NCBI GenBank assembly: GCA_963169045.1 | Contig: CAUJDF010000036.1 | Coordinates: 1 to 54,643, forward strand | Length of the DNA stretch: 54,643 nucleotides | Direction of reading: 5' to 3' | Source of the DNA: Myxococcota bacterium | GTDB taxonomy: Bacteria > Myxococcota_A > Bradymonadia > UBA7976 > UBA1532 | Shown here: in pieces, positions 1-54,643 of the stretch | How positions within the stretch are numbered: the first letter of the stretch is position 1 | Layout: each line of letters begins with the position of its first letter | Made by a program: the position numbers and the translations under genes | Notes under the pieces: model-generated | What the model was told of the DNA's origin: nothing | What the model saw: only the letters and a program-made list of their open reading frames with translations | Databases searched by the model: none

Positions 1-1
1 G

Positions 2-561
2 TTCCAGGGGCAGCACGCGCCAGGCGGCGGGCGGTTCCAGGGACAGTACGCGCCGGGCGGCGACCCGCGGCTCCGAGGCGGGGACGCACCGGGCGCGGCG
101 GGACAATTCGAGGGCCAGCACGCGCCGGGCGGCGACGGGCGGTTCCAGGGGCAGCACGCGCCGGGCGGCGACGGGCGGTTCCAGGGTGTAGATGCGCCGG
201 GCGGCGGCGGGGGGGTCCAGGGGCAGCACGCGCCGGGCGGCGACCCACGGCTCCGGGGCGGGTTCGCACCGGGCGCGGCGGGACAATTCGAGGGCCAGCA
301 CGCGCCGGGCGGCGACCCGCGGTTCCGGGGCGGGTTCGCACCGGGCGCGGCGGGACAATTCGAGGGCCAGCACGCGCCGGGCGGCGACCCGCGGTTCCTG
401 GGACAGCACGCGCCGGGCGGCGATCCGCGGTTCCTGGGACAGCACGTACCGGGTGGCGACCCGCGGTTCCAGGGACAGCACGCACCGGGCGGCGACGGGC
501 GGATGCGGGGCGGGTACGCGCCGGACGGCGACCCGCGGTTCCAGGGGCGGCACGCGCCGAC
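2..561 (+). repeat. 33-36 bp in-frame tandem repeats (about 16 copies)
   Basis: The unit is close to TTCCAGGGGCAGCACGCGCC followed by a GGCGGCGACCCGCGG-like tail. It recurs every 36 bp (33 bp once), always in the same reading frame. Two unit types alternate in part of the array (GQHAPGGD and GGFAPGAA types), which suggests higher-order duplication of 72-bp pairs. Confidence 0.9.
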
Positions 562-1192
562 GCAAGGCCAGGATCTGGCGGGAGTCGAGGGGCAGCACCC
601 GCCCGACGCCGCGCCCCGTCACCCGTCGGCCTCCGGCGGCTACGCGCCCGACATGGGTGGCGGGTTCGCGCCCGGCTTCGCCCCCCCCGGCGGACCACCC
701 GCGCCCGGGGCATCCGACGGGGAGCGTGGCGTCGATCCGCGCGCGCCGCGAGGGCGGCGGGCCCCCGTCGCCGATCCGGAGCTCGGGCCGGTCGGGCCGC
801 CGCTGCGCGCGGACGGCGCCGCGGGGATGCCCGCCGCGCCCATGCCGACGGCGGGCCGCGGGCGGCGGCCGCCGACGGACGCGGTGACGCCCGACGCGGC
901 GCTGCCGACGGCGGGCCGCGGACGGCGGCCGCCGACGGACGCGGTGGCGCCCGACGCGGCGCTGCCGGACCGCGGCCGTCGCGAGGCGGTCGCAGCAACC
1001 GAGGCCGAGCCGCCGCGCGGACGCAGCGAGCCCGCCGAAGCCGCTCCGCCGACGGACGCGCCGGCGCCGACCGCCGAGGCGGCCGCCGCCGAGCCCACCC
1101 CCGCCGCGCGCCGCCGCCGCCCACCCGCGGCGCCCGCCGACGACCACCCGGCCACCGAGTCGGCGGCGAACGCCCCCGACGACGCGCGGTAG
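2..1192 (+). CDS. 12-residue tandem-repeat protein, 3' part only
   Basis: The reading frame is open from the left edge to a TAG stop, so the true start lies outside the window. The first ~186 residues are about 16 imperfect copies of an 11-12 residue unit close to FQGQHAPGGDPR, some replaced by a variant unit like FRGGFAPGAAGQ. The rest is a Pro/Ala/Arg-rich, low-complexity tail that includes two copies of a 20-residue block containing AGRGRRPPTDAV. Third codon positions are mostly G/C in this frame, which supports it as the coding one. There is no catalytic motif, no visible membrane segment, and the composition (Gly, Pro, Gln, His, Asp) predicts disorder. Function is unknown; a cytoplasmic or secreted scaffold are both possible. 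The antisense frame over its 3' half is also open but I read it as a shadow. Confidence 0.6.
   Translation, partial: FQGQHAPGGGRFQGQYAPGGDPRLRGGDAPGAAGQFEGQHAPGGDGRFQGQHAPGGDGRFQGVDAPGGGGGVQGQHAPGGDPRLRGGFAPGAAGQFEGQHAPGGDPRFRGGFAPGAAGQFEGQHAPGGDPRFLGQHAPGGDPRFLGQHVPGGDPRFQGQHAPGGDGRMRGGYAPDGDPRFQGRHAPTQGQDLAGVEGQHPPDAAPRHPSASGGYAPDMGGGFAPGFAPPGGPPAPGASDGERGVDPRAPRGRRAPVADPELGPVGPPLRADGAAGMPAAPMPTAGRGRRPPTDAVTPDAALPTAGRGRRPPTDAVAPDAALPDRGRREAVAATEAEPPRGRSEPAEAAPPTDAPAPTAEAAAAEPTPAARRRRPPAAPADDHPATESAANAPDDAR
844..963 (+). repeat. 60-bp tandem duplication inside the repeat protein
   Basis: Two adjacent 60-bp blocks beginning CCGACGGCGGGCCGCGG are almost identical, differing at about two positions. 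They keep the reading frame and add 20 residues. Confidence 0.9.
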
Positions 1193-1326
1193 GCCGCCAG
1201 CCCAGCGACCTCCTCCCCCCGGCGAACGCCTGCCGCCGCTCCCGGGGCGGCGATGTCTCGTGTCGCGCGACATTGCCGCCGCGGACCGCCGTACCGCTAT
1301 TCAGAGCGGCGAAGGAGGCCCGAGGC

Positions 1327-2892
1327 ATGAGGACGATGGCCAGGTGGCTGGTGGCGCTGGTGGCGCTGGGGACGGGCGCGTGCGCCGTGGACAACGAGGC
1401 GGCGACCGCGGATGCGGACGCGGACGCGGCCGCCCAGGGCGGCGCCGGCGGGCAGTCCGGCGAGCAGCCCGGACCCGACGCGGCCCCGCAAGGCGGCGCG
1501 GGCGGTGCCGGCGGCGAAGGCGGCGAAGGCGGTGCGGGCGGGGCCGGCGGCGAGGGCGGCGCGGGCGGCGCGGGCGGCGCGGGTGGCGAAGGCGGCGCCG
1601 GCGGCGCTCCGGCAGCGCCCTGCGTCGAGGCGTGCGCGCGCATCTCCGCCTGCTCGCTCGAGGTGTGCGCCGGCCTCGACGCCGACGACGCCGCCGCCCT
1701 CGGCGCCGACTGCGCCGCGGCCTGTGCCCCCAACCCGGCGTTCGCCACCGTGGTGCGCGGCGCCGAAGGCTGCGAGACGGTCGTCGAGTTCGGCCGCTCG
1801 GTCTTCGACGACGCCTACCGCGACGCCTGCGCCGCCGACGAGCCCGAGCCCGATCCGGACGACCCGTCGACGTGCCGCTACCCGTGCGCCGCCGAGGGCG
1901 AGGCCTGCCGCGAGGGCCACTGCGTGCGCGCGGACGGCTCCTGCGTGACCGACTACCACTGCCGCACCGGCGTCGAGACCTGCTTTGACGGCCGCTGCGT
2001 GCCCGCGCAGTTCGCCGAGTGCCGCAGCTCCCAGGACTGCCACGAGCCGGCGCAGAGCTGTCGCTTCTTCGACCCAGACCCGCTGGCCAACGGCAGCTGC
2101 GTCTTCACCTGCGAGACCGACGACCAGTGCCCGATGAGCGAGATGTGCATCCCCGAGTACGGGAACGTCTGCTACTACGCGTTCTGCGGCGCCGGTCAGA
2201 ACAACGGCCAGGTCCGCGGCGCCTGCACCCTCGGGGGCGACGGGCAGTGGGGCGGGCTCTGTTATCCGCTCGCCCGCGGCAGCCAGCCGCCGGGCGGCGG
2301 CGAGATCGGCCTGTGCCTCGAGGGCGGCGACGCCGCGAAGGGCGCCCCGTGCGACTCCCAGGCCGAGGGCCGCGACGGGGCCGCCCGCGCCCTGCAGTGC
2401 GGTCCGGGTCTCATCTGCTTCGGCGACAACGACGATCCCGAGAACCCGGTCGACCCGCCGATGCTGCAGGGCACGTGCGTCCCGCTCTGTGATCCGCGCG
2501 CGCCGGCCTGCGGCGAGGACGAGACCTGCCTCGACTTCTCGTCGACCGACGACCCGGAGACGCCGGGTTACGACGACACGCTCGCCATCGGCGTGTGTTA
2601 CCCGAGCGACTGCGAGGTGCTCGAGCCCGACGCGTGCGCCGAGGGCGAGGCCTGCCGCGCGTTCGTCCTGACGACCCGCGCCGGCCAGTGCCAGCCGGCG
2701 GGGCAGGGGGGCGCCCTCGAAGCCTGCGCGACCAGCGACGACTGCGCCGGCGGTGCCATCTGCGGCGATGCCGAGGGAGGTACCGTCTGCTACCTGCCTT
2801 GCGACGTCGAGGGCGATCCCTGCCCCGAGGGCCTCGTGTGCTACGCCGATCCCACCTGGGCCGTCGGCCTCTGCGTCGACCCGGGCATGTGA
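1327..2892 (+). CDS. Cys-rich lipoprotein with Gly-rich spacer
   Basis: About 521 residues. The ATG was chosen because GAAGGAGG lies 8 nt upstream and because it gives a clean lipoprotein signal peptide, MRTMARWLVALVALG-TGAC, with the lipobox Cys near residue 18. After a short acidic stretch comes a GGAGGEGG-type spacer (about residues 35-95), then a Cys-rich region to the end with many short Cys-x(4-8)-Cys spacings, such as CVEACARISAC and CRSSQDCHEPAQSC. This is the layout of secreted, disulfide-rich surface proteins common in Myxococcota. No enzyme motif is visible, so the role is unknown. It is followed by the kup gene after about 70 nt on the same strand, with no reason to link their functions. 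Confidence 0.8.
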   Translation: MRTMARWLVALVALGTGACAVDNEAATADADADAAAQGGAGGQSGEQPGPDAAPQGGAGGAGGEGGEGGAGGAGGEGGAGGAGGAGGEGGAGGAPAAPCVEACARISACSLEVCAGLDADDAAALGADCAAACAPNPAFATVVRGAEGCETVVEFGRSVFDDAYRDACAADEPEPDPDDPSTCRYPCAAEGEACREGHCVRADGSCVTDYHCRTGVETCFDGRCVPAQFAECRSSQDCHEPAQSCRFFDPDPLANGSCVFTCETDDQCPMSEMCIPEYGNVCYYAFCGAGQNNGQVRGACTLGGDGQWGGLCYPLARGSQPPGGGEIGLCLEGGDAAKGAPCDSQAEGRDGAARALQCGPGLICFGDNDDPENPVDPPMLQGTCVPLCDPRAPACGEDETCLDFSSTDDPETPGYDDTLAIGVCYPSDCEVLEPDACAEGEACRAFVLTTRAGQCQPAGQGGALEACATSDDCAGGAICGDAEGGTVCYLPCDVEGDPCPEGLVCYADPTWAVGLCVDPGM

Positions 2893-2965
2893 TCCCCGCG
2901 ACGCCGCGTTGCGTCGCGGCGCGATTTCGCGCAGATTCCCGCCGCCGCACACGGAGGGGGAGCGC

Positions 2966-4882
2966 GTGGAGACCACCACCGGCGAGCGACCCGAGCCGAC
3001 GCGCCACGAGGAGGCGAAGCGCCTCGGCACGGCGCTCGCCGCGCTCGGCATCGTCTTCGGCGACATCGGCACGAGCCCGCTCTACGCCCTGCGCGAGTGC
3101 TTCTCGGGAGACCACGCCGTCCGCGCCGCCCCCGAGAACGTCCTCGGCGTGCTCTCGCTGATCGTCTGGGCCCTGCTCTTCACCGTCTCGCTCAAGTACC
3201 TCGTCTTCGTGATGCGCGCCGACAACCGTGGCGAGGGCGGCATCATGGCGCTGATGGCCCTGGTCCGCCCCGAGGGCCCGACGCGCGCCCGCCGCCGCAC
3301 GCTCATCGCCATCGGCCTGTTCGGCGCGGCCCTCCTCTACGGCGACGGCATGATCACCCCCGCGATCTCGGTCCTCAGCGCGATGGAGGGCCTCGAGGTG
3401 GCGGCCCCGGGGATGCACGCGTACGTCCTGCCGCTCACGATCACCGTGCTGGTGGTCTTCTTCTCCTTCCAGCGCCGCGGCACCTCGGGCCTCGGCGCCG
3501 TCTTCGGGCCGGTGCTGCTCCTCTGGTTCGGATCGCTCGGCGTCCTCGGCGCCGTCAGCCTCGTGCAGAGCCCGGGCGTCCTCGCGGCGCTGAACCCGCT
3601 CTATGCCGTCGGGTTCTTCGCCCACAACGGCTGGCATGGCTTCCTCGTGCTGGGCGCGGTCTTCCTGGCGGTCACCGGCGGCGAGGCGCTCTACGCCGAC
3701 ATGGGACATTTCGGCCGCCGTCCCATCCGCAGGGTGTGGGCCGCCGTCGTGCTGCCGGCTCTGTTGCTCAACTACTTCGGCCAGGGCGCGCTCATCCTGC
3801 GCGACGCCGGCGCGGCCCGGAACCCGTTCTACCTGCTCGTGCCGTCGTGGGGGCTCTACCCGATGATCGGCCTCGCCACCGCCGCCACCATCACCGCCTC
3901 CCAGGCGGTCATCTCCGGCGCGTTCTCGCTCACGCGCCAGGCCGTCCAGCTCGGCTACAGCCCCCGCCTGCACATCGAGCACACGTCCGGCCAGATCATG
4001 GGCCAGATCTACATCCCCCTCATCAACTGGGGGCTCATGCTCTCCACGATCGGTCTGGTCGTCGGCTTCGGCTCCTCGAGCCACCTCGCGGCGGCCTACG
4101 GCGTGGCCGTCTCGACCACGATGATCATCACGACGCTGCTGTTCTACGTCGTCGCGCGCTGGGTCTGGCGCTGGCGGCGCGTCACCGCGATCGGGCTGAC
4201 GCTGGCCTTCCTCGCCGTCGACCTCGCGTTCTTCGTGGCCAACGCGATCAAGATCCCGCACGGCGGGTGGTTCCCGCTGGCGATCGCCCTTTTCGCCTGG
4301 CTCGCGATGAGCACCTGGAACATCGGCCGCCGCCTCGTCTACGGCAACCTGCAGGCCCAGGCGCTGCCCTTCGACGTCTTCTTGCAGGACGTGCTCACGA
4401 GCGGCCTCGCGCGCGTCCCCGGCACCGCGATCTTCATGACGCGGCGTTTGGAAGGCACGCCCGGCGCCCTGTTGCACAACGTCAAGCACAACAAGGTCCT
4501 CCACGAGCGGGTCGTGCTGTTGACGGTCCTGACGGAAGAGGTCCCGCGCGTCCACCCCGGCGACCGGGTGCAGATCGAGGACCTGGGACACGGCTTCCAT
4601 CGCATCACCGCCCGCTATGGCTTCATGGAGCAGCCGGACGTGCCCGAGATCCTGCAGCGTGTGCGGCGCGAAGGGCTGACGTTCGAGCCGATGCGGACCA
4701 GCTTCTTCCTCGGCCGGCAGACGCTGGTGCCGAGCCGCCGCCGGGGCATGTCGCGATGGCGGCAGCGTCTGTTCATGTTCCTCTATCGCAACGAACAGAG
4801 CGCCACGAGCTACTACCGCATCCCGCCGAACCGCGTCGTCGAGCTCGGCGCACAGCTCGAGCTGGCCGATTCCACGGATTGA
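2966..4882 (+). CDS. kup: KUP/HAK/KT family potassium uptake protein
   Basis: 638 residues, matching the usual KUP length of about 620-640. It imports K+ with H+ across the inner membrane. Near the N terminus is the family signature GIVFGDIGTSPLYALRE, followed by about 12 hydrophobic segments and the conserved YGDGMITPAISVLSA and FFSFQRRGT blocks. The last ~150 residues form the soluble C-terminal domain ending in YYRIPPNRVVELGAQLEL. I chose the GTG at 2966 because ACGGAGGGGG lies just upstream; a longer in-frame extension exists but overlaps the preceding gene. The gene appears complete and intact. Confidence 0.95.
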   Translation: METTTGERPEPTRHEEAKRLGTALAALGIVFGDIGTSPLYALRECFSGDHAVRAAPENVLGVLSLIVWALLFTVSLKYLVFVMRADNRGEGGIMALMALVRPEGPTRARRRTLIAIGLFGAALLYGDGMITPAISVLSAMEGLEVAAPGMHAYVLPLTITVLVVFFSFQRRGTSGLGAVFGPVLLLWFGSLGVLGAVSLVQSPGVLAALNPLYAVGFFAHNGWHGFLVLGAVFLAVTGGEALYADMGHFGRRPIRRVWAAVVLPALLLNYFGQGALILRDAGAARNPFYLLVPSWGLYPMIGLATAATITASQAVISGAFSLTRQAVQLGYSPRLHIEHTSGQIMGQIYIPLINWGLMLSTIGLVVGFGSSSHLAAAYGVAVSTTMIITTLLFYVVARWVWRWRRVTAIGLTLAFLAVDLAFFVANAIKIPHGGWFPLAIALFAWLAMSTWNIGRRLVYGNLQAQALPFDVFLQDVLTSGLARVPGTAIFMTRRLEGTPGALLHNVKHNKVLHERVVLLTVLTEEVPRVHPGDRVQIEDLGHGFHRITARYGFMEQPDVPEILQRVRREGLTFEPMRTSFFLGRQTLVPSRRRGMSRWRQRLFMFLYRNEQSATSYYRIPPNRVVELGAQLELADSTD

Positions 4883-4906
4883 CGGAACGGCGTGGAGTCG
4901 CGTGCC

Positions 4907-5911
4907 ATGCGCAGGTTCATGGCACTGCTTGTCTTCGTGGCGGCCTGTGGCGACGGCGAGGGCGGCGGCTCGGCCGCGCGCGACGCCGGGGGCGACGCGG
5001 CGCCCGCGGTGCATCTGATCGAGGACGGCGCGTTGCGTCAAGCCATGCACCGCTCGCGCCTCTGCCAGGAGGACGTTTACGAGAGCGTCGAGCGCACCGT
5101 CCGCGAGAGTTACAGCGTCGGCGCGGGTGGCGGCAGCGGCAGAACGGCGATCGAGCGACCATTGAACCACGATCGCAGCTGGATGGCCCGAATCCCTGTC
5201 TGCCACAGCCAGGTCGCCACGGGCCGCATGAAGAGCACCTCGACGTGGTCGTCGGCACCCAACTCGAACCCCACGTACTCATCAAGGTCCTGGGTCGCGA
5301 GCTCGCCTTCGCGCCCGTCGAACAGGCGCTCCGCGGGCAGCTCCAACACCGCGAGCAGGCTCACCAGCTCGGCCTCCGGCCATCCCTCGTCGCCGCCGAC
5401 GCTCGCCGCCGCCTCGACGGGCATCTGCCCCGCGCGCTCGAGCAGCGCATCGCGGTGGCGTCCGCGGAGGATGCGGCGGTGGGCCAGCTGCGATGCTGCG
5501 AGCTTTCGTTCGCGGATCGCGAGCTTTCGTTCCGTGATCGCGAGCTCGCCCCGCCGGCGTCGATGGACGGGCCATGCGGGGCCCAGCGCCGCCGCGCGGC
5601 GCGCGTGTCGACCGCGACCGGCGGCTGTCTTCACCCGCGCAGCGAGGTGGCTCGATCCTCCCACGGCCAGGCTGTGGCGAGCCCGGGCGTCCCGGGGGGA
5701 CTCGGACCAGGGGGTGACAGATGCGCGACGTGCAAGGACGATGAAGGGGGCGGCCCTGCGCGGGCCGCTCGTGATCGGCGTGGCCACGGGGTGCAACTCG
5801 GGGCCGGCGGCGGGCGACGACCCGGGGTCGGTCAGGGCGCGAACGTCACCACGAGGCCGGCGGAGAGGAAGCGGCGGTCGTTCTGGCCGAGCGCGCCGCC
5901 GCGGTCGGTGA
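4907..5911 (+). CDS. Putative lipoprotein, C-terminal part doubtful
   Basis: The ATG has GGAG 9 nt upstream and gives a short lipoprotein signal, MRRFMALLVFVAAC, then a Gly/Asp/Ala linker and a plausible stretch to about residue 75 (HLIEDGALRQAM, CQEDVYESVERTVRESY). Beyond about nt 5130 the frame becomes Ser/Arg-rich and looks like the complement of another gene, and it runs antisense into the 5832-6374 gene before stopping at 5911. Either the real protein ends in another frame after a frameshift, or this is the 5' remnant of a broken gene. Only the first ~75 codons are well supported. Function unknown. Confidence 0.4.
   Translation: MRRFMALLVFVAACGDGEGGGSAARDAGGDAAPAVHLIEDGALRQAMHRSRLCQEDVYESVERTVRESYSVGAGGGSGRTAIERPLNHDRSWMARIPVCHSQVATGRMKSTSTWSSAPNSNPTYSSRSWVASSPSRPSNRRSAGSSNTASRLTSSASGHPSSPPTLAAASTGICPARSSSASRWRPRRMRRWASCDAASFRSRIASFRSVIASSPRRRRWTGHAGPSAAARRACRPRPAAVFTRAARWLDPPTARLWRARASRGDSDQGVTDARRARTMKGAALRGPLVIGVATGCNSGPAAGDDPGSVRARTSPRGRRRGSGGRSGRARRRGR
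5110..5634 (-). CDS. Hypothetical protein, weakly supported
   Basis: In this frame the region reads as an acidic, ordinary-looking protein of about 174 residues from a GTG at 5634, or about 104 residues from the ATG at 5424. It includes a short heptad-like stretch (LAITERKLAIRERK) and ends with LRSWFNGRSIAVLPL. Third-position G/C is high, but the opposite strand in register is almost as good, so strand choice rests mainly on amino-acid composition (Ala, Glu, Leu, Asp rather than Arg, His, Gln). No start has a convincing ribosome binding site. It overlaps the doubtful tail of the + strand lipoprotein. It could be a downstream member of the 5.8-13.2 kb operon or a decayed gene. Confidence 0.35.
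   Translation of the reverse strand: MKTAAGRGRHARRAAALGPAWPVHRRRRGELAITERKLAIRERKLAASQLAHRRILRGRHRDALLERAGQMPVEAAASVGGDEGWPEAELVSLLAVLELPAERLFDGREGELATQDLDEYVGFELGADDHVEVLFMRPVATWLWQTGIRAIQLRSWFNGRSIAVLPLPPPAPTL
5498..5546. repeat. Two and a third copies of a 21-bp direct repeat
   Basis: The 21-bp unit starting GCGAGCTTTCGTTC occurs at 5498 and 5519, and its first seven bases recur at 5540. The second copy differs in the last third. On the minus strand it encodes the heptad LAIxERK. Confidence 0.85.
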
Positions 5912-6374
5912 AGACCTGCACCTGCGCGGCCTCGAGGCCGAAGGACCAGACGCCGTCGGGCGTCCAGGCGAGGCCGCCGCCGGCCTCGAGCGCGAGGCCG
6001 GACTCGGAGGCGAGCCGGCCGTGGCCCACGTGCAGGTGCACGTCGAAGAGGACGGGCGGCTGGTCGAGGACGAGGCGCAGGCCGCCGCCGAGCACGAGCG
6101 CGCCGACGTCGTCGGGCATGCGTCCCCAGGTCACGGCGGCCTCGGGCACGATGCGGAAGTCCTCGCGGTCGAAGCGCCAGCCGGCGCGCGCGGCGAGGCC
6201 GGCGCCGAGCGACGCCTCGTCGGCGAGGCGCCCGACGGGGACGAGCGCGCGCGGTCCCGCGTCGAGCTGCACGCCGTCGGCCCACGCGGCCGCCGGGAGC
6301 GCCAGCCACGCCGCGCCGGCCGCCGCCCGCAGGCGCGCGCGCCACACGGCGCAGGCCGCCGGGCGCGGGCTCAC
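5832..6374 (-). CDS. Small outer-membrane beta-barrel-like protein
   Basis: 180 residues with an N-terminal signal peptide (basic start, then AGAAWLALPAAAWA) and alternating short amphipathic strands, for example ASLGAGLAARAGWRF and GLRLVLDQPPVLFDVHLHVG, ending VVTFAP. This is typical of small outer-membrane barrels, but I recognise no named family. It starts at a GTG whose TG is shared with the TGA of the preceding gene (GTGA overlap of 4 nt), so it is probably translationally coupled to that gene. It is the last well-supported gene of the minus-strand run that begins at 13224. Confidence 0.75.
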   Translation of the reverse strand: MSPRPAACAVWRARLRAAAGAAWLALPAAAWADGVQLDAGPRALVPVGRLADEASLGAGLAARAGWRFDREDFRIVPEAAVTWGRMPDDVGALVLGGGLRLVLDQPPVLFDVHLHVGHGRLASESGLALEAGGGLAWTPDGVWSFGLEAAQVQVFTDRGGALGQNDRRFLSAGLVVTFAP

Positions 6375-7897
6375 GGCGCCACCCGCAGGACGCCGAGCAG
6401 GCGCGGGGCCGCGCCGCCGCGGTAGTGCACCTGCATCGGCGGCCGCGCCGCCTCGCCGCGCACCACGCGCAGGCGCGCCACCGCGTAGTCATCCGACGAG
6501 ACGGGGAGACACACGCGCCCGTCCGATGCCACGGCGTGGCGACCCACCACCTCGCCGTCCTCGTCGAGGCGCTCGACCGCGCCCGCCGCGCCGGTGCCGT
6601 ACACCACGCCGAGGTCGCGCGCGCACAACCCCTCGGCCTCGAAGGCGAAGTCGTCGAGCGGCGAGACGCGCTCGAGATATGCCCGCGTGATGGCGTCGCG
6701 GCGCGCGAGCAGCGCGTCGACGAAGTATCGAGCCGCCGCGGGGTCCGAGTACCGGCCTTCGGCGACGATGGCTTCGAGCACGGGGCGGTCGAAGCGCGCC
6801 ACGAGCTTCGCGGCCCAGTAGCGGTCGGCGTCGTCGCACTCCCAGAACGCGGGGTAGGGCTCGTTGGCGTTCCAGTCGTCGGGGTCGAACGGCGCCGGCG
6901 TGAACCAGCCGAGGGCCGGGTACGGCGCCGGCGCGCGGTCCTCCCAGGCGCGCCGCCACAGGCCGAACGAGAACCAGCCGCGAAAGACGACGGGCCAGTC
7001 GACGCGGCCCTCGTAGCCGTTCCAGCCGCCCCAGGTGCCGATGCGGGTGAAGTCGATGAGATGGTGTCTCAAGAAGCGGCGACCGTCCTCCTCCACATAC
7101 ATGTCGAGGACGCTGTCCTCTTTCATGTCGGTGTGATTGACCCAGGCGCCGAACACACGGAGGGCGCGCAGCGAGCGGCGGTGCGGGTGGGGGATGGTGT
7201 CGTTGGGGTCGTCGGCGCGCACGCCCCAGGCCGGCGCCGGTCCCTTGGGCTTGCCGGGGAGGAGCTCGCTGGCGATGCCGCGGTAGCGGCCGTCGGGCAG
7301 GGGGACGGTGCGGACGAGCACGGCGTCGACGTCCGACGGGGTGACGTCGCGGGCGAGCGCGAGGTCCTCGCGGCGGAAGAAGACCACCTGGTCGTTCGCC
7401 ACGTGGTAGCCGAGCGCGTGGAAGATGCGGTTCACGACCACCCCCGCGCCGGTGTCGCGCTCGGGCACGCCCCGGTCGTCGAACTTCACGAGGAAGCGGC
7501 GCTTCGTGGCGTCTTCGAGCAGGAAGCCGGGCGTCGCGCCGCCGCGCTTGGCGCCGGCGACGGTGAGCGGCGGGCGCGGCGGTCCCTCGTTCGGGCGGCC
7601 GCGCGCGGCCTCCTCGGGCGACATCGCGCGCACGCCGATGCGGTTCTCGAACCAGGACGAGTCCGGCACCTCGTCGAGCGCGTTCACGTCGCGGGCGGGC
7701 GTGGTGCGCGGCAGGGAGAGCCCGTGGGGGACGACCCGCGTGAAGTTCACCTTCAGGCGGTAGACGCGCAAGAGCGGCTCGTGTTCCGCCGGCTCGGGGA
7801 TGTCGCGCGTGTCGTCGGCGCGCCAGACGATGGGGCGGTCCTCGAAGCGCGGCGCCGCGCCGCAGCCCAGGAGCAGCAGGGCGGCGAGCCACCTCAC
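6371..7897 (-). CDS. Lipoprotein of unknown function, kinase-like motifs
   Basis: 508 residues. The GTG start overlaps the upstream stop by 4 nt and gives the signal VRWLAALLLLGC, a lipobox. The body has a block RRFLVKFDDRGVPE, then GAGVVVNRIFHALGY, and later LRHHLIDFTRIGTWGG. These resemble, from memory, a family of uncharacterised proteins with distant HipA/Fam20-like kinase features: a Lys in the first block and an Asp in HLIDF would be the nucleotide-binding positions. That assignment is an inference. The gene sits between an Omp85-type barrel and a small barrel, all coupled by overlapping codons, so a periplasmic or outer-membrane location fits. Confidence 0.75.
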   Translation of the reverse strand: MRWLAALLLLGCGAAPRFEDRPIVWRADDTRDIPEPAEHEPLLRVYRLKVNFTRVVPHGLSLPRTTPARDVNALDEVPDSSWFENRIGVRAMSPEEAARGRPNEGPPRPPLTVAGAKRGGATPGFLLEDATKRRFLVKFDDRGVPERDTGAGVVVNRIFHALGYHVANDQVVFFRREDLALARDVTPSDVDAVLVRTVPLPDGRYRGIASELLPGKPKGPAPAWGVRADDPNDTIPHPHRRSLRALRVFGAWVNHTDMKEDSVLDMYVEEDGRRFLRHHLIDFTRIGTWGGWNGYEGRVDWPVVFRGWFSFGLWRRAWEDRAPAPYPALGWFTPAPFDPDDWNANEPYPAFWECDDADRYWAAKLVARFDRPVLEAIVAEGRYSDPAAARYFVDALLARRDAITRAYLERVSPLDDFAFEAEGLCARDLGVVYGTGAAGAVERLDEDGEVVGRHAVASDGRVCLPVSSDDYAVARLRVVRGEAARPPMQVHYRGGAAPRLLGVLRVAP

Positions 7898-9312
7898 GGG
7901 GCCGCGCCCCGCAGGCGCACGAGCCCGCCGAAGTCCGCGCTGAGGTAGAAGCGCAGGCCATCGCCGTAAGCCACGAGCCCGCGGAAGAGCGACTCGTCGC
8001 CGTCGCCGAGCAGCACGCCGAAGCCACCGGACGGATGCCATCGCCCGCCGCCGAAGGGATCGGCGGCGACGCGGCCCGCTTCGACGAAGGCGAGGCCCTG
8101 GACGTGGGCGCCCACGTACCACTGGTAGTCGAGCGTGGCGAGGACGGCGGTGGTGTCGCGGAAGCGGTCCGTCAGGTAGCCGCGCAGGCGGTCGGCGCCA
8201 CCGAGCGCCGGCAGGGCGAAGAAGGGCGCGTCGTCGCTCACCCCGGCGACGCCGACGCCGAGCCGCAAGAGGCGCATCTCGTTCGAGAGGTCGAGACGCA
8301 GGCTGGTCTCGGCGCCCCATCGCCAGTACTCGAAGTCGCCCGGCGCGAGCGCGCGGCCGCCGAAGCCCTCGAGCGTGAAGCGGCCGGGACCGTCGCCGAG
8401 GGCGGACTGCAACGACAGCGAGCCGCTGGCCTCGAGGACGCGGGCGGTGCGCTCGAATCCGCGGAGCGCCGTGACGTCGTACACCCCCTCGATCGACGGA
8501 CCGTCGCTCTCGGCGGCGCCGAACGAGTGCCGCGCGAAGCGGACGTGGGCGCCGGGCCGGAGGGTGAACGGTCCGCTCTCGACCAGCGGACCGGCGCCGG
8601 CCGCGACGGAGAAAGTGTCGCGGGCGAAGCGCGTGTCGACGGAGCCGGCGGTCGGGGCGAGGCCGCCGGCGGCCGGGCGTTCGGCGCGCTCCGGATCGCC
8701 GAGGCCGCTGAACGGCTCGTTGGGCTCCTCCTCGTACTCGAGGCGCGTGCGCAACCAGACCGGCGCGTGCGCGATGTGCTCGGCGCCGAACGTGAGCGTG
8801 TATTGCTGACGCGTGCTGTCGCCGAGCTCGAGCGACAGGCCGAGCCGCTCCCCGTGGCCGAAGGCGTCGCGGTGGAAGGCGCGCACGCCGACCGTGGCGC
8901 CGAAGTCGGTGATGAACGAGCCGGTGGGGACGATGCCCGCATCCCCGTCGTCGGTGTGCAGGGCGGCGTCGACGCGGGGCTTGAGGCGGTAGCGCTCGTT
9001 GAGGGCGACGGCGCCCTCCACCGGGGGCACGAGCAGAAGCAACAGCGCGCGCACGGGCAGGAGCGCGAGGCGCGGGACCGCCAGGGCGACGTCGGTGGCG
9101 TCCACGCCCTCGACCTCGTCGGCGGCGAGGGCGCGGGCCGCCCCGGGCGACCCGGCGGCCGGCGCGGCGGGGTAGGCGCGCAGCGGCGTGCCGGGATCGG
9201 AGGCGCCGCGCGGGTACGGCGGGGCGGTCTCGATCGGCGCCGCCTTCGCCGGGAGCGGCGGCGTCCACACGGAACCGAGGAGCGCGGCGAGCGCCGCGAG
9301 CGAGCGCAGCAT
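7894..9312 (-). CDS. Omp85/BamA-TamA-type outer membrane barrel
   Basis: About 472 residues with a signal peptide (LRSLAALAALLGSVW...AKA). Residues ~70-110 carry VALAVPRLALLPVRALLLLLVPP, a segment I associate with Myxococcota BamA/TamA-family proteins. The remainder is a C-terminal barrel of alternating strands. ADRLRGYLTDRF near residue 390 matches the conserved (V/L)RGY motif of Omp85 barrel loop 6. No POTRA repeats are visible, so this is the short, barrel-only type. The ATG at 9312 follows the upstream TAA with a gap of 3 nt; a GTG at 9315 directly abuts that stop. It is coupled to the kinase-like lipoprotein downstream, suggesting they act together at the outer membrane. Confidence 0.8.
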   Translation of the reverse strand: MLRSLAALAALLGSVWTPPLPAKAAPIETAPPYPRGASDPGTPLRAYPAAPAAGSPGAARALAADEVEGVDATDVALAVPRLALLPVRALLLLLVPPVEGAVALNERYRLKPRVDAALHTDDGDAGIVPTGSFITDFGATVGVRAFHRDAFGHGERLGLSLELGDSTRQQYTLTFGAEHIAHAPVWLRTRLEYEEEPNEPFSGLGDPERAERPAAGGLAPTAGSVDTRFARDTFSVAAGAGPLVESGPFTLRPGAHVRFARHSFGAAESDGPSIEGVYDVTALRGFERTARVLEASGSLSLQSALGDGPGRFTLEGFGGRALAPGDFEYWRWGAETSLRLDLSNEMRLLRLGVGVAGVSDDAPFFALPALGGADRLRGYLTDRFRDTTAVLATLDYQWYVGAHVQGLAFVEAGRVAADPFGGGRWHPSGGFGVLLGDGDESLFRGLVAYGDGLRFYLSADFGGLVRLRGAAP

Positions 9313-9315
9313 CAC

Positions 9316-10041
9316 TTACGGCGGACGCGACGGCGCGGGTCCGCGTCGCAGCAGGTCGAGGAAGCGGCGCGCGTCCGGGGCCATGCGGTCGTTGTTGAAC
9401 ATGACCCAGGTGGGGCCCGCGAGGCGCGCCCGCAGCGCGGCGAGCTCCTCGTCGGCGTACCGGTAGGCATAGTGGTAGGCGGGGCGGCCGTGCAGGCGCC
9501 AGTAGCGGGGGCCGGGGCCGACCGCGTCGCGCAGGAAGGGGTCGACGCCGTGCAGCAGGTGGTGCTCGCGGACGAGCATCTCGACTGTCGCGTCGTCCCA
9601 GGTGTCGCCGCGCGGCTCGAAGACGATCGCGCGGCCGCGCCGATCGATGGCGGCGAAGAAGCGATGCGCGCGGTCGAGCGTCTCGGGCGTGTTGCGAAAG
9701 CTCGCCGGGAGCTGCACGACGACGGCGTCGGCGCGGAGGGCGTCGGCCACGTCCTGCGTGCGCGTCCAGGCCATGCGCGTCGTGTCGTTCCAGCGCAGAC
9801 CGCCGCACTCGCCGAGCGCGACGTCCTCGCGCAGGCGCCGGTAGGTGGGGCTGCGCGGCTCGTGGGTGCAGAGCTGCCAGGCCTTCACCGTGAAGCGGAA
9901 GGCAGGCGGCGCGTCGGCCCGCCAGCGCTCGGCGGTGGCCACGCGCGGCGGCTGGTAGAACGTGTGCTGCACCTCGAGCGCGTCGAAGTCGGCGAAGACG
10001 CGCGCCTGCCGCTCGGCGAAGCCGCACAGGCCCACGATCAC
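9316..10041 (-). CDS. DUF72 (YecE-like) family protein
   Basis: 241 residues. The pattern is that of DUF72 TIM-barrel proteins: an N-terminal VIVGLCGFAE, then VFADFDALEVQHTFYQPP, AFRFTVKAWQLCTHEP, VVVQLPASF, IVFEPRG, WRLHGRPAYHYAYRY and VMFNNDRMAPDA. The GTG at 10041 was preferred because it begins exactly at the family's usual N terminus and follows the previous stop by one base. A longer GTG start at 10068 would overlap that gene by 26 nt. The biochemical role of DUF72 is not settled. It looks unrelated to the envelope genes around it but is packed into the same run. Confidence 0.9.
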   Translation of the reverse strand: MIVGLCGFAERQARVFADFDALEVQHTFYQPPRVATAERWRADAPPAFRFTVKAWQLCTHEPRSPTYRRLREDVALGECGGLRWNDTTRMAWTRTQDVADALRADAVVVQLPASFRNTPETLDRAHRFFAAIDRRGRAIVFEPRGDTWDDATVEMLVREHHLLHGVDPFLRDAVGPGPRYWRLHGRPAYHYAYRYADEELAALRARLAGPTWVMFNNDRMAPDARRFLDLLRRGPAPSRPP

Positions 10042-10042
10042 G

Positions 10043-10957
10043 TCAGAACTCGAGGTGGGACTCGACACCGAACGTCCGCACGCGCTCGAGGACGAAGAAC
10101 TGCCCGAACGGCGTGTATCCGGTGAGGTACACGCCGAGCAGCCGGAAGCGGTGGCGTGCGTCGGTGACCGCCACCTCCATGCCGCCCTTGATGCTCGTCG
10201 TGACGCCCCAGTCCCGGGCCTCGAAGCTGGTCATGTCGACGCCGAGGACCGGCACGTGCTCCACGTCGGGCAGCACGAGGCCGAGCTCGGTGGGGCCGCG
10301 CAGCTCGAGGCCCCATTGGAAGGCGAAGCGGTCGAGCCAGGGCCGCGAGTGGACGAGGAACGCGCCGCCGCCGTACAGCCGCCACCAGCCGCCGTCGTAC
10401 GACCCGAGCAGGTCGATCATCTCGTAGCCGAGGTTGACCGGCGTGAAGTCCGGGATCTGATAGAGGAATTCGTCGCCGAGGTGGCTGCTCATGTGCAGCA
10501 GGCTCAGGCGCGCCGACAGGTTGCCCGACCGCCACATGATCGGGACGTCGATGAAGTAGTCCGAGTTCATGACGGTCGTCGCGCGGATGGCGTGGTTGAG
10601 ATAGGAGAAGACGCCGCCGGCGACGTTCACCTGCAAGCCGTCGCAGCCGCCCCGCCGCCGCCAGCTCCAGAGGCCGAAGCTGCCGCCCGCCGAGATCGCC
10701 GTCGCGTCGATGGCGTCGGGCTCGACGCGCTCCGTGGCGAGCGGCGGCCCGTCGAAGTCCATGCGCCGATAGCCGGCGGTGAAGCGGTGCTCCGTGTTGT
10801 CCGCGAGCAGCGGACGGAACAGATCGTCCTCGGGGAACAGCTTGGAGCGGAACGGCTGGTCCACCGGCTCGTCGAGGCCGTTGTAGCTGCAGTCGGCCCG
10901 GGCGGGCGTCGTGATCAGGGCTCCGAGGAGCCCGCCGAAGATGACCTGTCGGAGCAT
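10043..10957 (-). CDS. DUF1207-like outer-membrane protein
   Basis: 304 residues with a signal peptide (LRQVIFGGLLGALITTPARA). The segment FPEDDLFRPLLADNTEHRF followed by strand-rich sequence and MSSHLGDEFL matches what I remember of DUF1207, a family of exported proteins of unknown function. The rest is amphipathic strands ending in an aromatic residue (HLEF), as expected for an outer-membrane barrel. It starts at ATG 10957, 64 nt after the methyltransferase stop, and its stop is one base before the DUF72 start. Confidence 0.7.
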   Translation of the reverse strand: MLRQVIFGGLLGALITTPARADCSYNGLDEPVDQPFRSKLFPEDDLFRPLLADNTEHRFTAGYRRMDFDGPPLATERVEPDAIDATAISAGGSFGLWSWRRRGGCDGLQVNVAGGVFSYLNHAIRATTVMNSDYFIDVPIMWRSGNLSARLSLLHMSSHLGDEFLYQIPDFTPVNLGYEMIDLLGSYDGGWWRLYGGGAFLVHSRPWLDRFAFQWGLELRGPTELGLVLPDVEHVPVLGVDMTSFEARDWGVTTSIKGGMEVAVTDARHRFRLLGVYLTGYTPFGQFFVLERVRTFGVESHLEF

Positions 10958-11021
10958 GGCATCCCCACTGTCCCGGCCGCCCTATTCACGACTGCGGCCG
11001 GGACGCGGCGGATGCACAAGA

Positions 11022-11921
11022 TCAACGCACGGTCAAGACAGAAAGTCCGGGGTGCTCGGTGCGGACGTCGACGACGGCGTCCGGGGCGGCGAGGCGGGCG
11101 ATGAGCGCGAGCTCGGGCTCGGAGTAGAAGCGGCGGCCGCTCGTGACGGCGTCGTGCAGGAAGTGCTTCGAGCCCATGGCGACGCTGGCGGCGGTGCCGG
11201 CGCCGGCGAGGACGCCGAGCAGCCACAGGCTGCGGTAGCCGTCGACGAGGACGAACGCCTCGGACGCGACGCGGTGCGCGCCGCGAATCATGCGGGCGAG
11301 CTGCCCCGGCGTGAAGTGGTGCGCGCTCTGGGCGATGAAGACGACGTCGTGGGACTTCTCGGGCAGCTCGTCGAGGCGGAAGGCGTTCACGCGCGCGAAC
11401 TTCACCGGGAGGTTGCGCTTGCGGGCCTCCTCGTTGCCGCGCTCGACGTGCTCGGGGACGACGTCGGACCCGGTCACCTCGACGGCGAGGCCGCGCGGGG
11501 CGGCGAGGCGCGCCAGCTCGAGGGCGAACTCGCCGGAGCCGGACGCCAGCTCGAGCACGCGCGCCGGCCGCTCGTCCTTCTTGCTCGCCGCCTCGAGGTG
11601 CGGCCGCAGGATCTGGAGGAAGCGGTGGTAGCTGAGCAGCGTGCGGTTGAGCTTGTCGAGGGCCTGCACGAGCCGGCCCTTGAGCGCGGGCGGCACGTCG
11701 TCGCGGTCCATGTATTCGGCCTCGTCGGTGCGCACGGCGCGGTCGAGGCGCGCCGCGAGCTTGCCGAGCGGGCCCGCCTGGCGGCCGCGCTCCCAGCGCA
11801 GGCGGTCGACGAGGGCGTCGGCGGTGGCCTCGAGCGCGTCGAGGTCGCCGTCCGGCGCGACGGTGGCGCGGCCGAGCGCCTGCAGCGCCCGGTCGTTGAG
11901 TCCACGCATCTGCAGCAGCAT
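11022..11921 (-). CDS. Class I SAM-dependent methyltransferase
   Basis: 299 residues. Motif I is VLELASGSGEFALELA at about residue 121, followed by VEVTGSDVVPEHVERG (motif II/acidic residue) and SHDVVFIAQSAHHFTPGQLARMIRGAHRV (post-motif region). An N-terminal helical extension of ~115 residues precedes the Rossmann fold. A hydrophobic segment (LWLLGVLAGAGTAASVAMG) near residue 235 could be a membrane contact. Substrate unknown. ATG 11921 was chosen because GGAG lies 7 nt upstream, inside the end of the preceding lipoprotein gene. The GTG at 11924 is the alternative. Confidence 0.85.
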   Translation of the reverse strand: MLLQMRGLNDRALQALGRATVAPDGDLDALEATADALVDRLRWERGRQAGPLGKLAARLDRAVRTDEAEYMDRDDVPPALKGRLVQALDKLNRTLLSYHRFLQILRPHLEAASKKDERPARVLELASGSGEFALELARLAAPRGLAVEVTGSDVVPEHVERGNEEARKRNLPVKFARVNAFRLDELPEKSHDVVFIAQSAHHFTPGQLARMIRGAHRVASEAFVLVDGYRSLWLLGVLAGAGTAASVAMGSKHFLHDAVTSGRRFYSEPELALIARLAAPDAVVDVRTEHPGLSVLTVR

Positions 11922-11925
11922 CACG

Positions 11926-13224
11926 TCACTCCGGACAGTCGGTGCCGCGGAAGTCCTGCGTCTCCACGGTGAACGGAATGCACGTGCTCGGGTCGAGGCA
12001 GTTGCCGCCGTCCCGGGGCATGTCCGTCGAGGGCAGGTTGTAGGGGATGCCGTGCGACGTGACCGCCAGGTCGTATTGCAGGACCTCCCCGTCGACCATG
12101 TTGTGGTTCAGGTTCTCGTTGATCGCCTCGGAGGGCGCGGTGGTGATGCACGCCTCGCCGTCGGCGTCCGTCCACGTCTCCGCCTGGAACGCCAGGTCGT
12201 GCCCGACCACCTTGAACGAGGCGAACGGGATCGGCGTGCCGCAGCGGTCGGCGACCTCGACGCGCAGGCAGCCGGTGCGGGCGATCGGCACGCCGAACGC
12301 GATCCAGCCGCTGCCGGGGAGGGGCCCGCAGGCCCAGATCTGCTGGGTGATGAAGCCGGAGCGGATGTCGCCGAGCTCCTCGGCGCGCGCCTCGCGGATG
12401 ATGTCGAAGCCGTCGGGCGTCGAGCCCTCGGAGATGCCGACGTAGCCGTCGTCGGTGATCTTGCGCCAGCGCCCGGTCTGCGGGTCGAACACGTGCACGG
12501 GCATCTCGATGCGCGGCCCGGCGCCGACGTCGGCCAGCTGGCTCTTGGCCTCGAAGTCGATGCCGACGCAGTTGGCGCCGCCCTCGGGCAGCGTGGCGAG
12601 GACGTTGCCGCCCTGGTCGCGCAGGTCGAAGTAGGCGAACGCGGGGATGAAGAGCACCTGCCCGTCGGTGTTGCGGAACTCGCCGGCGACGAACGGCAAC
12701 GACTGCGGGCCGCTGAACACGCCGACGAAGCCGCGCGCGATGGGGTTGGCCTTCATGACGATCTTGCGGTCGTTCTCGGTGATGCAGACCTGCTCGCCGC
12801 AGATGAGCTCCTTGAGCTCGGCCAGCGCCACGTCGAGGGTGAGCTCGTCGGCGGGCAGGGGGTTGAGCGCGATCGTCTTGAGGACGGGGAGGTGCGCCTC
12901 CTTCGTGAACTCGACGGCGAAGCGGTTGCACTGGCCCTCGATGTCGACGGTGAGGCGGTAGGTGCCGTCGTCGCCGGTCGATGTCTCCACGGTGCGCGCG
13001 TCGCAATAGGCGACGACCTTCACGCGGGGCGCGGGCGCGCTCGTGTAGCCGACCGAGACGCGGCCGGACACGATCACGCGGTCCGCCAGGGCGATGCTGC
13101 CGTCGGGGTTCTCGTCGGGCAGCCCGCCGTCCCTCGAGCCGGCGTCGCTCCCCGGCTCGACGACCTCGCCGCAGGCCACCCCGCACAGCGCGACGAGCGC
13201 CGCCCACCATGGTTTCGCGCCCAT
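11926..13224 (-). CDS. Lipoprotein with carboxypeptidase-regulatory-like domain
   Basis: 432 residues from an ATG with GGGAGGGAGAGC just upstream. The signal peptide ends at the lipobox GVAC (Cys18), followed by an Asp/Gly linker. Residues ~48-110 look like a transthyretin-like beta-sandwich (VIVSGRVSVGYTSAPAPRV...DDGTYRLTVDIEG). The remainder is beta-rich with several Cys pairs, including a segment GWIAFGVPIARTGCLRVEV and DADGEACITTAP, which again resembles an Ig-like module. No catalytic residues are seen, so it is probably a surface or periplasmic binding protein. It is first in the minus-strand run and divergent from the CsgG operon, so the two may share a control region. Confidence 0.8.
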   Translation of the reverse strand: MGAKPWWAALVALCGVACGEVVEPGSDAGSRDGGLPDENPDGSIALADRVIVSGRVSVGYTSAPAPRVKVVAYCDARTVETSTGDDGTYRLTVDIEGQCNRFAVEFTKEAHLPVLKTIALNPLPADELTLDVALAELKELICGEQVCITENDRKIVMKANPIARGFVGVFSGPQSLPFVAGEFRNTDGQVLFIPAFAYFDLRDQGGNVLATLPEGGANCVGIDFEAKSQLADVGAGPRIEMPVHVFDPQTGRWRKITDDGYVGISEGSTPDGFDIIREARAEELGDIRSGFITQQIWACGPLPGSGWIAFGVPIARTGCLRVEVADRCGTPIPFASFKVVGHDLAFQAETWTDADGEACITTAPSEAINENLNHNMVDGEVLQYDLAVTSHGIPYNLPSTDMPRDGGNCLDPSTCIPFTVETQDFRGTDCPE

Positions 13225-13270
13225 GCTCTCCCTCCCGCCAGGACTTGCGGCGCCGAGTATCGCAGAGATC

Positions 13271-13283
13271 CCCCGAATCGGGG
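13271..13283. promoter_or_regulatory. Palindrome in the divergent control region
   Basis: CCCCGA-A-TCGGGG, perfect 6-bp arms around one base, lies in the 130-bp gap between the divergent genes starting at 13224 and 13355. It is placed as an operator would be; nothing else supports it. Confidence 0.3.
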
Positions 13284-13354
13284 AACCGAGCGGAGATCAT
13301 TGCGCTTGAAGGCCCTTCCTGGTCAGACTTCCGCCGAACACGGGAGGCGGGGCC

Positions 13355-14422
13355 ATGCGACGGAAGCGTTCGACGAGCGTCTGCGGGGCAGCGATCTGGC
13401 TGGCGTGCGCGCCGGCCATCGCGGCCGAGACGAAGGCGCCCGACGCGGCCAAGGCGCCCGACGCGGCGAAGGCGGCCGATGCGGCGACCAAGGCCGCGAC
13501 GTCGGCGGCGGCGAAGGCGGGCGCGGCGGCGGGGAAAGCGGCGGCGGCCGCGGTCAAGGCGGCCACGGCGGTGGCGCCCGCCGAGGAGAAACCCGCGGCG
13601 AAGGCGGCGCCCGCGCGCGAGGGCAGCGTGCAGGCGGGCATCGGCAACCTGACGCAGCAGCTCGCGGCGCGCCTGCGCGACGGCAGCGGCGAGACGTACC
13701 CGCGCGTGGCCGTGCTGCCCTTCGAGGCGCTCGACGACGACGCCCGCGACAAGGAGCTCGGCCGGCTCAGCTCCGAGCTGCTCGCCTCGCGCCTCGCGCT
13801 CGAGCCGAAGATCCTGCAGGTCGAGCGCTCGCGCCTCGGCCCGGTCGTCGAGGAGCTCAAGCGCACCGAGCAGGGCGAGATCTCCGCCGACGGCGCCGCC
13901 TCGCTCGGCAAGCTGCTCGGCGCCAACGCGGTCGTGCTCGGCAGCGTCTCGGGCGCCGGCGCCGAGTACGTCCTCACCGCCCGCGTGGTCGACACCGAGA
14001 CGGCGCGGGTGCTCACCGCGGCCGACACCGCCGTGCCGCGCGAGGGCCTCGTGGCGCTCAGCGAGGACATGGTCGAGGTGAAGTCGCGCACCGGCGCGGC
14101 CATCCGGTCGGCCGTCATGCCGGGCTGGGGCCAGATCTACAACGGCGACACCGGCCGCGGCGTGGCCTACGTCAGCCTCTTCGGGGCGGCCGCCGCCGGC
14201 GCGCTCGGCTCCGTCTACTTCGGCAAGCAGGCCGAGGACGACTACCACGGCAACACGCCGGACAGCGTCGGCCGCCGCGCCGACGCCAACGACCACTACG
14301 ACCGGGCCAACCTGCTGCTGATCGGCCTGGGGGTGGTGTGGGCGGCGGCGGTGACCGACGCCTGGCTCACGGGTGAGGACGCGCGCGTGGTCAAGTCCGC
14401 GGCGCAGGAGGGGGACCAGTGA
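13355..14422 (+). CDS. FlgO/CsgG-like periplasmic protein with membrane tail
   Basis: 355 residues from an ATG preceded by CGGGAGGCGGGG. It has a signal peptide, then an Ala/Lys-rich repeat (APDAAKAPDAAKAADAA) to about residue 85. Residues ~110-230 form a FlgO/CsgG-type fold: RVAVLPFEALDDD, LLASRLALEPKILQVERSRL, LGANAVVLGSVSGAGAEYVLTARVVDTETARVL. The C-terminal part contains PGWGQIYNGDTGRG and two hydrophobic segments, as in DUF5683-type domains. This class of protein forms or assists outer-membrane/periplasmic assemblies. Its TGA overlaps the next gene's GTG by 4 nt, so the two are co-translated. Confidence 0.85.
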   Translation: MRRKRSTSVCGAAIWLACAPAIAAETKAPDAAKAPDAAKAADAATKAATSAAAKAGAAAGKAAAAAVKAATAVAPAEEKPAAKAAPAREGSVQAGIGNLTQQLAARLRDGSGETYPRVAVLPFEALDDDARDKELGRLSSELLASRLALEPKILQVERSRLGPVVEELKRTEQGEISADGAASLGKLLGANAVVLGSVSGAGAEYVLTARVVDTETARVLTAADTAVPREGLVALSEDMVEVKSRTGAAIRSAVMPGWGQIYNGDTGRGVAYVSLFGAAAAGALGSVYFGKQAEDDYHGNTPDSVGRRADANDHYDRANLLLIGLGVVWAAAVTDAWLTGEDARVVKSAAQEGDQ

Positions 14423-15402
14423 AGACTCGCTTGATGCTGGCGTTCGCCGGCGCCGCGCTCGCCGGGTGCGGCGGCGCCGCGCCCACGCCGACCCAGGCCG
14501 AGGTGCAGCAGGCGCGCATCCAGGTGGCCGAGGCCGGGCCGAAGCTGCGCGTCGCCGTCGGGCAGTTCGGTGAGATGGAGGGCATGAAGACCCTGCTCGA
14601 GTCGATGGGCTGGAAGGGCATGGCCCCCCTCATCTCGGAGCAGGTCGTCACCGGCCTCACCCAGAGCCAGCGGGTCACGGTGCTCGAGCGGTCCCAGATC
14701 GACAAGGTGATCGGCAACATCAAGCTCGAGAAGGAGTCCGCCGACGCGCGCTTCTTCGACCAGGGCACGACGACCGAGATCGGCAAGTTCGAGGGCGCGC
14801 AGCTCGTCTTCGTCGGCGCGATCACGGAGTTCGAGCCGAACGTGGGCGGCGGCGACGCCGGCATCAGCGTCGGGTCGCTCGGCGGCCTCAAGTACCACAA
14901 CGACAAGGCGGCGGTGGGCATCGACGTGCGCCTCGTCGACCAGCAGACCGGCAAGGTGATGTACGCCGCGCACGCCCGCAGCGAGGTGCAGACCGACGAG
15001 GCCGGCGGCGCGGTCGGCTACAAAGGCATCCAGGTCGGCGGATCGGCCTGGTCGCGCACGCCGCTCGGCGAAGCCACCCGCCGCGCCGCCGACGATGCCA
15101 TCCGCCAGCTCGTCGAAGCGCTGCGCGCCATCCCATTCGAGGCGCCGGTGGTCGACGTGCGCGACGGCGGCAAGGTGTTCGTCGGCGCCGGCCGCAACGC
15201 CAACCTCAAGGCCGGCGATCGCTTCCAGGTGGTCCACCGCGGCGAAGCGATCACCGACGCCGAAGGCAAGGTCGTCGGCCACGACGAGACTGCCGGCGGT
15301 TGGGTGGAGATCCAGTCCGTCCAGGAACAGATGGCGATCGCGAAGCTCGTCGAAGGCGAAGCGCCGAAGAAGGGCGATCTCGTCCGTCTCCCCCTGCAGT
15401 GA
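14419..15402 (+). CDS. CsgG/HfaB family lipoprotein
   Basis: 327 residues, starting at a GTG that overlaps the previous TGA. The signal peptide ends in the lipobox LAGC (Cys17). Residues ~45-240 have the CsgG pattern: LRVAVGQFGEMEG, a Ser/Glu-containing segment leading to VTVLERSQIDKVI, AQLVFVGAITEFEP, AAVGIDVRLVDQQTGKVMYAAHARSEV, and GEATRRAADDAIRQLVEAL. CsgG relatives form nonameric outer-membrane pores that export curli-type or holdfast proteins. A C-terminal ~70-residue beta domain (GAGRNANLKAGDRFQVVHRG) is an addition to classical CsgG. It is followed 26 nt later by the giant lipoprotein, a candidate client. Confidence 0.9.
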   Translation: MKTRLMLAFAGAALAGCGGAAPTPTQAEVQQARIQVAEAGPKLRVAVGQFGEMEGMKTLLESMGWKGMAPLISEQVVTGLTQSQRVTVLERSQIDKVIGNIKLEKESADARFFDQGTTTEIGKFEGAQLVFVGAITEFEPNVGGGDAGISVGSLGGLKYHNDKAAVGIDVRLVDQQTGKVMYAAHARSEVQTDEAGGAVGYKGIQVGGSAWSRTPLGEATRRAADDAIRQLVEALRAIPFEAPVVDVRDGGKVFVGAGRNANLKAGDRFQVVHRGEAITDAEGKVVGHDETAGGWVEIQSVQEQMAIAKLVEGEAPKKGDLVRLPLQ

Positions 15403-15428
15403 ACACCCCCCCGCCGAGAGGCATCGCG

Positions 15429-18400
15429 ATGCATCGGTCACTTGCTCTCCTGTGTCTCGTCCTCGGGGTGGCGTGCTCCGAGGTGCCGGCCACCAATCCG
15501 TTCGATCCGTCGACCCCGGCGGCGCAACAGGCGACCGGGCGCGTCTCGGGTCGGCTCGTGTTGCCCGACGGCTTCGCCTGGGACGGCCCGCGCGCCGGGG
15601 CGACGATCGAGCTGCGCGCGGCCGAAAACCCGAACGAAGTCGCATACTCCGCCGTGGTGGACGCCGAGGGCGCGTTCGCGATCGCCGACGTCGGCGCGGG
15701 GGCCTACACGGCGGCCTTCGTGGTGCCGACGATGAGCGCGGACGCGGTGGCGCTGGTGGTGCCCCGCGGCGGCGCCGTCGACCTCGGCGAGATCCCGCTG
15801 CGCGCGGTCGCCGAGTCGAGCCTGCAGGGCAAGGCGCGGCGCGCGGGCGAGGCCGACGACGCCCACGGCGGCATCTTCGTGCAGGTCGTGGGCACGCCGT
15901 ACAACGCGCTCACGAGCGCCGACGGGACGTTCCGCATCGCGCTGACCGCGGGCACGTTCACCGTCCGGGCGAGCGCCGCCGGCTACGGCACCGTCGACCG
16001 CCAGGTCGAGCTGGGCGGGGGCCAGGCGCTGGTGCTCGACGAGCCGCTCGAGCTGTCGGGCGCCCCGGCGGCGGTGCGCGGCACGATCGTGCTGCCGTCC
16101 GGCTTCGACGAGCGCGGGCTCGAGGCGCTGTCGGTGCGCCTGTTCGCGGGCGGCGCCGACATGCCGCAGGCGACGGCGGCGCTGCAGCGGACGAGCGCCC
16201 CCGAGGAGCGCCCGATCGTCGCCGCCTTCGACTTCGGCGACCTCGCCGCCGGCCCGTGGCGCCTGCGCATCGACAGCGACAGCTTCCACCCGTTCCAGCG
16301 CGACTTCCGGCTGGCGGTCGGCGAGCAGGCGGACCTCGGCGCCATCGCGCTGTTCGACGTCGCCGCCGAGGCCCCCGGCTACCTGACCGGCAAGGCGCTG
16401 CTCGCCGGCCAGCCCGACGACGGGCACGGCGGCACACGCGTCGAGGTGCTCGGCACGCCCTTCGTCGCGCTGACGGTGGCCGACGGCAGCTACCGCGTCG
16501 CGGTCGGCCCCGGCCGCTACCGCGTGCGCTTCGTGCACGACGGCTACGGCACCGGCGAGGCCGAGGCGCCCGAGGTGGGCGTCGGCGGCGAGGCGATCCT
16601 GCCCGACGTCACGCTGGTCGGGACGCCGGGGCGGTTGCGCGGCAGCATCGCGCTCGAGGCCGGCTTCGCCGCGCCCGAGGCGGTGGCCGACGTCGACCTG
16701 CGCCTCATGCGCGACGGGGAGGAGCACGCCCAGACGCGGCCCGACATGCGCGGCGTCTTCGTCTTCGACGCGGTGCCGCCGGGCGAGTATCTGCTCGTCG
16801 CCGATCGCGACGGGTTCGTCACCCGCGAGGTGCCCGTGGACGTCGCCTTCGGGCGGCTCACCGACGTGGGCCAGATCGTGCTCGACGCGGTCACGCTGCG
16901 GGTGCGCCTCGCCGGGCACGCGCGGCTCGCCGGGAGAGCGGTCCACGACGAGATCCAGGTCGCGCTCGAGGGCACCGACCTGCGCGCGACGACGGACGCC
17001 GACGGCGCGTACGCCATCGAGGCGCCGCTGCGGCAGGCGGCGTACGCGCTGCGCTTCACGCGCGCCGGTTACAACGCCGAAGAGGCGCAGGCGACGCCGC
17101 CGTCGTCCGAGCAGGTGGCCGCGCACCTCGCCGCGCACGCGGGCGAGGCCGCGCCGCCGCCGATCACCGTCGCGCCCGATCCCGCCGAGGTCACGCTGGC
17201 GGCGCGTCCGGGCAGCATCCGCGGCCGCGTCACGCTCGCCGCCGGCTTCGAGGACGCCGACCTGCTCGGCCGCGTCGTCGTCCGCCTCGTCGACTTCGAC
17301 CGCCCCGACGACCCGCCGCGCGGCGAGACGTCGCCCGACGCGCGGGGCACGTACCTGTTTTCCAACGTGCAACCGGGCACTTACGGCATCGAGTTCGAGC
17401 TCGAGGGCTTCTTCGGCCAGCCGCTGCAGGCGACGCTGCAGCCGGGCGAGGACGTGGTCGTCGCCGGGCGCGTGCTCTCGCCGGACGCCCAGGGCGACCG
17501 CGCGTTCATCGAGGGCATGGCGCGCCGCGCCTGCGAGGGCCAGTGCGACCACGGCGGCATCCGCGTCGAGGCGCTGAACTACCCGTTCGTCACGTTCACC
17601 GGTCGCGACGGCCAGTACCGCCTCGAGGTGATCGCGCTCGACGACTACACGCTCGTGTTCAGCGCGCCGGGTTACGAGAGCGCGCAGGTCCTCGGCGTCG
17701 ACGCGGTGGCCGACGAGACGACGCCGCTCGAGGACGTGACGCTGCCGGCGCGGCCCGGCGAGGTGCGCGCGCTCGTGGCGCTGCGGCAGTACGGGACCGA
17801 GGCCCGGCTGCAGGGCGTCGACGCGACGCTCTGGACGGATCCGCCCGGCGACGCGCCGCTGCGCTCGGTGAACCCGGACGCGCGCGGCGAGGTGGTGTTC
17901 GCCGGCGTGCTGCCGGGGCGCTACGAGGTCCGCGCCGACGCCGCCGGCTACCTGCCGCAGACGCGGCGCGTGGCGGTGGGCCCCGGCGAGACGGCGCTCG
18001 CCGGCGCCTTCGACCTCGCCCACGACGCCACCGCCCCCGACGCGCCGCGCCTCGGCGGCGCCGTGCGCCTCGACGACGCCGCGGAGCACGCGGGGACCGA
18101 CGTCCGCGTGCGCATCGCCGGCGACGACCTCGCGTTCGGCGATCCGCTGCGGACGGCGGCCGACGGACGCTTCGAGCTCCCGGCGTCGCCCGACGAGCGC
18201 TACACGGTCACCGTCGCCCGCGCCGGCTACGACGCAGTCGCGCGCATCGGCCCGCTGTCGTACGACGCCGCCGACGGCCGCTTCGAGGACGAGGCCGGCC
18301 GCCCCGTCGACGTGACGCTGCGCCGCACGCCGGTCCCCGGCAGCATCCGCGGCCTCGTCTCGCTGCGCAGCTACTCGTCGGCGGCGCGCCTGCAGGCGGT

Positions 18401-21400
18401 CGACGTCGCGCTGTGGGCCGATCCGCCGGGCGCGGCGGCGGTGCGCACCGTGCGCCCCGACGGCCGCGGCGAGTTCGTGTTCGCCGACGTGCCGCCCGGT
18501 CGCTACGAGGTGCGCCTGAGCGCCATCGGCTACGACCCGCAGGCGCGGCGCGTCGCGCTCGCCCCCGCCGGCGACGTGCTCGCCGGCGTGTTCGAGCTGG
18601 TGCACGCGTCGGAGGGGCCGAACGCGGTGCTGCTCGCCGGCCGCGTCACGCTCTCCGGCGCGGCGGACCACGGCGGCACGACGGTCCGCGCGCGCATCGC
18701 CGGTCCGGACCTCGCGTTCGCCGCGCCGCTCGTGACCGACGCCGACGGCCGCTTCGAGGTGCGCGCGGCGCGCGACGAGCGCTACACGCTGCAGGTCTCG
18801 CACCCCGGCTACACGGCGCCGGGCGCCATCGGCCCGCTGAGCTGGGTCCAGGCCCGCAACCGATTCGAGGACGACGGCGGCCAGCCTGCCGAGCGCCTGC
18901 TCGCCCGCACGCCGATCCAGGGCCGGATCCAGCTGGCTGTCGACGTGCAGCCGGCCTGGCTGCCCGCCGCGGAGCGCTACGCGCGGGTGCGCCTCGTCGG
19001 CCCGGTCTCCGACACGGAGGAGCCGGTCTTCCCGGGCGGTGGCGGCGTGACGTTCACCGACCTGCCCGAGGGCACGTACACGGTGCGCGTCGAGCGGGCG
19101 GGTTTCAGCGTCGTCGACCGGCAGGTGCAGCTCACGCTCGCGTCGCCGACCGCCGACCTCGGCACGCTCGCGATCTCGCTCGCGAACCTGGCGGAGGCGC
19201 GGATCGACCTGCGCGGCCAGCAGGTGACGGCGTGCAACCTGCGCGCGAGCAACATCTCGCTGCGCAACGCCTATCTCGGCGGCGTCACGCTGACAGGCGA
19301 CCTCGGCCAGGCGGTCGGCTGCCCGGCCGGCGCGCGGCAGGGCCCGCTCGACCTCACCGGCGCCGATCTCAGCGGCGCGAACCTCACCGGCGCCCGCCTC
19401 GCGCGCACGGCCGCCGGCCCGGTCGTGCTCGCCTCGGCGCGCCTGGCGAACGCCGCGCTCGCGGGCGTCGACCTCACCGGCGTCGACGCGCGTGGCGCGG
19501 ACTTCTTCGCCGCCGACCTGACCGATGCGACGCTGGCGACGGCCAACCTCGAGCACGCCAACTTCACCGAGGCGACCCTGCGGCGCGTGCGCTTCGCCCG
19601 CCCGCGGCTCGACGCCGGCGGCCAGCCCGACGAGGACCCGCAGAGTCCCTGGCCGACCCTGTGGGGCACGCTCGAGGGCCTGCCGGCGCGGCCGTGCGAG
19701 GACGCGAACCGGGCGGCGGTGAACCTGAACGGCGCCGTGCTCTCGCGCGCCGATCTCAACGAGGCCTTCATGCCCGGCGTGATGATGCGCGGCCTCGTGC
19801 TCGCCGGCGCGCAGATCGCCGACGCCGACCTGCGCCACACGTGCCTCGACGGCGCCCAGCTGACGCTTCTCGACCTCTCGGGCACCGTGCTCGACGGCGC
19901 GGACCTGCGCCGCTCGGAGTTCACGAGCAGCCTCCTGCGCAAGACCTCGCTGCGCGGGGCGACGCTGTCCGAGGCCTCGCTCGTGGGCACGGTGCTCGAC
20001 CGCGCCGACCTGCGGCCGTCGCCGCGCGCCGAGTGCGCCCAGCTCGTGCCCTGGGAGGAGTACCGCCCGCGCGGCGACTGCGTGCCCGAACCCGACGCGG
20101 CCTGCCGCTGCCGCACGCTGCTGAACGGCGCGTCGCTCGACGGCGCCAACCTGGTGGGCACCTCGTTCGAGGGCGTCGACCTCGCCGGCGCCTCGCTGCT
20201 CGGCGTCACCCTCGGCCAGGTGCCCGGCGCGGCGTTCGCGCAGCCGCAGCGCTGCCAGCCGGAGGAGTACTGGAACTGCCAGCGCGTCTACGAGGTGCTC
20301 GCGGAGTGCGAGTTCTCGGGCATGGACCCGCGGACGGCCGAGGCGACCTGCCAGGACGACCCCGAGACGCTGGAGTTCGGCGTCGACGCCTTCAGCGCGA
20401 ACAAACGCACGTGCGTCCTCATCCAGGCGCGCAACGGCGCGAACTGCAACACGATCCGGACGAACTGCATCGACGGGAATCCCGGGGCCGCCCAGCCACC
20501 GGCGAACAACTGCACCTGGGCCTCGCTCCGCGCCGACGAGGACGCCGGCGACCCGCTCGGCAGCCAGTGCCGGTGGCCGCTGCCGGACGGCGAAGTTCGG
20601 CTGCACGAGGCGTGCAAGTACGCGCCGACGGTTCTCAACGATGTCCGCCTCGACGGCGCCCAGATGACCGCGGTGGTGATGAACGGCATTCAGCTCGACG
20701 GCGTGTCGATGCGGACGGCGCTCGTCCGGTCGGCGACGTTCCACGACAACGCGTTCGGCGAGATCGACTTCACGAGCGCCGACCTGCGCAACGTGACGCT
20801 CGCCGGCGCCGCGCTCGAGGGCGTGAACTTCAACAACGCCGATCTCACCGGGGCGGACCTGGCCGGCGCCGTCCTCGACGGCTCGAACCTCGAGGACGCC
20901 GACTTCAGCGACGCGGACCTCTCCGGCGCGAGCCTGCAGTTCGATCCGCGGGACGGATCGCGGCCGGAGAGCTTCGCGCGCGCCGACCTGCGCGACACGA
21001 CGATCACCGGCGCGCGGTGGACCAGCGACCCCGGGAACGGGATGAACCTGACGGGCGCCGACCTCTCCGGCGCGCAGCTGCTCGATACGTGGATCGAGTA
21101 CGGCTACTTCTCGCGCGGCACGTTCCGCGGCACGAACTTCCAGGAGGACGGCAAGTTCAACGGCGCCACCTTCATCGGCGCGTCGTTCGTCGGCAGCACG
21201 CTCACGGCGGACTTCTCGAACGCGAGCTTCAACAACGCGCACATCAGCGGCGGGTTCATGTCGATCGGGAGCCTCGGCGTGCTCATGCAGGCCGCCGACT
21301 TCACCGACGCGACGATCGTCGGCGTGAACGCGCAGTTCGTGCGGTGGGAAGACGCGCGCCTCTCCGGGGCGACGATCACCGACACGAACCTCGACCGGGT

Positions 21401-21845
21401 GCGCGCCCAGCGCGTCGACGGCCGCGAGCTGCAGGTCTCGGGCAGCAACCTGCGCGGCGCCGAGTTCCAGAACGCGAACCTGCGCGACGCCCGAATGGCC
21501 GACAACAACCTCTCGCGGTGGCTGAACGCGCCGGTGACGCCCACCCGCTTCCAGTCGGCGTGCCTGCGGCGCGTCGACTTCCGCCGCAGCAACCTCGAGT
21601 ACGCCGAGTTCACGAACGCCGACGTGCAGGCGGCGAACTTCCAGGGCGCCTTCATGCGCAACGCCGACCTGACGAACGCGTGTCAGCTCACGTTCTTCTT
21701 CGGCGCGTTCAACGGCGCCGACCTGCACAACGCGCGCATCTGCACGCGCGACCAGGCGACCTTCAACCAGCGCAACACGTACGCCGGCACGCCGGTCTGG
21801 GTGAACTGCGCCGCGCAGCCCGTCTGCCCCGCCGGCTGCAACTGA
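15429..21845 (+). CDS. Giant lipoprotein: beta-sandwich modules plus pentapeptide repeats
   Basis: 2138 residues. The ATG gives a lipobox signal MHRSLALLCLVLGVAC. Residues ~35-1250 hold about 13 carboxypeptidase-regulatory-like beta-sandwich modules of two alternating types: one begins like LRGSIALEAGF and ends in PGxY; the other begins like LTGKALLAGQPDDGHGG and contains ADGxYxV. From about residue 1255 to the end are pentapeptide repeats of the A(D/N)LxG type (DLTGADLSGANLTGARL), predicted to form a long right-handed quadrilateral beta-helix, interrupted by two Cys-rich insertions (around nt 20020-20120 and 20250-20620). It ends CPAGCN. No catalytic site is visible. It is expected to be anchored in a membrane by its lipid, probably exposed on the cell surface. 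It lies directly after two CsgG-type genes, suggesting assembly or export by them. Confidence 0.9.
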   Translation: MHRSLALLCLVLGVACSEVPATNPFDPSTPAAQQATGRVSGRLVLPDGFAWDGPRAGATIELRAAENPNEVAYSAVVDAEGAFAIADVGAGAYTAAFVVPTMSADAVALVVPRGGAVDLGEIPLRAVAESSLQGKARRAGEADDAHGGIFVQVVGTPYNALTSADGTFRIALTAGTFTVRASAAGYGTVDRQVELGGGQALVLDEPLELSGAPAAVRGTIVLPSGFDERGLEALSVRLFAGGADMPQATAALQRTSAPEERPIVAAFDFGDLAAGPWRLRIDSDSFHPFQRDFRLAVGEQADLGAIALFDVAAEAPGYLTGKALLAGQPDDGHGGTRVEVLGTPFVALTVADGSYRVAVGPGRYRVRFVHDGYGTGEAEAPEVGVGGEAILPDVTLVGTPGRLRGSIALEAGFAAPEAVADVDLRLMRDGEEHAQTRPDMRGVFVFDAVPPGEYLLVADRDGFVTREVPVDVAFGRLTDVGQIVLDAVTLRVRLAGHARLAGRAVHDEIQVALEGTDLRATTDADGAYAIEAPLRQAAYALRFTRAGYNAEEAQATPPSSEQVAAHLAAHAGEAAPPPITVAPDPAEVTLAARPGSIRGRVTLAAGFEDADLLGRVVVRLVDFDRPDDPPRGETSPDARGTYLFSNVQPGTYGIEFELEGFFGQPLQATLQPGEDVVVAGRVLSPDAQGDRAFIEGMARRACEGQCDHGGIRVEALNYPFVTFTGRDGQYRLEVIALDDYTLVFSAPGYESAQVLGVDAVADETTPLEDVTLPARPGEVRALVALRQYGTEARLQGVDATLWTDPPGDAPLRSVNPDARGEVVFAGVLPGRYEVRADAAGYLPQTRRVAVGPGETALAGAFDLAHDATAPDAPRLGGAVRLDDAAEHAGTDVRVRIAGDDLAFGDPLRTAADGRFELPASPDERYTVTVARAGYDAVARIGPLSYDAADGRFEDEAGRPVDVTLRRTPVPGSIRGLVSLRSYSSAARLQAVDVALWADPPGAAAVRTVRPDGRGEFVFADVPPGRYEVRLSAIGYDPQARRVALAPAGDVLAGVFELVHASEGPNAVLLAGRVTLSGAADHGGTTVRARIAGPDLAFAAPLVTDADGRFEVRAARDERYTLQVSHPGYTAPGAIGPLSWVQARNRFEDDGGQPAERLLARTPIQGRIQLAVDVQPAWLPAAERYARVRLVGPVSDTEEPVFPGGGGVTFTDLPEGTYTVRVERAGFSVVDRQVQLTLASPTADLGTLAISLANLAEARIDLRGQQVTACNLRASNISLRNAYLGGVTLTGDLGQAVGCPAGARQGPLDLTGADLSGANLTGARLARTAAGPVVLASARLANAALAGVDLTGVDARGADFFAADLTDATLATANLEHANFTEATLRRVRFARPRLDAGGQPDEDPQSPWPTLWGTLEGLPARPCEDANRAAVNLNGAVLSRADLNEAFMPGVMMRGLVLAGAQIADADLRHTCLDGAQLTLLDLSGTVLDGADLRRSEFTSSLLRKTSLRGATLSEASLVGTVLDRADLRPSPRAECAQLVPWEEYRPRGDCVPEPDAACRCRTLLNGASLDGANLVGTSFEGVDLAGASLLGVTLGQVPGAAFAQPQRCQPEEYWNCQRVYEVLAECEFSGMDPRTAEATCQDDPETLEFGVDAFSANKRTCVLIQARNGANCNTIRTNCIDGNPGAAQPPANNCTWASLRADEDAGDPLGSQCRWPLPDGEVRLHEACKYAPTVLNDVRLDGAQMTAVVMNGIQLDGVSMRTALVRSATFHDNAFGEIDFTSADLRNVTLAGAALEGVNFNNADLTGADLAGAVLDGSNLEDADFSDADLSGASLQFDPRDGSRPESFARADLRDTTITGARWTSDPGNGMNLTGADLSGAQLLDTWIEYGYFSRGTFRGTNFQEDGKFNGATFIGASFVGSTLTADFSNASFNNAHISGGFMSIGSLGVLMQAADFTDATIVGVNAQFVRWEDARLSGATITDTNLDRVRAQRVDGRELQVSGSNLRGAEFQNANLRDARMADNNLSRWLNAPVTPTRFQSACLRRVDFRRSNLEYAEFTNADVQAANFQGAFMRNADLTNACQLTFFFGAFNGADLHNARICTRDQATFNQRNTYAGTPVWVNCAAQPVCPAGCN

Positions 21846-21846
21846 C

Positions 21847-21948
21847 GGAGGGCGCGCCCGTCGGCGCGGTGACTGCGCGGTCCGCGCGCGCGCCCGCGGA
21901 AGGGCGCGTCCTTCGGCGCGGCTACTGCGCGGTCCGCACGCGCGCCGA
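21847..21948. repeat. 51-bp direct duplication at a gene terminus
   Basis: Two imperfect copies, beginning GGAGGGCGCG at 21847 and GGAAGGGCGCG at 21898, share long runs such as ACTGCGCGGTCCGC. The second copy contains the last codons and stop of the minus-strand TerB-like gene; the first lies just beyond the stop, between two convergent genes. Confidence 0.85.
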
Positions 21949-22764
21949 CGCGACGGTCGCCACGCCGTTGCGGCGCCGGCACCGCGCCTCGATGCGGTCG
22001 AAGGAGGTCGCGTCGAGGCCGAGCCCGTGGGCGAACGCCCGGGCCTGCCCGAGCGCGTCGTCGTCGACGCGCCCGCCGGCGAACGCCACGGCGAGCGCCT
22101 GGTCGACGACGAAGTCGAGCGCGATGCGCGCCAGCTCGTCGGCGCGGTCGCCGTCGATGCCCAGCCCCTCGCGGAACCGCTCGGCGCGCAGGTCCTCGAT
22201 GAAGTCGACCTCGCCGTCGGAGAACGCCTGCGCGTAGACCAGCGCCAGCATCGAGTCGCGGGCCTCGGGCGAGGTGGCGGCCAGCTCGTCGGCGGTGAGC
22301 GGCGGGTGCTCCTGGAGCGCCTCGAGGTCGAGCGTGCCCACGTCGGTGAAGGCGGCGAAGAGCACGCGCTCGGCGGCGTTCATCTCGTCGTCGGCCGCCG
22401 CCATCTCGGCGAGCATGCGCGCGAGCGTCACGCGGTCGGCCCGCTCGCGCACCGGGTGCGCGCTCAGCAGCTCGGCGAGCGGGCTACGGTCTCGGAACAG
22501 CGCGCCCATGGCGACGTAACGACCCGCGCCCGCGTCCCAGGCGAAATGATGTTCGACGGCGCTGAAGGCGAGCAGGACGGCCTGCTCGATCTCCTCGCCC
22601 TGCGGCGTGGCGACCCGGCCGATCGACCGGCCGATCGGCTGCGGGACGGCCACTGGAATTTCCAGGCCGCTGACGGGACAGCGAAACAGGATTTCGTAGC
22701 GCCCGTCCTCGCGGGACAGGCCTGCGACCAGCGGGCGCACCCGCTGAAACCGCGGATCCAACAT
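21922..22764 (-). CDS. TerB-like (tellurite resistance TerB/DjlA-N) protein
   Basis: 280 residues. Two helical regions have the TerB-family look: VTLARMLAEMAAADDEMNAAERVLFAAF and LALVYAQAFSDGEVDFIEDLRAERFREGLGI, with the acidic pairs (ADDEMNAAE, SDGEVDFIE) typical of this fold, which binds divalent metal in some members. The N-terminal ~90 residues form a separate domain with RCPVSGLEIPVAV. TerB-like modules occur in stress-response and membrane-associated protein complexes, but the role here is unknown. ATG 22764 was preferred over an in-frame TTG at 22776 because TTGGAGG lies at the right distance from the ATG. Confidence 0.7.
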   Translation of the reverse strand: MLDPRFQRVRPLVAGLSREDGRYEILFRCPVSGLEIPVAVPQPIGRSIGRVATPQGEEIEQAVLLAFSAVEHHFAWDAGAGRYVAMGALFRDRSPLAELLSAHPVRERADRVTLARMLAEMAAADDEMNAAERVLFAAFTDVGTLDLEALQEHPPLTADELAATSPEARDSMLALVYAQAFSDGEVDFIEDLRAERFREGLGIDGDRADELARIALDFVVDQALAVAFAGGRVDDDALGQARAFAHGLGLDATSFDRIEARCRRRNGVATVASARVRTAQ

Positions 22765-22891
22765 CCGGACCTCCAAGGGACGCTTCGCTGTCGAGCAGTT
22801 TTCGTGCCACCCGTTATCGTGCGTGGAAGCACACCCCGGCGGATGGGACGCGCGGCGGCGCGTTCCGGCTTCGGGGAGAGGGGCGCCGCCG

Positions 22892-23818
22892 TCAGGGCGG
22901 GACGAGGGCGACGCGGACCGGCCGGTGGTCCGAGACGCGGTAGAGGTTCTCGACGGGCTGGCGGTCGGCGCCCGGCAACGGGACGGCCTCGAACCCGGTG
23001 ACGCGGCGGAGCCATCCCGGGCCTTCGGGCGGGGGCCGGTCGAGGGCGGGGTCGAGGTCGAATGCGTAGGCCGCCGCGGGGCCGGCGGCGCGGGCGCTCA
23101 GCGTCGGCGACGTGAGGAGGTGGTCGATGGTCTGGCGCTGCATCCACGACGTCCACGACTCGCCGGGCGCGTCGGGGAAGACGACGGGCTGCCACGTCCA
23201 GGGGGCGAGCGGGCCCGACGTCAGCGGCGCGAGCGAGAAGTGGTCCCGTGGCGCGTTGAAGTCGCCGCCCACGAGCACGTCGGGCGTCGGGGGCGGGGGC
23301 GTGTCCCCGCCGCCCGACAGCCAGGCCGCGAGGTGGGCGCATTCGGCGCGGCGCTTCTCGGCCTCGCTGTCGCCCGGCGCGGCGTCGAGCGGCCCCGACT
23401 TGAGGTGCACGCCGACCAGCGTGAGCGACCAGTCGCTGGCCACGTGCCGGACGCGCGCGACGAGGGGCCGCCGCGTGCCCTGCGGCTGGTTGCGGTTGCG
23501 CAGCGCGCCGAACTCCTCGAGCGCCACCGTCGCGGGATCCCAGGCCAGGACGACCTTGAGGTCGCGGTCGAAGTCCTTCGCGCGGGGATCGGCGGACGTG
23601 ACCCAGCGCCCCTCCGGATCACGCAGGCACCAGCGGCGGCGGGTGCGCGCGAACACCGCCTCGAGGCGCTCGAGCGAGACGATCTCCGAGAGCAGCACCG
23701 CGTCGGCGTCGAGGCGGTCGAAGACACGCGCGAGGAAGGCCTCGTCATCCGGCGTGCGCGCGATGCGCTCCGTCTCGCCGGTACCGAACCAGAACACGTT
23801 GAAGGCGGCCACGTTCAT
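22892..23818 (-). CDS. Endonuclease/exonuclease/phosphatase-family hydrolase
   Basis: 308 residues. The fold's signature blocks are all present: the N-terminal MNVAAFNVFWFG, VLLSEI (metal-binding acidic residue), VGVHLKSG (catalytic His), VLVGGDFNAP (Asp and Asn of the active site), QTIDHLL, and the C-terminal SDHRPVRV (general-base Asp-His). This is the EEP superfamily, which cleaves phosphodiester or phosphomonoester bonds in a Mg2+-dependent way. No signal peptide is seen, so it is probably cytoplasmic. The substrate (nucleic acid, phosphoinositide or other) cannot be told from sequence. It lies 44 nt after the preceding minus-strand gene. Confidence 0.9.
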   Translation of the reverse strand: MNVAAFNVFWFGTGETERIARTPDDEAFLARVFDRLDADAVLLSEIVSLERLEAVFARTRRRWCLRDPEGRWVTSADPRAKDFDRDLKVVLAWDPATVALEEFGALRNRNQPQGTRRPLVARVRHVASDWSLTLVGVHLKSGPLDAAPGDSEAEKRRAECAHLAAWLSGGGDTPPPPTPDVLVGGDFNAPRDHFSLAPLTSGPLAPWTWQPVVFPDAPGESWTSWMQRQTIDHLLTSPTLSARAAGPAAAYAFDLDPALDRPPPEGPGWLRRVTGFEAVPLPGADRQPVENLYRVSDHRPVRVALVPP

Positions 23819-23862
23819 CTGGGGTACGATGCGTGGGCGCGCGGGTGGGGGTCAGGCGGGGT

Positions 23863-24822
23863 TCAGAACTTCCACTTCAGGCCGAACATGACCTGGTTGC
23901 CGAGCTCGGAGTGCATGCGGCCGCGCAGCTCGATGGCGAGGTTCTCCTTCGGCCACCTGCGCTCGATGAAGCCGTCGAGGCTCTCGCCGGTCTGGTCCTT
24001 GCCGGCGCCGATGCCCACCACCCAGCGGCCGTCGGGCGCCTGGAAGCGGATCTCGCCCTTGATGCTGTCGCCCTTCTCCTTGTTGTGGACGAACTCGAGC
24101 TTCGCGCGCACGTGCGCGTTGTCGAACTCCTTGCGCGCCTCGAGCTGGGCCGAGATCTGTTCGAGCGAGATGTTCTGGAAGCGACCGAGCTTCGCCTCGA
24201 CCGAAGCCTCGAGCCCCGGCGTGATCGTGTACTTCGCCTTGAGCGCGGGGATGAGGCCGTTGCTCGCGACGTAGCCGACGGCGGCGAGGATGGCCAGGGC
24301 GGCGACCGCACGCGGATTGGCGTCGACCCACTCCTGGAGCTGGGCGGTGAGCTCCTGGCCGGGGCCCTCCATGAAGGCGTCGACGTAGGGCGCGAGCGCC
24401 TGCGTGAGCGCCTGGTCGAAGACCTGCGTGGCCTTGGCGTCGAACTGCGGGCCGGAGAGGTCGGCGATCTCGGCGACGAGCTTGTCGATCGCGCCGTCCA
24501 TCGCGCTGTGGGCGTAGCCCTTGACCTTGTCGAACTTCACCGCGTCGGCGACGGCGCCGTAGAGCTTGCCGCCGAGGAACTTGCCGAGGCTGGCTTCGTA
24601 GTTGACGAGCCCGGCCGGCTTGGGCGCCTCCTCGGCCTTCTTCTCGCCGTTGCCGGCCTCGGGGCCGCCCTGGCCTTCGCCCGCGGCCTCGCGCTGGACC
24701 TGCTGGTTGTAATCCTGTTGGGGGTTCTTGACCGGGGCCACCGGCTTCGCCGCTTCGGCCTTGGGGGCCGCCGCCGGCTGCGCCGTCGTCTTCGTGTCCT
24801 TCTTCTCGGTCGTCGCGCCCAT
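23863..24822 (-). CDS. Hypothetical protein with Lys/Ala-rich N terminus
   Basis: 319 residues from an ATG with GGGGGGAG upstream. The first ~85 residues are low-complexity (TTEKKDTKTTAQPAAAPKAEAAKP, then a Gln/Gly/Glu-rich stretch). Residues ~90-180 are helical (GAVADAVKFDKVKGYAHSAMDGAIDKLVAEI), followed by one hydrophobic segment AVAALAILAAVGYVA, which could be a membrane helix. The last ~110 residues are alternating strands (YTITPGLEASVEAKLG...VRAKLEFVHNKEK...VMFGLKWKF), resembling an outer-membrane or lipid-binding beta domain. No signal peptide is present. I do not recognise a family. It is divergent from the peptidoglycan-binding gene at 25039. Confidence 0.8.
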   Translation of the reverse strand: MGATTEKKDTKTTAQPAAAPKAEAAKPVAPVKNPQQDYNQQVQREAAGEGQGGPEAGNGEKKAEEAPKPAGLVNYEASLGKFLGGKLYGAVADAVKFDKVKGYAHSAMDGAIDKLVAEIADLSGPQFDAKATQVFDQALTQALAPYVDAFMEGPGQELTAQLQEWVDANPRAVAALAILAAVGYVASNGLIPALKAKYTITPGLEASVEAKLGRFQNISLEQISAQLEARKEFDNAHVRAKLEFVHNKEKGDSIKGEIRFQAPDGRWVVGIGAGKDQTGESLDGFIERRWPKENLAIELRGRMHSELGNQVMFGLKWKF

Positions 24823-24982
24823 GATGCGCTCCCCCCGGAACGAGCGGTTTCGCGGGATGGTAGTCGATTCCGGCCGGGCGGGGCAGGGCAAGTTCGCGGG
24901 CGCGGGGCGAAATGCCGCGAAACGCTTTTTGGAACGGGCACTTGCGAGGACGGCGGCCCGCGGCACGTCCGATGCTTCGGTG

Positions 24983-24997
24983 TGGCAGCGCCGATGC
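24983..24997 (+). promoter_or_regulatory. Possible sigma-54-type promoter
   Basis: TGGCAGCGCCGATGC has GG and GC separated by exactly 10 bases, as in sigma-54 promoters (TGGCAC-N5-TTGCA), with partial match elsewhere. It would start transcription roughly 30 nt before the ATG at 25039. Enhancer sites were not identified. Confidence 0.3.
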
Positions 24998-25038
24998 GTT
25001 GAACACCGGCAGAACACCAGGCACGGACGAGGGAGATC

Positions 25039-25647
25039 ATGACGACCACGATGTTGAAGTGGCTGTGTGCGGCGGCGGTGGCGATCAGCGGCGGCTCCGC
25101 CCTGGCACAGGGCGCCGGCGACGTCGAGACGGATCCGGGCATGCAGCCGCCGGGCGGCGGCTCGACGACCCCGGGTCAGATGGGCACGCAGGGCGCCGGA
25201 AAGACGGGCCAGCAGGGACAGCTCGGGCAGCAGGCCCAGATGCAGGGCCAGCACGTCCGTCTGTCGAGCCTGAACAAGGAGGAGATCAAGCAGGTGCAGC
25301 AGGCGCTGCAGCAGCAGGGCATCTATCAGGGGCCGATCGACGGCGTGGCCGGCCCCGAGACGTACGCCGCGGTCGGCGCCTTCCAGCAGAAGCAGGGCGG
25401 CCGCGTGAGCGGGCACCTCGACCAGCAGACCGCGCAGGCGCTGGGCGTGAGCTTCGGTGACATCCAGCCGGTCCGCGGCGGCGACGAGCCGGAGCCGATG
25501 CAGCAGCCGCAGCCGCTGCCCGGCGGTGGTACCGAGGGGGGCGGCTCCATCGAGCAGCCCGGCAGCGGCTCGACGGGCGGCGGCGCCACGACCGGCGGCA
25601 GCGAGGGCTCGACGGGCGGCGGCAGCACCGGCGGCGGCGGGCAGTGA
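25039..25647 (+). CDS. Secreted peptidoglycan-binding (PG_binding_1) protein
   Basis: 202 residues from an ATG preceded by GAGGGAGAT. The signal peptide ends in GGSALAQG. A Gly/Gln/Met-rich linker follows, then one peptidoglycan-binding helical module at about residues 77-140: IKQVQQALQQQGIYQGPIDG, VAGPETYAAVGAFQQKQG, VSGHLDQQTAQALGV. This is the standard PF01471-type pattern. The last ~55 residues are a Gly/Ser/Thr-rich tail. It has no catalytic domain, so it is likely a periplasmic protein that anchors to the cell wall. It is divergent from the hypothetical gene at 23863-24822. Confidence 0.9.
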   Translation: MTTTMLKWLCAAAVAISGGSALAQGAGDVETDPGMQPPGGGSTTPGQMGTQGAGKTGQQGQLGQQAQMQGQHVRLSSLNKEEIKQVQQALQQQGIYQGPIDGVAGPETYAAVGAFQQKQGGRVSGHLDQQTAQALGVSFGDIQPVRGGDEPEPMQQPQPLPGGGTEGGGSIEQPGSGSTGGGATTGGSEGSTGGGSTGGGGQ

Positions 25648-25653
25648 GGCCGG

Positions 25654-25683
25654 GCCGCCCCGCGCGGGTCAGCGCGGGGCGGC
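25654..25683. terminator. Bidirectional hairpin between convergent genes
   Basis: GCCGCCCCGCGC pairs perfectly with GCGCGGGGCGGC around the 6-nt loop GGGTCA. The loop contains the TGA stop of the minus-strand gene. There is no T-tract, but the position between two convergent stops (25647 and 25669) suits a two-way terminator or mRNA 3'-end stabiliser. Confidence 0.55.
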
Positions 25684-27483
25684 GGCTGCCGTCGCGCAGG
25701 CCTGGGCCAGGCCGAGCTGGCAGGCCTTCGACCGGAGGCGCTGCGCGGCCGCGGCGTCGGCGGGGATGCCGTCGCCGCGCTCGTGCATCAGGCCGAGGTT
25801 CGCGCAGGCGGTGGCCGCACCCGCGTCGCAGGCCCGTTCCAGGGCCGCCGCCGCGCGGGCGGGATCGCGCGGCACCGGACGATCGGCGAAGCGGCCGGCG
25901 AGGTGGATGGCCGCGGCCTGCTCGCAAAGCTGCGGCGCGCCCGATCGGTCGCAGGCCTTCGCCACGAAGCTGGCGGCGCGCGCCGGGTCCGCGGGGGCGC
26001 CGTCGCCGTGGAGCAGCTGGGCGCTGACGTTCGTGCAGGCGTCGGCGAGGCCGAGCTCGCACGCGGTCGCCGACAGCGCCAGCGCGTCGGCCCGGTCCCG
26101 CTCGACGCCGCGCCCCTCGTAGCGCATCGACGCCAGGTTCGCGCAGGCCTCCGGGTGCCCGGCGGCGCAGGCCGTCTGGTAGTGCCGCGCCGCCTCCACC
26201 GGGTTCGGGGGGGCGGCCCGGCCCTCTTCGAGCGCGACCGCCAGCTCGTTGCACATCGCGGTGCTGCCGTCGGCGCATTGGACGCTGAGCACCCTCAGCC
26301 ACGTCTGGCATGCGTTGCGCCGATCCTCGCCGCACGCCGTCTCCCAGAAGCGCGGCGATGTGCCCGGATGCTTCGCGCCGATGGCGTCGGTGCCCCACAT
26401 GGCGAAGAAGACCACCGACCAGGCCGCCATGTGCAGCGCGTTGGCACCCTTGGGCGACAGGGCGATGGGGAGCTTCCAGGCGGGCGTCCAGCGCTCGATG
26501 GCGCGCACCGACAGGTTCAAGAGGGGCACGCACAGCAGCTTGTCGTAGTGCGTGGGCACGCCGAGCGCGCCCAGCAGCCAGTACAGCACGTAGACGCCGA
26601 TCGCGTAGATGCCGCCGAAGACGAAGCGCCCGAGGCTCGTCCGCGGCGACGTGGCGGGGTCGGTGAAGAGCAGGTGCAGGCCCAGGAACACCGCGATGGG
26701 GATGGACGTGTCGATGAAGAAGTAGACACCGGTCGCGAGGTGGTAGGCGATGCCGAGCAGCCAGAGCATCAACGCCGCGCCGAACGTCATCAGCGTGACG
26801 TGGAAGAGCCACTGGACCACCAGGCCGAGCAGGAAGATCTCCTGGTAGATGTATTCGGGCCGGCCGATCGTGTAGGCGACCTCCGGGCCCCACGTGATGT
26901 GTGTCGTCCCGGTTGCCAGAAGCACCAGCGAGACGACGCTGAGCGAGAACCCGGAGGGGTTGAAGATGTGCGTCTTGCGGCCGTGGCGCTCCCAGCGGAT
27001 CAGCTCCTTGCCGAGGAAGCCGACGATGAGCATCACGAACTGCAGGGCATACCAGTCGTCCTTGAACCACATGAACAGGTTCGTGCTGAAGACGATCGGG
27101 AAGACACCGAAGCCGAAGGACCAGGTCTGGCGGCGCTGCCATGCCAGCAGCGCCGTGAAGGCATAGCCGAAGGCGACCTGACCGAGCAGGAGCGGGATCT
27201 CGGCGTACACCGGCTCCCAGTACCAGCCCCAGTACGCGTACACGGAGCTGTGCATGAAGAGCTGGACCCAGTGCGGCTTGCGGATCTCCACCGCGTACTT
27301 CATCTCGAGGCGACTGCGCAGGACGAGCAGGTACCAGACCAGCAGGCCCAGCGCAGCGCCACGGAACGACCACGCCACGGCCGGGGCGGCGGTGGCGCGG
27401 GGGAGGAAGCTGAGCGCGGTGAGGACGACGATGGCGGCGGCCGGCACGAGCCGCGCGCCCGACAGGCGGGATCTCTCTGTCAT
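25669..27483 (-). CDS. RnfD/NqrB-like membrane protein fused to Sel1 repeats
   Basis: 604 residues. Residues ~15-390 are a polytopic membrane region of about 9-10 segments. They contain KTHIFNPSGFSLS and LHLLFTDPATSPRTSLGRFVFGGIYA, which match the conserved FNP and TDPxTSP-G-R features of the NQR2/RnfD/UnbU family (membrane subunits in flavin-linked electron transfer). Residues ~390-604 are about five Sel1-type repeats with paired cysteines (CAAGHPEACANLASMRYEGRG), normally a protein-protein interaction module, possibly on the periplasmic side. No classic FMN-attachment S(G)AT motif was located with certainty. The ATG is 7 nt beyond the preA stop, so it is in one operon with preT and preA. 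It may pass electrons between those enzymes and the membrane. Confidence 0.75.
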   Translation of the reverse strand: MTERSRLSGARLVPAAAIVVLTALSFLPRATAAPAVAWSFRGAALGLLVWYLLVLRSRLEMKYAVEIRKPHWVQLFMHSSVYAYWGWYWEPVYAEIPLLLGQVAFGYAFTALLAWQRRQTWSFGFGVFPIVFSTNLFMWFKDDWYALQFVMLIVGFLGKELIRWERHGRKTHIFNPSGFSLSVVSLVLLATGTTHITWGPEVAYTIGRPEYIYQEIFLLGLVVQWLFHVTLMTFGAALMLWLLGIAYHLATGVYFFIDTSIPIAVFLGLHLLFTDPATSPRTSLGRFVFGGIYAIGVYVLYWLLGALGVPTHYDKLLCVPLLNLSVRAIERWTPAWKLPIALSPKGANALHMAAWSVVFFAMWGTDAIGAKHPGTSPRFWETACGEDRRNACQTWLRVLSVQCADGSTAMCNELAVALEEGRAAPPNPVEAARHYQTACAAGHPEACANLASMRYEGRGVERDRADALALSATACELGLADACTNVSAQLLHGDGAPADPARAASFVAKACDRSGAPQLCEQAAAIHLAGRFADRPVPRDPARAAAALERACDAGAATACANLGLMHERGDGIPADAAAAQRLRSKACQLGLAQACATAAAAPR

Positions 27484-27490
27484 GCCCTCT

Positions 27491-28762
27491 CTAGTGGACG
27501 CCCTTCTTGGGGCGCAGCGCCGCGCCTTCGCCCACGTGCTGGTTCCACGTGGCGGGCGTGAAGCCATTGTCGACCGGTGCCATGGTGATGCATCCCTCGA
27601 CGGGACAGACGATCTGGCAGAGGTTGCAGCCGACGCACTCCGACTCGTCGACCACCGGCACCCGCAGCTCGCCCGTGGGCGGGTGGATGCACTGGTGGGC
27701 GCCGTCGTGACACGCGACCATGCACTTGTAGCAGCCGATGCACTTGCTGGCGTCGATCTTCGCGACCGTCTCGTAGTTGAGGTTGAGGTCGCCCCACTCC
27801 GAGTACTGCGACACCGCCTTGCCGACCATCTGGTCGACGGTCTCGAAGCCATGCGTGCGCATGTACTCCTCGAGCCCTTCGATCATGTCCTCGACGATGC
27901 GATAGCCCTCGAGCATCACGGCGGTGCAGACCTGCACCGACGTCGAGCCGAGCAGGATGAACTCGACGGCGTCGCGCCAGTTGGACACGCCGCCGATGCC
28001 GCTGATCGGGAGGTTGAACTCGTGGTCGCGGGCGAGCTGGGCGACCATGTGCATCGCGATCGGCTTCACGGCCGCGCCGCAGTAGCCGCCGTTCGTCGAC
28101 AGGCCGCCGACCCGGGGCTCGGGCACGAAGCGGTCGATGTCGACGCCGATGATGCTCTTGATGGTGTTGATCAGCGAGACGCCGTGGGCGCCGCCGCGCT
28201 GGGCCGCCCGGCCGTGCGGCAGGATGTCGCTGACGTTCGGCGTGAGCTTCACGAGCACGGGCACCGTCGAAAACTCGACGGCCCACGAGGTGATGCGCTC
28301 GTTGATCTTCGGCTCCTGCCCGACCGCGGATCCCATGCCGCGCTCGCACATGCCGTGCGGGCAGCCGAAGTTGAGCTCGAGCCCGTCGGCGCCGGCATCG
28401 ATCGAGCGCTTGATGATGTCCTGCCACTCGTCGCGGCTCTCCACCATCAGCGACACGATGACCGCGTGGTTCGGGTACTGCTTCTTGACGTCGTAGATCT
28501 CGCGGAAGTTCGTCTCGAGCGGGCGGTCGGTGATGAGCTCGATGTTGTTGAAGCCGACGCCGCGCTTGCCGCCGTAGTTCAGCCCGCCGAAGCGCGAGGA
28601 CACGTTCTGGATGGGCTGCCCCAGCGTCTTCCAGACGGCGCCGCCCCAGCCGTGATCGAAGGCGCGCTTGATCTGGTCGCCGGAGTTCGTCGGCGGGGCC
28701 GACGCCAGCCAGAAGGGATTCGGCGAAAGGATGCCCGCCGTGTTCGTGCGGAGATCAGGCAT
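27491..28762 (-). CDS. preA: NAD-dependent dihydropyrimidine dehydrogenase subunit PreA
   Basis: 423 residues. It is the FMN-containing half of the enzyme that reduces uracil and thymine to 5,6-dihydropyrimidines with NAD(P)H. The N-terminal ~320 residues are the dihydroorotate-dehydrogenase-like barrel: NPFWLASAPPTNSG, GAVWKTLG, GLELNFGCPHG, VLVKLTPNVSDI, ISGIGGVSNWRDAVEFILLGS. The C terminus carries two 4Fe-4S clusters, CIGCYKCMVACHDG and CVGCNLCQIVCPVEG. Length and motifs are those of PreA. The ATG at 28762 overlaps the end of preT by 8 nt. The barrel could serve a related pyrimidine-like substrate; the sequence does not decide. Confidence 0.93.
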   Translation of the reverse strand: MPDLRTNTAGILSPNPFWLASAPPTNSGDQIKRAFDHGWGGAVWKTLGQPIQNVSSRFGGLNYGGKRGVGFNNIELITDRPLETNFREIYDVKKQYPNHAVIVSLMVESRDEWQDIIKRSIDAGADGLELNFGCPHGMCERGMGSAVGQEPKINERITSWAVEFSTVPVLVKLTPNVSDILPHGRAAQRGGAHGVSLINTIKSIIGVDIDRFVPEPRVGGLSTNGGYCGAAVKPIAMHMVAQLARDHEFNLPISGIGGVSNWRDAVEFILLGSTSVQVCTAVMLEGYRIVEDMIEGLEEYMRTHGFETVDQMVGKAVSQYSEWGDLNLNYETVAKIDASKCIGCYKCMVACHDGAHQCIHPPTGELRVPVVDESECVGCNLCQIVCPVEGCITMAPVDNGFTPATWNQHVGEGAALRPKKGVH

Positions 28763-30086
28763 GGAGCGGAGCCTCCGTCTTGCGAGCGGGCGCGCTGGCC
28801 AGCCACGCGTCGATCGCGCGCGCGGCGGCCTTGCCTTCGGCCGCGGCGTTGACCACTTCCTTGCCGCCGTTGGCGCAGTCGCCGCCGGCGTACCAGCCCG
28901 GGCGCCCCGTGAAGCCGTCGGCATCGGTGACGATGCGGCCGCCGTCGAGCGTGATGCCGTCGAGGCCGGCGAGCAGGTCGCCGAGCTTCGACTGGCCGAC
29001 GGCCAGCAGCGCCAGGTCGATCTCGAGCGTCGTCCACTCGCCGGTGGGCTTCTTGTCGGCCCCGAGCCGCGCGAGCCGGACGCGCTGCAGCTTGCCGTCG
29101 CCCTCGTACGCCAGCGGGAGCGCGCGCCAGATGGCGCGGGCGCCCTCGACGCGCGCGGCGTGCCACTCGTGGTGGTAGCCGCTCATGCCCGGCTCGTCGC
29201 CGCGGTAGAGCATGTAGACCTCGGGCACGCCGAGGCCGATGAGCTCGCGCACCGCGTCGATGGCGGTGTTGCCGCCGCCGACGACCGCCGCTCGGCGCAC
29301 GTCGGCGAGGTCGACGGTGCCGAGCTTGAACTTCTCGATGAACTCGACGGCGCCCGACACGCCGGGCAACTGCTCGCCGGGCGTGCGCAGGAACTTGTCG
29401 GGCCCGAGACCGAGGCCGACGAAGACGGCGTCGTGCTTCGCCTCGAGGTCGGCCCAGGCGACGTCGCGGCCGATCTCGACGCCGAGGCGGACGTCGATGC
29501 CGCCGATGCCGAGCACCCACTCGACCTCGTCGAGCGCGCGGTCCGCCCGCATCTTGTAAGGCGCGACGCCGTTGGTGTTCAGGCCGCCGAGGTACGTGCG
29601 CTTCTCGTAGATCGTGACCGCGTGGCCGAGCCGGCGCAGCTCGTGGGCCGCGGCGAGCGAGGCCGGGCCGCCGCCGACCAGGGCGACGCTGCGCCCGGTG
29701 TCGGAGCCGGCCTGGAAGAAGCGCCAGCCGTTCTCGAACGCCTCGTCGGTGCTGAACCGCTGCAGTCGCCCGATGTTGATCGGGGGGATGCCCATGGCGT
29801 TGTAGACGCAGGACCCGACGCAGAGCACCTCGACCGGGCAGACGCGGGCGCAGCTCATCCCGAGGATGTTGCTGGCGAAGATCGTCTTCGCCGAGCCCTT
29901 CACGTTGCCGGTGGCGATCTTGCGGATGAACGACGGGATGTCGATCCCGGTCGGACAGGCCGTGATGCACGGCGCGTCGTGACAGTGCAGGCAGCGGTTG
30001 GCCTCGGCGACGGCCTGGTCCTTCGTGTAGGCCGGCTTGTAGTCGTCGAAGGCGCTCTCGCTCCGCCGGTTCGGTACCTCGGACAT
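28755..30086 (-). CDS. preT: NAD-dependent dihydropyrimidine dehydrogenase subunit PreT
   Basis: 443 residues from an ATG with GGGAGGGGGG just upstream. It is the flavoprotein partner of PreA, taking electrons from NAD(P)H through FAD and Fe-S clusters. Eight cysteines near the N terminus (C32, C35, C40, C44 and C79, C83, C89, C93) have the spacing of two 4Fe-4S clusters of the GltD type. FAD-binding VALVGGGPASLAAAHELRRLG is at about residue 134, and the NAD(P)-binding AAVVGGGNTAIDA follows near residue 280. The C-terminal GWYAGGDCANGGKEVVNAAAEG is the second FAD-contact motif. It is first in the operon preT-preA-RnfD-like. Confidence 0.93.
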   Translation of the reverse strand: MSEVPNRRSESAFDDYKPAYTKDQAVAEANRCLHCHDAPCITACPTGIDIPSFIRKIATGNVKGSAKTIFASNILGMSCARVCPVEVLCVGSCVYNAMGIPPINIGRLQRFSTDEAFENGWRFFQAGSDTGRSVALVGGGPASLAAAHELRRLGHAVTIYEKRTYLGGLNTNGVAPYKMRADRALDEVEWVLGIGGIDVRLGVEIGRDVAWADLEAKHDAVFVGLGLGPDKFLRTPGEQLPGVSGAVEFIEKFKLGTVDLADVRRAAVVGGGNTAIDAVRELIGLGVPEVYMLYRGDEPGMSGYHHEWHAARVEGARAIWRALPLAYEGDGKLQRVRLARLGADKKPTGEWTTLEIDLALLAVGQSKLGDLLAGLDGITLDGGRIVTDADGFTGRPGWYAGGDCANGGKEVVNAAAEGKAAARAIDAWLASAPARKTEAPLHA

Positions 30087-30176
30087 TCCCCCCTCCCGGC
30101 CGGTCCCGGCCACGGAGGGCGAGCATAGACCCTCACCCATCCGGGTGCAAAGCAGGGCGGCGAGCGACCGGCAAAC

Positions 30177-30593
30177 TCAGTTGCCGGTGGGGCTTCGGGC
30201 TTCGATGGCGGCGGGGAAGGCGGCGGCGGGGCGGCTCTCGTTGCCGATGGCGAAGCCGCCGTTGCGGCTGGCCTCGGGCGCGGGGGCGGGCAGCGGGCCG
30301 GTGCTCGGGCGGGACGCGGGCGCGGCGTCGGCCCAGCCGCTGACGATGATGCCATCGTAGACGACGTTCCCGGAGGGATGCCGCTTCATCATCGGCTTGA
30401 CGACGAGCCCCTCGGCGGTCAGACGGCGCTCGATGGCCTGCCGCTGCGCGAACTGGAACTCCTCGCTGAACGGGAGGAGGACGTCGCGTTCGCCGTTACG
30501 GGCGGCCTCTTTCAGGCGCTCGATGACGGCCGCGTAGGCTTCTTCGGGAAATGACTGCTGGTAGATGGACTTCAGCGCTTCCTTCAGACTCAC
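30177..30593 (-). CDS. Small hypothetical protein
   Basis: 138 residues from a GTG preceded by a run of G residues that can act as a ribosome binding site. The in-frame upstream extension to 30683 has no better start. Residues 1-75 are helical and charged (SLKEALKSIYQQSFPEEAYAAVIERLKEAA, then FSEEFQFAQRQAIERRLTAEG), followed by a short hydrophobic strand NVVYDGIIVSGW and a Pro/Ala-rich disordered tail. There is no signal peptide. I do not recognise a family. Confidence 0.65.
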   Translation of the reverse strand: MSLKEALKSIYQQSFPEEAYAAVIERLKEAARNGERDVLLPFSEEFQFAQRQAIERRLTAEGLVVKPMMKRHPSGNVVYDGIIVSGWADAAPASRPSTGPLPAPAPEASRNGGFAIGNESRPAAAFPAAIEARSPTGN

Positions 30594-30805
30594 GACGCCC
30601 CCCCCGGAGTTGAGCGGCCCACGTCGGTCCATGACGTCGGGGCCCGCACAATTCACCTGCCTGCCTGCTGGCGCGTCGTCCATGACTGCCGAGTGCGCCC
30701 CTCAACGTGCCGGAATCGTCGACCCGCTGCAACGGGGTTTCATGAAAATTTCTGGTGGCAGTGTAATTGAGTGTAGGTCAATCGGAGGATATCGGGGCTC
30801 GGGTG

Positions 30806-31636
30806 TCAGGCGATCCGACGATCGACCCGCTGCACCCAGGTCCGGTCCGGCTCGTAGCCGAGGCGCACCAGCATGTCGCCGTGGAGGTGGTCGAAGGTCT
30901 CCGCCGTCTCGCGGGTGAAGTGGTTCCGCCAGTCGCCGGCGATGCCCTTGCGCTTGAAGTCGCCGCGGTCCTCCTGTCCGGGCCGGCGGCCGGTCTGCTT
31001 CTGGAAGCTGAACTTCGCGACGCTGGCCCGCAGGCGGTCGGCGTCGATGGGCGCGCCGGTGTGGGCGGGGAGCGCCGTCGCCAGCGTGCCCGCGGTGTCG
31101 GCGAGCAGCGCCTCGTAGCTCAACGTCACCACGCCGGGCCGGTCGAACGCCCACTCGGCGCAGTGCACGTGCCATGGGACGCGCGTGCCGGTCGGATGCC
31201 TCGCCTCGTGCTCGATGAAGCGCGGCAGCAGGCCCGCGGCGTCGGCCGGATCGAAGCGCGGGCCGAAGAGGCGGCGGTAGGTGCGCTCGTGCGGGTCGAC
31301 CTCGCCGCGCCGGCGTGCCAGGTCGATCTGCCGCATGCGGTAGAAGAACAGCGAGACCATCACGTCCCGCCCGTCGCGGTAGAGGTAGAAGACGCGGCGC
31401 AGCCGCGGGGAGTACCGCCAGTGGCCGTGCACCACGCACGAGCAGCCCATCGGCATCACGGTGTGCTGCGGAAAAGGGATCTGCAGGTAGTCGGCGATCA
31501 GGGAGCCCAGCCAGGTGCCTCCGGACTTCTGGTACTCCATCACATAGTAGAAGGGGAACTGCTCGCCCCAGACCGCGCCCAGCAGCCGCGTGCCGTGGGT
31601 GCCGAAGCGCTGCAGGTTCCGCCGGATCAGGCCCAT
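30806..31636 (-). CDS. Sulfotransferase
   Basis: 276 residues. It transfers sulfate from PAPS to a hydroxyl or amino group. The 5'-phosphosulfate loop is EYQKSGGTWLGSLIADYL near residue 30. The 3'-phosphate-binding segment is FYLYRDGRDVMVSLFFY near residue 80, with Arg and Ser in the usual places. The C-terminal region has KRKGIAGDWRNHFT, the family's GxxGxW-type nucleotide contact. The ATG at 31636 was chosen because GGAGG lies 8 nt upstream. It lies near glycosyltransferase and polysaccharide genes, so a sulfated surface glycan or lipid is a reasonable but unproven product. It diverges from the MYXO-CTERM protein at 31787. Confidence 0.88.
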   Translation of the reverse strand: MGLIRRNLQRFGTHGTRLLGAVWGEQFPFYYVMEYQKSGGTWLGSLIADYLQIPFPQHTVMPMGCSCVVHGHWRYSPRLRRVFYLYRDGRDVMVSLFFYRMRQIDLARRRGEVDPHERTYRRLFGPRFDPADAAGLLPRFIEHEARHPTGTRVPWHVHCAEWAFDRPGVVTLSYEALLADTAGTLATALPAHTGAPIDADRLRASVAKFSFQKQTGRRPGQEDRGDFKRKGIAGDWRNHFTRETAETFDHLHGDMLVRLGYEPDRTWVQRVDRRIA

Positions 31637-31786
31637 CGTCTTCGCCTCCGAGGTCGGCGCCAGCATGCCGCAGGCGTGTACAGGAATCGACCCCGGGCGC
31701 GATGGGGCTGCTTCGGTCGGGGTCTGCTGGAAACGGCGCGCGCGGTCGCCACAATGGCGGAGCGGCGGGGAGCGAATGGAGGGAAG

Positions 31787-34700
31787 ATGAAGAGGCTTGC
31801 ACGCGGGGCGGCGTGGTCGGTCCTGCTGCTCGCGCTGGCGCCCGAGGCGCGCGCCTGGCCCGTTCCTGGGGGCGACGCTGCCCGCTCGCGCATCGTCCAA
31901 GGCACCGCCGGGCTCAAGGCGCCGGCCGTCCGGTGGCGGCGCCAGATCGGCGACCGCGCGCCCGAGGGCACGGTGCTCGCCGCCGACGTGAACGGCGACG
32001 GCACCGTCGAGCTGGTGACCACGCGCGGCGGCCGCGTCGACGTCTTCGGGCTCGACGGCCGCCTCGGCTGGAGCACGCCGCCGCTCGGCGTCGACCGCAT
32101 CGGCGGCCTCTTCGATTTCGACGGCGACGGGCGGCGCGAGGTCCTGGCGCAGAGCGCGCGCGGCGTCCAGATCGTCGACGCCACCACCGGCCGCCTGCGC
32201 TGGGCGTCGCCCGAGGGCCGCTACGAGCGCGTCGGCGCCGTCCTCGTCGGCGACGTGGACGGCGATCGGCTCCCTGACCTCTTCGTGGCCGAGACGAGCT
32301 GCGGCGCCAGCCGGCGCGGGCCCGCCCACGTCTACGGCTTCGCCGGCGGCTTCGACGGCGAGCGGCAACGCGCGGAGATCGGTGCGCCGCGGTCGTACTG
32401 GTGCGGGCTGTGGCACACGCTCGCCGATCTCGACGGCGACGGGCTGCCCGAGGTGGTGGTGCCCGACCGCGACCAGTTCCGGGCGTTCGATCCGCGCACC
32501 GGCGCGCAGGCCTTCGCCGGCGACGACCTCGAGCCGGAGCCGAACCACGTGGCGCCCCACCGCAACGTCGACGTCCTGCCCGAGGGGGACGGCGGCCGCG
32601 CCGACGAGATCCTGGCCATCGTCGACACCGGCTTCGGCGACGACGCGCGCCGCGAGCTCATGCTGCTCGACGTGGCCGACCGCGGCGACTCGCGGCGGCT
32701 GGCCCCGGTCTGGCGCGCGCCGCTGCCCGCCGCCGTCGAGCTCGACGCCGAGCGCGCCGAGGTGGTGCGGGTCGGCGACGAGGCGACGCTGCTGATCTCC
32801 GTCTACGAGGGCGAGGGCTGGAGCCTCCGCTTCGTCGACGCGGCGACGGGCGAGGAGCGACGGCGCGTGCCGGATGCGCGGCTGCTCGGCGCGGTCGACG
32901 TCGACGGCGACGGCGTGCCGGAGCTCGTGACGCGCGACGGCGACGCGCGGGCGCCCGCCGTGTTCGGGCGCGTCGCGCTGCGCGGCTTCGACGGCGCGGA
33001 GCGCTGGGCGGTCGACCGCGCGCGCGCGCTCTCGCGGAGCCGCCTGCCGGCAGAGGTGGGTGTCTCGTCCGAGCGCGACGCGCTGCGCACCGTGGCCACG
33101 CCCGAGGGGCCGCGCCTCGCGCTCCTGCGCGACGACGACGGCGACGAGGCCGCCGACGCGCTCGAGATCTACGACGCGGGCGGCGACGCCGCGGCGCGCC
33201 GCGCGCTCACCGGCACCCCGGGCGTCGTCCCGCGGGACGGGGCGCTCGACGGCCTGCCGCTCGTGCTCTCGCTGGCCGACGGTGAGCTGGCCGCGTTCGA
33301 CGCCGGCCTGAACCTCGTCATCGACGCCGACGGCAACGGCGTCCCGGACGTCGCGGCGCCCTCGGGCCTGGCGAAGGTCATCGCCGCGGACGTGCTCGGC
33401 GACGGGACGCCCGATCCCATCGTGCTCACGCCGAGCGGGCGCCTGCTCGTCCTCGACGACGAGGGCATGCCCGTGTGGACGCGGCGCCTGCGCGCCGGCA
33501 GCGAGCACCCCCAGGCGGGGCAGCTCGTGCCCGGCGGCGCGCTCGAGATCGTGGCCCCCGACGGCCGCACGGCGGGCGAGCTCGGCTGGGTCATGCTCGA
33601 CGGCGCCACCGGCGAGCCGCGCTGGCGCCACGGCCTCTCGTCGAGCGACTACCGGCAGCTCGGCGCGGTCGTGCTGGCCGACCTGAACGCCGATGGCGCC
33701 GACGACGTGGTGCGGCTCGAGCAGCGCCGGGCCGACGACTTCCTCGTGGTGACGGCGCTCTCCGGACCGGACGGCCGCGTGCTCTGGCAGAATACGTTCG
33801 CCCGCGCCGGCGACAGCTGGGTGGGCCGCGGCCTCACCGCGATCTCGGTCCCCGAAGGGACGCTGCGCCTGCTGCTCGCCGACAGCGCCTCGCTGCACGT
33901 CATCGACGCCGCGACGGGCGGCATCCGCGGCAGCGCCACCACGGTCAACGCCGGCGGCCGCGTGCAGCAGACGGGCGGCGACCCGCCGCTGGCGCGCACC
34001 GGCGCCAACGGACCCATCGAGCTGCTCGACGAGGACCTGCGCGTCGTCTGGACGGCGCCCGAAGAGGGTCCGAACCGCGCCTGGCTCAACCAGGTGGCCA
34101 CGGTCGTCGGCGGCGACGAGGTCTGGGCGGTGCCGGGCGGCGGGCAGCCGCTCGTCCGCTACCGGCTGCAGGACGGCACGGTGATCGATCGCGTCGGCCT
34201 CGCCAACGGCGCGCTGCAGACGCCGCCGTTCACGAACCTCGCCGATCCCGGCTTCGTGACCGCCATCGACGATCTCTTCGGACAGAGCACGCCGGGCGCG
34301 CTGGTCGCCGCCGGCGACGGGTTTCTCTACGCGTTCGCCGCCAACGGCACGCTGCGCTGGCAGCTGCCGCTCCTGGCGGGGCTCGGCGATCCGGCGGTGG
34401 CCGACGTCGACGGCGACGGCGAGCTCGAGGTGATCGTGCCGGCGGGCGACGCGACGGTGTCCCGAGTCGACAAGCCGGGCGTCGAGGCGCCCGCGGCGGT
34501 CTGGGACGACGACGGCACGACCCCGGCCGGCAGCGCCGAGGCGGACCTCGACGAGACGCGGCAATACACGGTGCTCGGCGCCGACTGGCCGGCGGTCGAC
34601 GGCGTCGACGGCTACGAGGCGCGCGTCGTCGGGCCCGGCGCGATGGAGGTCGCGCCCTGGACGGACGCGCTCGAGCCGAGGGTCCGCTTCGAGGGGCTCC

Positions 34701-35386
34701 CCCTCGTCCCCGGCCTGACCTACGCCGTCGAGGTCCGCGCGTGGCGGGTCGACGGCGCGCAGCGCTCGCGCTCGGCCGTCGTCGCCTCGGACGGGGTGCG
34801 CGTCACCGACGCGCGCGCGCCGCAGGTGCAGGTCACGGCGACGCCCGATCCGTTCGTCGCCGCCGCAGGGCCGCTCTCGGTGCGCGTGGTCGCGACCGAC
34901 GACGACCGCGTCGCCGGGCTGCGCCTGCTCGTCCGCGGACCGGACGACGCGGAAGTCTCCGTGATCTTTGCGGATCCCGTGGGCGATGCCGCCCTCGACC
35001 GCGCCTGGGAGTGGAACGGCCTCGGGCTCGACGGTCGGCTGCCGCCCTCGGGTCGCTACGTCGTCGAGGCGACGGTCACCGACCGCGTCGACAACGAGGC
35101 GACGGCGCGCGTCGAGATCCTCCTGTGCGGCGTGGAGGCCGATCCCGCCTGCCCGATGGCGCCCGACGGCGGCCTCGCGCCCGACGCTGGCGGTCCGGAG
35201 CCCGACGGCGGCGGCCCCGAGCCCGACGGCGGCGCCGAGGGCGACGGCGGGCCGGTCGCGGCCGACGGGGGCGGCGAGGTCGCCGCCGATCCCGGCGGCT
35301 GCGAGTGCGACTCGAGCGGCGGCGCGCCCGGCGCGCTCGTATGGCTGCTCAGCCTCGCCCTGCCCCTGCGCCGCCGGCGCCGCTGA
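31787..35386 (+). CDS. FG-GAP/VCBS-type surface protein with MYXO-CTERM tail
   Basis: 1199 residues from an ATG preceded by GGAGGGA. A signal peptide ends at ...PEARA. The body is built of repeated short blocks with D(V/L)DGDG-type calcium-binding loops (ADVNGDGTVEL, FDFDGDGRREV, GDVDGDRLPDL, DVDGDGVPEL, DVDGDGELEV), typical of FG-GAP/VCBS beta-propellers. Further on are fibronectin-III/Ig-like segments (about residues 920-1110). The end is a Pro/Asp/Gly linker (PDGGLAPDAGGPEPDGGG), then CECDSS, a hydrophobic stretch GALVWLLSLALPL and RRRRR. That tripartite tail is the MYXO-CTERM sorting signal, expected to be processed and surface-anchored. Function is adhesion or matrix by analogy only. Confidence 0.85.
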   Translation: MKRLARGAAWSVLLLALAPEARAWPVPGGDAARSRIVQGTAGLKAPAVRWRRQIGDRAPEGTVLAADVNGDGTVELVTTRGGRVDVFGLDGRLGWSTPPLGVDRIGGLFDFDGDGRREVLAQSARGVQIVDATTGRLRWASPEGRYERVGAVLVGDVDGDRLPDLFVAETSCGASRRGPAHVYGFAGGFDGERQRAEIGAPRSYWCGLWHTLADLDGDGLPEVVVPDRDQFRAFDPRTGAQAFAGDDLEPEPNHVAPHRNVDVLPEGDGGRADEILAIVDTGFGDDARRELMLLDVADRGDSRRLAPVWRAPLPAAVELDAERAEVVRVGDEATLLISVYEGEGWSLRFVDAATGEERRRVPDARLLGAVDVDGDGVPELVTRDGDARAPAVFGRVALRGFDGAERWAVDRARALSRSRLPAEVGVSSERDALRTVATPEGPRLALLRDDDGDEAADALEIYDAGGDAAARRALTGTPGVVPRDGALDGLPLVLSLADGELAAFDAGLNLVIDADGNGVPDVAAPSGLAKVIAADVLGDGTPDPIVLTPSGRLLVLDDEGMPVWTRRLRAGSEHPQAGQLVPGGALEIVAPDGRTAGELGWVMLDGATGEPRWRHGLSSSDYRQLGAVVLADLNADGADDVVRLEQRRADDFLVVTALSGPDGRVLWQNTFARAGDSWVGRGLTAISVPEGTLRLLLADSASLHVIDAATGGIRGSATTVNAGGRVQQTGGDPPLARTGANGPIELLDEDLRVVWTAPEEGPNRAWLNQVATVVGGDEVWAVPGGGQPLVRYRLQDGTVIDRVGLANGALQTPPFTNLADPGFVTAIDDLFGQSTPGALVAAGDGFLYAFAANGTLRWQLPLLAGLGDPAVADVDGDGELEVIVPAGDATVSRVDKPGVEAPAAVWDDDGTTPAGSAEADLDETRQYTVLGADWPAVDGVDGYEARVVGPGAMEVAPWTDALEPRVRFEGLPLVPGLTYAVEVRAWRVDGAQRSRSAVVASDGVRVTDARAPQVQVTATPDPFVAAAGPLSVRVVATDDDRVAGLRLLVRGPDDAEVSVIFADPVGDAALDRAWEWNGLGLDGRLPPSGRYVVEATVTDRVDNEATARVEILLCGVEADPACPMAPDGGLAPDAGGPEPDGGGPEPDGGAEGDGGPVAADGGGEVAADPGGCECDSSGGAPGALVWLLSLALPLRRRRR

Positions 35387-35457
35387 TTGCCCGCCCCCGG
35401 CCGCCGTGTCACCCTGCGCCCCATGCGGCCGTCCACGGTAGGTGCACGACCCGGCCC

Positions 35458-36621
35458 ATGAAGATCTTCGCGTTCCTCCCCGACCTCCGCTCGTACCGCG
35501 ACCGCTTCGTGATGTTGCAGCGCGCCGCCGAGCGCGTCGGGCACATGCGCCTCCTCACCGACTTCGTGCCGCCGGACTGGCCGGGCCTCGCCGGCGTCTC
35601 GCCGGCGCTGACGCTCGAGCCGCTCGTCGGGCGCCGCGTACCGCGCCCGGCGTTCGTGCCGCTGCTGTGGCGCGCCGCCCGCGCGCGCCTCGCCGCCGAG
35701 CCGTTCGACGTGGTCCACGACCACTCCGGCTACCTCTGGCCGCTCTTCGCCGAGCTGCGCCTCCGGGGCGGCCGGCGCCCGCGGCTCCTCTCGTCGAGCT
35801 TCGCGTCGATCCACGAGTGGTTCCGAGTACTTCGCCACGCGGAGCGCAGCGGCTGGGCCACGCGCGAGCGCCGCTACTGGCAGGCGCTGACCTACGAGAT
35901 GGCGATGGCGCGGCTGGCGGACGGCTTCACCGTGTTCGGCGAGGGCCACCGCCTGCCGTGCGCCGAGACCTACCGCGTGCCCGCCGAGCGCATCCACGCG
36001 CTGCCGAACTGCGTGGACCCGGCGCTCTTCGCGCCGCAGCCGCCGGACCCGGCGCTGCACGGCTTCGGGCCCGACGCGCAGGTGCTGCTCTTCGTCGGGC
36101 AGGTGTTCCGCTACAAGGGCTGCTACGAGCTGCTCGACGCGTTCGCGCGCATCGGGCCGCGGCATCCGCGGGCGCGGCTGCTCTTCGTGGGCGACGTGCC
36201 GCCGGGCGAGGCCGACGCCGTGCGCGCCGCCGCCCGGCCCCTCGGCGACCGCGTGCGCCTGGCCGGACCCGTGCCGCGCGCGCGGCTGCCGGCGCTCATG
36301 GCCGCCTCGACGGCGTTCGTGCTGCCCTCCCACGCCGAGGGCACGCCGCGGGTGATGATCGAGGCGATGTCGGTCGGCCTGCCGCTCGTCGGCTCGCGCA
36401 TCCCCGGCATCCGCGCGCTCGACCCCGAGGAGCGCTTCATCCGGTTCCACGACCGCGGCGACGCCCGCGGCCTCGCGGCGGCCCTCGACGCGCTGCTCGC
36501 CGATCCGGACGACGCGCGGGCGCGCGGCGAGGCCGGACGCGCGCGCTTCGTCGGCCACCACACGCCCGAGGCGGCGGCGGATGCGCTGTCCGCGCTCTAC
36601 GAGCGCCTGACGTCCGGCTGA
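35458..36621 (+). CDS. GT4-family glycosyltransferase
   Basis: 387 residues. Two Rossmann-like halves are visible. The N-terminal acceptor-side half begins MKIFAFLPDLRSYRDR. The C-terminal donor half contains LLFVGQVFRYKGCYELLDAF, ARLLFVGDVPPGEAD and the GT4 signature FVLPSHAEGTPRVMIEAMSVGLPLVGSRIPGI, with the E(x7)E motif. It uses a nucleotide sugar to extend a glycan, probably at the cytoplasmic face of the membrane. The ribosome binding site is weak (GGTAGGTG). Its last 25 bp overlap the end of the convergent O-antigen-ligase-like gene. Neighbours suggest surface polysaccharide synthesis. Confidence 0.9.
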   Translation: MKIFAFLPDLRSYRDRFVMLQRAAERVGHMRLLTDFVPPDWPGLAGVSPALTLEPLVGRRVPRPAFVPLLWRAARARLAAEPFDVVHDHSGYLWPLFAELRLRGGRRPRLLSSSFASIHEWFRVLRHAERSGWATRERRYWQALTYEMAMARLADGFTVFGEGHRLPCAETYRVPAERIHALPNCVDPALFAPQPPDPALHGFGPDAQVLLFVGQVFRYKGCYELLDAFARIGPRHPRARLLFVGDVPPGEADAVRAAARPLGDRVRLAGPVPRARLPALMAASTAFVLPSHAEGTPRVMIEAMSVGLPLVGSRIPGIRALDPEERFIRFHDRGDARGLAAALDALLADPDDARARGEAGRARFVGHHTPEAAADALSALYERLTSG

Positions 36622-37913
36622 CGCGGGGCGGGCACCGCGACCATCGAGGCGGCGGTCAGCAGGCCGACCGGCACCCAGAAGCGTGCCTTGCCGTCGTCCT
36701 TCGTGATGAGGCTGATGGCCATGAACAGGCCGATGCCCTGGAAGGTGCGGAGAAGCCGCCCCCACTCGACGCCGTCGGGCCCGAGCGCGTCCGCGGCCCG
36801 CTTGCGCCGCCACAGCCGCCGTGCGATCAGCGCGAGGAAGCCGAGCAGCGCGCACAGCGCGGGCAGGCCCGCCGACGAGGCCACGCTCAGGTAGAAGCTG
36901 TGGGCGCTGCGGTCGAACTGCTCCGTCAGCTCCATCGCCTCGTCGAGATCGCGGAACTGGCCGAACCCGACGCCCAGCAGCGGGTGGTGCTCCACGGCGC
37001 GCACGGCGTTCTGCGCCGTCCCCAGTCGGTTGAGCGCGCTGTGGCCGTCCTCGCCGCGGAAGCGCGCCTCGATGCGCTCGAGGTGCGCGCGGTCGGCGCC
37101 CTCGGTCACGAACGCCACCGTCCCGAGCGCCAGCGCGGCGATCGCCAGCTGCAGGCGGCTGCGCCGCGCCCACCACAGCAACGTCGCGCCCAGCGCGATG
37201 TACGAGCCGCGCGAGATCGTCAACGCCAGGATGACGAGCATCAGGCCGGTGCCGCCGAGCAGGAACACGCGCCGCCAGCCGCGCTTCTCGATCTCCGACA
37301 GGCCGAGGGCGGCGACGATGCTGATCCCGAGGAAGTGCGCGAGGATGTTCGACTGCCCGACGATGCCCTCGACGCGCACGCCGCGCCCGATCTCGGGGAG
37401 GGCGAACGTGGCGTTGAGGATGCCGGTGCACGCGAGGATCCAGAGCGCGCGGCGCAGGAAGTCGCGGCTCGAGCCGAGGTCGACGATCGCGCACAGCGCC
37501 AGCACGTAGATGATCAGGCGCACGTAGGCGCCGTGCGCGCGTCCCGGGTTCACGCCGAGCGTCATGCTCGCGAAGCACAACGTCAGGTAGGCGAGCAGCA
37601 GCAGCCAGCCCTGCGGCAGGCGCACGCCGTCGGGGCGCGCCAGCCGGTAGACGAGCCAGACCGGCACCACCGCCATGCACATCAGGTCGTCGGGGCCGAG
37701 CTTCGCGAAGCCGGTGGCGATGAACAGCGAGTTGAACGGGTAGGCAACGAGGAGCGCGTAGGCGCCGAGCCGCGGCCAGCGGAAGAGCACCAGGCCGCCC
37801 GCCAGGGCGAACGCGCCGAGCAGCGCGAACTTCGGCTGCAACGTCGCCGCCCACGCCACGAGCGGCGCGAGCAGCAGGCCGGCCACCGCGACCAGCGCAG
37901 CGGGGCGGTCCAT
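36597..37913 (-). CDS. O-antigen ligase-like polytopic membrane protein
   Basis: 438 residues with about 11 hydrophobic segments. The central part shows the WzyE/WaaL-type (Wzy_C, PF04932) pattern: IVGQSNILAHFLGISIVAAL, LALTISRGSYIALGATLL, then a large loop with RFRGEDGHSALNRLGTAQNAVRAVEHHPLLGVGFGQF and HSFYLSVASSAGLPALCALLG. The loop Arg and His residues (HHPLLGVGFGQF, AHSFYL) are those implicated in ligase activity. It joins or polymerises polysaccharide on lipid carriers at the periplasmic face. ATG 37913 lacks a good ribosome binding site; a GAGGAG about 30 nt upstream would suit a CTG eight codons earlier. Confidence 0.85.
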   Translation of the reverse strand: MDRPAALVAVAGLLLAPLVAWAATLQPKFALLGAFALAGGLVLFRWPRLGAYALLVAYPFNSLFIATGFAKLGPDDLMCMAVVPVWLVYRLARPDGVRLPQGWLLLLAYLTLCFASMTLGVNPGRAHGAYVRLIIYVLALCAIVDLGSSRDFLRRALWILACTGILNATFALPEIGRGVRVEGIVGQSNILAHFLGISIVAALGLSEIEKRGWRRVFLLGGTGLMLVILALTISRGSYIALGATLLWWARRSRLQLAIAALALGTVAFVTEGADRAHLERIEARFRGEDGHSALNRLGTAQNAVRAVEHHPLLGVGFGQFRDLDEAMELTEQFDRSAHSFYLSVASSAGLPALCALLGFLALIARRLWRRKRAADALGPDGVEWGRLLRTFQGIGLFMAISLITKDDGKARFWVPVGLLTAASMVAVPAPRQPDVRRS

Positions 37914-38095
37914 CGTGAGCCGGGCGATGCGGGCCAGCGGTCGTCTCCTCGCGGGAACGCGGAAGTCTAGCTCAAGGTCGACCCCGGAGGCCGCTTTCCG
38001 GTCCCGCGGACTCTCATCGGTCCGGGCGGCGCCTTGCGTTAGGATGCCCGGAAGGCCGGGCGCCCGGCGCACATCGGACGGAGGCGGGAGCGGTC

Positions 38096-39823
38096 ATGAA
38101 GAAGGCAGTGCTCGCGGCGGGGCTGGTCGCGGCGTGCGGGGGCGCGCCGGCCACCGACACGCCGTCCTCGGCGCTGGCGCGCCTGGGCGAAGAGTTCTGG
38201 GCCGAGCAGATGCACGCCTCGCCCGTGTGGGCGACGTTCATCGGCGACCGGTCGCGCGAGGGCGAGCTCGACGACGTGTCGTCGGCGGCCGTGCAGCGCC
38301 ACCTCGACGTGTTCGCGGGCCTCGCCGCGCGGCTCGAGACGCTCGACCGCGCCGCGCTCGCGCCGGGCGAGGGCGTGACCGCCGACGTGCTCGGCGCCGA
38401 GCTCCGCGGCGCGCTCGACACGGCGCGCTGCAAGACGTGGCTGTGGCAGGTGGACCAGCTCTCCGGGCCGCAGGTCTGGCTCGGCGAGCTGCCGAACGCG
38501 CACGTCCTGACCGAGGAGCGCAGCGGCGGGGGCCTCGTGGCGCGCTACGGCCAGGTGCCGCGCCTGCTGCGCGACCACGTCGCCAACCTGCGCGCCGGCC
38601 TCGCCGCCGGCTACGTCGCGCCGCGCATCAACGTCGAGCGCGTCGTCCGCCAGCTCGACGAGATGTTGGCGCAGCCGCCGGAGGGGAGCCCGTTCGCCGC
38701 CGTGCCCGAGCAGGCGCAGGGCGCGTGGCGCGCCGCGCTGCTGCCCGCCGTCCGCGACGCCGTCTACCCCGCGCTGCGCGCGTACCGCGCGTTCCTCGCC
38801 GACGAGGTCCTGCCGAAGGCCCGCGAGGCGGTGGGCGTGGGCAGCATCCCCGACGGCGCCGCGTGCTACGAGGCGCTCATCCGCGCCCACACCGGCCTCG
38901 ACGGCAAGCCCGAGGACATCCACGCGCTCGGCCTCGCCGAGGTGGAGCGCATCGGCGCCGAGATGCGGGCGCTCCTCGCGGAGACGGGCCGCGAGGGCGA
39001 CGTCGCCGCGTGGCTCGCGGCGCTCGAGCGCGACCCGCAGCAGTACCTCGCCACCGAAGGCGCGCTGCTCGAGCACAACACGGCGCTCGTGGCGCGGGCG
39101 CAGGCGGCGCTCCCGCAGGTGTTCGGCCGGCTGCCGCAGGGCGAGGTGAAGGTGAAGGCGATCGAGGCCTTCCGCGCCAAGGACGCGCCGGCGGCCTACT
39201 ACTACTCGGCGCCGCGCGACGGCTCGCGGCCCGCCTACTACTACGTCAACACGTTCCAGCCGGAGACGCGCCTCCTCTACAAGATGGCGGCGCTCGCCTT
39301 CCACGAGGCGGTGCCGGGCCACCACCTGCAGATCGCGCTCGCCAACGAGAACGCGGGGCTGCCCGAGTTCCAGCGCCACGTCGGCCAGACGGCCTTCGTC
39401 GAGGGCTGGGCCCTGTACGCCGAGCGGCTTTCCGGCGAGCTCGGCCTCTACGGCACCGCCGAGGAGAAGCTCGGCGCGCTGACCTACGAGATGTGGCGCG
39501 CCGTGCGCCTCGTCGTCGACACCGGCCTGCACGCCAAGGGGTGGAGCCGCGACCAGGCCGTCGACTATCTCATCTCGAACACGGGCCATCGCCGCGAGGA
39601 GGCGGTCAACGAGATCGACCGCTACATCATCTGGCCGGGGCAGGCCCTCGCCTACAAGATGGGCGAGCTCGAGATCCGGCGGCTGCGCGACGAGGCGCGG
39701 CAGGCGCTCGGCGACCGGTTCGACCTGCGCGAGTTCCACGACCGGGTGCTGCGGCACGGCGCCGTGCCGCTCCCCACGCTGCGACGCGAGATCCGGGCCT
39801 GGATCGCCGCGCCGCCCGGGTGA
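38096..39823 (+). CDS. DUF885 family peptidase-like lipoprotein
   Basis: 575 residues from an ATG with GGAGGCGGGAGC upstream. The signal peptide ends in the lipobox VAAC (Cys14). The fold is that of DUF885 proteins, relatives of M32/M2-type metallopeptidases. The zinc motif HEAVPGHH is at about residue 403 (His403, Glu404, His408, with the further Glu in [12 protein letters not shown] near 438). Other family blocks: [22 protein letters not shown] and [17 protein letters not shown] near the C terminus. It would hydrolyse peptides in the periplasm or outer membrane. Length and motifs are normal. It is followed after 3 nt by a glycosyltransferase. Confidence 0.93.
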
Positions 39824-39826
39824 TCG

Positions 39827-41008
39827 ATGCGACTGTTCGCCCTCTGCCACCGCGTCCCGTACCCGCCCGACAAGGGCGAGAAGATCCGCGCGTGGCACCT
39901 GTTGCGGCACCTCGCCGAGTCGGCCGAGGTGCACCTCTTCGCCACCGCCGATCCGCCGGAGGACACCGCCCACGCCGGCTTCCTCGGCACGAAGTTCGCG
40001 TCGGTGACCCTCGATCCGATCCACCTTGCAGTCCGCAAGGTGGCGTCGTTGGCGCTCGCGGCGACGCCGCTGCCGCTGACGCTGCCGTCGTTCTTCTCGC
40101 CGAAGGTCGCGCTCTCGCTGCGCGCGGCGGCGCGGCGCTCGCCGCCGGACGCGGTGCTGATCGAGTCGAGCGCGATGGCGCCGTACCTGCTGGCGCTGCC
40201 CGGCGTGCCGGCGGTCGTGGACTTCGTCGACGTGGACAGCGAGAAGTGGGCGTCGTACGCGCAGCGCCTCGAGGGGCCGGGCCGCCTCGTCTACGGCCGC
40301 GAGGCGTGGACGCTCCGCCACGTGGAGCGCTGGCTCGCCCGCCGGTGCCGGTCCAGCGTCGTCACGACGGAGCGCGAGGCCGAGTCGCTGCGCGCGATCG
40401 CGCCCGGCGCCGACGTGCAGGTCGTGCGCAACGGCGTCGACACCGAGTTCTTCCGGCCCGATCCGGCCGCGGCCCGCGAGGACACGGTCGTGTTCTTCGG
40501 CGCCATGAGCTACGAGGCCAACGTCGACGCGGTGGTGTGGTTCCACGACGAGGTGCTGCCGATCCTGCGCCGCCGGCGGCCGGACCTGCGCTTCGTGATC
40601 GCCGGCTCGAAGCCGGCGCCGGCGGTGCAGGCGCTCGCGGCGAAGCCCGGGGTCGTCGTGACCGGCTTCGTCGAGGACATCCGCCCGGTCGTCCGGCAGG
40701 CGGCGGTCTGCGTGGCGCCGCTGCGCATCGCGCGCGGCGTGCAGAACAAGGTGCTCGAGGCGCTGGCGATGGGCGTACCCGTGGTGGCGACGCCGGCCGC
40801 GGCCGCCGGCATCGACGGGCGCACCGGCGACGAGATGCGCGTGGCCGACGGCGCCGGACCGTTCGCGGTCTCGGTCGAGACGCTGCTCGACGATCCGGCG
40901 CAGCGCGCCGCGCTCGCCGACGCCGGCCGCCGGTTCGTCGAGGCGCGCTACGCGTGGCAGCCGCAGGCGGCGCGCCTCTTCGAGTTGCTCCGCGCCGCCG
41001 CCCGCTGA
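39827..41008 (+). CDS. TIGR03087-like sugar transferase
   Basis: 393 residues. The N terminus [29 protein letters not shown] and later [27 protein letters not shown] match the PEP-CTERM/exosortase-associated glycosyltransferases of type TIGR03087. The C-terminal donor domain has [50 protein letters not shown] and the GT4-type glutamates. It starts 3 nt after the DUF885 stop. I see no exosortase or PEP-CTERM protein in the window, although a MYXO-CTERM protein is 4 kb away. It probably belongs to exopolysaccharide synthesis together with the GT4 and ligase genes. Confidence 0.88.
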
Positions 41009-41009
41009 C

Positions 41010-41723
41010 TCACTCCAGCTTCGCGAGCAGCTTCTTCCCGAAGAGCCACGCGTCGCCGGGCCAGCGCGCCGACACGTAGCGGCCGTCCTCGACGACGAAC
41101 GCGGGGCGGTCGTCGGTCTCGGTGCCGCGCCGGCCGAGGTTGATGGGGCCGCGCTCGAAGCGCGCCGCCGCGCGCCGCACCTCGTCCTGCACGTACTCCG
41201 GGTAGGTGCGGTAGTAGCGGCCGAGCTTCCAGAACGTCAGGAGGTAGGCGAGGCGCTCCATGTACCGGGGCAGGCACGTCGTGCGCACGCCGCCGAGGAC
41301 GCCGGCGCGCGCCGCCACCACGACGCCGTGGCAGATGGCGGCGACGGGGCGCTCGAGCGCCCAGAAGTCGCGCACGTGCGCGTGCAGGACCTCGCTCGCC
41401 AGGTACTGCTTCATGCCGGGCGCGTGGCCGCCGGGCAGGAGCAGCGCGTCGAACTCGGCCATGCGCAGGTCGCCCCAGCGCAGCGGCGCGCGGAACGCCG
41501 CGTCCTGTTCGAGCGCGCGGTACAGGGCCAGCGCGTCCGGCGCCGCGCCGAGCTTTCCGAACAGCGGCCCTTTCACGAGCAGCGGATCGCCCGCCGGCAC
41601 GGCGCCGGCCTCGGTGGCGAAGACGACGCGGTGCCCGGCGCGCGTCAGCAGGTGCCACGGCACGGACACCTCGGTCAGGTCGAAGTCGCGATCGGGCAGG
41701 GGGACGAGGACGCTTCGGCTCAT
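41010..41723 (-). CDS. DJ-1/PfpI family class I glutamine amidotransferase-like protein
   Basis: 237 residues. The nucleophile elbow is VAAICHGVV, with Cys131 as the catalytic residue. The glycine-rich ALLLPGGHAPGMKQYL and the N-terminal strand SRSVLVPLPDRDFDLTEVSVPWHLL complete the DJ-1/PfpI pattern. Family members act as deglycases, chaperones or peptidases; none can be assigned here. Its stop abuts the glycosyltransferase stop on the other strand (gap of one base). It starts 46 nt from the divergent small gene at 41770. Confidence 0.9.
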   Translation of the reverse strand: MSRSVLVPLPDRDFDLTEVSVPWHLLTRAGHRVVFATEAGAVPAGDPLLVKGPLFGKLGAAPDALALYRALEQDAAFRAPLRWGDLRMAEFDALLLPGGHAPGMKQYLASEVLHAHVRDFWALERPVAAICHGVVVAARAGVLGGVRTTCLPRYMERLAYLLTFWKLGRYYRTYPEYVQDEVRRAAARFERGPINLGRRGTETDDRPAFVVEDGRYVSARWPGDAWLFGKKLLAKLE

Positions 41724-41769
41724 GCGCGCATCTTACGAAGGAGCGAGGCGGGGGAAAGGAGGCCGAGCG

Positions 41770-42066
41770 ATGCCGTCGTGGACGAACAAGGACGAGCGCA
41801 AGTACGAGCACATCAAGGAGAGCGCCCTCGAGCGCGGGGCGTCCGAGAAGCGCGCCAAGGAGATCGCGGGTCGCACCGTGAACAAGGGGCGGCGGCAGGA
41901 GGGCCGCACCCCGAACCGGACGACGCAGGGGACGGGCAACCCGAACCGCCGCCTCGAGGAGCGTACGGTCCAGGAGCTGCGCAACCTCGCGAACCAGAAG
42001 CACATTCGCGGCCGCAGCCGGATGCGCAAGGCCGAGCTGGTGCAGGCGCTGCGCAAGGCCGGCTGA
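41770..42066 (+). CDS. Rho N-terminal-domain-like small protein
   Basis: 98 residues with a strong AAAGGAGG upstream of the ATG. The N-terminal half, ERKYEHIKESALERGASEKRAKEIAGRTVN, matches a widespread small protein often annotated as plasmid-stabilisation or Rho-N containing. The C-terminal half, TVQELRNLANQKHIRGRSRMRKAELVQAL, is a Rho-N/SAP-like helix-extended-helix module thought to bind nucleic acid. It is Arg/Lys-rich and cytoplasmic. There is no partner toxin or plasmid gene nearby, so a chromosomal role is likely. Confidence 0.88.
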   Translation: MPSWTNKDERKYEHIKESALERGASEKRAKEIAGRTVNKGRRQEGRTPNRTTQGTGNPNRRLEERTVQELRNLANQKHIRGRSRMRKAELVQALRKAG

Positions 42067-42069
42067 CGA

Positions 42070-42822
42070 TCAGCGCGCGCGGGCGCAGAGCAGCTCGGGC
42101 CGGTACTCGAAGTGCATCGTGTCGAAGTGCGCCCAGCGCCCGCCCCAGATGAAGCCGTGCCGCTCGAAGGCGTCGACCACCTCGCGCGGGAACTGGTTGC
42201 GGTAGGGCGGCGGCGCCGCGGCGGTGGTGGCGCCCCGCACCCAGCGCCAGTAGTCGCTGTGTTTCACGCCCACGTCGATGGCGATGGCGTAGCTGTGCAG
42301 GCTGCGCATCGGGCTGCCGGCGATCGGGCGCCACGCGAACGTGCCCGCCGTCTCGACGAAGAAGCGGCGGTGGCGCGCCGGCAGCTTCTCGAGGTCGCGC
42401 GCGACGAGGCGCAGCTTTTCGGCGACGCCGTTCACCTTCGTCACGCGCACCGTCGTCCCGAACCAGCGCACGGGGACGAGCTTCTCGCGCACCGCCTCCG
42501 GCGTCGCGCCGTACATGAGCTCGAAGAGCGGCTCGTAGCGGACGCGCCCCGGATCGGTGGTCGGCGCGGGCGGCCACGCGTCGGCGGCCGGATACCGCTC
42601 GTAGAACATGTCCTCGAGATCGGGCGCGGTGAAGCGCGTCCAGTCGTCCTTCTCGCGGCCGTCGTCCCACGGGATCGCCGCGCCGTCGCAGCGGTGCACG
42701 GCGGTGGCGTCGGCGCGGCACAGGAAGTCGGGGTACGCCTCGACGAGGCAGCGCGCTTCGGCGGCGGGCTCTGCGGCGAGGGCGGGCGACGCGAGGAGGA
42801 GACATGCAAGCAGCGACCGCAT
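42070..42822 (-). CDS. M15-family D-Ala-D-Ala carboxypeptidase-like peptidase
   Basis: 250 residues. The signal peptide is MRSLLACLLLASPALAAEP. The zinc-site pattern of M15 peptidases is present: SLHSYAIAIDVG (His and Asp ligands; VanY-type SxHxxGxAxD with Tyr for Gly) and HGFIWGGRWAHFDTMHFEYRP (second His, Glu/His). An additional ~100-residue N-terminal region precedes the catalytic domain. It would cleave peptidoglycan peptides in the periplasm. ATG 42822 was chosen to give the signal peptide; an in-frame ORF continues to 42951 but without a better start. No obvious ribosome binding site is seen. Its stop is 3 nt from the convergent stop at 42066. Confidence 0.88.
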   Translation of the reverse strand: MRSLLACLLLASPALAAEPAAEARCLVEAYPDFLCRADATAVHRCDGAAIPWDDGREKDDWTRFTAPDLEDMFYERYPAADAWPPAPTTDPGRVRYEPLFELMYGATPEAVREKLVPVRWFGTTVRVTKVNGVAEKLRLVARDLEKLPARHRRFFVETAGTFAWRPIAGSPMRSLHSYAIAIDVGVKHSDYWRWVRGATTAAAPPPYRNQFPREVVDAFERHGFIWGGRWAHFDTMHFEYRPELLCARAR

Positions 42823-42922
42823 CGCGCCCACTGTAGGGCGAACGCCGAAGGCGCGGCCGGAAAATCGGAGCGCGCCGGTCTCCGCGGTGTGCACCACGTC
42901 CGCACCGCCGCGGGCCGGAGCG

Positions 42923-43152
42923 CTCCGCCACAATCGATTATCTCCGCGCACTCGTCTGCACTCTCCGCGCGGTGATGAGGACTCTCCTCGCTGTGATCAC
43001 CGTACTCCGGGCGTGACCGATCATTCTCCGCGCGCCGTCGAATCCTCTCCGCGCGCCGCCGAGCAGACTCCGAGCGCTCGTCGCAGATCTCCGTGCATCA
43101 TCACGCACGCTCCGCGCAACGACCATGACTCTCCGGCCGCCCGCGAGACGTT
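42923..43152. repeat. Degenerate 21-bp tandem array in a 458-bp gene-free gap
   Basis: CTCCG (once CTCCT) recurs at 42942, 42963, 42984, 43005, 43026, 43047, 43068, 43089, 43110 and 43131, exactly every 21 bp, with a further copy at 42923 and weaker ones at 43161 and 43193. The core is CTCCGCGCGCC followed by a variable stretch. Because 21 is a multiple of three, all three frames of one strand read as heptads: minus strand ARRxxxx, plus strand SPRxxxx or LRAxxxT. Only the minus-strand frame is open across the array (42938-43156, 72 codons). The rest of the gap, 43153-43280, holds nothing else I can see. Confidence 0.9.
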
Positions 43153-43280
43153 TCATGCGCCTCCGCCTGCGTCCGCGAGCGCCGAAAGAGGCCTCCGCCG
43201 GGCGCGCAGAGTGTGCGACGTCGCGTGGAGAGCTGTTCCCCTCGTCCGGTTTCTGTTAGGACGAGCGCGGAGGAGCGCCG

Positions 43281-43949
43281 ATGTCGATCGCACCATCCGC
43301 GCGTATGCTCGAGACATTGCCCGAGCGCGCGTTCCGCTTCCTGATGGGCGCGGGCACCATCCCGCACATCCGCTTGACGCTGCGCCGTCTCGGGTTGAGC
43401 GATGCGGAGCTCGACGAAGGCTGGCGACTGCTGCGCGAGGTCGGCACGACGCCGCTCGAGCGCCCGTCCTACGATCCGACCAACCGGGAGCGGCCGGAGG
43501 CCATGGCGCGCCTCGAGACCGAGGGCCCGGTGTTCCTCCGTCGCGTCGCCGCCGCCGCCCAGCGCTTCGCCCCCGAGCGCGCAGAGGCCCTGGTCGGCGG
43601 GCTGGCCGAGAACGAGGTCATCGTCGCGCTCCGGGTGCTGTTCGCGCGGCTCGAGGCGCTCGCCGCGGATCCCGCGCCCGACGCTCGGGCGCTCCTGGCG
43701 GCGCTCGACGCGCGGCGCCTCGGGCCCGACGGCCGGGCCGGGCTCGTCGGCGCGCTCGCACTGCTGATGAGCAATTGGGACGCCGCCGCGGCCCCGTCGC
43801 TCCCCGAGGGCGACCGCGACGCCGCCCTGCTCGCCCTCCACCACTGGTTCACCGAGTGGTCGGAGACGGCGCGCGCCGCCCTGCCGCGCCGGATCGACCT
43901 GATTCGGGTGGGACTCGCGCGCATGCGCCGGAGCGGACGCACGGAGTGA
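43281..43949 (+). CDS. Hypothetical protein, helical
   Basis: 222 residues from an ATG with GGAGGAGC upstream. The sequence is all-helical in appearance with a charged repeated pattern (LTLRRLGLSDAELDEGWRLLREVG, RVAAAAQRFAPERAEALVGGL, ALLALHHWFTEWSETARAAL) and no signal peptide or membrane segment. I do not recognise a family; relatives may exist in Myxococcota. It precedes the P450 gene by 143 nt, which contain an inverted repeat and a small ORF, so co-transcription is uncertain. Confidence 0.75.
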   Translation: MSIAPSARMLETLPERAFRFLMGAGTIPHIRLTLRRLGLSDAELDEGWRLLREVGTTPLERPSYDPTNRERPEAMARLETEGPVFLRRVAAAAQRFAPERAEALVGGLAENEVIVALRVLFARLEALAADPAPDARALLAALDARRLGPDGRAGLVGALALLMSNWDAAAAPSLPEGDRDAALLALHHWFTEWSETARAALPRRIDLIRVGLARMRRSGRTE

Positions 43950-43974
43950 CGGCCCGGCGGCCGCGCGTCCCACT

Positions 43975-44002
43975 CGAAGTGATCGATTTCGTGCGCACTT
44001 CG
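43975..44002. promoter_or_regulatory. Inverted repeat upstream of the P450 gene
   Basis: CGAAGTG and CACTTCG form perfect 7-bp arms separated by 14 bases, in a locally AT-rich stretch about 90 bp before the P450 start. This spacing suits a dimeric repressor operator; there is no T-tract to suggest a terminator. Confidence 0.35.
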
Positions 44003-44054
44003 GGCGAAAATTTCCATATCTTCCGTGCAGCCGATCGCGGCAGGAGAGCGCAGG

Positions 44055-44096
44055 ATGACATCAAGCGCCGCCGGATCTGAGCGGGCGGGCCCATGA
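44055..44096 (+). CDS. Possible 13-residue leader ORF
   Basis: ATG with AGGAGAGCGCAGG directly upstream, reading MTSSAAGSERAGP then TGA. The stop shares bases with the P450 ATG (ATGA), so translation of this short ORF could feed the P450 gene, which has no clear ribosome binding site of its own. Too short for certainty. Confidence 0.2.
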   Translation: MTSSAAGSERAGP

Positions 44097-45448
44097 CGCG
44101 CGTCTCCGTCCCTCCGACCTACCGGGTGCACCGCAGACCGTGGGGGCTCTCGCTCCTCGCCGACATCGTCCGATCGCGCGCCGACCACCTCGCCTTCCTC
44201 GAACGGTGCACGCGCCTCGACGCGGACTTCGTCGAGGCGAACATCCTGACCCATCGCCTGTTCGTCGTCGCCAACGCCGACGCGGCGCGCGCGGTGCTCG
44301 TCGAGGACACGAAGTCCTTCGTGCGCGAGGGCAACCTCGAGAGCGCGGGGATCAAGTCGTTCCTCGGCGAGGGGATGCTGACGACCGACGGCGAGGAGTG
44401 GCTGCGGTGGCGGCGGCTGAACGCGCCGGCGTTCACGCGGGCGGCGGTCGCCGGGGTGCAGCCGATCGTCGACGACTCGCTCGAGCGCAGCTTCGCGACG
44501 CTCCCTCGGGGGCGCATCCGGCTGTTCGACGCTTTCTTGCGGGTCGCGGTGACGGCGACGACGGCGGGCTTCCTGTCGGCGCGCCCCGAGCCCGACGAGC
44601 AGGACGCGCTCGTGGACGCGATGCTCGGCGGCCCCGAGATGGTCTTCGCCATCGCCTGCGCGCGGACGACGTTGATCCGGCACCTGCCGCTCCCGTTGCC
44701 GCGCCGCGTGCAGCGCGCCACCGCGGCGGTCGATCGGCTGCTCGCGCGCAGCGCCGCGCGTCGGCGGGCCGAAGGGGCGCACGCACGCCCCGATCTGCTC
44801 GACCTCGTCCTGCAGCACCGCGATCCGACGACCGGGCAGCCGCTCTCCGACGCCGAGGTCCGCGACCAGCTCGTCACCGTGGTGATCGCCGCGCCCGAGA
44901 ACATCGCGACGACGCTCTCGTGGGCCGCCTACGCGCTCGCCTCGAACCCGCGCGTGCTCGCCACCCTCCGGGCGGAGCTCGCAACGGGCGACGAACGCTA
45001 TCTGCGCGCGGTGATCGACGAGACGTTCCGCCGCTTCGCCGCGACGCCGATGGTCGATCGCGTGGCCGCCGTCGACGTCGAGCTCGGCGGCGTGCGCATC
45101 CCGCGGGGCTCGCTCGTCGTCGTGCCGATCGCCGCGCTGCACAACCACCCGCGCTTCTGGGACGCGCCGGGCGAGTTCCGCCCCGAGCGCTTCCTCGTGG
45201 CCTCGGCGCCGAGCGCCTGGCTGCCGTTCGGTCACGGGCCGCGCAAGTGCGTCGGCGAGCGCCTCGCGCGCCTCGTCCTCGAGTCGGCCCTCAAGCGCTT
45301 CGTGCTCGGCTTCGAGTGGTCGCGCGGCACGAACGCCGAGCCCGGCTTCGCCGCGCTCATCAACCTGCGCCCCGCCGATCGCATGCGGATGTGGGTGGAG
45401 CGCCGCGCGGCCACGGCGCAGACGGCGCGCCTGTCGGCCGCCGGTTAG
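44093..45448 (+). CDS. Cytochrome P450
   Basis: 451 residues, a soluble bacterial-type P450 (no N-terminal membrane anchor). The heme-binding loop is FGHGPRKCVGERLA with the thiolate ligand Cys386. The K-helix ExxR is E310-T-F-R313, and the meander PERF is at about residue 364. The I-helix segment that usually reads (A/G)GxDT here is AAPENIATT (residues 266-274), with Glu269 and Asn270 in place of Asp/Glu-Thr. Electron partners (ferredoxin, reductase) are not in the window. Substrate unknown. It is convergent with and abuts the DUF3105 gene. Confidence 0.93.
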   Translation: MTRVSVPPTYRVHRRPWGLSLLADIVRSRADHLAFLERCTRLDADFVEANILTHRLFVVANADAARAVLVEDTKSFVREGNLESAGIKSFLGEGMLTTDGEEWLRWRRLNAPAFTRAAVAGVQPIVDDSLERSFATLPRGRIRLFDAFLRVAVTATTAGFLSARPEPDEQDALVDAMLGGPEMVFAIACARTTLIRHLPLPLPRRVQRATAAVDRLLARSAARRRAEGAHARPDLLDLVLQHRDPTTGQPLSDAEVRDQLVTVVIAAPENIATTLSWAAYALASNPRVLATLRAELATGDERYLRAVIDETFRRFAATPMVDRVAAVDVELGGVRIPRGSLVVVPIAALHNHPRFWDAPGEFRPERFLVASAPSAWLPFGHGPRKCVGERLARLVLESALKRFVLGFEWSRGTNAEPGFAALINLRPADRMRMWVERRAATAQTARLSAAG

Positions 45449-45449
45449 G

Positions 45450-46265
45450 CTACGGGTCGCTGCCGTTGGCGCAGACGCGAAGCTCGGGCGCCGCAACGCG
45501 GCACTCGGCGAAGAACGCGCGGATGGCTTCCGGGGCGAGGCGATCGCCCTCGAGCACGCGGCGCCACGCGACCGCGGCGACGGCGCTGTCGAGCGCCGGA
45601 TCGGCCGTGAGCAGGACGCGGTGGAAACCCGGGCAGTCCGGGTCGTCGGGCAGCGATCCCATCGCCTCACGCAGGTCGTCGACGGCGGCGGGGTCGGCGT
45701 CGGGGCGGTAGAGCAGCACGAGCCAGCCGTGCTCGAGGTTGTGGACCCAGTAGCGCCGGTCGAGCGGCTGCGGGTACTCGCGGGCCGGCGCCCAGCGGCC
45801 GTAGTGCGGCCCCGACGAGGGCGGGTTGTCGGCGTAGATCACGCAGGTGCCCACGTCGATGTGGCCGGCGCCGCGGTCCTCGCGGAGCGCGCCGCACACG
45901 TCCGGCATGGCGGCGTCGGGCAGGCTCGCCGCCGCAGAGTCTTCCGCTTCGCCTGCGTCGGAGGTGGCCGCGTCGGGCAGGCTCGCCGCCGCAGAGTCTG
46001 CGGCTTCGCCTGCGTCGGGCGCGGCGGCGTCGGGCCGGCTCGTCGCCGCAGAGTCTGCGGCTTCGCCCGCGTCGGGCGCGGCGCCGTCGGGCCGGATCGC
46101 CGCGGCGTCCGCGTCCTCGCCTGCGTCCGGCGTCGGCGCGACGGGACACATCGCGTCCGGTGCCGGCGCCCCGTCGGGGTCGGCGCCGGCGTCGAGGGCG
46201 CGCTCCTCGGGGTCGGGCGCGCAGGCGACGATGAGCAGGGCGGCCAGCGACAAGCGACGGAGCAC
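45450..46265 (-). CDS. DUF3105 lipoprotein with repeat linker
   Basis: 271 residues from a GTG preceded by TTGGAGGTCC. The signal peptide ends in the lipobox IVAC (Cys15). Residues ~25-125 are a low-complexity linker with 19-residue repeats (PDAGEAADSAA...). Residues ~128-265 are the DUF3105 domain: VGTCVIYADNPPSSGPHYGRWA, YWVHNLEHGWLVLLYRP, and later LTADPAL and AAVAWRRVLEGD. DUF3105 proteins are exported and of unknown function; the His and Tyr residues in GPHYG and VHNLEHG are the conserved ones. Its stop sits next to the P450 stop. Confidence 0.88.
   Translation of the reverse strand: MLRRLSLAALLIVACAPDPEERALDAGADPDGAPAPDAMCPVAPTPDAGEDADAAAIRPDGAAPDAGEAADSAATSRPDAAAPDAGEAADSAAASLPDAATSDAGEAEDSAAASLPDAAMPDVCGALREDRGAGHIDVGTCVIYADNPPSSGPHYGRWAPAREYPQPLDRRYWVHNLEHGWLVLLYRPDADPAAVDDLREAMGSLPDDPDCPGFHRVLLTADPALDSAVAAVAWRRVLEGDRLAPEAIRAFFAECRVAAPELRVCANGSDP
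45908..46090. repeat. 57-bp in-frame tandem repeats in the DUF3105 linker
   Basis: The block CTCG(C/T)CGCCGCAGAGTCT recurs with its GCAGAG at 45934, 45991 and 46048, exactly 57 bp apart, giving three copies plus a weaker fourth. The unit encodes 19 residues (PDAGEAADSAA... type). Confidence 0.9.
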
Positions 46266-46329
46266 GGGACCTCCAAGGCAGAGACGGGGCGCAGTATCGG
46301 ACAGAACCGCGGTCCGGCGCGAAGAGCCG

Positions 46330-47244
46330 CTACGGCGCGAGCACGAAGTCGGCGGGGAGGGGCGCGCGCACCTCGACGGGGCGGCCGTCGACGGCGAACC
46401 GGATCCAGTCGGCGTGCAGCTGCGTTCGCTCCGCGCTCGCCGGCGCCTCCGGGCGCCACGGCGGACCGTAGATCGTGTCGCCGACGATGGGCGCGCCGCT
46501 CGCCGCGAGGTGGACGCGCAGCTGGTGCGTGCGCCCGGTCAGCGGCCGGGCGCGGACGACGGCGCGCGGGCCCGCCGTCCGGAGGACCTCGAACTCGCTG
46601 TGGCTCTCGACGCCGGCGCCGTCGTCGACCAGCCCCCACCGCGAGTACTGGACCTGCTGCACGCGGACCATGGCGCCGCGCACGGTGAAGCGCGGCGCGC
46701 GCGGCGGCGGGCTGACGACGGCGACATACGTCTTGTCGACGGCGCGCGCCCGGAACTGGTCGTGCAGCTTCGCGGCGGTCTTGCCGTCGGCGGCGACGAG
46801 CAGGACGCCGCTCGTCTGCTTGTCGAGGCGGTGCGCGGCCACGAGGCGCGGCAGGCCGAGGCGCGTCCGCAGCGCGGCCTCGAGGCACAGGCGCTCGCTG
46901 GCGCGCGTCGGCACCGTCGACCACCACGCCGGCTTCGCCACGGCGACGACGCCGCCGCCCTCGAACAGCACGAGGTCGTCGCCGAGCGGCGGCAGGTCGG
47001 GCTCGGCGCGGAGGCGGTACACACGCACGAACGCGCCGCGCGGCACCGGGCCGGCGGTGGCGCGCCGGCTGTCGACGAAGATGCCGCCGTGGGCCAGCAC
47101 CCGCGCCCAGTCGGCCTCGCCGAGCCCCACGTGGCGCCGCAGGTCGTCGACGTCGCAGTCGCGCGCCGCGACCCACTCGTAGCGGTCGGCGATCGGGTCG
47201 AAGCGTTCGGCGGCCGGGGAGCGGCGCTGCGGTTCGGCGTACAC
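46330..47244 (-). CDS. RluA-family pseudouridine synthase
   Basis: 304 residues. It isomerises uridine to pseudouridine in rRNA or tRNA. The catalytic signature AAHRLDKQTSGVLLVA contains Asp141. Other family motifs are AVAKPAWWSTVPT (motif I), KTYVAVV, ARPLTGRTHQLRVHLAASGAPIVGDTIYG (motif III) and LHADWIRF near the end. The N-terminal ~80 residues act as an S4-like RNA-binding region (WARVLAHGGIFVDSRRATAGP). The GTG at 47244 was used as it gives a full-length protein. It lies alone, divergent from 47303. Confidence 0.93.
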   Translation of the reverse strand: MYAEPQRRSPAAERFDPIADRYEWVAARDCDVDDLRRHVGLGEADWARVLAHGGIFVDSRRATAGPVPRGAFVRVYRLRAEPDLPPLGDDLVLFEGGGVVAVAKPAWWSTVPTRASERLCLEAALRTRLGLPRLVAAHRLDKQTSGVLLVAADGKTAAKLHDQFRARAVDKTYVAVVSPPPRAPRFTVRGAMVRVQQVQYSRWGLVDDGAGVESHSEFEVLRTAGPRAVVRARPLTGRTHQLRVHLAASGAPIVGDTIYGPPWRPEAPASAERTQLHADWIRFAVDGRPVEVRAPLPADFVLAP

Positions 47245-47302
47245 GCGCGACAGGGTAGCGCGCGACTGGACCCGCGGGCGCGGATCGAGTAATCAGGCCC
47301 GC

Positions 47303-47617
47303 ATGTCCACGCAAGTAGTCGAAGCGAATGGTCGCCTGTTCTGCCGGCGTCTCGCCGGCGACGGCAGCGTCGCGGAGTGGCTCGAGCTCCCGACGACGCT
47401 CAAGCAGCCCCTGATGGCGCTCGTCGCCGAGGTGGCCGCCGGCAGGCGCGAGCAGTCCGACTTCCCGGTGCCCGGCGGCGACAAGCTCGTCGTGCGGCGC
47501 GCGGGCGGCGGCCTGCGCCTCGAGCGCCTGCCCGTCGGCTTCCCGAACGAGGGCCGCGAGCTCGACGTGTCGCCCGACGCGTTGCCTCTCTTCCTGAGCC
47601 AGGTCCGCGGCGTGTGA
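47303..47617 (+). CDS. Small hypothetical protein
   Basis: 104 residues, no signal peptide. The sequence has short strands and a helix (STQVVEANGRLFCRRLAGDG, LKQPLMALVAEVAAGRREQ, ALPLFLSQVRGV). I recognise no family. It is divergent from the pseudouridine synthase with a 58-bp gap. Confidence 0.7.
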   Translation: MSTQVVEANGRLFCRRLAGDGSVAEWLELPTTLKQPLMALVAEVAAGRREQSDFPVPGGDKLVVRRAGGGLRLERLPVGFPNEGRELDVSPDALPLFLSQVRGV

Positions 47618-47692
47618 TCGGAGACGCACTCGGGCGCCTGCCCGCGTGCGCTCGCTCCGGGGAACAGAGCCCCCCTTCGCTCCGCCTTCCGC

Positions 47693-47713
47693 GACGGGGC
47701 TCCCGGCCCCGTC
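47693..47713 (+). terminator. Hairpin downstream of the small hypothetical gene
   Basis: GACGGGGC pairs perfectly with GCCCCGTC around TCCCG. It lies 76 nt after the stop at 47617 and 66 nt before the ATG at 47779, with no T-tract. It may end the upstream message or fold in the 5' leader of the next. Confidence 0.3.
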
Positions 47714-47778
47714 CCGTCGTCGTCGATGGCGTTCCGTCCGCGTTCCTCGTATCGTCGCGCGCGACACGGGGGAGCGAG

Positions 47779-49695
47779 ATGTCGAGACGGCTCGTGGCCG
47801 CGCTCGTCGCGGTCATCGGCGCGGCGGGATGCCAGGACATCGGCGGCGAAGGCATGCCGGGAGACGCCGGCGCGGATGCCGGCGCGACTTGCAGGAAGGA
47901 CACGGACTGCAAGGGCGCGCGCATCTGCGAGGACGGGCAGTGCGTCGAGCCGCCCGGCAAGGACGCCGCGACGTCCGACGGCGGAGCGCCGGCCGACGGC
48001 GGCGGCCCTCGGTCCGACGGCGCCGCGCCCCTCGCCGACGGCGCGACCCGCGCCGACGCCGCGACCGTCACCGACAGCGCGACCCCCGCCGACGGCGCAG
48101 CTTCTGTCGACGGGGCCGCGCCCGTCGCCGACCTGGGACCGGGCGACGCGGCGACCGCCGACGCCGCCGACGCGGGGCCGGGCGACGCGACGACCGCCGA
48201 CGCCGCGTCCGGTGGCGATGCCGGCGCCGTCGACGCGGGGCCGGGCGACGCGGCGACCGCCGACGCCGCGCCCGGTGGCGATGCCGGCGCCGTCGACGCG
48301 GGCGACGCCTCCGAGCCGCCCGCCGACGCTGCCGAGGCGGACGCCTGCCCGCCGCCGGCCTTCGAGCTGTGCGACGGCGCCGACAACGACTGCGACGGCG
48401 AGGTCGACGAGGGCGATCCCGGCGGTGGCCGCGACTGCGACACCGGCACGCCCGGCGTCTGCGCCATCGGCGTGAGCGTCTGCCGCGAGGGCGTCCTCGA
48501 GTGCCAGCCGCTCGTCGCCCCCGCCGCCGAGGTCTGTGACGGCCGCGACAACGACTGCAACGGCCTCACCGACGAGCTGCCGGTCCTCGCCGGGCCGGCG
48601 GTGCGCGTCACGCAGACGCCCTTCCACGCCCGCGCCCCCGACCTCGCCTGGAACGGCGCCGGCTACGGCATCGCCTGGTCGGGCATCCCCGCCGCCGGCA
48701 TCGCGCCCGACGTGTTCCTGCGGCGCGTCGACGCCGCCGGCGCGCCCGTCGGCGATCCCCTGCGCCTGAGCGACGACAACGCCGACTCGAAGGGCGCGCG
48801 CCTCGCCCTGGCGGGCGGGCGCTACTTCACGACCTGGATCGACTCGCGCGGCGACAACATGCAGAAGGCGCTCATGGCGCGCGCGTCCGCCGACGCCGTC
48901 CGGCAGGGCGAGGACGTCGGCCTCTCCGGCTCGACCGCGTCCGGCACCGACGCCGCGCCGCTCGGCGACCAGGCGGCGTTCGCCTGGATCGTCGGCGACA
49001 CCGTCTGGACGTCGCGGTATCACGCCGACGGGCAGCTGGCGGTCGGCGCCCGCGGCGCCGCCGGCGCGCAGTACGGTCAGTATCCGGCCGTCGCCGCCGG
49101 TCCCGACGGCGAGCTCGGCGTCGCCTGGCGCGACGGACGCACGCTCGATCGCGGCAACCCCGTCTACCAGATCTACTTCGCGCGCATCGGCCCGGACGGC
49201 GCGCAGATCGGCCAGACCGTCGCCGTCAGCGGCAACGGCCGCGACGTGCAGCCGCCGGCCATCGCCTGGTCCGGCGACCGCTGGGGCATCGTGTGGAGCG
49301 ACACGCGCAGCGGCCGCGCCGAGGTCTACTTCGCCGCCGTCGATGCCGCGCCCGCGCTCGTCGCCGGTCCGTCGCTCGTCAGCGAGCACGCCTCGTCGAA
49401 GGGCGGCCTCGCCCCCGCGGCCGACGGCATCGCCCCGCCGGCCATCGCCTGGAACGGCCGCACCTTCGGCGTCGCCTGGTGGGACGACCGCGACGGCAGC
49501 ACCGAGATCTACTTCGCCCACCTCAACCGCGACGGCGTCAACGGGAGCGGCGACCGGCGGATCAGCGACGCGCCCGGCATGTCGGTCTTTCCGCAGCTCG
49601 TCTGGACGGGCACCGAGTTCGGCGTCGTCTGGCAGGACCACCGCGACGGGCACGCCCAGGTCTACTTCGTCCACGGTCCGATGGGATGCCCGTGA
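47779..49695 (+). CDS. MopE-like metal-binding-motif lipoprotein
   Basis: 638 residues from an ATG with GGGGGAGCGAG upstream. The signal peptide ends in the lipobox GAAGC (Cys18). Then come a Cys knot-like segment (CRKDTDCKGARICEDGQC), an Asp/Ala/Gly linker of ~130 residues containing 21-residue repeats, and two copies of the MopE-type motif, ELCDGADNDCDGEVDEG and EVCDGRDNDCNGLTDE. The C-terminal ~400 residues carry repeated YGIAWSG / FGVAWWDDRDG / FGVVWQDHRDG blocks, a beta-propeller-like pattern that ends VYFVHG. The motif is known from copper-binding MopE of methanotrophs and is common in Myxococcota surface proteins. Actual metal binding is not shown here. The stop TGATCA is shared edge to edge with the convergent gene. 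Confidence 0.85.
   Translation: MSRRLVAALVAVIGAAGCQDIGGEGMPGDAGADAGATCRKDTDCKGARICEDGQCVEPPGKDAATSDGGAPADGGGPRSDGAAPLADGATRADAATVTDSATPADGAASVDGAAPVADLGPGDAATADAADAGPGDATTADAASGGDAGAVDAGPGDAATADAAPGGDAGAVDAGDASEPPADAAEADACPPPAFELCDGADNDCDGEVDEGDPGGGRDCDTGTPGVCAIGVSVCREGVLECQPLVAPAAEVCDGRDNDCNGLTDELPVLAGPAVRVTQTPFHARAPDLAWNGAGYGIAWSGIPAAGIAPDVFLRRVDAAGAPVGDPLRLSDDNADSKGARLALAGGRYFTTWIDSRGDNMQKALMARASADAVRQGEDVGLSGSTASGTDAAPLGDQAAFAWIVGDTVWTSRYHADGQLAVGARGAAGAQYGQYPAVAAGPDGELGVAWRDGRTLDRGNPVYQIYFARIGPDGAQIGQTVAVSGNGRDVQPPAIAWSGDRWGIVWSDTRSGRAEVYFAAVDAAPALVAGPSLVSEHASSKGGLAPAADGIAPPAIAWNGRTFGVAWWDDRDGSTEIYFAHLNRDGVNGSGDRRISDAPGMSVFPQLVWTGTEFGVVWQDHRDGHAQVYFVHGPMGCP
48169..48294 (+). repeat. 63-bp in-frame tandem duplication in the linker
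   Basis: Two adjacent 63-bp copies beginning GACGCGGGGCCGGGCGACGC encode the 21-residue block DAGPGDA(A/T)TADAA(S/P)GGDAGAV. They differ at only a few bases. Confidence 0.95.
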
Positions 49696-50538
49696 TCAGT
49701 TGAAGCAGGCGGCCATCGCGTCGCAGCCGACGTTGCGCGACGCGCACCGGAAGCTGTGCTCGTAGTCGGGGAGCACGGCGCAGTAGAAGTGGCAGAGGTC
49801 GAAGTCGCCGAGGGCGCTGTCGGGCGCGGCGCAGCGGTTCACGTTGCGACAGGCGGCGGCGCAGACGTCGTCGGACAGCACCGGACCGTTGACACACAGG
49901 TCGGTGACCGCGCCCGCGCTCACCTGCGTGACGAGGTCGGCGACGCCGGGATCGTCGCACGGCGTGTCTGCCGACGGTAACAGACGCGCGAAGGTGGAGG
50001 GCGGCGTGCCGTCGAGCAGGCTCGCCACGCAGCTCTCGCGCAGCCACGCCGCGACGCCGGGCGCGAAGGGCGCGACCTGGGCGCAGCCTTCGGCGACGCA
50101 GCGCGCGAGGCTGGCGCCGAAGGTCAGGCACTCCGGCGGGTCGCCGTTCGGCGCGCAGGCGACGGCGAGCGGCGGGATGGCTTCGCGGGCGAGGCCGAAG
50201 AGCGCGGCGCATTCCGCCGTGCCGATCACTGTCACCGCCGCCTCGGCGTCGGCGAGACACGCGGACACGCAGGGCTCGACCACGCCCTCGGCGCGGTTCT
50301 CGGCGGTCACGGCGGGGCACTCGGCCTCGAGCGCGTCGGCGCACTCGGCGAGGCGCTCGCAGGCGGTGCGGCACTCCGGCTCCGTCGCGAAGGGGGCCGC
50401 GTCGACCTCGGGCGCCGCGTCGAAGAGCGGCACGGGCGGACCGATGTCGCGCGTCCCGGCGTCGGCGGGCGGCGGATCGGCGGGCGCCGCCGGATCGCAC
50501 GCGGCGAGCAGCAGCGCGAGAGGCGCGAGGCGATTCAA
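49696..50538 (-). CDS. Cys-rich lipoprotein
   Basis: 280 residues from a TTG that overlaps the preceding TGA by 4 nt (TTGA). The signal LNRLAPLALLLAAC is a lipobox with Cys14. After a Pro/Asp linker the body has about 20 cysteines in regular pairs (CRTACERLAEC, CVSACLADAE, CAQVAPFAPG, CAAACRNVNRC, CHFYCAVLP, CDAMAACF), suggesting disulfide-linked helices. No family is recognised. Its stop is directly adjacent to the convergent stop at 49695. It is in one unit with the thioesterase. Confidence 0.8.
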   Translation of the reverse strand: MNRLAPLALLLAACDPAAPADPPPADAGTRDIGPPVPLFDAAPEVDAAPFATEPECRTACERLAECADALEAECPAVTAENRAEGVVEPCVSACLADAEAAVTVIGTAECAALFGLAREAIPPLAVACAPNGDPPECLTFGASLARCVAEGCAQVAPFAPGVAAWLRESCVASLLDGTPPSTFARLLPSADTPCDDPGVADLVTQVSAGAVTDLCVNGPVLSDDVCAAACRNVNRCAAPDSALGDFDLCHFYCAVLPDYEHSFRCASRNVGCDAMAACFN

Positions 50539-51008
50539 CTCTCGCTGCTCCGGACCACGTTGTAGACCGCCTGCCCGGTCGCGATGGCCGCGGCCTCCTT
50601 CGCGTCGTGGTCCGCCAGGATCTCGCCGGCGAACACCGCCATGCGCGCCACGGCGACGCGGTTGCCCATGCGGACGACCCGCCCCTCGCAGCGCAGATCC
50701 TGGCCGTGCGCCGGCCGCAGGTAGTCGATGCGCAGGTCGACCGTGCTCACCCGGTCCTTGCGGCTCGTCAGCTTGCTGAAGCAGGCGAGCCCGCCGGCGG
50801 TGTCGACGAGCATCGACAGCACGCCGCCGTGCACGGCCGGCCGGAAGGGGTCGCCGGTGAGCTCGTCGCGCCACGGCACCCGCAGCACGCAGTGCCCCTC
50901 GGCGAGCAGCTCGACCTTCAACCCGAGCAGGCGGTTGAAGGGGATGAGCTCCTCCATGAAGCGGATGAGCATGGACTTCTGGTCGGTGGGGCTCATGGGC
51001 GCCATCAT
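50535..51008 (-). CDS. PaaI-type hotdog thioesterase
   Basis: 157 residues. It hydrolyses acyl-CoA thioesters, probably as a dimer or tetramer. The hotdog pattern is clear: helix PFNRLLGLKVE, the HGGVLSMLVDTAGGLACF segment with the conserved HGG and the Asp/Gly catalytic turn, and strands VDLRIDYLRPAHG, CEGRVVRMGNRVAVARM and AIATGQAVYNVV. The acyl substrate is not evident. The ATG at 51008 is not preceded by a clear ribosome binding site; further ATGs lie just downstream. Its stop overlaps the start of the Cys-rich lipoprotein. Confidence 0.88.
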   Translation of the reverse strand: MMAPMSPTDQKSMLIRFMEELIPFNRLLGLKVELLAEGHCVLRVPWRDELTGDPFRPAVHGGVLSMLVDTAGGLACFSKLTSRKDRVSTVDLRIDYLRPAHGQDLRCEGRVVRMGNRVAVARMAVFAGEILADHDAKEAAAIATGQAVYNVVRSSES

Positions 51009-51097
51009 CGCCGCCGGACCCGGCCGCGTCCATCGGGCTTGACCTCGCGCCGCGTTCCGGGGGAACTACCGGGCTTCCACCACGTGGCCGGATCGAG

Positions 51098-52363
51098 ATG
51101 CGCAGGGCGATCATCGTCGGAGCGCTGGCGGCGGGCGTGCCGGGCCTGGCGCGCGCGAGTGTGCTCGACCTGTTCGGCTACGGCGCGCGCGGCGGCGCGA
51201 TGGCCGGCGCCGTCGCCTCCACGGCACAGGGCCACGAGACCGTCTACTACAACCCCGCGGGGACGGTCTTCGACGAGCGCCCGTCGGTCGCGTTCGGCTA
51301 CCAGTACGCCGACCTCTTCCTCTCGGTGAACGGCGAGGACGCCGACACGCTCTCCGCCCCGTCGGCGCTCATCGGCTTCGCCATCCCGCTGCCGCTCGGC
51401 GGCTTCCTGAAGCGGCGGCTCGCCATCGCCAACGGCTTCGTCATCCCGCAGCGCTCGGTGCTGCTCGCCGACCTGCCGCGCCCGTCGACGCCCCACTTCC
51501 CGGTGGTCGCGAACCGCGCGCAGACGGTGAGCCTGCAGGGCTCGATGGCGCTGCGCATCGCCGACTGGATGGCCGTCGGCGCCGGCTTCCTCGCGCTCGC
51601 CGAGCTCAGCGGCGACGTCGACGTGGCGCCCAACGACTCGGGCCGCATCGGCTCGAAGGTGAGCGACGAGCTGCTCGCCGACTTCGCGCCGGTGTTCGGG
51701 CTGCTCGTGCGCCCGGGCGGCGACGTGGCGGTCGGCGCCGTCTATCACGGCGAGTCCAAGGCGGGCTTCTCGCTGCCGATCTCGGCGGACCTCGGCGATC
51801 GCTTCCCGCTGCCCATCCCCGTGCTCGACATCACGGGCACGGCGCAGTTCGACCCGGCGCAGGCGACGCTCGAGGTGTCGGGGCGCCCGCCGGGCCTGCC
51901 GCTGCTCGTGGCCGGCGGCGTGACCTGGAAGCAATGGAGCACGTTCCCGGTGCCCGTCGTCTTCACGGCGGTCCCCGAGGACTACCCCGCCCAGCCCGAG
52001 CCCGAGTTCGACGACACGTTCGTGTGGCGGGCCGGCGCCGAGCTCGAGCTCGAGGCGGGCGACTTCACGCTGCTGCCGCGCGCCGGCTACGCCTACGAGC
52101 CGACACCCGTGCCCGAGCAGCGCGGCTTCCACAACTTCCTCGACGCGGACCGCCACGTCGCCAGCGCCGGCCTCGGGCTGCGCACCGGCCCGTTCCGCCT
52201 CGACCTCGCCGCGCAGTGGCACCACCTCGCCGACCGCACGCACACGAAGGACGCGGCGCTGCTCACGCCCTTCGGCGAGCCCGAGGCGAACGCCGGTTTC
52301 CCGAAGGTGCGGCACGGCGGCGACCTGCTGGCGCTGTCGATCGAGCTGGGGCTCGAGCTGTGA
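51098..52363 (+). CDS. OmpP1/FadL-family outer membrane protein
   Basis: 421 residues with a signal peptide (RRAIIVGALAAGVPGLARA). The mature N terminus SVLDLFGYGARGGAMAGAVAS and GHETVYYNPAG match FadL-type channels for hydrophobic molecules. The remainder is alternating barrel strands (VSLQGSMALRIADWMAVGAGF, LPLLVAGGVTWKQWSTF, LLPRAGYAYEPTPVPEQ) ending LSIELGLEL. Its TGA shares bases with the next gene's GTG, and that gene encodes a paralogue. The two may take up or export the same class of lipids. Confidence 0.85.
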   Translation: MRRAIIVGALAAGVPGLARASVLDLFGYGARGGAMAGAVASTAQGHETVYYNPAGTVFDERPSVAFGYQYADLFLSVNGEDADTLSAPSALIGFAIPLPLGGFLKRRLAIANGFVIPQRSVLLADLPRPSTPHFPVVANRAQTVSLQGSMALRIADWMAVGAGFLALAELSGDVDVAPNDSGRIGSKVSDELLADFAPVFGLLVRPGGDVAVGAVYHGESKAGFSLPISADLGDRFPLPIPVLDITGTAQFDPAQATLEVSGRPPGLPLLVAGGVTWKQWSTFPVPVVFTAVPEDYPAQPEPEFDDTFVWRAGAELELEAGDFTLLPRAGYAYEPTPVPEQRGFHNFLDADRHVASAGLGLRTGPFRLDLAAQWHHLADRTHTKDAALLTPFGEPEANAGFPKVRHGGDLLALSIELGLEL

Positions 52364-53667
52364 GGGCGGCGCTCCTCCTCCTGCTGCTCGCGGCGCCGGC
52401 GGCGGCCAACCCGCTCGACGCGTTCGGCTTCGGCGCGCGCTCCATCGCGCTCGGCGGCGCCGTGACGGCGAGCGTCGACGACTTCTCGGCCAACTACTAC
52501 AACCCGGCGGCGCTCGCGTCGTTCGACGACCTGCGCATGGAGCTCGGCTACCTCGCCGTCCAGCCGACGCTGACCCTGAACGACGGCGACCTCGACGTGG
52601 ACGCGCCGCGCGGCTTCCAGGGCGGGCTGAGCCTGCCGGGACGCCTCTTCGGGCACCGCGTCGGCGTCTCGCTCGGCCTGTACCTGCCCGACGAGCGCAT
52701 CACGCGCGTCCGCGCGCTCCCGCAGGCGCAGCCGCGCTTCGAGCTGTTCGACAATCGGCCGCAGCGCATCGTCATCACGTCCGGTTTCGCTTTCGAGATC
52801 GTCGAGGATGTGTATGTGGGCGCGGCGCTCACGTACCTGTCGAACACCGGCGGCGTGCTCGACATCCAGGGCACCGTGCACCTCACCGACGCCGAGCGCA
52901 CGAAGCTGACGAGCGCCGTCGACGTCGATCTGGCCGCCATCCGCTACCCGAGCGCGGGCGTGCTGTGGGCGCCAGAGCGTGGCCTGCAGCTGGGGGCGAC
53001 CTTCCGCGACGAGTTCAGCCTCGCGCTCGATCTGGACGTCCGCGTGACGGGCCAGGTGGTCAGCGGGGCGAACGAGACGGTGGTCGTGCCCGACGGCAAG
53101 TTCATCCTGAGCTCGATCAACCACAACCTGTTCTCGCCGCGACAGGTGGTGGCCGGCGCCGCGTGGAGGGCGCGCGACTGGCTGGTCGGGCTCGACGTCG
53201 CCTGGCTGCAGTGGAGCCGCTTCCCGTCGCCCACCGCGCGCGTCGGCATCGAGCTGGCGCTCGACCCGTTCAAGTTCGACGTGCCGACGCCCGACCCGCC
53301 CGAGGACCCCGACTTCCACGACATCGTCGTGCCGCGCGTCGGCGCCGAGTACCGCGTGATCGACGGGCCGCGCTTCGGCCTGACGGCGCGCGCCGGCTAC
53401 TTCTACGAGCCGTCGCCGGCGCCGGACCAGCCCGGGCGGACGAACTACGTCGACAGCGACAAGCACGGCGCGTCGGCGGGCGTCGGCCTGCGCTTCAGCG
53501 AGTGGACCGAGGTGTTCCCCAAGCCCATCCTGCTGGACCTGGCGGCGCAGGGGGTCTTTCTGCACTCCCGCCGCTATGTGAAGGACGATCCGGCCGATCC
53601 CATCGGGGATTACGTCGCGGAGGGCCACACGGTGGGCGCCGCCGCGACCCTGTCCTTCTTGTTCTGA
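52360..53667 (+). CDS. OmpP1/FadL-family outer membrane protein (paralogue)
   Basis: 435 residues from a GTG overlapping the previous stop (GTGA). The signal peptide is RAALLLLLLAAPAAA. The mature N terminus NPLDAFGFGARSIALGGAVTASVDDFSANYYNPAALA is the FadL signature, including the NPA turn. Later blocks such as VGLDVAWLQWSRFPSP and PRVGAEYRVIDGPRFGLTARAGYFYEPSPAPDQPG mirror the upstream paralogue (GVTWKQWSTFPVP, RAGYAYEPTPVPEQRG), so the pair arose by tandem duplication. It ends AAATLSFLF, a typical outer-membrane C terminus with a final Phe. It is followed after 2 nt by a membrane protein. Confidence 0.88.
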   Translation: MRAALLLLLLAAPAAANPLDAFGFGARSIALGGAVTASVDDFSANYYNPAALASFDDLRMELGYLAVQPTLTLNDGDLDVDAPRGFQGGLSLPGRLFGHRVGVSLGLYLPDERITRVRALPQAQPRFELFDNRPQRIVITSGFAFEIVEDVYVGAALTYLSNTGGVLDIQGTVHLTDAERTKLTSAVDVDLAAIRYPSAGVLWAPERGLQLGATFRDEFSLALDLDVRVTGQVVSGANETVVVPDGKFILSSINHNLFSPRQVVAGAAWRARDWLVGLDVAWLQWSRFPSPTARVGIELALDPFKFDVPTPDPPEDPDFHDIVVPRVGAEYRVIDGPRFGLTARAGYFYEPSPAPDQPGRTNYVDSDKHGASAGVGLRFSEWTEVFPKPILLDLAAQGVFLHSRRYVKDDPADPIGDYVAEGHTVGAAATLSFLF

Positions 53668-53669
53668 GC

Positions 53670-54404
53670 ATGGGCGATCGACGACTCCAGCGACTGAAGG
53701 CAGCCGGCCAGGAGGCCGAGCTGCGGCTGCGGACGCCCCCGGCGCCCACGCCCGCCCCCGAGGCGCCGGCGTCGCCGCGCACCGGCGACGTCGAGCGCTT
53801 CGCCGTCTGGTTCCGGCTGCGCTTTCCGTCGCTGGCCTTCCTCGGCCCGATCCCGATCGTCCTCACTGGCGCGCTGGTCCTCGGTCTGCTGGCGGCGGCG
53901 GCCGACGACGCCGCCAACCGCCCGATCTACCTCGTGTTCTCGGTCGTGGCCCTCGCTCCGGTGATCCTGCCGATCGTTCTCTCCTACGGCCCGTTCCGCC
54001 GCTGGCGCGCGGGCGTTCCGTTCCGGGTGCACGGCTGGGAGCGGGTCGTCGACCGCGAGCTGCTGCTCGAAGGATGGTTCCGCTGCCGCCTGAAGGTCGA
54101 CGCGACCGGCGACGCGCCGTCCGACGTGCCCGAGCTCGTCCGCGCCGCCCTCCACGTCTTCGCCGAGCGGGCCAACGCCCGCTTCTACTCCACCGACGGG
54201 GACGACGAACGGAAGCGCTGGCGCGTCGAGGGCACGACGGTCAGCGGGCACGCCAACCCGGCCGTGGCCTGGCGTCTGTACCTCCTGTGCGCCGGCGACC
54301 TCGCCCTCGTCGCGCGCGAGCGCGGCGGCATCGCGTCCGTCACCTTCGGCGCCTCGCCCGGGAACGAGTACGTCTCCTCGCCGAGCATCGATGAGCGCGC
54401 CTGA
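53670..54404 (+). CDS. Hypothetical membrane protein
   Basis: 244 residues. After a charged N terminus with a Pro/Ala stretch (PPAPTPAPEAPASP), two hydrophobic helices stand close together (FLGPIPIVLTGALVLGLLAAAA and IYLVFSVVALAPVILPIVL, about residues 57-110). A soluble C-terminal domain of ~130 residues follows (RVVDRELLLEGWFRCRLKVDA, VARERGGIASVTFG). There are no recognised motifs. It starts 2 nt after the FadL-like stop, so it is co-translated and may serve the same transport process. Confidence 0.75.
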   Translation: MGDRRLQRLKAAGQEAELRLRTPPAPTPAPEAPASPRTGDVERFAVWFRLRFPSLAFLGPIPIVLTGALVLGLLAAAADDAANRPIYLVFSVVALAPVILPIVLSYGPFRRWRAGVPFRVHGWERVVDRELLLEGWFRCRLKVDATGDAPSDVPELVRAALHVFAERANARFYSTDGDDERKRWRVEGTTVSGHANPAVAWRLYLLCAGDLALVARERGGIASVTFGASPGNEYVSSPSIDERA

Positions 54405-54442
54405 CAAAACCGCCTGAGCGGGACGCGACTGCGACGCCGGTC

Positions 54443-54478
54443 GTGGACGTGGACGTGGACGTGTACGTGGACGTGAAC
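54443..54478. repeat. GTGGAC hexamer microsatellite
   Basis: Six hexamers in a row, GTGGAC x3, GTGTAC, GTGGAC, GTGAAC. The plus strand reads Val-Asp repeats, the minus strand Val-His repeats. It lies 38 bp after the stop at 54404. Besides this and the partial gene at its right, 54405-54643 holds nothing else I can see. Confidence 0.95.
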
Positions 54479-54544
54479 CTTGACGGTGACGCGCCACGCG
54501 CCACGCGCACGAATTCTGCGACAAGCCTCCGCGCTGTCCGAGGG

Positions 54545-54643
54545 ATGGAGTGCAGCGCCATCGTCGACAGCTGCGCCCTCCTTGGCGCCATGAGCGCGCA
54601 CGACGCGACGAAGGCGGAAGAGCTGCTCGAACGCATCGTCGCC
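54545..54643 (+). pseudogene. Fragment resembling a four-helix-bundle (S23-like) protein
   Basis: The frame from the ATG at 54545 to the window edge reads MECSAIVDSCALLGAMSAHDATKAEELLERIVA. This resembles the C-terminal helices of four-helix-bundle proteins of the 23S-intervening-sequence (S23) family, which usually show ECAAILD...A...LL.RIVA. The normal N-terminal three-quarters of that family is not found upstream, where only the hexamer microsatellite and a short Pro/Arg-rich stretch lie. It is therefore either a 5'-truncated remnant or the start of something unrelated; the window ends before its stop. Confidence 0.35.

Follow-up and report, generated by a model that had tools for sequence, protein, structure and literature searches.

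Introduction

Channels of the CsgG type are lipid-anchored nonamers of the outer membrane, with a barrel to which each chain contributes two beta-hairpin insertions. CsgG, the curli channel of Escherichia coli, has an eyelet of roughly 12 angstrom that passes unfolded chains (PMC7304575). In Caulobacter, the adhesin-like HfaD requires a CsgG homologue, HfaB, to be localised at the surface (PMC6707917), and a CsgG relative that serves an adhesin thus has precedent. In Vibrio, FlgO, FlgP and FlgT make up the H-ring of the flagellar motor (PMC6375700, PMC7990780). Finally, proteins of the DUF5683/LIC11435 family have a helical-hairpin tail with the motif PGWGQxYxGD.

We describe here a locus that combines traits of these systems with a very large lipoprotein gene. 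“The window” denotes the whole stretch of DNA analyzed, which is one complete contig of 54.6 kb from the 9.0-Mb genome of an uncultured, flagellated member of the Myxococcota; its nearest relatives with a name are likewise uncultured Myxococcota MAGs. Genes lying beyond the window were called with our own codon-bias scripts, on metagenome-assembled (MAG) contigs that are short.

Layout of the locus

The features discussed below are the following:

13225-13354, between divergent genes: intergenic region of 130 bp, presumed from the gene coordinates to hold the promoter of the three-gene unit
13355-14422, + strand: g1, ATG to TGA, 355 amino acids; Sec signal, Ala/Lys-rich stretch, FlgO domain (residues 99-230), predicted C-terminal helical hairpin, PGWGQxYxGD motif
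14419-15402, + strand: g2, GTG to TGA, 327 amino acids; CsgG-family lipoprotein by sequence, lipobox LAGC (C17), C-terminal FlgT_C domain
15429-21845, + strand: g3, ATG to TGA, 2138 amino acids; lipobox GVAC (C16), mature CSEVPATNPFDP; 28 Cys in total
15585-19151, + strand: 12 CarboxypepD_reg beta-sandwich matches, g3 residues about 53-1241 (PF13620 scan of the own genome)
19350-21647, + strand: pentapeptide region with ten matches, g3 residues about 1308-2073 (PF00805 scan, Pfam)

The coordinates bear out what an earlier, sequence-only reading had claimed for the arrangement: three genes in this order, a GTGA overlap between g1 and g2 (14419-14422), a gap of 26 nt between g2 and g3, and a giant product of 2138 residues. 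Since the trio is enclosed by a divergent gene (11926-13224, - strand) and a convergent one (from 21922, - strand), it is probably a compact operon transcribed as a single unit. The promoter scan gave no sigma-70-like match in 13225-13354, and nothing above chance was returned by the promoter and terminator scans. The product of the divergent neighbor is a lipoprotein of 432 aa, in which CarboxypepD_reg scores 29.2 bits, a weak match that falls short of the cut-off.

The two FlgO/CsgG-related proteins

The product of g2 matches almost the entire CsgG profile (PF03783; 77.8 bits, cut-off 20.8; positions 8-202 of 210) and FlgT_C with 30.0 bits (Pfam), and its lipobox would supply the lipid anchor expected of the CsgG family. 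Aligned to the solved CsgG, it displays insertions of fitting length at both barrel-hairpin positions and a constriction loop of the same length, but the pairwise similarity is weak (E=0.015) and the FlgT_C domain is extra with respect to CsgG. The constriction residues of CsgG, Tyr66/Asn70/Phe71 (numbering as in PMC7304575), correspond to Leu60/Gly64/Trp65 in g2, and the alignment of its seven closest relatives presents Trp, Phe, Met or Ile at the place of Trp65. The AlphaFold monomer of g2 has a pLDDT of 66.8, with low confidence exactly at the two insertions (143-160 and 194-208). From these sequence traits, g2 is likely a CsgG-type outer-membrane channel. As for its possible client, a curli-like one was ruled out: curlin repeats (PF07012) gave no match in the genome, with a positive E. 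coli control. Another known system is HfaB of the holdfast anchor HfaABD, also a CsgG-family outer-membrane protein encoded together with a non-curli adhesin (PMC6707917), to which g2 is likened by family only; unlike in HfaABD, no HfaA-like curlin relative was found here, and the candidate client is a lipoprotein.

The protein encoded by g1 is of a different make. It covers almost all of the FlgO profile (PF17680, positions 3-128 of 130; 37.1 bits, cut-off 22.6), whereas its match to CsgG is partial (24.5 bits, positions 33-99 of 210 only; Pfam). Its AlphaFold model (pLDDT 83.6) shows an alpha/beta domain and, behind it, a pair of long helices (266-298 and 302-339), inside which fall the hydrophobic stretches found by hydropathy (269-287 and 320-338); the strands 192-201, 204-213 and 219-228 are linked by short turns, without the barrel insertions of CsgG. 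The family alignment places the DUF5683-like PGWGQxYxGD motif in the g1 tail, although the match to that family stays below the curated cut-offs. A consensus lipobox was not found in g1, which has only WLAC, and its relatives L170 and L097 lack the Cys at this place. Thus, g1 is predicted from the model to be a periplasmic protein anchored in the inner membrane by a helical hairpin, which makes it unlike an outer-membrane pore; as a second pore it was rejected, given that the full CsgG domain with hairpin insertions is absent. The idea of two CsgG relatives in one operon therefore holds at the superfamily level, while the full-length CsgG architecture is found in g2 only. An AMIN-like N-terminal domain, suspected by eye in diverged g1 relatives, was discarded for want of a Pfam match.

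The giant lipoprotein

Two families are matched by g3 in Pfam, CarboxypepD_reg with 275 bits and Pentapeptide with 220 bits. The tandem CarboxypepD beta-sandwich domains make up more than half of the protein, and the pentapeptide region is interrupted by a Cys-rich insert at residues 1536-1729, as judged from the Cys positions. The description of g3 as a “pentapeptide-repeat beta-helix” hence suits its C-terminal part (about 1308-2073), but its N-terminal half is built of successive beta-sandwich domains.

Regarding its destination, lipoprotein signals have been described in Myxococcus xanthus, in which Lys at +2 directs to the inner membrane and Ala at +7 to the matrix (PMC3222651). The mature g3 carries Ser at +2 and Thr at +7, and without the Lys and the Ala the outer membrane would be its default location, on signals of M. 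xanthus that may not be the rules of this host.

Conservation of the gene order

Relatives of g2 occur in six of the 12 same-family relatives and in one genome of a sister family (G014). In five genomes, the window's included, g1 adjoins g2 (the others are G005, G006, G010 and G014). A giant beside the g2 relative was seen in none of the six same-family relatives, a count to be read with the contigs of G005, G006 and G010 in mind (C619, C650 and C592, respectively): they break off at one flank of the pair, where a giant may lie. G014, a member of a different family, has a convergent NPFDP giant whose end lies 75 bp away from its g2-g1 pair. No second case of the trio in the order of the window was found.

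The same conclusion is reached from the side of g3. A profile of the lipoprotein N-terminus (E < 1e-9) gave 39 N-terminal matches to [N/H]P[F/Y/L]D lipoprotein genes, the class of g3, in 15 genomes; the neighbor counts for these NPxDP genes are based on regular expressions plus the profile. Only two of the 39 have a g2 neighbor (the window and G014:C17), which ruled out g2 as a constant partner of the giant, while a g1-family gene is directly coupled to ten. Most NPxDP giants stand alone. The closest relative of g3 (65% identity, G005:C597) shows neither g1 nor g2 in its visible flanks, and neither do the g3 fragments of G011 (C78 and C447, 48-50% identity); a CarboxypepD-pentapeptide giant of G002 (L196), which resembles g3, also lacks both beside it. 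The sequence-only reading had named as contrary evidence a giant occurring mostly without CsgG neighbors, and this is largely what the comparison gave.

The genome of the window itself encodes a second giant of the lipoprotein class of g3 (L209:4488-9824, G000:C62), with NPYDR and Cu-binding MopE-type repeats and with neither g1 nor g2. It also harbors a pentapeptide-rich, lipoprotein-like gene of 2320 aa (L102:7233-14195, G000:C61) with 188 units by regular expression and no adjoining g1 or g2.

These data bear on the model of the sequence-only reading, in which g2, together with g1, would be a dedicated pore exporting g3 as CsgG exports the curli subunits. In its favor stand the channel architecture of g2, which has insertions at the two hairpin positions and the aromatic Trp65 where CsgG has its constriction residue Phe71, the shared operon, the giant beside g1-g2 also in G014, and the precedent of HfaB for a non-curli adhesin (PMC6707917). 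Against it, g1 is no pore, CsgG neighbors are rare in the class of g3, the genome has no curlin repeats, and g3 is an N-lipidated, multi-domain protein with many Cys, to be set against an eyelet made for unfolded chains; export of g3 through a CsgG-type channel is possible, yet mechanistically awkward. We consider this reading unlikely. What stands of the earlier proposal of a dedicated export system is the channel architecture of g2 and the recurrence of FlgO/CsgG-fold proteins beside the lipoprotein class of g3; the part given to g1 falls, as it is not of the pore type.

Coupling of g1-family and lipoprotein genes

A more regular association emerges between the g1 family and the lipoproteins. 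Among the 28 g1-family loci of the order, 16 show translational coupling to a gene for an [N/H]P[F/Y/L]D lipoprotein, whose start falls between -17 and +50 nt relative to the g1 stop; seven of these have the 4-nt overlap. Applied to 399 further gene ends from these fetched regions, the scan found such a gene after two, one of them being g2-g3 of the window. The difference corresponds to a Fisher p of about 1e-19, uncorrected for shared ancestry; as the g1-family loci do share ancestry, this value overstates their independence. In the g1 tree (from which L185 was left out, and whose deep forks are unresolved), the coupled loci form two separate clades, with eight of eight members coupled in the family of the window and six of six in the sister family, plus L186. 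The lipoproteins of this class measure between 130 and more than 2900 aa, with C-terminal parts that vary (TSP_3, FG-GAP, pentapeptide, MopE-type).

More distant genomes add to this picture. A g1 relative in Raymondbacteria lies 32 nt before the gene of a CarboxypepD/cadherin-like lipoprotein of 1694 aa, and in two Deltaproteobacteria MAGs (L218 and L222) the giant gene is upstream of the g1 relative. In the former, SJ496, a gene without Pfam match (L218:7125-8468) sits between the NPYDP giant and the g1 relative, in the position occupied by g2 in the window. In the spirochaete Turneriella, the gene of a 155-aa TNPLDP lipoprotein (L253:9420-9887) immediately follows one whose product has a DUF5683-like tail, which may be a remote instance of this pairing.

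The recurrent unit is, then, a g1-family gene plus an [N/H]P[F/Y/L]D lipoprotein gene, with g2 as an occasional third partner. Searches of open-licence papers for FlgO/CsgG together with lipoproteins of the pentapeptide or CarboxypepD type brought up no account of this pairing. In the window, g2 stands between g1 and g3, and the g1 of the window groups with the CsgG-linked g1 (G005, G006, G010 and G014) or the solitary g1 (five loci of G002 and G009), outside the lipoprotein-coupled clades; the coupling statistic thus concerns its cousins. The window joins two partnerships that are each seen elsewhere, one of the FlgO-TM protein with CsgG and the other of the FlgO-TM protein with the NPxDP lipoprotein.

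The neighborhood could also be accidental or specific to the lineage, with an unrelated NPxDP giant having come under one promoter with a g1-g2 pair without any joint function. This would agree with a trio seen nowhere else in this order and with the other contexts in which the nearest relatives of the giant and of g1 sit; it fits poorly with the tight 26-nt gap between genes of the same strand, the opposing genes on either side, the second juxtaposition in G014, and the strong general coupling of g1-family genes with the lipoprotein class of g3. We regard an accidental neighborhood as improbable.

The domains of g1 and g2 raise a further alternative, namely that both are FlgO/FlgT-like parts of outer motor rings, g3 being incidental or a decoration of the motor. 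Like the Vibrio H-ring proteins, g1 has a FlgO domain and g2 a FlgT_C domain, and flagellins are present in the genome. In each of the three sister-family genomes (L188 in G013:C113, L190 in G014:C3 and L183 in G015:C14), a g1-family gene and a gene for an HPYD/NPYD lipoprotein of 130-141 aa are located near flagellin and AMP-ligase-like genes. Together, the domains and these flagellin neighbors make a flagellar role conceivable. On the other hand, FlgO of Vibrio is an outer-membrane lipoprotein, while g1 is predicted to carry an inner-membrane hairpin; no flagellar gene was recognized in the immediate flanks of the operon; and the distributions do not match, with 8-10 flagellin matches but neither g1 nor g2 in G003 and G004, and both g1 and g2 but no flagellin match in G006 (77% complete). 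On this mismatch a dependence on flagella was rejected, and we deem the flagellar reading quite unlikely.

Proposed function and implications

The explanation that we favor, tentatively and at a little under an even chance, is that the genes make up an envelope module, joined here by an HfaB/CsgG-like partner, whose task would be to position or tether a large lipoprotein of the outer membrane. The scheme that follows starts from what was observed, namely the order of the genes, their domains, the repeated coupling of g1-family genes with the lipoprotein class of g3 and the repeated pairing of g1 with g2; the localisation, physical interaction, channel activity and surface exposure of the three products are what we infer. 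Its core would be g1 and g3. The FlgO-domain protein would be held in the inner membrane by its C-terminal helical hairpin, and its partner is a lipoprotein of the g3 class, in which the [N/H]P[F/Y/L]DP motif stands right behind the lipid anchor, ahead of beta-sandwich domains of the CarboxypepD type and a C-terminal part that varies. In the periplasm, the FlgO domain might contact the N-terminal region of this partner, acting as an assembly factor or as a link from the inner to the outer membrane. The optional g2, a CsgG/HfaB-like outer-membrane lipoprotein and probably a ring or channel, would hold or pass an envelope component wherever it is present, which by analogy with HfaB could be the giant.

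A broader version of this envelope module, which we hold to be possible but somewhat doubtful, is that FlgO-domain inner-membrane proteins and [N/H]P[F/Y/L]DP lipoproteins constitute an undescribed two-part envelope system of Myxococcota and possibly beyond. The C-terminal part of the lipoprotein would be freely swapped (pentapeptide, FG-GAP, TSP_3, cadherin-like), and in the window a CsgG-type channel would have joined the pair to bring the giant to the surface.

For the annotation of these families, the locus indicates that “CsgG-like” is a mixed label, which covers channel-type proteins plus inner-membrane, non-channel ones. A coupled partner gene that recurs across families bears on how outer-membrane lipoproteins of very large size reach their place and are displayed, and the minimal versions, with a FlgO-TM protein and a lipoprotein of 130-460 aa, make the system tractable.
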